Below, in pieces: positions 1 to 28,243 of a DNA stretch of 28,243 nt. Location of the stretch: the IMG/VR virus record IMGVR_UViG_3300028553_000133, positions 1 to 28,243 of that record. One strand, written 5' to 3'. Each line of letters begins with the position of its first letter. Within the stretch, counting starts at the first letter, position 1. The notes beneath the pieces were generated by a model. The model was not told where the DNA came from. It saw nothing but the letters and a program-made list of their open reading frames with translations, and made no database searches. A program made the position numbers and the translations under genes. This stretch comes from a virus.

Positions 1-75
1 TACTGTGCAATCAATAGAGTTATCATCAAGTTGTTTTGCCAACTCAATACAGTCTCCAGTTCTCAGGTCAATCAT
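1..75 (-). CDS. DNA methyltransferase, N-terminal fragment (cut by window edge)
   Basis: Only the first 25 codons are present; the gene continues past position 1. The residues after the start read MIDLRTGDCIELAKQL, then DDNSIDCTV. This is the usual opening of N4-cytosine or N6-adenine DNA methyltransferases, in which a GDC-x-E-L segment is followed by DNSID and then a (D/S)PPY catalytic motif. That motif would lie just outside the window. The ATG at 75 has a GGAG ribosome binding site about 7 nt upstream. It follows the 453-residue ORF by only 31 nt, so the two are probably co-transcribed. The protein would methylate phage DNA, either to evade host restriction or as half of a restriction-modification pair. 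The target base and specificity cannot be read from this fragment. Confidence 0.72.
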   Translation of the reverse strand, partial: MIDLRTGDCIELAKQLDDNSIDCTV

Positions 76-106
76 AGGGTCTCCAGTATTTTACCAGTGT
101 AGCACA

Positions 107-1468
107 TCATTGGATTTTTACAAATGGACCTTCAAGATCATCAGTAGAATATTGAATTTTAGATGCATAATAATATGCTTTTATTAAAAATTCTCCTAAT
201 TTATTTTGTTTGTTAGCATTGATAATTGCTTTCATATATCTCAAACCTCTCAATTTTCCTCTAAAGTTTTGTCTAAATTTAGATTCCTTTTTTATCCCAT
301 AAATTTGTTCAACTTCAGCAGGAGTGTGAGCATCTATCCATGCTAAATCTCTAATGTAATTGTCAGAATCTGTTTTTCTATTTGTGATAGGATTGGTGAT
401 ATAAGTATCTCCAACTTCAACTAAAGAAGATAATTGAACTTGTTTGAGAAATCCACTCCAATATGCAATTTCACTATCACTTAAAGTTTCACTTGCTCCT
501 GTAGGAATATTATGATTAACAGAGTTGCCAGAATATTCTGTTATTAATTTTTCAAACTTTCCAATAGGAATTGATCCAGTTCTAGCACCTGCTTTTTTTA
601 GAGGACTGTTTGGTTTAGGAGAACTAGCAACTAAATCTTTCATTTCAGTTGCGTGAAATCCTGACATAGATGGACTTTTACTTTCCCAAGAATATTTTTT
701 CATACTCCCACCATCCATAGAAACTTGACATTCAAAAGTTAATGAATTACCCCTAAATCCTAATTCTCTTCCATCTTTTTTTACTTCCATCCATTGATGT
801 ACTTTAGTTGTAAATCTGGCATCACCAAATTTTGGAGGTTCAAACTCATCATCTAATTTTGTATTTGTTTCTGTGGCTTTAGGAATATTTGGCCAAGTAG
901 CTTTTTTTAAAGATATTCCAATCAATTCTTTATTTTTATATAAAGTTTTTAAATATTCATTAACTAAAGCAACAAAAACCACTGGTTCCAAATCTTCAGT
1001 TTCTGTTTTTAAATTTTCAATATCTCTTATAATCCTACCTTCATTATTTCCATTATAGATGTAAACATCAGCAGGATTCCAAGTATCCTTTTTAGTCCTA
1101 AATAAACTCCTGTGTTTTTGAGTAAATAATTGCCAAATTTTATCGTAGATATCTGTTCTTTTAGATGGAGGTATTAAATTTCCTAAAGGGGTCATTGATT
1201 TTTCAAATATCCCATATTTGAAATTGGAATAGTTAGTCATTCCAATTGATTTTAAATAGTTTTTTAAAGTTGGTCCTTGATGCTGAAAAGCAAATATTTC
1301 ATCTTTGTCAGATAAATCTGGCCAAACTTTTAAAATATTAGCATCAATTGTTCTAATATCTGTTTTTTTGGTTATAGGATCTTGAATTGGTATTCTATCT
1401 TCTTCCAAAATAGAATAAAAACAATATAGAGAACAAAGTTCTCTAATATCTACATTTGCATCTGCCAT
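107..1468 (-). CDS. Unrecognised 453-residue protein, possible PD-(D/E)XK-like nuclease
   Basis: I do not recognise a named family. The protein is soluble-looking, with no signal peptide or membrane segment. Two stretches resemble restriction-type nuclease cores. The first is WNPADVY (about 130-136) followed some 50 residues later by GISLKK (184-189), a D...SxK arrangement. The second is WESK (261-264), an ExK, after a glycine-rich turn MDGGSMKKY. These are weak motif readings, not proof. The C-terminal third is rich in Lys, Arg and Tyr (about 405-440) and could bind nucleic acid. The start at 1468 (MADANVDIREL) has no Shine-Dalgarno and lies 17 nt after mazG. The gene directly precedes a DNA methyltransferase, which makes a restriction-like role plausible. 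It could equally be an unrelated phage protein. Confidence 0.55.
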   Translation of the reverse strand: MADANVDIRELCSLYCFYSILEEDRIPIQDPITKKTDIRTIDANILKVWPDLSDKDEIFAFQHQGPTLKNYLKSIGMTNYSNFKYGIFEKSMTPLGNLIPPSKRTDIYDKIWQLFTQKHRSLFRTKKDTWNPADVYIYNGNNEGRIIRDIENLKTETEDLEPVVFVALVNEYLKTLYKNKELIGISLKKATWPNIPKATETNTKLDDEFEPPKFGDARFTTKVHQWMEVKKDGRELGFRGNSLTFECQVSMDGGSMKKYSWESKSPSMSGFHATEMKDLVASSPKPNSPLKKAGARTGSIPIGKFEKLITEYSGNSVNHNIPTGASETLSDSEIAYWSGFLKQVQLSSLVEVGDTYITNPITNRKTDSDNYIRDLAWIDAHTPAEVEQIYGIKKESKFRQNFRGKLRGLRYMKAIINANKQNKLGEFLIKAYYYASKIQYSTDDLEGPFVKIQ

Positions 1469-1485
1469 TTAATTTTTGTTTATAA

Positions 1486-1896
1486 TTATCTATCGTCTTC
1501 TGAACGATTTTCTGAATAGAATACATCAAAGTTTCCTCCTGGATAACGTTTCATAAGTTTATCTACATTACCAGAAATCACTTCATCCAATGAAACATCA
1601 AGTGCAATACAAGCCTGTGTAATATACCACATTACATCACCAAGTTCTATTATAAGATGTTCCTTATTATCTTGGTTCCAGGGTTTTCCCTGAAATAGCA
1701 TTTTCTTAATTATTTCAAGAAACTCACCTGCTTCTGCATTCATTCCAACACCAGCAGTTAAAAGCCTTTCAATGTTTGCTCCCTTTTGGTCAAGTTCAAC
1801 CATTCTTTCTGTTAAAGATAGAAAGTCTTTGGATGCATCACTAGTGACTGCATCTACAAATTCTTGATACTTTTTAAAGTCAATTTTTTTAGTCAT
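1486..1896 (-). CDS. mazG: MazG-type nucleoside triphosphate pyrophosphohydrolase
   Basis: The 136-residue protein carries the MazG metal-binding pattern: EAGE (E55, E58), then ELGD (E84, D87), an ExxE-x25-ExxD arrangement on two helices. Family members hydrolyse (d)NTPs to monophosphates and pyrophosphate using Mg2+. Phage MazG was once proposed to lower host (p)ppGpp, and later work on cyanophage enzymes pointed to dNTP hydrolysis; neither can be decided from sequence. The C-terminus continues with MKRYPGGNFD, as in short single-domain phage forms. It sits at the end of the replication cluster after a small ORF and before the 453-residue protein. The ATG at 1896 has no clear Shine-Dalgarno. 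A TATAAT lies about 20 nt upstream, but without a convincing -35 box. Confidence 0.9.
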   Translation of the reverse strand: MTKKIDFKKYQEFVDAVTSDASKDFLSLTERMVELDQKGANIERLLTAGVGMNAEAGEFLEIIKKMLFQGKPWNQDNKEHLIIELGDVMWYITQACIALDVSLDEVISGNVDKLMKRYPGGNFDVFYSENRSEDDR

Positions 1897-1914
1897 AGTT
1901 TTATTCAGTAATAA

Positions 1915-2142
1915 TTATACAATGAAAGGTTCTAATTCTGATTGGGGTAGGATTTTTTGTTCTGAAAGTTGTAAATCATCTTCTAATTTTACACAAGAGA
2001 CATTTACTGTTTCAGGATTAATATTTTTAATTTGACGATATGTTCTGTTTTCTCCAAGTTCAACTAACATTATAGCATCTTTTATGCTTGCACAGTCAGA
2101 AATCTTTTTACCATTTTTATCAAATACAGAATAATAATTCAA
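1915..2142 (-). CDS. Small hypothetical protein (75 residues) after gp41, TTG start
   Basis: I recognise no family. The reading frame begins with TTG at 2142, which overlaps the gp41 stop as TTGA, and a GAGGG sequence lies about 10 nt upstream. The only in-frame ATG alternative is near residue 24 and would remove a third of the protein. The N-terminus reads YYSVFDKNGKKISDCASIKD, a short beta-hairpin-like opening followed by a helix (AIMLVELGENRTYRQI). The C-terminus is acidic and glutamine-rich. The tight overlap with gp41 and short distance to mazG suggest translational coupling within the replication operon. Function unknown. Confidence 0.6.
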   Translation of the reverse strand: MNYYSVFDKNGKKISDCASIKDAIMLVELGENRTYRQIKNINPETVNVSCVKLEDDLQLSEQKILPQSELEPFIV

Positions 2143-3518
2143 AACTTAAATCCCTCAAATGATTTTTTAGATTTGTGTTCTTCTTTATCATTATACTCTT
2201 CTTCTTTACCAGAGTCAAGAATATCATCCTGTGCTTTTTGCTCACAATCATAAAGTCTCATCTTTGCCCTATCAATACCAACAATGAACCTTTTGTTGAT
2301 AGTGGGATCATTGTATCTATTCTTAAGTTGTTTCACCATAAGTTGTCCCAATTGCTCCAACTCTTCTGTACTAATAAGGGCAAACATAAGATCAGCAGTA
2401 GCAGGGAGACCAAAGGATTCACTAGTATCAGTAAGTTCAACATCAGAGTTGCCATAACCACTACGAGTAGTTTGGGTAGCAGAGACAATGGGAACATTAA
2501 ATTCCACTGCCAATCCTCTAAGTTCCTCTGCAATTGCTTTAACATAAGAATAAGAATTGACAGAAAAGTTTGACTTATACCTTGATGACCCACAAATATT
2601 AAGGTAATCAATAAAAATAATATCAGGTCTAAATGACTTCTTAAGAGATAATTCATTTAACAAAGACTTGAAGTGTCCTACATGTGCAGAAGCAGTTGGA
2701 TACTCTTTAATGATAAAAGTTCCTTGAGTTTTCTTAGCAATATTATTTACCTTAGTATCAAACATTTGCTTAGATAACTCAGTAATATCTTTGATATTTA
2801 CATTCAAGAGGTTCGCATCAATTCTTTCAGCAATCCTGTCCTCAGCCATTTCAAGTGTAATGTAGAGAACATTTTTCCCCTGCAAGAGGATGGAGCTAGC
2901 CATATGGCACATGAATAAACTTTTCCCGACACCTGTGCCAGCAAGAGCGATATTGAGAGTCTTGTTAGGCAGACCACCTTTTGTAATTTTGTTGAAGTAT
3001 TCAAGATCAAATGGGATTTTGTTTTCTTTTTTGTGATAGGATTCATATCTTTGTTCATAGTCATTTAGATAATCATGTCCAATGTGATTGTCAAAACTTA
3101 CTGAAAGTGCACTCTGCAAAATAGAAGGAATAGAATCCCTAGATTTTTTTTCATCTTGACCATCAGCAATCTTAATAGATTCCATAAGAGCAAGATAAAT
3201 TGCACGATCTCTACACCACTTTTCTGTAGTATCAACCATCCAATTCATTTCTACTGGTGAATTATCAAGTTTTGAAATATAATCACAAATTGTACCATAA
3301 GTATCTTCACTAATATCAGTTCTTTTTTCTGTTTCAATTAATAAAACTTCCTTTGTTGCGAGATTATCATAAGCAAGAATAAAATTACAAATTTCCTCAA
3401 AAACTACTTTTTCGTGAAAATTCTCAAAGTATTCATTTTTAAGAAAAGGTAAAACTTTTCTACAATAATCATTATTAAAAAGCAGATTTCTAAGAATTGT
3501 AGTTTCTATTTTTTCCAT
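2139..3518 (-). CDS. gp41: Replicative DNA helicase gp41 (DnaB family)
   Basis: Hexameric 5'-3' helicase that unwinds the phage replication fork and works with the primase. The 459-residue protein has an N-terminal helical domain (about 1-100), a linker, and a RecA-type motor domain. Walker A is GTGVGKS (194-200), preceded by KGGLPNKTLNIALA. TLEM (221-224) follows, then Walker B IIFIDYLN (300-307). SATQTTRSGYG later in the chain matches the conserved Q motif and arginine region of DnaB-type helicases. The ATG at 3518 is chosen because AGGAG lies about 7 nt upstream; an in-frame TTG sits one codon earlier. It follows the oxygenase-like gene by 9 nt. Length matches T4 gp41 (about 475). No intein interrupts the motor domain. 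Confidence 0.95.
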   Translation of the reverse strand: MEKIETTILRNLLFNNDYCRKVLPFLKNEYFENFHEKVVFEEICNFILAYDNLATKEVLLIETEKRTDISEDTYGTICDYISKLDNSPVEMNWMVDTTEKWCRDRAIYLALMESIKIADGQDEKKSRDSIPSILQSALSVSFDNHIGHDYLNDYEQRYESYHKKENKIPFDLEYFNKITKGGLPNKTLNIALAGTGVGKSLFMCHMASSILLQGKNVLYITLEMAEDRIAERIDANLLNVNIKDITELSKQMFDTKVNNIAKKTQGTFIIKEYPTASAHVGHFKSLLNELSLKKSFRPDIIFIDYLNICGSSRYKSNFSVNSYSYVKAIAEELRGLAVEFNVPIVSATQTTRSGYGNSDVELTDTSESFGLPATADLMFALISTEELEQLGQLMVKQLKNRYNDPTINKRFIVGIDRAKMRLYDCEQKAQDDILDSGKEEEYNDKEEHKSKKSFEGFKF

Positions 3519-3527
3519 CAATTACTC

Positions 3528-4073
3528 CTAAGGATTTTTTTTATGTTGAGGAACATCAAACACAAAAGTAATTCTTGAATCATCTCCTATATTCACTGCA
3601 CTATGTGGTTTTTTATTATTAAACCAAAATAGTGTTCCAGGTTCAACTATAACAGATTCATGCTCCACTGTATACTTATACCTCCCCTGAATTGAAAGGT
3701 GATATCTATCTTTACTTAGATAGTAAGTTCCTTCATCTATGTGAAATCCAACTTCTTCTCCTACAGGTAAAGACAAAAAAGCACATCTACGATATTTTTT
3801 AAAATACTTATTTAAGATTTTAAAAATCTCAGTATGATTATCATATGCTGGAGTCTTAATGCACAATTCAGAATTAAATGCCAAATCTCCTGGAGTTTTT
3901 ACTACACCCATTATCAATTGAAGAACATCAACTGTTGTTTTATATTTTGCTGAGTCTACTTGTTCAGTTTTAGATAATGACTTTTGAGAACCCCAATCTT
4001 CAGAATGTTTTTGTAATTGTTCAATGACTTTAGAAACATCAATATGAGTTTGAATAATTCTAATATTATCCAT
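3528..4073 (-). CDS. 2-oxoglutarate/Fe(II) oxygenase-like protein (Asp/Asn beta-hydroxylase type)
   Basis: The C-terminal half has a double-stranded beta-helix signature. H111 and D113 (GFHIDEG) and H157 (KPHSAVN) form an HxD...H iron triad. RYHLSIQG (123-130) and R167 (SRITFVFD) fit the 2-oxoglutarate site of aspartyl/asparaginyl beta-hydroxylase-like enzymes. Such enzymes hydroxylate side chains of proteins or small molecules; the substrate here is unknown. The N-terminal half (about 1-90) matches nothing I know. The frame is open to 4103, but the ATG at 4073, which overlaps the uvsX stop (ATGGATAA), looks more natural; neither start has a good Shine-Dalgarno. Its place between uvsX and gp41 means it is made with the replication proteins. 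I am confident of the fold class, not of the reaction. Confidence 0.75.
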
Positions 4074-5067
4074 AACTGAATTCTTTTTGTGCTGTTTCAT
4101 CAAGTGCCTGCATTACTTCAGCATTAAAATATTTTTCTGGGTCTTTGAGAATTTCTTTGGCATAAAGTTTTTTACCACCAATCTCATAACGCCCTGCTAC
4201 ATTTTTCCAAAGTCCACCAAGTTCACCAAGCTCAAGAAGACCATAGTACTTATCAAGGCCACGCTCATCATAAAATAAACGAATTTCAACATCTTTATTT
4301 TCTTTGCTTAATCTTGATTTATGTGTTTTTGCTTTAATGATATTACCAATAACTTCTGTTCCATCCTTTTCCTTCTTTTTACTAAGATAGATGATAGATG
4401 ATGCAGCATATTTCAGACCACTGCCCCCACCCATATCCTTTGTAGGGACATAAGCACCAATCACATCATATGTGTGATTTGTAACTAACATTGGTATTTT
4501 TGCTTGACCCAACTTAAGAGTCAACATTCTAAAAGCACCCTTGATGAGTTGAGATTTAGTCATATCTCTAACTTCCTTATCATTTAAAGCATCATTAATC
4601 TCCTTACTAGTAGAAAGCATTCCCAAAGAATCTAATACAAATATACAAGGATTCCTTTCTTCTTCCTTTTTCTTCAAGTAGATATCAACTGCCTTGAGTG
4701 TTTTGGTGCGAAATTCTTCTACAGTAACTACATTGATAACCACCAGACGAGTTGTGTCAATTCCCCTGCTTTCCAAAAGGGATTTTGTGATTGCTGCTTC
4801 AGTATCAAAATACAAACAATATCCATCAGGATGACTATCAAGAAAATTCTTAACGACTGCCAAACTGAAGAAAGTTTTTCCTGTGCTGCTTTCACCTGCA
4901 ATTGCAGTAATTTTGTTACCAGAAACCCCACCAAAGATAGAACCAGATACAAGAGCATTAAAAATGTATGAACCCGTATCCACATATGTTTCAGTCTCAT
5001 CAATGTCTGCCGCAATAGAGGCATATTCCCCTCCTACTTCTTTTACAATATCTTTTAAAAAATCCAT
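4066..5067 (-). CDS. uvsX: RecA-like recombinase UvsX
   Basis: Strand-exchange ATPase that forms filaments on single-stranded DNA for recombination-dependent replication and repair. Walker A is GESSTGKT (58-65) and Walker B is CIFVLDS (141-147). [10 protein letters not shown] (195-204) and the loop [13 protein letters not shown] (211-223) fit the L2 DNA-binding loop of UvsX/RecA. At 333 residues it is shorter than T4 UvsX (391), as I recall for cyanophage forms. The C-terminal part carries glycine and lysine motifs ([14 protein letters not shown]). It begins 3 nt after gp43 ends, and no Shine-Dalgarno is visible before the ATG. Partners in this window are UvsY, which loads it, and UvsW. Confidence 0.95.
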
Positions 5068-5069
5068 AA

Positions 5070-7565
5070 TTATACAAAAAATGATGATAGGGTATTTGTT
5101 TTTTCAGTTTTCCATCCAATACATTGAAGAATAGTTTTTAGAGGTTCAAGAAAACTTTTATCAAATTGAAGTTCATAATCAATATATTTACTAAGATTTA
5201 ATTCTTTGGGAAATTGTTGAATAAATGAAATTACATTTTCATGTAGTGGATTTGCTTTTTTCAAATAACAGAACTTAATTTTTTCCCCATTATTAATCAT
5301 TGGGTATTTATTGTCCAGTTTATTATTTTTGATATAGTAATTATACAGCAAAACTCCTCTTATGTGAATAGGAGTACCCTTTCCATAGATAGCATTTGCT
5401 GATTTATACTTATTAATATTATTAGCAGTTCTTGGGAATGAAATTTCTTCTGGAGGAAGATTATAAAACTTACTTCTACTAGTATTAATAAACTCAATCA
5501 TATCCTCTTCTGTTTTAGTCATAATAATTTTGAATGCTTCTTTAATCATAGTCCTACATGGAGAAGGAGTAGAAGACTTAACTGCTTCAAGTCCCATAAT
5601 TTTAAGTTTAGGTTCAGAATACCTAACACCTTCAGAGTCCCAAACATTAAGAATATATCTTTTCTTAGCTGTCCAAATTCCTCTTTCTGCAATATTCTCC
5701 CTCTTCATCTGCATCTTTTGGGCATAGGCATTTACATAGTCTGCCAATTCTTGGTAAGAACTTTCAATATAAGGTTCAAGTTCCATTTGACAGATCTTGT
5801 CAAGGAACCCCACAATTTTCTCAGCAGTTTTCTCTCTTCCCTGGTATACAGTTTCAACCAAAGGACCCATGTTAATGTAAATAGAATCAGTATCAGAAGC
5901 AATAACATAATCAATATCCTCAGTTTTAAGAAGTTTATTTAAATACTTATTTACTTTACATTCAATCCAACGAATTGAAACTTGACCAGACAGAGTTACT
6001 GCCTCTGCATTTTCTATACGAAAATATCTAAAATATTCATTACCAACTGCACCATAAGCAGAGTTGAGAGAAATCTTCTTTGCCATCTGAATATTATTAC
6101 ATCTTGCAATTTCTTTCATAAGTTCTACAGTAGGAGTTTTCTCATACTGCTGCTTTGCTTCAAGCATTTTCTGCTTATAGATGACACGATCCATATACAT
6201 CTTTTCCATCAATTCTGGAAGAAATCCTCTGATGTCTTTTTTATACTGGGCACCATTTGAACATACAGTATAAGGATAATTTTCTGGGATTTTAATTGAT
6301 TTATTCAATAACTTATCCACGGAAACACCAGGAAATTTTCCATCAACAAGTGTTTCTGGTGAGATATTGTACTGCATGATCAAGTGAGGATAAAGCGAAT
6401 TTAAATCGAAACTTACAACCCATTCATGCTTACCCACAATGGGATCCTTTACATAAGCACCTTCAAATCTTTGATCCTTCTTTGTATCCTTTTTAAAAGG
6501 AATCACAATGTTTTTAGATCTCAAATAGTTATAGATGATAGAGTCCCACATTCTAACTTGAAAAAAGACATCACTAAAATTACCTTTAGCATCAAATGCC
6601 ATAGTAATTGCAAGTTCAATGAGGCGCATTTTATCCTCAAGTCTATCTACCAATTCTACGTCAACAATATTATACTCTACGAATTTTTGCCAATTTTTTG
6701 TATAAAACTCTTTAAATGTATCATACTCTGAGTGATCTAATTTCTTTTGACCAAGTTCTACTTCTGCAATATAATCCAATTTATAGGATTCTTGTGTTTT
6801 ATATGTAAACTTTTTATATAATTCAAGATAATCAAGAATTGTAATACCAGCAATATCAACTTTTTTTTGAAGTCTCCCTGCAATTACCAATTCAGATTCA
6901 GTAACTATTCCCCATGGAGAAAGTTTCTTTATTGTTTTTTCTCCAAATATTTTAGAAATTCTTCCACAAAGATATGGAACATCATAAAGATCACAGTTCC
7001 ATCCAGTGATAACATCTGGAGGATTAGAATCCCAATAAAAAAGAAACTTATCAATTAAATCAGTTTCATTTTTACATAAGATATAATTAACGTTTTTTTG
7101 AGTATTACTAAAGGGTTTTACACCCCAAGTAATAATATTTTTTGTATTGTAATCTTGAATAGAAATTGTAAGCAATTCTTCTTCGCAGTTTTGTACATCT
7201 GGAAATCCATTTTCAGATGCAACCTCAATGTCAATTGTAATTAACTGAATCTTACTAATATCAAATTTTATTGATTCTTCTGGATAATTATCAGAAATAT
7301 ATTGATTAATATATCTTGTATTGCCATACAAAATAAAATTTTCTATATTTTTATGTCTATCTATAAATTCCCTAGTTTCACGAATGGTTCCAGGTTTCAG
7401 TTCACCTACATAATTGCCATCTAAAGTTTTAAAATTTGTTTTTTTATTTGTACTAACATAGAGTGTAGGATAAAAAGGTTCCCTATTCTTAAAATGATTT
7501 TTCCCATCAAATCCCCTAGTAAGAATTTCATTTCCTACTAAAACGACATTAGTATAAAACTTCAT
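5070..7565 (-). CDS. gp43: DNA polymerase gp43 (family B) with proofreading exonuclease
   Basis: Replicative polymerase of the phage. Exonuclease motifs: Exo I ITIDIEVA (D112, E114), Exo [12 protein letters not shown] (N190, D192), Exo [13 protein letters not shown] (D302). Polymerase motifs: [12 protein letters not shown] (385-395), [15 protein letters not shown] (496-509) and C ASDTDSIY (556-563). All catalytic carboxylates are present, so both activities should be intact. Length is 831 residues against 898 in T4. The C-terminus ends in SSFFV, a hydrophobic tail of the kind that binds the sliding clamp. The ATG overlaps the preceding 88-residue gene as ATGA. No intein or split is seen, although this gene is interrupted in some relatives. 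Confidence 0.97.
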
Positions 7566-7828
7566 TTAATAGCCTTCAAATAAAGTTCAATAATATCTGG
7601 TTTGGGATCAACTATGGTAAAAATAGAATCTGAATGAATTTTAAATTCCCTCTGGTCAGTAAAGGAAGGCCATTTTTCAAAATATTGTTCACCATCAACA
7701 TTTTGCTTTAAAATACATGGATTGACTAATTTACAATCTGGTTCCCCAACATCTGCCTCAGGAACTTCATGTACTTCTGTTACTAGAACAGCATCATTCT
7801 TCAGGATTAAGACTTTTAGATTTGTCAT
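7562..7828 (-). CDS. Small Sm-like-pattern protein, 88 residues (upstream of gp43)
   Basis: No named family is certain. The layout is LKVLILKNDAVLVTEVHEV, then LVNPCIL, a tryptophan-proline pair (KWPSF), and a C-terminal strand SIFTIVDPKPDIIELYL. The same plan (hydrophobic-x-K strand, a strand ending in V, an Asn-Pro turn, then V-x-I...P...Y near the end) occurs in the preceding 101-residue protein and in the 126-residue protein at 15424-15804. I infer one family of small beta-barrels, possibly Sm-like. The start at 7828 overlaps the preceding gene by 35 nt, with GGAG just upstream. Translation of gp43 is probably coupled to it through the ATGA overlap. It should be expressed early from the promoter at 8123-8151. 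Confidence 0.7.
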   Translation of the reverse strand: MTNLKVLILKNDAVLVTEVHEVPEADVGEPDCKLVNPCILKQNVDGEQYFEKWPSFTDQREFKIHSDSIFTIVDPKPDIIELYLKAIK

Positions 7829-8099
7829 TTACATGCTCCAAATAAGATTCTTTTACTTCATCAAAGGGTTCTAAAATAGAAACTACCCAATCACAAGGAA
7901 TTGGAATTTCTTTTTGTTTAGATAGAGGAACATATGGATAATAAGTTACACTACTAGCGTTTCCATTTTCACCTTCATTAACTCTAGTCACGAATGGATT
8001 GGTAAGGAGATATCCAATTACCTTTTCCCCAGACATCATTTCTTTTACATCGGCAATCACATCTTCATATGATTTAAGAACCAAAAGTTTAACTGACAT
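7794..8099 (-). CDS. Small Sm-like-pattern protein, 101 residues (first gene of the gp43 operon)
   Basis: The frame is open upstream to 8132, but the ATG at 8099 (MSVKLLVLKSYEDVIADV) has AGGA about 9 nt upstream and follows the promoter at a sensible distance. The protein opens with a VKLLVLKSYEDVIADVKEM segment, then GYLLTNPFVTRV, a tyrosine-rich stretch VTYYPYVPL, and WVVSILEPFDEVKESYL. This matches the plan of the next gene and of the 126-residue ORF near uvsW. I take it as a paralogue of both. A structure of an Sm-like protein of putative cyanophage origin has been reported; whether it belongs to this family is unchecked. Function is unknown, and RNA binding would be a guess from the fold. 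Confidence 0.75.
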   Translation of the reverse strand: MSVKLLVLKSYEDVIADVKEMMSGEKVIGYLLTNPFVTRVNEGENGNASSVTYYPYVPLSKQKEIPIPCDWVVSILEPFDEVKESYLEHVNDKSKSLNPEE

Positions 8100-8122
8100 A
8101 ATTTGTAATCCTAAGCAAATAC

Positions 8123-8151
8123 AGTATAGCAATAAAAATGGGAGGTGTCAA
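8123..8151 (-). promoter_or_regulatory. Sigma70-type (early) promoter of the gp43-uvsX-gp41 operon
   Basis: On the minus strand, TTGACA (8151-8146) and TATACT (8128-8123) are separated by exactly 17 nt. The -35 matches the sigma70 consensus fully and the -10 at five of six positions. Transcription should start near 8116 and reach the ATG at 8099 after a short leader containing AGGA. The -35 lies inside the descending arm of the hsp20 terminator hairpin. Confidence 0.85.
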
Positions 8152-8176
8152 TCTGGGTTTTGCCAGATTACCTCCC
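8133..8176 (-). terminator. Rho-independent terminator after hsp20
   Basis: On the minus strand GGGAGGT and AATCTGG (8176-8163) pair with CCAGATT and ACCTCCC (8156-8150 and 8146-8140). This gives two 7-bp stem blocks around a short loop, with a 3-nt bulge (GAC) on the descending side. The stem is followed by ATTTTTATT. The bulge and part of the lower arm form the -35 box of the next promoter. Confidence 0.85.
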
Positions 8177-8217
8177 TTATAGGCAACAATAGTTAATGGG
8201 CAGCCCCGCAATATTAT

Positions 8218-8652
8218 TTAGAACCAGACTTTCTTTTTCTGATGCTCTGGAATAATGCGTGTGAGTTTAATCACAAGAAGACCATCATCAAACTCAACTT
8301 TGGTGACTTCTACATCATCAGAAATCGTCCATACTCTGGCGAATGACCTTTTTGCAAGTCCCTGATGTAAATATTTACCATCTTCTGTGGAGTCTTTTTG
8401 ACCCTCCACAAATAACTTATTGTTTTCTGTATAAACTGAGATTTCTTTTTTGTTGAATCCTGCAAGAGCAATCTCAACTCTTGTGGCAGTATTACTTTCT
8501 TTAACTACATTATATGGTGGATAGTTTGACTCTGTTTGATGTAGAGAGTTAAACCGATGAATCCATTCATCCATACCAATGGAATATTTGTCAATATCAT
8601 TGAGAAACTTCTCAATGTTTCCAGTATTATATTTTGCGAGTGTTTGATACAT
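8218..8652 (-). CDS. hsp20: Small heat shock protein Hsp20 (alpha-crystallin family)
   Basis: ATP-independent chaperone that holds unfolding proteins; T4-like cyanophages commonly carry one. The alpha-crystallin domain runs from about residue 42 (YPPYNVVKE) to 135. It includes the strand pattern RVEIALAGFNKKEISV, the NNKLFVEG strand, and the KRSFARVWTIS and EFDDGLLVIKL segments typical of the family. The frame is open upstream, but the ATG at 8652 is chosen because AGGAGAAAGATT sits directly before it, giving 144 residues. The unit has its own extended -10 promoter candidate upstream and a terminator on each side, so it is transcribed separately from regA and from the gp43 operon. Confidence 0.93.
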   Translation of the reverse strand: MYQTLAKYNTGNIEKFLNDIDKYSIGMDEWIHRFNSLHQTESNYPPYNVVKESNTATRVEIALAGFNKKEISVYTENNKLFVEGQKDSTEDGKYLHQGLAKRSFARVWTISDDVEVTKVEFDDGLLVIKLTRIIPEHQKKKVWF

Positions 8653-8711
8653 AATCTTTCTCCTTTTTAAGCGAGTTTGTGTTTTATGGACCCCTAAGGC
8701 ATCCAATACTA

Positions 8712-8720
8712 ATTATAACA
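8712..8720 (-). promoter_or_regulatory. Extended -10 promoter candidate for hsp20
   Basis: The minus strand reads TGTTATAAT (8720-8712), a perfect -10 hexamer with the extended TGn element. The position of a -35 box, 17 nt upstream, falls in the T-tract of the regA terminator and has no good match. The leader to the hsp20 ATG would be about 50 nt. Confidence 0.5.
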
Positions 8721-8727
8721 GATCTAA

Positions 8728-8752
8728 TAAAAAAGGGGATGTGGAATCCCCT
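8728..8752 (-). terminator. Rho-independent terminator after regA
   Basis: On the minus strand AGGGGAT (8752-8746), loop TCCAC and ATCCCCT (8740-8734) form a perfect 7-bp stem followed by a run of T. It starts 7 nt after the regA stop and ends the clamp, clamp-loader and regA transcription unit. Confidence 0.9.
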
Positions 8753-8758
8753 ACAGAA

Positions 8759-9199
8759 TTATTCAGTTTCCTCTACTTTTTTCTTTTTAGATCCAATATT
8801 ATATTTTGTCTCCAAAGTCCAATCATTTTTTTCTTTATATGAAAGAACTTTAATTTGATTGAGAGGTGCAACATCAGAAATTTTGCTCACATCTACAATG
8901 CTAATTAATTCCCAATCAGCAAGCAATTGAGCAATTCTATTTCTTCTTTGAATATCATTGATAGTAAGATTTGCATGTTTACCATCAAGAGCAAATAATT
9001 CTTTGAAGTGAACCAAGTAATATCTACCCTGCTTGTGAAGAATATGGCAGGACTGATAGATCTTCTTTTCTTTCCTAGATGCTACTCCAATTCTAGTAAG
9101 TGTCTCACGAACCTTTAGAAAATCATCAGGCTCACTAAGAATAACTTCTACCATTTGGTCCTGAGACCAATTCACTTCGGGTTCTTGGATGACACTCAT
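8759..9199 (-). CDS. regA: Translational repressor RegA
   Basis: RNA-binding protein that in T4 represses translation of many early mRNAs by binding near their start codons. Residues 16-120 align well with T4 RegA: EPDDFLKVRETLTRIGVASRK, then IYQSCHILHKQGRYYLVHFKELFALDG, and LLADWELISIV. The protein has 146 residues against 122 in T4. It has about 15 extra residues at the N-terminus (MSVIQEPEVNWSQDQ) and a Lys- and Glu-rich tail. The start at 9199 overlaps the gp62 stop (ATGA) and has a strong GGAGGAATAAA Shine-Dalgarno, so the N-terminal extension looks real. It ends an operon of clamp-loader genes, which are RegA targets in T4. A terminator follows at once. Confidence 0.95.
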   Translation of the reverse strand: MSVIQEPEVNWSQDQMVEVILSEPDDFLKVRETLTRIGVASRKEKKIYQSCHILHKQGRYYLVHFKELFALDGKHANLTINDIQRRNRIAQLLADWELISIVDVSKISDVAPLNQIKVLSYKEKNDWTLETKYNIGSKKKKVEETE

Positions 9200-9582
9200 T
9201 TTATTCCTCCAATTTCAAGTTTCTGTTTAATAAAATTAATTTGATCATGTGTCAGAATTTTCAAAGCTTGTTCTGCCTTTTCATTATTATATTTATAGTA
9301 TAATTTGACTACATCGAGATCTTTAATTTTATCTCTACGAATCCAAGGAGAAAATCTTTTTTTAGTTCTAAGAATATTTATAAAAAAATCATACTGCAAT
9401 TTTTTGTCTAATGAGTTATTAATGTTCATCTCATTAACATACATCAAACAATCAATATGTCCAGAAAGACATTTGTTTATAATATAAGGTGCATAGTCAG
9501 TTTTAGATGATGGATCTTCATCTATGATATTATTCTTGGTTTGGTTGATTGAGTTCAACCAATCCTTTAATTCGTATTTCAT
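9196..9582 (-). CDS. gp62: Clamp loader small subunit gp62
   Basis: In T4, one gp62 and four gp44 subunits load the gp45 sliding clamp. This 128-residue protein is clearly shorter than T4 gp62 (187). It opens with MKYELKDWLNSINQTKNNI, the usual start of gp62 in T4-like marine phages. Later segments YAPYIINKCLSGHIDCLMYVNEMN and RFSPWIRRDK are also typical. Identification rests on these and on its position between gp44 and regA. The ATG at 9582 has AAGGTG about 11 nt upstream, and that sequence lies inside the methylase relic that ends 3 nt before it. It overlaps regA by 4 nt. Confidence 0.9.
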   Translation of the reverse strand: MKYELKDWLNSINQTKNNIIDEDPSSKTDYAPYIINKCLSGHIDCLMYVNEMNINNSLDKKLQYDFFINILRTKKRFSPWIRRDKIKDLDVVKLYYKYNNEKAEQALKILTHDQINFIKQKLEIGGIK

Positions 9583-9585
9583 AAT

Positions 9586-9657
9586 TTAATACACCTTACT
9601 AATTGCTCTACTCTTGCCCCCTGGGTATTGAAGAGGTGTTTTCAAATTTCTCATCAT
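9586..9657 (-). pseudogene. Relic of a DNA adenine methylase (Dam, D12 class), first 23 codons only
   Basis: The reading frame from ATG ATG at 9657 gives MMRNLKTPLQYPGGKSRAIS, then KVY and a stop. LKTPL-x-YPGGKSRA is the N-terminal motif of D12-class N6-adenine methyltransferases, where the YPGGK loop helps bind S-adenosylmethionine. A functional enzyme has about 260-280 residues, so this is a truncated remnant. Its stop is directly followed by gp62. The likely history is a deletion that removed the body of a dam gene once lying between gp44 and gp62. The last 50 nt of the 59-codon ORF overlap it in another frame. A chance match is possible, but the motif is long and specific. Confidence 0.65.
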
Positions 9658-9787
9658 GTAATATTTGCAAAAGAATGGTTTTAATTAAGTCAATGTCATT
9701 TTTAATTTCACTAAGTTCTTCATGTATATCTTGGTGATGAAATCTTAGTGGTCCTTGTATCAATTTACTAAATGTTTTCTTTTTCAT
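9608..9787 (-). CDS. Small hypothetical protein (59 residues) between gp44 and gp62
   Basis: The frame opens at ATG 9787, overlapping the gp44 stop as ATGA, a common coupling arrangement in this operon. The sequence begins MKKKTFSKLIQGPLRFHHQD and continues with an amphipathic helix, IHEELSEIKNDIDLIKTILL, that looks like a short coiled coil. The last 17 codons read across the start of the adenine methylase relic in a different frame. This C-terminal end is therefore either a native overlap or a product of the deletion. I recognise no family. The ATGA junction and regular helix favour a real gene, but its size leaves doubt. Confidence 0.55.
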   Translation of the reverse strand: MKKKTFSKLIQGPLRFHHQDIHEELSEIKNDIDLIKTILLQILHDEKFENTSSIPRGQE

Positions 9788-10728
9788 TTAAATTTACACT
9801 CACACATAATTTCTGTTAATGCTGCTAGAAGATTGATTTCATGATCTGCTACAAATGCCGATTGGTATTGATATTTTGCCACAATAAGAACACAAGCAGC
9901 AATACTGGGACCATCCAGATGTTCATATAGAGCATCATACACCATACGAAGAATACTACTGGCATCATTATCAAGATTGGCAACAATCCATTTACGAACT
10001 TCCGAAAAGTTCTTTTCTTTGAGATGTTTAATGAGATCATTTACTTTAATATCAGAGAAAGTGGCAAGAATTGCGGAGTCTATTTTACCAGATACAGAAT
10101 ACCTTTGGCATTCATTTAAAACTCTCCTCCAATCAGGAAAGTGTTTATTGATTAACTGAATGAGAACTTTATCATCTGCTTCAACTTTTTCTTGATCCAG
10201 GATCTTTTTGAGTCTCTCAAAGAACTTTGCTGCAATTTTTGGTCTGTCTTTGGACTTAATACCAAACTCAACAACTGCACATCTAGAGTGAAGGGGTTCA
10301 ATGATTTTGTTTTTGTAATTACAGGTAAAGATGAATCTGCAGTTGCTATAAAATGCCTCAATATTTGCCCGTAAGAGGAGTTGTACATCGTTTCCTGTGT
10401 TATCACACTCATCAATGATGATAACTTTATGTTTGTCAGTTGCTTGAAGTGATACGGTCGAAGCAAAGTTCTTTGCCTGGTTTCGTACTGTGTCGAGAAA
10501 TCTTCCCTCATCAGATCCATTAATGACATAAAAATCAACTCCTAATTCATTACATAGTGCTTTTGCTACTGTTGTCTTACCAACTCCAGGAGGTCCAGCA
10601 AGTAACAGGTTTGGTATTTGTCCTTGATTCACAAAATCCTGAAATGTTTTTTTAATACTTTCAGGAAGAATACAATCTTCAATTTTCTTTGGGGCGTATT
10701 TTTCTACCCACAAGAAATCATTTCTCAT
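9784..10728 (-). CDS. gp44: Clamp loader large subunit gp44 (AAA+ ATPase)
   Basis: ATPase subunit that opens and loads the gp45 clamp at primer-template junctions. It starts RNDFLWVEKYAPKKIEDCI, the classic RFC/gp44 N-terminus. Walker A is GPPGVGKTT (45-53), Walker B is VIIIDECD (102-109), sensor 1 lies in FIFTCNYKNKII (132-143) and the arginine-finger motif is SRC (148-150). Length is 314 residues against 319 in T4. The ATG at 10728 overlaps the gp45 stop, and the stop overlaps the following small ORF. The AU-rich start region (GAATTATGAGAAATGA) recalls T4 gene 44, a known RegA target; regulation here is inferred. Confidence 0.96.
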   Translation of the reverse strand: MRNDFLWVEKYAPKKIEDCILPESIKKTFQDFVNQGQIPNLLLAGPPGVGKTTVAKALCNELGVDFYVINGSDEGRFLDTVRNQAKNFASTVSLQATDKHKVIIIDECDNTGNDVQLLLRANIEAFYSNCRFIFTCNYKNKIIEPLHSRCAVVEFGIKSKDRPKIAAKFFERLKKILDQEKVEADDKVLIQLINKHFPDWRRVLNECQRYSVSGKIDSAILATFSDIKVNDLIKHLKEKNFSEVRKWIVANLDNDASSILRMVYDALYEHLDGPSIAACVLIVAKYQYQSAFVADHEINLLAALTEIMCECKFK

Positions 10729-11393
10729 AATTCAAAAGTGGAATCAGGTTCAAGTGCAATAAAATAGTTAAGATTATATTTCTCATTAGTAAATTTAGAA
10801 ATACATTTTTTAGAAATTACAACATCATAAGATCCTGGAATAATTTTAATATTCTCAACCTTAAAATTAAAAGTAAATGTGGCATCAGTCTCACCAACAA
10901 CAATTGAATACTCATTAGTAGTATCATTCTTCTTATCACGAACAACAAGACTAATTACTCCATTTGCACCAATAGCAGATAAATCTGGAAGTTGATATAC
11001 TGCAGATGCTTTAATTAGATTATTAAGATGAGAATTATCTAACTGGAAACATACATCTTGACTTGGAAGGGAAATGCCTTTTTCTGGAGGAGATATAATT
11101 ACTTCAGGATCAGCAAAGAAATATTTTACTTTTCTTTTACCTTCTCTAATAACAAGATAAGAGTCTTCTGCGAAATCAAGATCAGGATCTTGATGTAAAC
11201 CAATACCATTTAGAAATTGGTTAAGATCATAGATTGCAAAATCTTTTGGAAAATTTTCTTCTACATCTGCTTCAGCAAGAATATTTTGCATTACTGAGAT
11301 AGTACGAAGCTTAGTTCCTTGCTTCACCAAAATAGACTGATTAATAGAAGAAAAGTTTTTAAGAATGTTGAGAGTAGATTCAGAAAGTTTCAT
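10725..11393 (-). CDS. gp45: Sliding clamp gp45
   Basis: Trimeric ring that tethers gp43 to DNA and, in T4, also activates late transcription by contacting gp55. The 222-residue protein (T4: 228) opens with MKLSESTLNILKNFSSINQS, typical for gp45. It keeps the two-domain clamp layout, with FAIYDLNQFLNGIGL and LDFAEDSYLVIREG in the first half and VISKKCISKF in the second. It is the first gene of the gp45-gp44-gp62-regA operon. No Shine-Dalgarno precedes the ATG: the leader is AAATTTAAAACT, AU-rich like a RegA operator. The identification is safe on sequence and context. Confidence 0.94.
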   Translation of the reverse strand: MKLSESTLNILKNFSSINQSILVKQGTKLRTISVMQNILAEADVEENFPKDFAIYDLNQFLNGIGLHQDPDLDFAEDSYLVIREGKRKVKYFFADPEVIISPPEKGISLPSQDVCFQLDNSHLNNLIKASAVYQLPDLSAIGANGVISLVVRDKKNDTTNEYSIVVGETDATFTFNFKVENIKIIPGSYDVVISKKCISKFTNEKYNLNYFIALEPDSTFEL

Positions 11394-11404
11394 AGTTTTA
11401 AATT

Positions 11405-11785
11405 TTATTTTTTCTCAACAAGATTGAGATGATTAATTAATAAGATAGTATAATGCAACACCTTAAATAAGTCAGCACGAGGAGTTCCTTTAGTGTCATA
11501 CCTATCAATGTATTTTGTAACATTACCTGCACAAAATCCTTCTCTTCTATTGTGCTTAATCTTATCCAAAGTTTGTTCAGTACCACCACCAGTTCTATCT
11601 ACATAATGTTGATTATAAGTTCCTGCGATATATTCTTGCAGTTGTTTTAGAATTTTATCCTCACTATATTTCCAAAAATGATTTTTATTTGAATCATCTA
11701 TTGGATCTTTTATTATTAGAGGAAGGGAATAATAGTCTTCAATGTTAGTTTTTTCATCATCAGGACCAAACATAACAAAAATCAT
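11405..11785 (-). CDS. DUF3310-like small phage protein
   Basis: The C-terminal half, GFCAGNVTKYIDRYDTKGTP followed by RADLFKVLHYTILLINHL, fits the short helical module of DUF3310 phage proteins (GN-x2-KYI-x-RY..KG...DL-x-K). Such proteins are sometimes called nucleotide kinase-like, but no phosphate-binding loop is visible and the function is unknown. The N-terminal half has IEDYYSLPLI and a tyrosine-rich stretch YIAGTYNQHYVDRTGGG. The start at 11785 gives 126 residues; a second in-frame ATG lies four codons on (MFGPDDEK). It sits between gp46 and gp45 in the same direction, so it is probably co-transcribed with the replication genes. Confidence 0.75.
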   Translation of the reverse strand: MIFVMFGPDDEKTNIEDYYSLPLIIKDPIDDSNKNHFWKYSEDKILKQLQEYIAGTYNQHYVDRTGGGTEQTLDKIKHNRREGFCAGNVTKYIDRYDTKGTPRADLFKVLHYTILLINHLNLVEKK

Positions 11786-11815
11786 AGGTTACTTCTTAAG
11801 ATGATAGCAGTAAAT

Positions 11816-13537
11816 TCAATCAACGTCAAGCATAACACTAAATCCTTTTCTTTTCTCAAACTTAATTGTTTGATCAAATTTTTCTAAAAGGTCTTCTACT
11901 TTATGAGATATTACAAAAGTATTAGAATCTTTAACTACACATTTAATAATTTTTGTAAAATAATCAGTTCCTGCTTCATCTAAAGAACTGTCAAAAACTT
12001 CATCAAGAATTAATAAATTAGTATTAATTGAATTTTTTACTTTAGCAACTTCTCTCCAAGTAAACAGAAGAGCAAGATCTATTCTCATTTTTTCACCCTC
12101 AGAAAATGATGAATACGAAAAATCTTCATAAATTGGATTTAAAGCTTTCTCATTAAATTCTTCATCTAAAGTAAAGTTTACTGGGAAGTCTAAAATCTCC
12201 AGATATTTATTTAAATTGCTATTAATAACTGGTAAATATTTTTTAATAATTTTAGATTTTGCTCCATCATCTTTAAGAAGTAAACTAATAAATTCGTAGT
12301 TTTGCAACTCTTCTTTTTTAGTTGAAGTATTTTCTAAAATTAAATCTAAAGATTCTTTTAAAGACTTTAACTTTGCATGTTCAATATTTGCATCTTTATT
12401 TGAGGATGTAAGTGTTTGAATTTCTGATTCAAATTCTTCGATTTGCTTTCTAAGTCCAGAAATTTTAACGTTGTTAAAATTAATTTCATTGTTTAAATTT
12501 GATACCTCTTTGCTGAATGTTATAAAATTTTGTTGTTTTTGAGATTCAATTTCAATTGATTGTTGAAGATCTTTTTGAGCTTGTTGAATTTCCTTTGCTT
12601 TGTCTTCAATAACAGCAACTTTATTTAACCTAAATTCTTCTTCAATAGTTTGTGTGCAGGTAGGGCAAACCCTATTATCTTTAAAAAACTTATGATCTTC
12701 TATTAGATTAGATAATTTTTGCTCTATCTTGGCATTAAATTTTTCCAACTTAATTAATATAGAATCAGAATAAGCAAGTTCTTCTAAGGAATTTGTTTTA
12801 TCAAGAACCTTTACTTGAATATTTTGATTTTCTAATGCAAGTTGATCTACTTGTTCTACAATAGATATAATTTTTTCCTTTTTATTATCAACATCTTGAG
12901 TTCTTCTTTTATTAATTTTTTCTATAAAATTCTCTTGAGATTCTATTTTGTCTTCTAAATTTTCTTTTTTATAAGATAATTCTTTTAATTCATCTTTAAT
13001 TTCTTTTATTTTGATTTTAGATACATCATTCATTACTGAGAAAACTTTAATATCTAATAAGTCTTCAACAACTTCTCTTCTATGTTGAGAAGATAGTTGC
13101 ATGAATGGAACAAAATTGGAGGACCCAAGTATTATAATTTGAGTAAATGATTTATAATTTAATTTCAAAAGAGATTGTTCTAACCACTTTTGCTGATCAT
13201 TAGATGATGATGACTGATCAAATAAAACTCCTTCTCTATAAATTTCAAAAAGAGTTGGTTTCATACCTCTTTTAATTGTGTATGGTATGCTATCTACAGA
13301 AAAATCAATCTCAACTAAACAATCCTTTTCGTTAATGCTATTAATTAATTGATTTTTATTAATTTTTCTGAATGGTTTATTAAACAGAACAAAGGTAAGA
13401 GCATCTAAAATAGTACTCTTACCTGCTCCATTATGTCCAACTATCAAGGTTGATGTGTTTTTATTTAATTTAAGTTCTGTCCAATGGTTTCCTGAACTTA
13501 AAAAATTTTTATACCTTAGGTTCTGAAACTTTATCAT
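11816..13537 (-). CDS. gp46: Recombination exonuclease subunit gp46 (SbcC/Rad50-like)
   Basis: ATPase partner of gp47; together they resect DNA ends to make single strands for UvsX-driven recombination and help degrade host DNA. Walker A is GHNGAGKST (34-42). The ABC signature is FSEGEKMRIDLALL and Walker B is LLILDEVFDSSLDEAG, both in the last 100 residues. Long coiled-coil arms rich in Lys, Glu, Leu and Ile flank a CPTC zinc-hook (C291, C294), which would dimerise the arms. Length is 573 residues (T4: 560). The start at 13537 overlaps the DUF3110-type gene by 29 nt. Confidence 0.95.
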   Translation of the reverse strand: MIKFQNLRYKNFLSSGNHWTELKLNKNTSTLIVGHNGAGKSTILDALTFVLFNKPFRKINKNQLINSINEKDCLVEIDFSVDSIPYTIKRGMKPTLFEIYREGVLFDQSSSSNDQQKWLEQSLLKLNYKSFTQIIILGSSNFVPFMQLSSQHRREVVEDLLDIKVFSVMNDVSKIKIKEIKDELKELSYKKENLEDKIESQENFIEKINKRRTQDVDNKKEKIISIVEQVDQLALENQNIQVKVLDKTNSLEELAYSDSILIKLEKFNAKIEQKLSNLIEDHKFFKDNRVCPTCTQTIEEEFRLNKVAVIEDKAKEIQQAQKDLQQSIEIESQKQQNFITFSKEVSNLNNEINFNNVKISGLRKQIEEFESEIQTLTSSNKDANIEHAKLKSLKESLDLILENTSTKKEELQNYEFISLLLKDDGAKSKIIKKYLPVINSNLNKYLEILDFPVNFTLDEEFNEKALNPIYEDFSYSSFSEGEKMRIDLALLFTWREVAKVKNSINTNLLILDEVFDSSLDEAGTDYFTKIIKCVVKDSNTFVISHKVEDLLEKFDQTIKFEKRKGFSVMLDVD

Positions 13538-13790
13538 AATCTGGAGGAACTACAATGTCATCTGGGGTAATTATAACATAACCATAATTCAAATGGTCGC
13601 AAGCCATAATTGCAATATGAGGATTAACCTCGGTGATTTCCATATTTGGATAATCTAATTCTTCTAGCATAGAAAGATATCTTTGAGCATCATCTTCTTC
13701 TTCAAACATAAAGAGAATCTTTTCCCCATCTATGTCTTCTACTGCAAATGCTCCTTCTTGAGTTCTTCCTACTATTGTTAGTATGTACAT
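13509..13790 (-). CDS. DUF3110-type protein
   Basis: The 93-residue sequence opens with MYILTIVGRTQEGAFAVEDI, then ILFMFEEEDDAQRYLSMLEE, LDYPNMEITEV and GYVIITPDDIVVPPD. The FE-x-EDDA-x-RY...LE...FP pattern is the core of DUF3110, a small family I associate with cyanobacteria and their phages. This supports a cyanobacterial host. Function is unknown; the fold is probably alpha/beta, and the protein is very acidic. It lies between gp47 and gp46, beginning 2 nt after the gp47 stop and overlapping gp46 by 29 nt. It is therefore made in step with the nuclease complex, although no interaction is shown. Confidence 0.8.
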   Translation of the reverse strand: MYILTIVGRTQEGAFAVEDIDGEKILFMFEEEDDAQRYLSMLEELDYPNMEITEVNPHIAIMACDHLNYGYVIITPDDIVVPPDYDKVSEPKV

Positions 13791-13791
13791 T

Positions 13792-14823
13792 TTACATTTG
13801 GAATGACTCTTGATAAATTGATTGTATTAAGTCTTTAATCCTAGTTTTATTTAACTGAATTTCAGATTCATCAACATACCTTTTAAGCAAAGAAAGAGTA
13901 TCTTCTTGTTCCATCAATTCATCATATTCAAAATTTTGATTTATATTTACATTTTCTATTATTTTAAGATCATAAGGTTGTGTTTTGATTAAGGAATCAA
14001 GAAATTTATCAAACTTTTTTTGTTCTGTTTTATTCTTAACCACCAATTTAACAATACATCCAGTGTATTGATTTAAATTTTTTTCTGGAGATTCTTCATC
14101 ATAATTACAAATTTTAAACATTTCAAATGGATTATTTATTTGTTGAATATCTCCTGTTTCTGTGTCCCAAATAGTAAATCCCCTAGAATCTCCATAATCA
14201 TTCCAATATAATTGATATGGATTCCCCAAATAATAAATTTTACCATCATCACTTCTAGTATGATAATGTCCAGAAAAAACTTGATTAAATTTATTAAATA
14301 TTGATTTATCTTTTCCTTCATCTTGCAAATGTCCTCTATGAGCATAGAACCCTGCCAATTCCAAGTGACCCATAGCAACCTTTGCTGAGGTATTTTGAAT
14401 TGCTGCTAAGGTCTCAGACTCACCTTCTGGAGTGATCCAAGGAATGAATAACACTTCTTGTTCACCAACTTGTACATTAGTTGGTTTAGTGTACAAGTTG
14501 ATGTTCTTATAATCACCAATCAATAATTCAGGACTGTTTAGTTTGGTTGTATTCTTATAAAAAATATCATGATTTCCCAAAATCATATGAAGATTATATT
14601 TTTTTAAGGGTTCAAAAACTACTCTCCTAGTCCACTCAATACTCCAGTAATCAGTTGTTCTACGATTATCAAATATATCTCCTAAATGTATAACTGTATT
14701 AATTTTTAATTTTTTTAATGTGGGGAAAAATATTTGATTGTAAAATTTTTCAAAGTAATCATGAAATATTTGACTCCCTTTTTTAAAATTATAATGTGTG
14801 TCAGTTATGATTGCAACTTTCAT
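13792..14823 (-). CDS. gp47: Recombination exonuclease subunit gp47 (SbcD/Mre11-like)
   Basis: Metallophosphoesterase nuclease that acts with gp46 on DNA ends. The five-motif calcineurin-type site is complete: ITDTHYNFKKG (D8, H10), HLGDIFDNRR (D49), LGNHD (N and H near 82-83), GHLELAGF and FSGHYHTRS. Two metals are expected, usually Mn2+. Length is 343 residues (T4: 339). The C-terminal part (after about 230) is the capping region that contacts the gp46 coiled-coil base. The ATG overlaps the gp55 stop as ATGA, linking it to the sigma factor gene in one transcript. Confidence 0.95.
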   Translation of the reverse strand: MKVAIITDTHYNFKKGSQIFHDYFEKFYNQIFFPTLKKLKINTVIHLGDIFDNRRTTDYWSIEWTRRVVFEPLKKYNLHMILGNHDIFYKNTTKLNSPELLIGDYKNINLYTKPTNVQVGEQEVLFIPWITPEGESETLAAIQNTSAKVAMGHLELAGFYAHRGHLQDEGKDKSIFNKFNQVFSGHYHTRSDDGKIYYLGNPYQLYWNDYGDSRGFTIWDTETGDIQQINNPFEMFKICNYDEESPEKNLNQYTGCIVKLVVKNKTEQKKFDKFLDSLIKTQPYDLKIIENVNINQNFEYDELMEQEDTLSLLKRYVDESEIQLNKTRIKDLIQSIYQESFQM

Positions 14824-15296
14824 AAAAATCTATAATTGATATTATCTTTAATGTTATTCATGTTAGAAGAACAATCTCCCATATCTGATATGTCTGCAGT
14901 AAAAACTTCATCAAATCCAGATCTTTCTATGATTTTAGTTTTAATTTCAAGTTGCTTTTTTTCTTTAGCAATTCTTCTTAGAAATGCATAATAAACAATT
15001 TGAGTAAAATATGCAAATGGATTTGTTCTTTCTACATCAAAATTATCAATATATTGTACACAATTTTCAATTCCATCACAAACCATATCATCCTTAAACA
15101 TATAATTGACAAAGTTTGGTTTATATGATAAGTGCGTAGCAATCTTAAGAAAACACTCACCAAGATAATTTGGAATCCTTGGTCTTGGTAATTCTTTTTC
15201 TTTAGCATTAACAACTAGTTTCTTATACTCAAGAAGAGCTAGATGAAAATCTTTATTACTTACATAATGCTCTGATCTTTTTTTACCTTTAGCCAT
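14820..15296 (-). CDS. gp55: Late transcription sigma factor gp55
   Basis: Directs host RNA polymerase to the TATAAATA-type late promoters found in front of the structural genes in this window. The 158-residue protein begins MAKGKKRSEHYVSNKDFHLALLEYK, as usual for gp55 of marine T4-like phages. Helical segments include YLGECFLKIATHLSYKPNF and the DMVCDGIENCVQYIDNFD region, which resembles the -10-binding part of sigma region 2. A hydrophobic C-terminus (NINYRFL) may bind the gp45 clamp, as in T4. The frame opens at 15308, four codons earlier; I prefer 15296 from the familiar protein start, and neither has a Shine-Dalgarno. Two promoters lie just upstream. Confidence 0.9.
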   Translation of the reverse strand: MAKGKKRSEHYVSNKDFHLALLEYKKLVVNAKEKELPRPRIPNYLGECFLKIATHLSYKPNFVNYMFKDDMVCDGIENCVQYIDNFDVERTNPFAYFTQIVYYAFLRRIAKEKKQLEIKTKIIERSGFDEVFTADISDMGDCSSNMNNIKDNINYRFL

Positions 15297-15331
15297 TACT
15301 GCTAACATGAAATTATTTTATAAGTATTTAA

Positions 15332-15371
15332 ATGATAACATTATTATGAAGTTTTGACAAGTAGTTGACAA
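15332..15371 (-). promoter_or_regulatory. Two overlapping sigma70-type promoters before gp55
   Basis: On the minus strand TTGTCA (15371-15366) is followed after 17 nt by CATAAT (15348-15343). A second TTGTCA (15360-15355) is followed after 17 nt by TATCAT (15337-15332). Each hexamer differs from consensus at one position. The -35 boxes are part of a 9-bp direct repeat. They lie in the 115-bp gap upstream of gp55, the only sizeable gap in the middle region. Confidence 0.7.
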
Positions 15372-15373
15372 GT
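15354..15373. repeat. Short direct repeat TTGACAAGT x2 in the gp55 promoter region
   Basis: TTGACAAGT occurs at 15354-15362 and 15365-15373, separated by AG, so the period is 11 bp, about one helical turn. On the minus strand the two copies provide the two TTGTCA boxes of the gp55 promoters. A repressor or activator binding the same DNA face twice is possible but not shown. Confidence 0.7.
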
Positions 15374-15423
15374 TTTAATTATTCAACTAAAATAACTCTG
15401 TAGGGTTTCAAGAAAAATAATAA

Positions 15424-15804
15424 CTAACTATTATTATAAGTCTTCTCTAAAGACTTTCTGGCATCATTTACTTTAGAAATAAATCCCATCTTTCTGTCTA
15501 TTGTCATTTTTGAATTTGATTTATTAAATTTATGATATATTTTAATAATCTGTTCATTGTTTACTTCTGTCATAGTGATAACCTTTGACATCTCAATAAT
15601 ATACATATCATCATCTGGAATATTCATCCAAGGTTCCACCTTATAACCATAGATCATGCCAATTTTATTACGCACTGGAGTAATGATAACAGGATTATCA
15701 AGAATTAAAAAGGTTCTTTCTTCCTCTTCGGAAACAGAAACCAGTGCAAATATTTCTTCACCAGATACCAGCTTGATTGCTGAATAAAATTCTTCTTCTA
15801 TCAT
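15424..15804 (-). CDS. Small Sm-like-pattern protein, 126 residues (after uvsW)
   Basis: The sequence FYSAIKLVSGEEIFALVSV, then FLILDNPVIITPV, YGYKVEPWMN and DDDMYIIEMSKVITMTEV has the alternating hydrophobic pattern of a small beta-barrel with an Asn-Pro turn. The same order of landmarks appears in the 101- and 88-residue proteins at the head of the gp43 operon, so I infer homology. I suspect an Sm-like fold, known for one structurally solved protein of cyanophage origin, but that link is from memory. The C-terminal 30 residues are basic (KSNSKMTIDRKMGFISK). The ATG overlaps the uvsW stop as ATGA. Function unknown. Confidence 0.75.
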   Translation of the reverse strand: MIEEEFYSAIKLVSGEEIFALVSVSEEEERTFLILDNPVIITPVRNKIGMIYGYKVEPWMNIPDDDMYIIEMSKVITMTEVNNEQIIKIYHKFNKSNSKMTIDRKMGFISKVNDARKSLEKTYNNS

Positions 15805-17264
15805 TTGTTAAAATTTATACTAATTATTTCATAATCAAAATTTTCTTCATTGTAGATTTTAATTCTCTCAACTAAATGATTTAAAGTATAATTTCTTTTA
15901 CCATTGTGAGTTATATCATCTGCAATGTCGTATAATGTTGCTGAGACTTTTTCTTTTCCTTTCCTAAGAACTCTACCTATAGATTGTAGGTTTCTGATTC
16001 TAGATTTGCTTGGTGATGCGAATACAACATTGTGTAAGTTTCTAATATTGATACCTGTACTAAAAGTGCCATAAGAAGCAACAATAATTGCATTTTTTTC
16101 CTCCTCTGTTATTTTTCTAACCAATTCTCTTTCTTCAGTATCAACTCCACCATGAATGAAAAAAACTTTTCTATTTTCACTTACATTATTATTTATGAGA
16201 TCATAAAGTGGTTCACCATGAGTGGAAACCCTATTAAAAAGAACTAAAGTATTTCCTTTTAAATCTAAAACTAAGTTTTTAATAAATTTATTTCTTTTAT
16301 CATTTGAAATTAAATATTGCACCTCTTCTTCATAATCATTAATTTTTTTTCCTTCATGTTTTAGTAATAAAACTTTAATATTTAATTTAGATAGATATCC
16401 TTTTTTGATAAGTTCATCAGTCTTAATCAATTTGTATGTTGGACCAAACAAACCTTCAAGTACAAGTTTGTGAGTTTGAGTTCCATCTAATGTTCCTGTA
16501 AATCCAAATCTATATTTGGTGTCTAGTAATTTAGACATAATACTAATTAAAGATTTAGATTTAAATTGATGAGCCTCATCTCCAATTACAACATCAAAAT
16601 TTTTAAAAAAAGACTTATCTAATTTGTATATTGATTGCCAAGTTGATATAGTAACCTGCTTGTCTGATACTCTTTCATTGCCTCCATAGACTCTGTGGCA
16701 GTGTTCTTCTGCACTCCAACCATAGTCATCAAAGTCCTTATACATTTGCTCTACAAGGGATGTGGTAGGCACTACAAGAAGTATATTCCTTTGTTGTTCC
16801 GTAAAATATCTAACTATAGAATAAATCATCAATGATTTTCCAGAAGCAGTTGGAGAAACTAAAAGTTTTCTGTTATATTTTAATGCATCATAAACTCCTT
16901 TTATTTGATAATCTCTTGGTTCATGAGAACAGATACTTTTCATATAGTCTTCAACACCCTCTAATGAAATAGAATCATTCATATCTCCAGGAAGACCATA
17001 AAATTTACTATATTCTAGTTCAAATTTATACTTATGATTTTCGCAAAAATCAATTAATTTATCTAAAAGACCAACATAGATTTCTCCAGTTTGAATATTA
17101 AATAAACGAATTTTTCCATCCCAATGCTTAGTTCTGTATTGTGGCATAAATTTTGCCCCAGGAACATCAAAAGTAAATTGATCACTTATTTCATATTTGA
17201 TATGAGCATCACATTCTACTTTTAAATATACTTCATTTTTTTTTGAAATAACTAAATCAGACAT
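15801..17264 (-). CDS. uvsW: DNA/RNA helicase UvsW (superfamily 2)
   Basis: ATP-dependent helicase that in T4 unwinds R-loops and remodels branched recombination intermediates, shifting replication from origin to recombination mode. Motifs: Q-like RDYQIKGVYDAL (117-128), Walker A SPTASGKS (137-144), motif II DEAH (229-232), motif III TGT (256-258), and in the second RecA domain ASYGTFSTGINIRNL and QSIGRVLRKG (motif VI). The N-terminal 100 residues match the small UvsW N-domain (FVPGAKF-like, then RTKHWDGKIRLF). Length is 487 residues (T4: 503). It starts 1 nt after uvsY ends, so the two are coupled. Confidence 0.95.
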   Translation of the reverse strand: MSDLVISKKNEVYLKVECDAHIKYEISDQFTFDVPGAKFMPQYRTKHWDGKIRLFNIQTGEIYVGLLDKLIDFCENHKYKFELEYSKFYGLPGDMNDSISLEGVEDYMKSICSHEPRDYQIKGVYDALKYNRKLLVSPTASGKSLMIYSIVRYFTEQQRNILLVVPTTSLVEQMYKDFDDYGWSAEEHCHRVYGGNERVSDKQVTISTWQSIYKLDKSFFKNFDVVIGDEAHQFKSKSLISIMSKLLDTKYRFGFTGTLDGTQTHKLVLEGLFGPTYKLIKTDELIKKGYLSKLNIKVLLLKHEGKKINDYEEEVQYLISNDKRNKFIKNLVLDLKGNTLVLFNRVSTHGEPLYDLINNNVSENRKVFFIHGGVDTEERELVRKITEEEKNAIIVASYGTFSTGINIRNLHNVVFASPSKSRIRNLQSIGRVLRKGKEKVSATLYDIADDITHNGKRNYTLNHLVERIKIYNEENFDYEIISINFNK

Positions 17265-17265
17265 A

Positions 17266-17697
17266 TTATGTTCCAGATTGAAATCTTAAAAATTCAATTG
17301 AGTTTTTAATTTGATAAGTTCTATTGGAAATCATTTTTATAATTTCTTCAAGATATTTTAATATTACATCATAATAATCAATTTTAAGTAAAATTTTATT
17401 TAAGTGTTCATCAGCATCTAAGTATCTTGATAAACTTTCTTTGTCTCTGATTTTATATGGAAAGGGTTCCTCTTGATAAACTTCTGGTTCCGCTTTTCCA
17501 TTATAGAAATTTGATCTTTCTAATTTTTTTACTTTATAAGTAATTAATGATTGCTTTTTTAATAATGTAATGTTATTATAAATTTCATAATATTTTGAAT
17601 GTAGTGGTGAAATATTTAAAGATTCATTATGAAGATCATCTATATTAATTTCTGAATCTTTTTTCCACATCATTTGAATTTCATCAAGAGAGATCAT
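17266..17697 (-). CDS. uvsY: Recombination mediator UvsY
   Basis: Loads UvsX on single-stranded DNA covered by gp32. The 143-residue protein (T4: 137) follows the T4 UvsY plan: a start like LDEIQMMWKKDSEINIDDL, LHSKYYEIYNNI, a basic stretch KVKKLERSNFYNGKAEP matching the T4 LDYYSG region, then RYLDADEHLNKILLKIDYY and a final helix NRTYQIKNSIEFLRFQSG. The match is by pattern and position next to uvsW, and the fit is good across the whole length. The ATG overlaps the preceding gene as ATGA. Some annotations of relatives leave this gene hypothetical. Confidence 0.88.
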   Translation of the reverse strand: MISLDEIQMMWKKDSEINIDDLHNESLNISPLHSKYYEIYNNITLLKKQSLITYKVKKLERSNFYNGKAEPEVYQEEPFPYKIRDKESLSRYLDADEHLNKILLKIDYYDVILKYLEEIIKMISNRTYQIKNSIEFLRFQSGT

Positions 17698-18260
17698 AAA
17701 GGTGTTCCTATTGCATCAACTATTTTGTAATAAGTGTATTTAAAATTTACTTCTGCTGTAAAATATCTAATATCTTCCTCTGTTGCATCAAATTGTAATG
17801 TTGAAAGATATGTAGGGTACATTCCATAATAAAGAACCTGAGCACTAGTAACATAATTGCTGTTTAAAATTTGAAGAGTACCATCTGATTCTTCATAAAA
17901 TCTTGCTCTTGCTAATCCTGGTATGTTGTCGTTGTTAGCACTTTCTTGTAAATCATCATATTGCTCTAGACTATATGGAAACCCAAGACCCCTCATCCAA
18001 TTTTGAATTTCCATATAATTTTGAAGATTTTCATCTACTAAAAATCTTAAATTAAAATCTTCAAAATTCATTTTATCGCCTGGAATGTCAATGTTTTTAC
18101 CATAACGAGTCATAATTGCAGATCCTAAAGTAATGGAAGGAATATTTGCTGAGTTTGCAAAAAAGTCTACTTTAGGTGCTTTTTGTAATTTAAATTTGAA
18201 ACCAACTGGAGATAAAAAGTTTCTATTTCCTGGTTGATTATCCCAAGGATTTGTTGCCAT
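17694..18260 (-). CDS. Tail-tube-fold protein next to gp23 (annotated gp3-like in relatives)
   Basis: The 188-residue protein resembles gp19 in layout. FKFKLQKAPKVDFFANSANIP matches the first strands. KNIDIPGDKMNFEDFNLRFLVD parallels LKVAGDRTFDVWTITVIND of the gp19 in this window. The ending MYPTYLSTLQFDATEEDIRY parallels gp19's GVFPTSVSQIDVSYNNENEI. It is therefore a tube-fold paralogue, perhaps a tube initiator or terminator. As I recall, the gene in this position is labelled gp3 (tail completion) in T4-like cyanophages; I see no clear match to T4 gp3 itself. It follows the gp23 terminator. An AATAAATA lies only about 10 nt before the ATG, too close to be a confident promoter. Confidence 0.75.
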   Translation of the reverse strand: MATNPWDNQPGNRNFLSPVGFKFKLQKAPKVDFFANSANIPSITLGSAIMTRYGKNIDIPGDKMNFEDFNLRFLVDENLQNYMEIQNWMRGLGFPYSLEQYDDLQESANNDNIPGLARARFYEESDGTLQILNSNYVTSAQVLYYGMYPTYLSTLQFDATEEDIRYFTAEVNFKYTYYKIVDAIGTPL

Positions 18261-18281
18261 TTTTTGAACTATTTATTCTCA

Positions 18282-18307
18282 TAAAAAAAGGTCCCTTTTG
18301 GGGACCT
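18282..18307 (-). terminator. Rho-independent terminator after gp23
   Basis: On the minus strand AGGTCCC (18307-18301), loop CAAAA and GGGACCT (18295-18289) form a perfect 7-bp stem followed by seven T. It lies 21 nt after the gp23 stop and ends the late capsid transcript. A smaller hairpin, GAGTT-TTTTC-AACTC, sits between the stop and this stem. Confidence 0.92.
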
Positions 18308-18328
18308 TTGGGAAAGAGTTGAAAAAAC

Positions 18329-19753
18329 TCACATGAGGTTTTTAACTTGTACTCTTCTGTAGTATCTGTTTGTGTTCTGTTGGATTCTACCAAGACCTTG
18401 ATCAGTACCTTCTGCATAAGGGTTTGCAACCATACCATATCTGGTCTTAAATCCAATTTTAGGTTGGAAGTTATCTTGACCAACTGCACGTACCATTTGG
18501 AGAGGCACATATGGGCAGTAGAAGATACCAGCATCATAAGGATTGGTTCCTTTATACCCAACAACATAATACTGTTCAGCAGAAAGGTTTGCTGAGAAAG
18601 GATCAATATAAACCTTGAACTTGCCATTGAGAATACCAGCAAAGGTATTTCCAGTGTCATCAACATTCAAGTTAGCATTGAGTGCAGGAGTGTAATCAAG
18701 AAGACCTGCCATTGTGAGTGCAGAAGCAACATCAGCAGAACAAAGGATTACATTGCCCTTTCCTCTTCTTGTTCTTTGAGCGATTGCATTAGCATCTCTC
18801 TCAAGTTGGAACAGAAGACCTTTGAACTTCTCAACTGACCATCTACCATTAGAGTCCACATCTAGGTCAAAGATACCTGCATTGGACACATTGGTTTGTG
18901 CACCAGTTTCAGCAACCTTATAGATGGTTCTGATGATCTCTCTGTTGATTTCAGCAAGGATTTCAGTTGAGAGAATGTTTGCTAACTCAGCTTCAGCATC
19001 AAGACCATGAATTGCCTTGAGGTCTTGTGCTAGCTCTAGGGTGTACTCAGCCTTGAGTGCTCTAGACTTTGCAGTAACTGAAAGTTTCTCAATGCTGAAT
19101 GCCATTTGGTTGAATGCATTAGCAGCATCATCACCCAATGCTTCAGAAGCAGAAGTTCCAAAACCTTGACCAACTTTGTAGTCAACGCCAAGTGCACCTG
19201 CAGAATTCAATAGGGAAGGGTTGCTACCAGCAGCATTGCCACCAAGAGCAAAACCAGTAGTACCAAAACCTACAGATACACCACCATCAGAACCACCAGT
19301 GTAATCACCTTGAGTAAGGTTTGCGCTGTTGTTTTGTGCTGAGAATGCAGTATCTGGCTCATTGAATAGAGCTTCTTGTCCAGACTGATTAACATATCTG
19401 GTTCTCATTGCAAAGATTAGTCCAGTAGGACCATTCATTGGTTGAACACCAGCAAGATCATATGCAACCAGATTGGGCATGGAGCGTCTGATCAATGAAA
19501 TCAGAACGGGATCAAAACCAGCTACAGGACCTGCAGCAGTAGCAGAACCAGAGAATCCTGGGTTTGACTGTGACTGGGTGTTGATATTAGGAGCAGCTTC
19601 AGAAATGAAGGCTCTCTCTTCTCTTAAAAATCTTTCTTGGTTTTCTAGCAGTTGAGCGGTAACTGCTCTTCTGTATGGATCCTTGATTTGATCAAGACCC
19701 TCTGCTTCCAGAAGAGGTTGCCACTTGTTCTGCATTTGTTCATTGAGGAACAT
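18329..19753 (-). CDS. gp23: Major capsid protein gp23
   Basis: Main shell subunit (HK97 fold), cleaved by gp21 during prohead maturation. The 474-residue protein (T4: 521) opens with FLNEQMQNKWQPLLEAEGL, the propeptide region removed in T4-like phages. It continues with ISLIRRSMPNLVAYDLAGVQPMNGPTGLIFAMR and the core FYCPYVPLQMVRAVGQDNFQPKIGFKTRYG, among the most conserved stretches of gp23. A Gly- and Ser-rich insertion (about 110-200) matches the variable region before SIEKLSVTAKSRALKAEYT. The ATG has AGGAG about 10 nt upstream. A CTAAATA late promoter lies 50 nt upstream and a terminator follows, so gp23 can be expressed alone at high level. Confidence 0.98.
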   Translation of the reverse strand: MFLNEQMQNKWQPLLEAEGLDQIKDPYRRAVTAQLLENQERFLREERAFISEAAPNINTQSQSNPGFSGSATAAGPVAGFDPVLISLIRRSMPNLVAYDLAGVQPMNGPTGLIFAMRTRYVNQSGQEALFNEPDTAFSAQNNSANLTQGDYTGGSDGGVSVGFGTTGFALGGNAAGSNPSLLNSAGALGVDYKVGQGFGTSASEALGDDAANAFNQMAFSIEKLSVTAKSRALKAEYTLELAQDLKAIHGLDAEAELANILSTEILAEINREIIRTIYKVAETGAQTNVSNAGIFDLDVDSNGRWSVEKFKGLLFQLERDANAIAQRTRRGKGNVILCSADVASALTMAGLLDYTPALNANLNVDDTGNTFAGILNGKFKVYIDPFSANLSAEQYYVVGYKGTNPYDAGIFYCPYVPLQMVRAVGQDNFQPKIGFKTRYGMVANPYAEGTDQGLGRIQQNTNRYYRRVQVKNLM

Positions 19754-19802
19754 TTGCTTTTTCTCCTTGTTTAGTCTTGGTAAGTGTTTGCTTAACTACA
19801 AA

Positions 19803-19809
19803 TATTTAG
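19803..19809 (-). promoter_or_regulatory. Late promoter (CTAAATA) of gp23
   Basis: CTAAATA on the minus strand, 50 nt upstream of the gp23 ATG and directly after gp22. It matches the gp55-type late -10 element as described for T4-like cyanophages (T4: TATAAATA). No -35 box is needed for this class. Confidence 0.7.
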
Positions 19810-19822
19810 TATAACTTAAAGT

Positions 19823-20974
19823 TCACTTTGAGAATTTAGACACTGCTTTCAGATATGAATTCATTTGAGGAGAATATTCCTCTACATTTTCTTGAATCAG
19901 TATTTCTTCTCTACGAGATCCTGTTGCTCTTGGGAAATATGATTCCTTCAGAGTTTCCAGTTTCTCACGATAGTTTTCTTCACCTTCAAACCCAACACTT
20001 TCAGCAAGACTTGCAAGTTTTTCTTTCTGAGTTAAAGCTAACCCTTCAGAAACTTCATTGATAATAGTGTCGCTTACTGCTTCACACAGTCTTTGATTTA
20101 ATTGAACATTTCTTTCGATCTGTTCATTGAGTTTTGATTCCATTTCATCTAGTCTTTCGACCATTCCCTCTAACACATTATATTTATCTTCAGGGATTTC
20201 TACATAATGTTCTTCAAAGAGTCCTTTTAGACCAGTCATAAAGGACTCTGATAATTCTGATTTGATTCCAGTTTCAATTTGAAGAGCATTCTCTTCAACC
20301 CATTCTTCGGAAACATACTCAAGATATGCATCTACTCTTTCTGTAAGTTCCTCTTTGATTGAGGTGACTTCTTGTACAAGAGCATGGTCAAAATGCTCTT
20401 GCATTGCTTCTAGTGCTACAATCAATTTAGATTTAACTGCAGCTTCAAAAATAGTAGTTGCCTTGTTCATGAAAGATTCAGAAAGATCTTCACCCTCCAT
20501 AAGAGCATTAATATCTTCTGAATAATCAACATCTTGATTGATGATTTGATTAATTGTCTCTTCTAAAGAGATAGTTTCTTCTTCATCATCATCAGTATAC
20601 TCATCACCCTCTACTTGGTCCTCTTCTGATTCATCAGATTCAAGAACTAGGTCCTCTTCGTCTGATTCAGTTTCTTCATAAGACATAGCAGATGTGTTGG
20701 CATGTTGCATTGGATCAGGACCCTTTGCACCTTTATGTTGAACATCTCTAACTGCTTTTAATTTAGAAGCAGGAGTCTTATACTTATTTGACTCATCATC
20801 TGGTTTTGAATTTTGGGGAGTTGGACCTCCTAAATCTTCAACTCCATTAACAAGACCTTCTCCTGGAATAGTTGCTCTTTGCATAGACTCTCCAGGTTTA
20901 GCACCTTTGTTTACTGCAGTGACAGATTTTTTAGTAGATACTTCCATTTCTTGTAAATCGTTACCGACACTCAT
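19823..20974 (-). CDS. gp22: Prohead core scaffolding protein gp22
   Basis: Forms the inner core around which the prohead shell assembles and is later degraded by gp21. The 383-residue protein (T4: 269) has a disordered N-terminus (PGESMQRATIPGEGLVNGVE) and a very acidic stretch around 105-150 with runs of Glu and Asp. A long helical half follows (about 165-350: FEAAVKSKLIVALEAMQEHF, EELTERVDAYLEYVSEEW). The final 30 residues (EILIQENVEEYSPQMNSYLK) are the conserved gp22 C-terminus. It is longer than in T4 because of the N-terminal part. A TATAAATA late promoter lies 40 nt upstream of the ATG. It sits between gp21 and gp23 as in T4. Confidence 0.92.
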   Translation of the reverse strand: MSVGNDLQEMEVSTKKSVTAVNKGAKPGESMQRATIPGEGLVNGVEDLGGPTPQNSKPDDESNKYKTPASKLKAVRDVQHKGAKGPDPMQHANTSAMSYEETESDEEDLVLESDESEEDQVEGDEYTDDDEEETISLEETINQIINQDVDYSEDINALMEGEDLSESFMNKATTIFEAAVKSKLIVALEAMQEHFDHALVQEVTSIKEELTERVDAYLEYVSEEWVEENALQIETGIKSELSESFMTGLKGLFEEHYVEIPEDKYNVLEGMVERLDEMESKLNEQIERNVQLNQRLCEAVSDTIINEVSEGLALTQKEKLASLAESVGFEGEENYREKLETLKESYFPRATGSRREEILIQENVEEYSPQMNSYLKAVSKFSK

Positions 20975-21014
20975 TTGTATGCTCCGAATAAAAATCTTTG
21001 ATTTATTCTATATT

Positions 21015-21022
21015 TATTTATA
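21015..21022 (-). promoter_or_regulatory. Late promoter (TATAAATA) of gp22
   Basis: An exact T4-type late -10 element on the minus strand, 40 nt before the gp22 start and 2 nt after the gp21 stop. The leader contains CGGAG about 8 nt before the ATG. Confidence 0.8.
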
Positions 21023-21024
21023 AA

Positions 21025-21675
21025 TTACAGATTTAACAGATATTCTCCAAACAATTTTAATTTGGATTTTTCATTTAATTCTTTACTTTCTGAAAGTCTT
21101 TCAACTTTTCTTTGAGTAATAGAAGCATTTATTTCTTTCAGTTTTCCTCCATCCCACACCCACTCCTTTCCTTCCATGATGCCCTGAACAAAGGCATCTG
21201 GTGCTGATGGATCTGCAACAAGATCTGCTGCAGTTGCAAGCATAAAATCATCTCCAATATATTTTACTCCATCTCTTTCTATAAGAGATCCAATTCCCCT
21301 AGAAGAAACACCAAGTTTAACTCCTTCACCTAGAAGAGACTTAGCAATATTTCCCATTGGGGTATCAAGAATTTTTGCTTTACCTACAAAATTATTTCCT
21401 TCTGATTTGAGACTTGTAATCATATGTGAAACTCTATCCAGATTTACGGTTGGTCCATCTGGATGTCCAAGTTCCCCAAGTGCTCTTCCTTGAGTTATAA
21501 AATTCTTGGTATAATTATCAACTTCTCTGGAGAGAATTTGAATTGGATAGCACCTACCATTTCTGTTAGTTACTTCTGCTTGAAGAAATGGTCCCTGAAT
21601 ATACAAGGTTTTTTTCCCATCTTTTTCTTCTGTAATAATTTCTACTGATTCTATTTCTTCCGTAATTAGTTTCAT
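21025..21675 (-). CDS. gp21: Prohead core protein protease gp21
   Basis: Serine protease that cleaves scaffold and capsid proteins during maturation. The family motifs are clear: GELGHPDGPTVNLDRVSH with catalytic H71, GVSSRGIGS with the serine at 124 or 125, and DLVADPSAPDAFV, which supplies the third region. The front part NRNGRCYPIQILSREVDNY is the usual substrate-side strand. Length is 216 residues (T4: 212), so no part is missing. It lies 4 nt after the beta-rich 179-residue gene and has no promoter of its own, so it depends on the promoter at 22403-22410. The C-terminal 40 residues are charged helices (LSESKELNEKSKLKLFGEYL) and may be the self-cleaved tail. Confidence 0.96.
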   Translation of the reverse strand: MKLITEEIESVEIITEEKDGKKTLYIQGPFLQAEVTNRNGRCYPIQILSREVDNYTKNFITQGRALGELGHPDGPTVNLDRVSHMITSLKSEGNNFVGKAKILDTPMGNIAKSLLGEGVKLGVSSRGIGSLIERDGVKYIGDDFMLATAADLVADPSAPDAFVQGIMEGKEWVWDGGKLKEINASITQRKVERLSESKELNEKSKLKLFGEYLLNL

Positions 21676-21679
21676 TGGA

Positions 21680-22219
21680 TTATGCCTGAGATGCTATTTG
21701 TACTTCTGCAATATGAAGATGTGAGTTGTTTAATTCAGGATATACTTCAATTTTTATAGATCTTGAAACAATTGCATTAGTTACAGTCAATGCTCCACCA
21801 ACTGCAGTGCTATTAAAATTAAGAATAATTGAAGAATCAGTTTTAGATAAAATTTCTACATATGAAGTGTTTATTCCAGCATGTTGAGATCCAATAATAC
21901 TTACATGATCCCCAACAACAAATGGGTTACCAAAATTTTCACCAAATGAAACAGTTGTTGTAGCACCAGTTGTTATTCCTGAAATTTTTTGTCTAGCAAC
22001 TCTTTCTTTAATAATTTCACTAGTATTTTGTGGAATTATAAAGGAGGATTCTGATGATACTGCAACATTAGAATTTCCATCTATGACTGCAATATGACAC
22101 CCTCCCCCAAGAGCACTTAATCTTAAATATCCAGTTTGTAAATTAATTACTCCACTAGTAGCAATTCCATTGTTTGGTGGAAGTACTGCTGGGATGGTTT
22201 GAACAATCTTTAGTGACAT
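21680..22219 (-). CDS. Beta-rich protein of unknown function in the capsid cluster (179 residues)
   Basis: I recognise no family. The sequence is full of short Gly, Thr, Ser and Val strands: IAVIDGNSNVAVSSESSFII, SGITTGATTTVSFGENFGNP, SIIGSQHAGINTSYVEI, LNFNSTAVGGALTVTNAIV. It ends with IKIEVYPELNNSHLHIAEV. It has few long helices and no signal peptide or membrane segment. This looks like a virion surface or decoration protein, inferred only from composition and from its place between the portal and the prohead protease. Its ATG overlaps the stop of the 53-codon ORF by one base (TAATG), so the two are translationally coupled and share a late promoter. Confidence 0.7.
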   Translation of the reverse strand: MSLKIVQTIPAVLPPNNGIATSGVINLQTGYLRLSALGGGCHIAVIDGNSNVAVSSESSFIIPQNTSEIIKERVARQKISGITTGATTTVSFGENFGNPFVVGDHVSIIGSQHAGINTSYVEILSKTDSSIILNFNSTAVGGALTVTNAIVSRSIKIEVYPELNNSHLHIAEVQIASQA

Positions 22220-22380
22220 TACTCTTCCTCTAATCCAAACATAGTTTGTGCTATAGCAGGTCTTACTTCATCAATGGTATTTGAAGATTTGTAATATAAA
22301 ATTTCTTTTATTTTGTCAGATACTTCTTCTGGAGAAGAACCAGAAAGTACCATATCCATAAACTCAGCAGAAGGATTCAT
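22219..22380 (-). CDS. Small prohead-region protein (53 residues), possible gp67/gp68 counterpart
   Basis: This short gene runs from ATG 22380 to TAA 22219. The protein begins MNPSAEFMDMVLSGSSPEEV, followed by a helix SDKIKEILYYKSS and an acidic end TMFGLEEE. It is small, helical and acidic and lies between portal gp20 and protease gp21. In T4 that interval holds the core proteins gp67 and gp68, so a prohead core role is a reasonable guess from position; sequence similarity is not evident to me. A TATAAATA late promoter lies 23 nt upstream. No clear Shine-Dalgarno is seen. The TAATG junction couples it to the next gene. Confidence 0.7.
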   Translation of the reverse strand: MNPSAEFMDMVLSGSSPEEVSDKIKEILYYKSSNTIDEVRPAIAQTMFGLEEE

Positions 22381-22402
22381 AAAAATACTAGGTATATTGA
22401 AT

Positions 22403-22410
22403 TATTTATA
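22403..22410 (-). promoter_or_regulatory. Late promoter (TATAAATA) before the gp21 cluster
   Basis: An exact T4-type late element on the minus strand. The gp20 stop codon (TAA, 22408-22406) is part of it. It would drive the 53-codon ORF, the beta-rich gene and gp21, with an mRNA start about 15 nt before the first ATG. Confidence 0.75.
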
Positions 22411-24061
22411 TTTCAGCACCTTTGGCATTTATTGAAGTTGTTTTATTTGCACTAGAAAGATCAGATTCTTTTGGATTTGCTCCTAAAGTTTGATTACCTG
22501 CTGCCATTGGTTCTAGTGGCATACCATCTGGTCCAACTGGTGGCATTAGTTTGGGGTCTGGATATTCTCCACTTTTAATTTCATTTTCCATCAATTTATT
22601 TTCATCATTGATTTCTTGATCAGTCTGCCTCAAAATTTTTCTTCTTATATAATCTTTAGAATAATAAGTTCCAATATATGGTTGAATTGCAACCATAAGA
22701 TTTAAACGCTCATTCATCAGCTCAGTTTCCTTAAGTTCTGAGAAATGACCATCATACAGGTAATCATATTGAATATGATCACTCATTTTATTCCAGTCTT
22801 CTACAGTTACTATATTTTTCAAGATTAATTGTGTTTTTAATAAATCATGAAAAATATTACTAAATCTTTTTCTTAGTCTTCCAACAAATTTACCAAACAT
22901 CAATTCATCTCTAAGAATTTCAGATGATCTTCCTAAATTAAATCCACCATCAGAGGCAGTTCTAGATTCTGGAACATTTAGTGCCCTAAACAATTTCTTT
23001 TGAAAATATTGAACATCAGTAAGTTCTCCTAAGTTTTGTCCACCAGGAAGAGTTGTAATTTCAGTTCCTCTTCCACCCTCTCTTCTTGGTAACCAATAAT
23101 CTTCCATCATGCTCATAAACTTTTTATCATCACGCATTTCGCCAGTATTTGCATCATAAACAAGTTTATTTCTATACCTACCCATCACCTCTCTGAGGTA
23201 TTGTTCTGCTTTTACTTTAGGTAAGTTGCCCACATCAATGTAAAATATTCTTCTTTCTGGTGCTCTTGAAATTCTGTAAATTACCAAAGCATCTTCAATC
23301 ATTCTAAGTTGATTGAGTGCTTTAATTGCCTTGTGAAGGTATGATAAAGTCAATTGTCTATTTCTATCTACAAGACCTGAGGTCACAAATGTAATAGCAT
23401 CTTTTGCAATAGGAATTCCTTTGTTTGCTGCAGCAGTTTTTTGAATATGACCTTGAGGAAAATATAAAAAATATTCTTCTATTTCTGGTTCATTAAAATC
23501 ACTTGCTTCATCTCTGGACCTGTATATTCCTGCAAAATTATCATTTTTCTTTTTTTCTTTTCTGATATATTTTACTTTCAATGCATCCATAAATCTAATA
23601 TCCTGAAGTCCTTCTTCTGGTTTTTTTAGATCAATAACTTTGTGATATAAAATTCTTCCATCTATATACCAATTTTTAAAAATCTCATGAGATTTTTTGT
23701 CAAAATCCATTAAATCTTTAATATATTTAAATTCTTCTCTTATAACTTTTTTCAATCCATCACTTGCATTTAAATTACTAAGTTCAATTTCAACTGGAGA
23801 ATCATTTAAATCACTAACAATTGCCTCATTAATTACGTTTTCAATGGCACTGTCACATTCTGGGTGAAGTGCCATTTCTCTATATCTTTTAATCAGGTCA
23901 TATTCATTTCTGTAGACACCTTCAATGTCTACATATTGTCCATAAAAACCACTGGTTAAATAATAATCAACTCCATCTTCGTTATTTTCTGGAACAGGAG
24001 ATATTGCTGTCTTTGATAATTGACCCTCATCCTCAATTGAAAACCCAAACAGTTTTGCCAT
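22406..24061 (-). CDS. gp20: Portal vertex protein gp20
   Basis: Dodecameric ring at the head vertex through which DNA is packaged and to which the tail joins. The 551-residue protein (T4: 524) carries the conserved core used in marine gp20 surveys: YREMALHPECDSAIENVINE, RIEDALVIYRISRAPERRIF-like sequence (here MIEDALVIYRISRAPERRIF), YIDVGNLPKVKAEQYL, and DYWLPRREGGRGTEITTLPG. The C-terminus is a disordered Pro- and Gly-rich tail (LMPPVGPDGMPLEPM). The ATG lacks a Shine-Dalgarno; the leader is ATAATTATACA. A CTAAATA late promoter overlaps the gp19 stop just upstream. Confidence 0.97.
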   Translation of the reverse strand: MAKLFGFSIEDEGQLSKTAISPVPENNEDGVDYYLTSGFYGQYVDIEGVYRNEYDLIKRYREMALHPECDSAIENVINEAIVSDLNDSPVEIELSNLNASDGLKKVIREEFKYIKDLMDFDKKSHEIFKNWYIDGRILYHKVIDLKKPEEGLQDIRFMDALKVKYIRKEKKKNDNFAGIYRSRDEASDFNEPEIEEYFLYFPQGHIQKTAAANKGIPIAKDAITFVTSGLVDRNRQLTLSYLHKAIKALNQLRMIEDALVIYRISRAPERRIFYIDVGNLPKVKAEQYLREVMGRYRNKLVYDANTGEMRDDKKFMSMMEDYWLPRREGGRGTEITTLPGGQNLGELTDVQYFQKKLFRALNVPESRTASDGGFNLGRSSEILRDELMFGKFVGRLRKRFSNIFHDLLKTQLILKNIVTVEDWNKMSDHIQYDYLYDGHFSELKETELMNERLNLMVAIQPYIGTYYSKDYIRRKILRQTDQEINDENKLMENEIKSGEYPDPKLMPPVGPDGMPLEPMAAGNQTLGANPKESDLSSANKTTSINAKGAEI

Positions 24062-24083
24062 TGTATAATTATAAACTATAAAG

Positions 24084-24090
24084 TATTTAG
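24084..24090 (-). promoter_or_regulatory. Late promoter candidate (CTAAATA) of gp20
   Basis: CTAAATA on the minus strand with its TAA serving as the gp19 stop codon. It lies 22 nt upstream of the gp20 ATG, leaving a leader of about 15 nt without a Shine-Dalgarno. The match is the same variant as in front of gp23. Confidence 0.5.
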
Positions 24091-24710
24091 ACTACTTGTG
24101 AGGTAGTAGAATTGGATGCATCTGCAGCTTCCCACCACTGAACTTGTAAATCTACAGTAAATTCTTCAATTTCATTTTCATTATTATATGAAACATCAAT
24201 TTGAGAAACACTTGTTGGAAATACTCCATGAATTTTATATGTTCTCAATATGTCAATTTCTCCACCCTGAGATCCTTTTTGATTTAGTCCAGTAAATTGA
24301 CCTCTTGAAAGTTGAGATACAGTAACATCAGTTTGATACTCAGAAGGATCAATTGTACCACTTCCATCAGAAACCTTAACAATATAATTCATCCATCTTT
24401 CAAATACATTTCTCCACTTAAAGTCAGTATCATTGATAACTGTAATGGTCCAAACATCAAATGTTCTGTCTCCTGCAACTTTAAGAGTTCTTCCTCTAAA
24501 GGCAACTGGAATTTCAGAAATAGTTGAAGCAGGCAAACCTGCTGCTTTGATCAACATGTGATCATCAGTTGTAACTTGATCTCCAAATGGAAAGGTAAAG
24601 TTTCCTCCCAGTTCACTACCAAAAGAAACCTCAAAGAGGTTGCTTCTGGCACCACCACCCTTCATCTGGGATTTAAATTTATCAATAGTTCTGTCGCTAA
24701 AGTTAGGCAT
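24087..24710 (-). CDS. gp19: Tail tube protein gp19
   Basis: Stacks in rings to form the inner tube of the contractile tail. It aligns with T4 gp19 over its length: RSNLFEVSFG, then FRGRTLKVAGDRTFDVWTIT, RNVFERWMNYI, and the end YKIHGVFPTSVSQIDVSYNN followed by NEIEEFTVDLQVQWWE. At 207 residues it is about 40 longer than T4 gp19 (163), mainly from an N-terminal start (NFSDRTIDKFKSQMKGGGA) and a polar tail (AADASNSTTSQVV). The ATG has AGGAG about 11 nt upstream. It follows gp18 by 20 nt and shares its transcript. Confidence 0.95.
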   Translation of the reverse strand: MPNFSDRTIDKFKSQMKGGGARSNLFEVSFGSELGGNFTFPFGDQVTTDDHMLIKAAGLPASTISEIPVAFRGRTLKVAGDRTFDVWTITVINDTDFKWRNVFERWMNYIVKVSDGSGTIDPSEYQTDVTVSQLSRGQFTGLNQKGSQGGEIDILRTYKIHGVFPTSVSQIDVSYNNENEIEEFTVDLQVQWWEAADASNSTTSQVV

Positions 24711-24730
24711 TGTTTTTACTCCTATTTAGA

Positions 24731-26914
24731 TTAAACTGTACCTACAACTGTCTCAAATGAGACTCCAGTTCTAGTTGCAACAAACGTCAGACCAATGAAG
24801 TTGATGCTTCTTGCTGGTTTTACAAAAATATCAGCAATAAATTCATTCCTGTCAATTACACTTGGAGTGTTGTTGGATTCATCACAAACCAATAAGAAGT
24901 CAGTAATTCCTCTTTTAACTTGAACATCTCTCAAGTATGGCTCAACAATATTAATAAAGTTTGCTCTTGTGGAGGCATCATTAAATTCAAATAGTTGTGA
25001 ATCTGCAGCACTCTTGATTGCCTGTTCAATTGTGATGAACAATCTCCTAACATTAATTCTATCAAATGCTGATTGATATGATAATGCAGTTTTATCTCCA
25101 AATAGAATAATTCCAGATCCTGGTGAAGAAATTATGGAATTAATTCTTTGTGAATAAAGTTGATCTCTGTCTTGTTGAGATGGATTGTATGCAAGTTTAA
25201 TTGCAAACTTAAGACTTCCTCTAGTCTTACCAGCAGGAGAATACCAAGGAAACTGATTAATATCAGTTCTTACACATAGTCCAGCAACATCTGCAGAACA
25301 AGGCATGTATATAAACTGTTGATTAAATCTATCATAAACATATTGATAACCACTATCAAATACTGTATAAGATGAAGATGATAGTGGACTAAAGAATGAC
25401 AAGACATTTTGCAATTGAGTTGTAGCAGATGATACATTTACAACTGCTGTCCTGTATGGGGAAATAAATGCAACACAATCCTTTCTGCTTTCTGCAATGC
25501 TAATAAGTTTATTTGCCTTAGCTTGCTCAATTTCTTTTCCTGCTGAGACACTTCCCTGCAAGAGATAACTGATTGTTACATCAACATCATTTGAAAATTT
25601 ATCATAAGCAGTTATAATATCAGTAAGATCTACATTAAATCCTCCTATATTATCTGTTGACCCAACACCAGTGCTATAATCTTTTCCACCTCTTAAAGTG
25701 TAAGATTTATTTCCTATAGAATTAAATGTAACTCCTTCTGCAGTAATTCCCCAGATTCCTGAAGTTTCAGAGGCAGGAGTAAATTCTGAACTAAATTTGA
25801 CAGAAACTGGATCAACTTCCCAATAAGCATCTGTTGCATCTCCAGGAGATTTTCCTGCATAAATGTATTGAGAATTTAATGCAATATAATCTTTGTAGTA
25901 AATTTTAGTTGATGGTGAAATAGTAGTATCTTGTGCTTTTGATAGATTGACAAATTTTTCAAGAATTGTTTGTGGAGTTCCACTGATATTATTTGACTTT
26001 TTACTATCAATAACTACAATATGCACTGCATCATTTTGACCATCTCTATCTAAAGCATAACCATTAGTTGTTGGTCTTGGAGCTATGCTTCTCCAAGATA
26101 AAGTGCTGGAATCTCCCCTAGCAATATCTAAAATATTTTGATTGTTGTACCAGTCAGATACAGACCCACCATTAATTAAAGATGTTGTTAATCCAGATGA
26201 ATGAACCACATTTAAGTAATTGGTGGTTGTACCAATCCCAAATGCATAAGTGCTATTTTCTTTGTAATCTTGAGTTGATTCAACACCACCTACATTTTTA
26301 GAAACAATTTTAACATAAAATTCAGAGGATCCAACACCAGTAATAATTCCCTTCAGGAAACCAGATGCTGCTGAAGTAGTTCCAACACCAGCAATAATCC
26401 CACTGATGGTTTGTGTTACTCCATATCCAACTGAAACATTAGTTGTATTTACTCCAGAGATAGTTTGATCTGCAAAGTTATCAATGATACAAACTTTAAG
26501 ATCTTCTGCCCAATATCCAGGATTCTTAGCTGCCCAGTACCAAGTACTTGCATTTAAATGTGATGCTTGATAATTATCAAAATTTTGAATAGATACTGAT
26601 GATGTTGATACACCAACTCCAGCATTAGAATTTTTTAATTGAGATCCAGAACATCTTACTACATTTAGACTTCCACCATAAGAGAGAAAGTTTGATGCAG
26701 AGTACCAATATTCATAGTGGTAATCATTTTTAGATGGAGTTCCAAAAGTATTCTTTAACTCATCTTCAGTTCTAATAGTTACAATTTGATTTACAGGACC
26801 TTTTGCAAAAGGAGCAGCAATTCCTGCTGCTAAAGATGTAGTATTTTGAATACCACCTCTAGTTAAATCTACCTCCCTTACATTAATACCTGGAGATGCT
26901 AAGCGTAACGCCAT
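24731..26914 (-). CDS. gp18: Tail sheath protein gp18
   Basis: Contractile sheath subunit that surrounds the gp19 tube. The start RLASPGINVREVDLTRGGIQ matches the usual opening of phage sheath proteins, and the C-terminal third holds the conserved part: GLCVRTDINQFPWYSPAGKT, then RGSLKFAIKLAYNPSQQDRD, FGDKTALSYQSAFDRINVRR and a final domain with RDVQVKRGITDFLLVCDESN. The middle (about 120-450) is variable, rich in Gly, Ser and Thr, and would lie on the outer surface. Length is 727 residues (T4: 659), the surplus being in this middle part. AGGAG lies 8 nt before the ATG and a TATAAATA late promoter 36 nt upstream. Confidence 0.97.
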   Translation of the reverse strand: MALRLASPGINVREVDLTRGGIQNTTSLAAGIAAPFAKGPVNQIVTIRTEDELKNTFGTPSKNDYHYEYWYSASNFLSYGGSLNVVRCSGSQLKNSNAGVGVSTSSVSIQNFDNYQASHLNASTWYWAAKNPGYWAEDLKVCIIDNFADQTISGVNTTNVSVGYGVTQTISGIIAGVGTTSAASGFLKGIITGVGSSEFYVKIVSKNVGGVESTQDYKENSTYAFGIGTTTNYLNVVHSSGLTTSLINGGSVSDWYNNQNILDIARGDSSTLSWRSIAPRPTTNGYALDRDGQNDAVHIVVIDSKKSNNISGTPQTILEKFVNLSKAQDTTISPSTKIYYKDYIALNSQYIYAGKSPGDATDAYWEVDPVSVKFSSEFTPASETSGIWGITAEGVTFNSIGNKSYTLRGGKDYSTGVGSTDNIGGFNVDLTDIITAYDKFSNDVDVTISYLLQGSVSAGKEIEQAKANKLISIAESRKDCVAFISPYRTAVVNVSSATTQLQNVLSFFSPLSSSSYTVFDSGYQYVYDRFNQQFIYMPCSADVAGLCVRTDINQFPWYSPAGKTRGSLKFAIKLAYNPSQQDRDQLYSQRINSIISSPGSGIILFGDKTALSYQSAFDRINVRRLFITIEQAIKSAADSQLFEFNDASTRANFINIVEPYLRDVQVKRGITDFLLVCDESNNTPSVIDRNEFIADIFVKPARSINFIGLTFVATRTGVSFETVVGTV

Positions 26915-26950
26915 TTTGACTCCTCTAGTGCTTCAGTTTTGCTCTAAAAG

Positions 26951-26958
26951 TATTTATA
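26951..26958 (-). promoter_or_regulatory. Late promoter (TATAAATA) of gp18
   Basis: An exact T4-type late element on the minus strand, 36 nt before the gp18 ATG, in the 55-bp gap after the terminase gene. The leader carries GAGGAG before the start codon. Confidence 0.82.
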
Positions 26959-26969
26959 ATTTTACGGGT

Positions 26970-28136
26970 TTACCTATATTCCCACATGTATGATTTGTCC
27001 CCATATTCATCCAAACGCCAAACATCACCATCAGCATCAACTTCACCAATTGGTGCCTCACTTCCATCTACTATAAATCCAAAGGGAGACATGTCTTGTT
27101 CAATTTGATTTTTTTGTTCTTCATATAATCTTTTTCTAACATCTTGTTCCGTTAGTTCTTTAAAATAATCTTGAGAAACCAACCAAGCATAAATGACTAA
27201 GCACATTGCCAAGTCATCATTACAACCATCTTCTGCTTCAAATGAATTGTGTTTTTGAATAAAAGTAGTTAATTCACTAATAATTTCATAATCACTAAAA
27301 ATAAGCTTATCTTCTTCTATCATGGTTTTGAGATTTAAACATCCAATTTTTTTAACTGTCTTGGACATTTTCAATCCTAATTGAGTTTTCTTTCCTGAAA
27401 ATCCTTGACCAACTACTTGACCTGCTCTTCCTCTCATGGAACACATAAGGAGATTCTGATATTCAAGATCATATTGAAGTATAGATGCAACTTGATCGCC
27501 CACATCATTAACCTCACATAGAATAAATGCTTCATTATATGCTTTAGCTATATCATAAATGACATTTGGAAAAAGCATTGGTTTAATTTCATTATTTCTA
27601 TATTTTCCTACTATTTTGTGTGGAAAGGATGTAATGTCATATACAACAAATGCAGAATAATCACTACCAACTCCCCTAGCAACATCAACAGTAATTAAAT
27701 AATCTTTATCTGATTTGGGATCTTCATAAATATCCAAACCTTTACTTCTTTTTATTGGGTCATCAAATACTAATGATTTTAATTTACTTGGATGGATGAG
27801 AGTATCTACTGATCCTAAAAATTCACAGTTGTGTGATATTATATTATTTGAATAATATAAATTATCTTCTCCAACATCCAATAAATCATAAAGATATATT
27901 CCCTCCTCCACTATTTCATTATATACAACCCTCCTCCCTTGCAAAAAGTCATCTACTTTAATATTAGATGCTTTTATTTTTTCACTACCAAATGAATGAT
28001 TTTCTGAGCATTTTATTTCTGTTTCATCATCAAAAATTATCCAATGATAAAAAGGCTTATATACTTTTTGAATTCCAGAAAAAGTTTTAAATCCAGTAGG
28101 AGTTTTTATTAATGTGTTTTTATTGAGTTTAAACAT
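26970..28136 (-). CDS. gp17: Large terminase gp17, C-terminal piece fused to the C-half of a split intein
   Basis: Residues 1-103 are an intein C-part and 104-388 are the terminase nuclease domain. Intein marks: KTPTGFKTFSGIQKV (remaining block A region), SENH (44-47, block B), YLYDLLDV (block F) and SHN before C104 (block G and +1 Cys). The first Cys-containing 25 or so residues are missing, as in the atypically split AceL-TerL intein. The extein starts CEFLGSVDTLI and has the nuclease carboxylates D151 (VDVARG), E208 (CEVND) and D307/D308 (NDDLA); the D-to-E spacing of 57 equals that of T4 gp17. The ATPase half must be encoded upstream, beyond the window. Protein trans-splicing would rebuild gp17. 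The ATG has GGAG about 10 nt upstream. Confidence 0.93.
   Translation of the reverse strand: MFKLNKNTLIKTPTGFKTFSGIQKVYKPFYHWIIFDDETEIKCSENHSFGSEKIKASNIKVDDFLQGRRVVYNEIVEEGIYLYDLLDVGEDNLYYSNNIISHNCEFLGSVDTLIHPSKLKSLVFDDPIKRSKGLDIYEDPKSDKDYLITVDVARGVGSDYSAFVVYDITSFPHKIVGKYRNNEIKPMLFPNVIYDIAKAYNEAFILCEVNDVGDQVASILQYDLEYQNLLMCSMRGRAGQVVGQGFSGKKTQLGLKMSKTVKKIGCLNLKTMIEEDKLIFSDYEIISELTTFIQKHNSFEAEDGCNDDLAMCLVIYAWLVSQDYFKELTEQDVRKRLYEEQKNQIEQDMSPFGFIVDGSEAPIGEVDADGDVWRLDEYGDKSYMWEYR
27828..28136 (-). other. Split intein C-part (TerL intein, AceL-TerL type)
   Basis: This segment encodes the 103 intein residues, ending in His102-Asn103 before Cys104 of the extein. Asn103 would cyclise and His102 assist, as in other inteins. 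The opening MFKLNKN and phrases FSGIQKV, HWIIFDDETEIK, VYNEIVEEGI and NNIISHN closely follow the AceL-TerL C-part as I remember it. No homing endonuclease domain is inserted; the space between blocks B and F is only about 30 residues. Confidence 0.9.
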
Positions 28137-28243
28137 TTTTCCAACACTCCTTTAATATTATTCTTTTTACTCCTTGTGGAGTTAAATTATATTTACTAGC
28201 ATATTCTTTACAAAATGCCTGAATATAAGACATTTCTCTACCA
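28129..28243 (-). CDS. 3' end of an ORF between the terminase halves (cut by window edge)
   Basis: The frame is open from the window edge and ends at TAA 28129, overlapping the start of the terminase piece by 8 nt. The visible residues are GREMSYIQAFCKEYASKYN, then LTPQGVKRIILKECWKNV. The segment is helical and basic and resembles a small DNA-binding helix pair. An internal ATG (MSYIQ) exists, but open codons before it suggest a longer gene. In split-intein loci of phages, a free homing endonuclease gene often lies between the two halves, so this may be its C-terminus. That is inference from position; no catalytic motif is in view. Confidence 0.55.
   Translation of the reverse strand, partial: GREMSYIQAFCKEYASKYNLTPQGVKRIILKECWKNV

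What the first reader, a model, noticed from the sequence alone, without database searches (positions are those of the whole stretch)
1..1468. Possible phage nuclease and DNA methyltransferase pair
A 453-residue protein of unknown family with WNPADVY...GISLKK and WESK motifs is followed after 31 nt by a gene with the typical GDC-x-E-L...DNSID start of a DNA methyltransferase. The order and spacing look like a restriction-modification pair inside the replication operon. Such a pair could exclude rival phages or mark the phage's own DNA. The nuclease reading is weak and the methyltransferase is cut by the window edge.
Basis: partly seen in the sequence, partly recalled or inferred. Interest (0 to 1): 0.7.

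Follow-up and report, generated by a model that had tools for sequence, protein, structure and literature searches.

The report
Swappable nuclease-like gene beside constant methyltransferase
In T4-like viruses of marine cyanobacteria, one gene slot in the DNA-replication cluster is repeatedly exchanged between otherwise almost identical viruses, and it holds different families of probable DNA-cutting enzymes; in this virus's group the slot sits next to a DNA methyltransferase that hardly changes, which suggests an interchangeable weapon rather than a fixed restriction-modification pair.

Summary
In detail: a 453-aa ORF (107-1468, minus strand) ends 31 nt before the start of a DNA methyltransferase (MTase) cut by the contig edge. 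A 99.96%-identical contig (L002) completes the MTase: 256 aa, PF01555, motif TSPPY, nearest solved relatives are cytosine-N4 MTases. The 453-aa protein is phrog_1462, unknown function, in a conserved slot after mazG in T4-like cyanophages. Invariant E10, D134, S186-L187-K188 and N202 resemble a PD-(D/E)XK site with S-x-K. The confident AlphaFold model matches only its own family, so 'nuclease' is probable, not shown. The simple restriction-modification reading fails in part: about 100 phage records carry homologues, nearly all without this MTase beside them, and the gene is replaced alone. Contigs L002 and L022 are about 99% identical on both sides with 100% identical MTases, yet the gene between differs (33-37% identity); L176 has an unrelated 335-aa family there. 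Cultured S-RIM2, S-RIM12 and S-MbCM6 isolates show the same precise exchange among unrelated families, all with a D...[ST]xK motif. Best reading: an allele-exchange locus of nuclease-like genes used in phage-phage or phage-satellite conflict, with a clade-specific protective MTase.

The parts
107..1468 (-). Slot gene: 453-aa phrog_1462 (cyanophage clusters T4-GC 419/533) putative PD-(D/E)XK-like nuclease, window allele
   Evidence: exchanged in near-identical phages
1439..1441 (-). codon of invariant Glu10 in the N-terminal helix (44 of 44 sequences)
1067..1069 (-). codon of invariant Asp134 (KDxWNxxD), at the start of strand 135-139
905..913 (-). codons of invariant Ser186-Leu187-Lys188 (GISLK), at the end of strand 182-187
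863..865 (-). codon of invariant Asn202
1..75 (-). First 25 codons of the beta-class (N4_N6) DNA methyltransferase; full 256-aa gene is L002:7394-8164
1464..1478 (.). Upstream exchange boundary: identity to L022 stops at window 1464, to L176 at 1478
77..280 (.). Downstream exchange boundary: identity to L022 resumes at window 130 (strict) to 280 (relaxed), to L176 at 77
1486..1896 (-). mazG-like pyrophosphatase, conserved upstream neighbour of the slot
2139..3521 (-). gp41 DNA primase-helicase, conserved flank
4066..5067 (-). uvsX recombinase, the phage's own strand-exchange protein

Best explanation
SHOWN: the 453-aa gene is one allele at a single-gene exchange slot between mazG and the next gene of the replication cluster of T4-like cyanophages. 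Near-identical phages carry different alleles, including unrelated families, with breakpoints at the gene's edges. In the window's clade the next gene is a conserved beta-class, probably cytosine-N4, DNA MTase. INFERRED: the slot proteins are DNA endonucleases (PD-(D/E)XK-like with S/T-x-K). During co-infection, or against a satellite, the resident nuclease cuts DNA that lacks its own allele or the methyl mark. The cut genome is destroyed or repaired by phage recombination from the cutter's genome, which copies the slot with short flanks into the competitor. The MTase, where present, shields the phage's own genome; phages without it must rely on absent target sites or another protection.
For: Exact exchange in three cultured species groups and in contigs. 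SNPs are densest within 100-250 nt of the junctions, as left by recombination tracts or co-conversion. Invariant E10, D134, SLK188, N202. Three alternative slot families keep a D...[ST]xK motif: phrog_3060 SDIIVKF..GLSLKK..PTLLN, invariant in 8; phrog_2496 GDIFIKY..GVSLKA; the 335-aa family GYDF..[ST]xK, D133 and K144 invariant in 13. That 335-aa family's model has R.HhaI as its best, weak, solved match (Z 2.9, rmsd 6.5, 149 aligned). The MTase is always beside a slot gene where this is visible. In the L002/L176 pair the MTase is about 8% divergent at DNA level while sequence further out is 0.6-1.1%, so it seems to have moved with its nuclease.
Against: No solved-structure match for the window protein; no Pfam, NCBIfam or PADLOC nuclease match. 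Profile comparison does not link phrog_1462 with the other slot families. The acidic residue of (D/E)xK is Ser. Exchange alone does not prove nuclease-driven transfer: any gene under strong diversifying selection could be swapped by ordinary homologous recombination. No target site is known.
Confidence: 0.45

Rival explanations
1. A classical type II restriction-modification pair: the nuclease and MTase share one recognition sequence and travel together; the phage uses them against unmodified DNA.
For: Adjacent in every MTase locus with room to see it; the 335-aa alternative family was found only with the MTase (12 with MTase, 0 with DUF6267); apparent co-transfer of MTase and nuclease in L002/L176.
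Against: L002 and L022 have identical MTases but nucleases of 33-37% identity; an unrelated nuclease-like family sits beside an MTase 96% identical to the window's; most phage homologues lack the MTase at this place.
Confidence: 0.2
2. Not a nuclease: a fast-evolving host-takeover or anti-defence protein whose alleles are exchanged under arms-race selection.
For: No solved nuclease fold matches; extreme divergence relative to MTase and MazG (median pair identity 48, 80 and 59%).
Against: The invariant residues include E, D, S-x-K and N in an order that suits a metal-dependent nuclease, and all four slot families keep a D...[ST]xK stretch.
Confidence: 0.22
3. Host-genome degradation nuclease, with the MTase protecting phage DNA, as described for some chlorella viruses (recalled, not tested).
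For: Placement in the replication and nucleotide-metabolism cluster.
Against: Does not predict precise swapping among near-identical phages; most carriers lack the MTase.
Confidence: 0.08
4. Neutral hot spot: ordinary recombination between conserved flanks swaps whatever lies between; no conflict function.
For: Cyanophages recombine often relative to mutation (Kupczok and Dagan, PMC6722890); S-RIM2 shows other variable places nearby.
Against: In the L002/L022, L002/L176 and L033/L040 pairs the slot is the only drop within the 8-11 kb of shared sequence, and incoming alleles recur from the same few D...[ST]xK families.
Confidence: 0.05

Closest known systems
Intronless and free-standing homing endonucleases of T4 and cyanophages (SegF, SegG; cited in PMC3037559, PMC10448857)
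   Same: Nuclease-like gene between essential replication genes, precise replacement with short co-converted flanks
   Different: No Pfam match to any homing endonuclease family; the slot was not seen empty in the loci examined; alleles replace alleles
Odn and CRISPR alternatives of vibriophage ICP1 (PMC8263062, PMC10448857)
   Same: Phages of one lineage carry alternative nucleases, aimed at satellites
   Different: Different nuclease type; no satellite target known here
Type II restriction-modification systems
   Same: Adjacent PF01555 MTase and a putative PD-(D/E)XK-like protein
   Different: Nuclease exchanged without its MTase; many homologues without it
phrog_1462 / T4-GC 419 and 533, cyanophage hypothetical proteins (P-TIM68, P-SSM4, Syn1)
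   Same: The window protein is a member
   Different: Only P-TIM68 among the isolates examined has the adjacent MTase; most others have DUF6267 there
Cytosine-N4 MTases of PDB 8s9m, 8s9n (bdelloid rotifer N4CMT, as I recall)
   Same: Best solved sequence match of the MTase, E=1.8e-45
   Different: Phage enzyme; target base and site not tested

Membership tests
PD-(D/E)XK nuclease superfamily | Conserved Asp and Lys (plus helix Glu) of the active site | tested here: met
   E10, D134, K188 invariant in 44 sequences
PD-(D/E)XK nuclease superfamily | Acidic residue in the (D/E)xK position | tested here: not met
   Ser186 in all 44; S-x-K variants are recalled for some restriction enzymes, not tested
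PD-(D/E)XK nuclease superfamily | Core fold | tested here: inconclusive
   Model pLDDT 92.9, pTM 0.89, no solved match; alternative family: R.HhaI Z 2.9 only
Type II restriction-modification system | MTase gene adjacent | tested here: met
Type II restriction-modification system | Nuclease and MTase inherited as a cognate pair | tested here: not met
   L002/L022: MTase 100%, nuclease 33-37% identical
Type II restriction-modification system | Same recognition sequence | not testable with these tools
   needs cleavage and methylome data
Homing endonuclease gene | Precise acquisition with flanking co-conversion | tested here: met
   also explained by ordinary recombination
Homing endonuclease gene | Known homing endonuclease domain | tested here: not met
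   no such Pfam match in 44 members
Homing endonuclease gene | Empty recipient site exists | tested here: inconclusive
   no empty slot among MTase-led loci with room; not surveyed further
N6_N4 beta-class DNA MTase | TSPPY motif IV followed by DPYSGSGTTG motif I | tested here: met
N6_N4 beta-class DNA MTase | Methylates cytosine N4 | not testable with these tools
   closest solved relatives are cytosine-N4 enzymes

The most novel reading that the evidence does not exclude
A plug-in restriction weapon: one broad or constant DNA MTase protects the phage while nucleases of unrelated families are swapped in and out of the neighbouring slot by self-promoted recombination, an allele-replacing gene drive between co-infecting ocean viruses.
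Probability: 0.25. Interest if true: 0.82.

Novelty: new variant of a known kind. Interest (0 to 1): 0.6.

Why it matters
The slot is found widely in the sampled T4-like cyanophages, and cultured isolates of one species group (S-RIM2, S-RIM12, S-MbCM6) already carry different alleles in nearly identical backgrounds. That is a ready-made experiment on whether phage-encoded nucleases decide which genome wins in mixed infections, and it gives a testable function to T4-GC 419/533, phrog_3060 and phrog_2496.

Tried and rejected
Pfam, NCBIfam, PADLOC and PDB sequence searches of the 453-aa protein and its relatives: nothing credible. Foldseek and VIA-align of the window model against the PDB: no match above noise; Foldseek against BFVD found only cyanophage relatives. 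A Foldseek search with the 335-aa alternative allele gave nothing at E<=0.001; its VIA-align second look listed R.HhaI first at Z 2.9, too weak to rely on. hhalign between slot families: no similarity. Bacterial homologues of the slot protein: none; bacterial MTase relatives were only 27-36% identical and were not used. A Cfr10I-like permuted site using E200 was considered and dropped because E200 is not conserved (21 of 44). Assembly chimerism was considered and rejected: the exchange recurs in separate contigs and in isolate genomes. My first context tally counted some contigs twice; one search replaces it, and its 'other' class is a mix of unrecognised neighbours, not counted as evidence.

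Full report
OBSERVATION. The window is a 28.2-kb viral contig of a T4-like marine myovirus: the minus strand carries gp43, uvsX, gp41, mazG and then the 453-aa ORF. The ORF spans 107-1468; after 31 nt the first 25 codons of an MTase run off the edge. A second contig, L002, overlaps the window at 99.96% over 7468 nt and completes the MTase: 256 aa, PF01555 E=1.6e-31, TSPPY then DPYSGSGTTG, nearest solved sequences the cytosine-N4 MTases 8s9m/8s9n.

THE FAMILY. The 453-aa protein is phrog_1462, unknown function. Relatives occupy the same place after mazG in many T4-like cyanophages, where annotators call them hypothetical proteins, T4-GC 419 or 533. P-TIM68 has the same neighbour MTase; the others examined have DUF6267 (T4-GC 71) or a different gene before the cytidylyltransferase. 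tblastn with the S-MbCM6 homologue found 101 phage records; the MTase search at E<=1e-20 found a close relative of the MTase only in P-TIM68, and the more distant cyanophage hits lie elsewhere in their genomes. So the gene is common without the MTase.

IS IT A NUCLEASE? In 44 diverse sequences E10, W130, N131, D134, N170, S186-L187-K188 and N202 never change. In the model (pLDDT 92.9, pTM 0.89) E10 lies in the first helix, D134 precedes strand 135-139 and K188 follows strand 182-187. This order suits a PD-(D/E)XK site with S-x-K. But no solved structure matches, two helices lie between the two strands, and I had no coordinates to measure distances. I put the nuclease reading at about 0.65, by inference.

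THE EXCHANGE. The unexpected result is how the gene is inherited. L002 and L022 are 99.6% identical over 6 kb upstream and about 99.5% over 4.3 kb downstream, with 100% identical MTases, yet the slot gene shows 33-37% protein identity and no DNA similarity over most of its length; the break is 4 nt into the gene and about 23 nt before its end under strict alignment. L176 is 99.3% and 97.7% identical to L002 on the two sides but carries an unrelated 335-aa protein plus an extra ORF; the breaks are about 10 nt before the start codon and 2 nt before the MTase. L033/L040 is another case. In cultured isolates S-RIM2 KX349273 and KX349281 (phrog_1462 against phrog_2496), S-MbCM6 KJ019064 and NC_019444 (phrog_1462 against phrog_3060) and three S-RIM12 isolates show the same thing. 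Assembly artefact is therefore unlikely. SNPs tend to be concentrated within 100-250 nt of the junctions, most clearly in L002/L022, S-RIM2 and S-MbCM6, the mark of recombination tracts.

WHAT THE MTASE TELLS. Over 1035 locus pairs (not independent: many loci are close relatives) median identity is 48% for the slot protein, 80% for the MTase and 59% for MazG; among 21 pairs with MTases at least 99% identical, 5 have slot proteins under 45%. Counted by distinct alleles, phrog_1462 sits before the MTase in 66 and before DUF6267 in 37; the 335-aa family sits before the MTase in 12 and never before DUF6267; phrog_3060 sits before DUF6267 in 12. These numbers reflect how loci were fetched and are not frequencies in nature. 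In L002/L176 the MTase itself is about 8% divergent at DNA level, so there it seems to have travelled with its nuclease. The MTase is thus loosely, not strictly, coupled to the slot gene.

OTHER SLOT FAMILIES. phrog_3060 keeps NSSDIIVKF...WGLSLKK...EPTLLNKP, phrog_2496 has HPGDIFIKY...GVSLKA, and the 335-aa family keeps D133, K144 and helix glutamates E89 and E96. They are not linked to phrog_1462 by profile comparison where tested. The model of the 335-aa protein (pLDDT 87.4) has R.HhaI as its top VIA-align row, Z 2.9, which is suggestive only. The shared motif is short and was picked out by eye, so it is a lead rather than a test.

MECHANISM. I favour a nuclease used in competition between co-infecting phages or against satellites, with exchange driven or at least favoured by cutting and recombinational repair (UvsX is encoded close by), and an MTase that protects self where present. 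Known parallels are T4-type homing endonucleases and ICP1 Odn (PMC10448857, PMC8263062, PMC3037559). The exchange is shown; cutting, target and protection are inferred. I did not find this locus described in the papers I could search, but the Marston and Martiny ecotype paper was not read and may list these genes as variable.

Noticed in passing
window 27828-28136 (minus), start of ORF 26970-28136: Intein-like N-terminal segment ending LYDLLDVGEDNLYYSNNIISHN|CEFLGS before a terminase C-terminal domain (PF17289); the frame upstream has stops, so gp17 may be a fractured gene with a split intein, or the contig end is frameshifted.
   Followed up: partly
window 3528-4103 (minus); L002 about 3390-3945: A second apparently variable place between uvsX and gp41: an Asp/Asn-hydroxylase-like gene (PF05118) that drops out of alignment with L025, L037 and L055 and is a different 2OG-Fe(II) oxygenase-like gene in L202 and L208.
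   Followed up: no
L004:8982-9908, L005:8979-9893: DUF6267, which takes the MTase's position in most cyanophages, has KWDG...EGYVI...KIVDR, reminiscent of ligase-type nucleotidyltransferases; no PDB sequence match.
   Followed up: partly
L100, L101, L119, L121: Two phrog_1462 members side by side in one phage.
   Followed up: no
L167 (S-SKS1): The slot gene is split over reading frames, an apparent decayed copy.
   Followed up: no
L176:3217-3903, L188:3238-3915: Loci with the 335-aa allele can carry an extra ORF of about 228 aa between mazG and the slot gene.
   Followed up: no

What the first reader, a model, noticed from the sequence alone, without database searches (positions are those of the whole stretch)
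26970..28136. Terminase large subunit broken by an atypically split intein
The terminase ORF begins with 103 intein residues ending SHN|C, followed by the gp17 nuclease domain with its catalytic D151, E208 and D307/D308. Almost all of the intein is on this piece and only the first Cys-bearing segment is missing, which is the rare short-N split known from AceL-TerL rather than the usual split between blocks B and F. DNA packaging in this phage would depend on protein trans-splicing. The residues needed for splicing on this side (block B His, His102, Asn103, Cys104) are all present.
Basis: partly seen in the sequence, partly recalled or inferred. Interest (0 to 1): 0.92.

Follow-up and report, generated by a model that had tools for sequence, protein, structure and literature searches.

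The report
Terminase rebuilt by a split intein
In this marine virus of bacteria the motor protein that packs DNA is encoded as two separate pieces that must be spliced together as proteins; this is a new, well-supported member of a known rare class of split inteins, and its relatives carry between the pieces a nuclease gene that appears to drive its spread and to regulate itself.

Summary
Confirmed. The minus-strand ORF 26970-28136 is 103 residues of intein C-part (block-B H47, H102, N103) joined at N103|C104 to the nuclease half of a T4-type terminase large subunit (D151, E208, D307/308 present). The intein part is 78% identical to CatC, the engineered consensus of the AceL-TerL/GOS-TerL inteins (PDB 6DSL). 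The window ends before the N half, but at least 141 viral contigs carry the same C part. In 70 of the 80 kept loci the N half is read directly: the terminase ATPase ends FE|CLSGDT...LYxRM-stop, a 29-residue intein N-part matching CatN. Eight long records (up to 188 kb) hold only the two halves. An independent contig is 99.4% identical, so it is no chimera. Between the halves lies a 189-aa GIY-YIG homing endonuclease gene, whose last 37 codons are in the window. Module DNA is 97-100% identical between phages whose exteins are 70-80% identical, so it moved recently. Splicing itself is inferred. New member of a known kind.

The parts
27828..28136 (-). Intein C-part (IntC), 103 aa, ATG start; block-B His47 (SENH), His102, Asn103
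   Evidence: 78% identical to CatC of PDB 6DSL; invariant SHN in 79 of 79 relatives
27825..27827 (-). Cys+1 (C104), first C-extein residue and expected splice acceptor
   Evidence: intein-less terminase of Synechococcus phage S-B43 reads FKIEFECEFLGS at this point
26970..27827 (-). C-extein: nuclease half of the T4-type terminase large subunit (gp17), D151/E208/D307/D308, plus stop
28129..28242 (-). Last 37 codons and stop of the GIY-YIG homing endonuclease gene lying between the two terminase halves; its stop end overlaps the IntC ATG by 8 nt
   Evidence: 100% protein identity to six relatives that carry the complete 189-aa gene; Pfam PF01541 on the complete protein of L003
28147..28152 (-). 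AAGGAG, likely Shine-Dalgarno of the IntC ORF, 10 nt before its ATG
   Evidence: sequence read
26951..26958 (-). TATAAATA, T4-type late promoter motif before the tail sheath gene that follows terL
   Evidence: 37 nt before the ATG at 26914

Best explanation
A T4-type marine phage carries its large terminase as two genes. The first, outside this contig, encodes the ATPase half followed by about 29 intein residues with Cys1. The second, in the window, encodes 103 intein residues followed by the nuclease half. After translation the two intein parts fold together and splice ...FKVEFE to CEFLGS..., restoring gp17 (inferred from conserved residues and from the published activity of close homologues). 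The split lies between intein blocks A and B because that is where a GIY-YIG homing endonuclease gene sits. The IntN-HEG-IntC unit spreads as a homing element into the uninterrupted terL site. From relatives, the endonuclease gene has its own T4-type late promoter abutted by a 19-bp copy of its presumed target, so it probably represses itself as I-TevI does (inferred, about 0.5-0.6 likely).
For: IntC matches CatC and L003 IntN matches CatN. In 70 of 80 kept loci the N half with Cys1 is present, with C1, L2, G4, T6, I10 invariant; IntC is 103 aa ending SHN in 79 of 79. Intein-less S-B43 terminase is contiguous exactly at FE|CEFLGS. Eight long records hold only the two halves. dN/dS medians: IntC 0.081, N-extein 0.078, C-extein 0.14, HEG 0.16. 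HEG: Pfam GIY-YIG E 2e-7, Y5, Y16, R26, R28, H30, E55, N70 invariant in 65 of 65, and 80 of 80 HEG loci lie before an IntC. Mobility: window versus L003 is 100% over the 107-bp HEG tail and 97.7% over IntC, but 70-79% over the C-extein. Operator mimic: 66 of 66 loci, in register with E|CEFLG, top-ranked 19-mer of about 16,000 in every locus, directly followed by TATAAATA; I-TevI precedent 15/20 (PMC2988022). Cultured Campylobacter phage CP39 has its terminase halves unlinked, 24 kb apart on opposite strands, with the same short-N layout at another site. Review PMC11766414 reports trans-splicing by AceL-TerL, GOS-TerL and Cat.
Against: The N half of the window's own phage was not seen, since the contig ends inside the HEG. 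No splicing assay was run. CatC is an engineered consensus, so its activity does not prove activity here. The operator and autorepression rest on sequence similarity only, lie outside the window, and were seen in relatives. Loci are phylogenetically related, so 66 of 66 is not 66 independent events.
Confidence: 0.93

Rival explanations
1. Decayed or assembly-broken intein: the ORF is a fragment of an ordinary contiguous intein gene, cut by a contig error or a stop codon.
For: The contig ends 107 bp upstream of the ORF, and a second contig of the same population also starts near there (L008).
Against: The start codon and the separate reading frames are kept in 79 relatives, including long contigs covering both sides. 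Low dN/dS in IntC.
Confidence: 0.02
2. The two halves work unspliced, as a two-subunit terminase, and the intein parts are passengers.
For: Genes-in-pieces enzymes that retain function exist (title of reference B46 in PMC3322345: ribonucleotide reductase).
Against: Splicing residues are invariant (C1, H47, H102, N103, C104) and IntC is under purifying selection as strong as the ATPase half. A non-splicing passenger should lose them.
Confidence: 0.03
3. RNA-level removal: the interval between the halves is an intron and terL is joined in the mRNA.
For: The terminase gene of phage ICP1 contains a spliced intron with a nearby HEG (PMC10448857).
Against: Each half has its own in-frame stop or start and intein motifs. 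HEG-deleted loci L009 and L022 leave only -8 and 8 nt between the ORFs and stay split, which leaves no room for an intron. Rfam was not run.
Confidence: 0.01
4. About the regulatory part only: the 19-bp terL-like sequence before the HEG is a fossil of HEG invasion, left when an endonuclease targeting the empty site entered the intein, and not a working operator.
For: It spans the uninterrupted junction E|CEFLG, not the intein border; the collaborative-homing model has a free-standing endonuclease pre-adapted to the insertion site entering the element (PMC2988022).
Against: Non-coding positions after the stop stay conserved across lineages whose HEGs are about 64% identical, and it is always joined to TATAAATA; it is lost or broken where the HEG is deleted.
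Confidence: 0.35

Closest known systems
AceL-TerL and GOS-TerL atypically split inteins; Cat consensus (PDB 6DSL)
   Same: Terminase large subunit host, short IntN (25-37 aa), about 104-aa IntC, similar local exteins, 78% identity of IntC to CatC and clear match of IntN to CatN (review PMC11766414).
   Different: A new natural sequence, with Cys1 and Cys+1. The primary GOS-TerL and Cat papers are not in the library, so whether their loci carry this HEG and operator could not be checked.
I-TevI of phage T4 (GIY-YIG endonuclease and transcriptional autorepressor)
   Same: GIY-YIG enzyme with its own late promoter and a homing-site mimic at the promoter (15/20 in I-TevI; 13-17 of 19 to the own junction here).
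   Different: Here the HEG sits between halves of a split-intein gene, not in a group I intron; binding, cleavage and repression are untested; no solved I-TevI chain was matched by sequence.
Fractured genes with split inteins and free-standing endonucleases (gp41-1, NrdJ-1, IMPDH-1 type; from memory of Dassa et al. 2009, not readable here)
   Same: Two half-genes with an endonuclease gene between them.
   Different: Those split between blocks B and F; here the split is between blocks A and B and the endonuclease is GIY-YIG.
Terminase inteins of cultured Vibrio phages VP-1, 1.244.A and K469
   Same: Corresponding insertion site (D/E|C before the nuclease domain) and same short-N split.
   Different: A GIY-YIG domain is fused in frame behind IntN on the N-half ORF and no operator mimic was seen.

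Membership tests
Atypically split TerL inteins (AceL-TerL/Cat type) | IntC of about 104 aa homologous to CatC, ending HN, with nucleophile at +1 | tested here: met
Atypically split TerL inteins (AceL-TerL/Cat type) | Short IntN with Cys/Ser1 at the end of the TerL ATPase half | tested here: met
   met in relatives only; the window's own N half lies beyond the contig
Atypically split TerL inteins (AceL-TerL/Cat type) | Trans-splicing activity | not testable with these tools
   needs co-expression and mass spectrometry
T4-type large terminase (gp17) | RNase H-like nuclease domain with D, E, D catalytic residues | tested here: met
GIY-YIG homing endonuclease (gene between the halves) | GIY-YIG domain with conserved Tyr, Tyr, Arg, Glu, Asn | tested here: met
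   on relatives; the window holds only the last 37 codons
GIY-YIG homing endonuclease (gene between the halves) | Cuts the uninterrupted site and promotes its own transfer | tested here: inconclusive
   recent transfer of the module is indicated by identity contrast; cleavage untested
I-TevI-type autorepressor | Homing-site mimic overlapping or abutting the endonuclease's late promoter | tested here: met
   in relatives; that this site is the homing site is itself inferred
I-TevI-type autorepressor | Binding to operator and repression without cleavage | not testable with these tools
   biochemistry needed

The most novel reading that the evidence does not exclude
The split point of this intein class is set by a homing endonuclease that occupies the gap between intein blocks A and B. 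The endonuclease has its own late promoter under an operator resembling its terL target, so one GIY-YIG protein both spreads the split intein and throttles the transcript that also carries the terminase C half. In some lineages the endonuclease is later lost and the phage is left with an obligate protein trans-splice.
Probability: 0.5. Interest if true: 0.65.

Novelty: new member of a known kind. Interest (0 to 1): 0.47.

Why it matters
It gives about seventy natural pairs of a rare, biotechnologically useful split-intein class. It offers an explanation for why the split is near the N end: the endonuclease gene sits there. The operator mimic makes a direct test possible of whether an endonuclease lodged in a split intein regulates itself and its host gene. 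It also indicates that an essential phage motor is rebuilt from two proteins in many marine phages.

Tried and rejected
AlphaFold2 of the HEG: mean pLDDT 52, not used, and no fold search made. phmmer of the HEG against PDB: only a chance hit. Exact scans with the window's right-end DNA found only contigs of other phages with the shared module, so the window's own N half was not recovered. An RNA hairpin hiding the HEG start, as in I-TevI, was folded in 12 loci: inconsistent, AU-rich structures, not claimed. The GOS-TerL, Cat and fractured-gene papers are not held. An intron reading was considered and set aside because HEG-deleted loci leave no room for one.

Full report
Observation. The minus-strand ORF 26970-28136 (388 aa) is as described. 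Residues 1-103 are intein, 104-388 the terminase nuclease half. The best solved match of the first part is CatC, the C-part of the engineered consensus atypical split intein (6DSL chain B, E 4e-51; 80 of 103 aligned positions identical). The second part matches the gp17 nuclease domain of T4-type phages (3c6a, 3ezk, 3cpe) and Pfam PF17289.

The missing half. The record ends at 28243 and contains no other terminase match. A scan of IMG/VR for the intein part gave 141 confirmed relatives, 80 kept. Where the upstream DNA is present (70 loci) the terminase ATPase half ends ...FKVEFE|CLSGDT...LYxRM-stop or a close variant; C1, L2, G4, T6 and I10 are invariant. The L003 N-part matches CatN, chain A of 6DSL (E 7e-6). 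In Synechococcus phage S-B43, without an intein, the protein reads straight through FKIEFECEFLGS, so the insertion site is exactly E|C. Eight related records of 40-188 kb hold the two halves and no intact copy. Contig L008 is 99.4% identical to the window over 5413 bp, which excludes a chimera inside the ORF.

What lies between. In 67 loci a complete ORF of 189-191 codons lies between the halves; all 65 of the 189-residue copies keep the GIY-YIG residues. Its stop overlaps the IntC ATG region by 8 nt; its last 37 codons are in the window at 28129-28242. It is deleted in L009, L022 and L035 and has a nonsense codon in L043, and these loci remain split. A separate scan for this protein found it before an IntC in 80 of 80 loci.

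Mobility. Window and L003 share 100% of the 107-bp endonuclease tail and 97.7% of IntC DNA but only 70% of the first 300 bp of the C-extein and 79% of the rest. Similar contrasts occur between a few other pairs. This is what recent homing into diverged phages predicts. IntC evolves under strong purifying selection (median dN/dS 0.081; N-extein 0.078, C-extein 0.14, endonuclease 0.16).

Operator-like element. Directly after the IntN stop, every locus that keeps the promoter motif (66 of 66) has a 19-mer such as GAATGTGAGTTTTTTGGAT, followed at once by TATAAATA and shortly afterwards the endonuclease ATG. The 19-mer aligns in one fixed register with the uninterrupted junction, codons E|C-E-F-L-G. 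It is 13-17 of 19 identical to the same phage's ligated junction, and 19 of 19 to another phage's junction in two lineages. Scored with a matrix from 35 distinct junctions, it is the best 19-mer of about 16,000 in each locus, the two true half-sites left out. T4 endonuclease I-TevI is repressed through such a mimic, 15 of 20 identical to its homing site and overlapping its late promoter (PMC2988022). Shown: the sequence, its register, its conservation beyond the coding part, and its loss or breakage where the endonuclease is deleted. Inferred: binding, repression, and that the endonuclease targets this site. A fossil of invasion remains possible.

Wider family. Homologous inteins occur in terminases of cultured phages (84 records). 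Vibrio phages VP-1, 1.244.A and K469 have the corresponding site and the same split, with a GIY-YIG domain fused behind IntN. E. coli phage kaaroe has a short-N split at another site (DE|C) with a TnsA-like nuclease domain fused behind IntN. Vibrio phage VmeM-32 and Nitratidesulfovibrio phage SRB7757 have contiguous inteins at that DE|C site. Campylobacter phage CP39 has the two halves at 68946-69662 (-) and 93501-94829 (+), with the N half ending IDE|CVAGDT...ELYNRIG-stop. An unlinked pair in a cultured phage is good evidence that such splits must be joined as proteins.

Mechanism and verdict. Shown: anatomy, conservation, absence of an intact copy in relatives, identity contrast indicating recent transfer. 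Inferred: association, splicing, packaging dependence, homing cleavage, autorepression. The window feature is a new member of the AceL-TerL/Cat class. The operator layout and the endonuclease-defined split point may be new; the primary papers of that class could not be read, so I do not claim priority.

Noticed in passing
L025:3509-5407 and L068:3519-5408: Terminase N half carries a second, contiguous intein of about 320 aa with LAGLIDADG-like motifs at the Walker A motif (QTGK|S...), besides the split intein; in L068 the intein seems to start with Ala instead of Ser.
   Followed up: partly
L035:4402-6684: A contiguous intein of about 400 aa with LAGLIDADG-like motifs interrupts the gene that encodes the portal protein (gp20) (IYR|CLIGDS...VVHN|SRAP).
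   Followed up: no
L096 (MH107028.1 93501-94829) and L171 (68946-69662): Campylobacter phage CP39 terminase halves are unlinked, 24 kb apart on opposite strands, each with its intein part at the DE|C site.
   Followed up: partly
L089 (HM246721.1): Campylobacter phage IBB_35 terminase region holds several intein pieces, one of them contiguous at Walker A, and separate endonuclease ORFs; the 2012 paper (PMC3322345) called it an intein plus an intron with a mobE-like gene, but the reading frames suggest further split inteins.
   Followed up: partly
window 26951-26958, 22403-22410, 21015-21022, minus strand: TATAAATA late-promoter-like motifs before structural genes; all five copies in the window are on the minus strand, though the total number is as expected by chance.
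   Followed up: no
L009:1351-1470: Endonuclease deleted: the IntN ORF runs into what looks like a relic of the endonuclease tail and overlaps a GTG start of IntC by 8 nt.
   Followed up: yes
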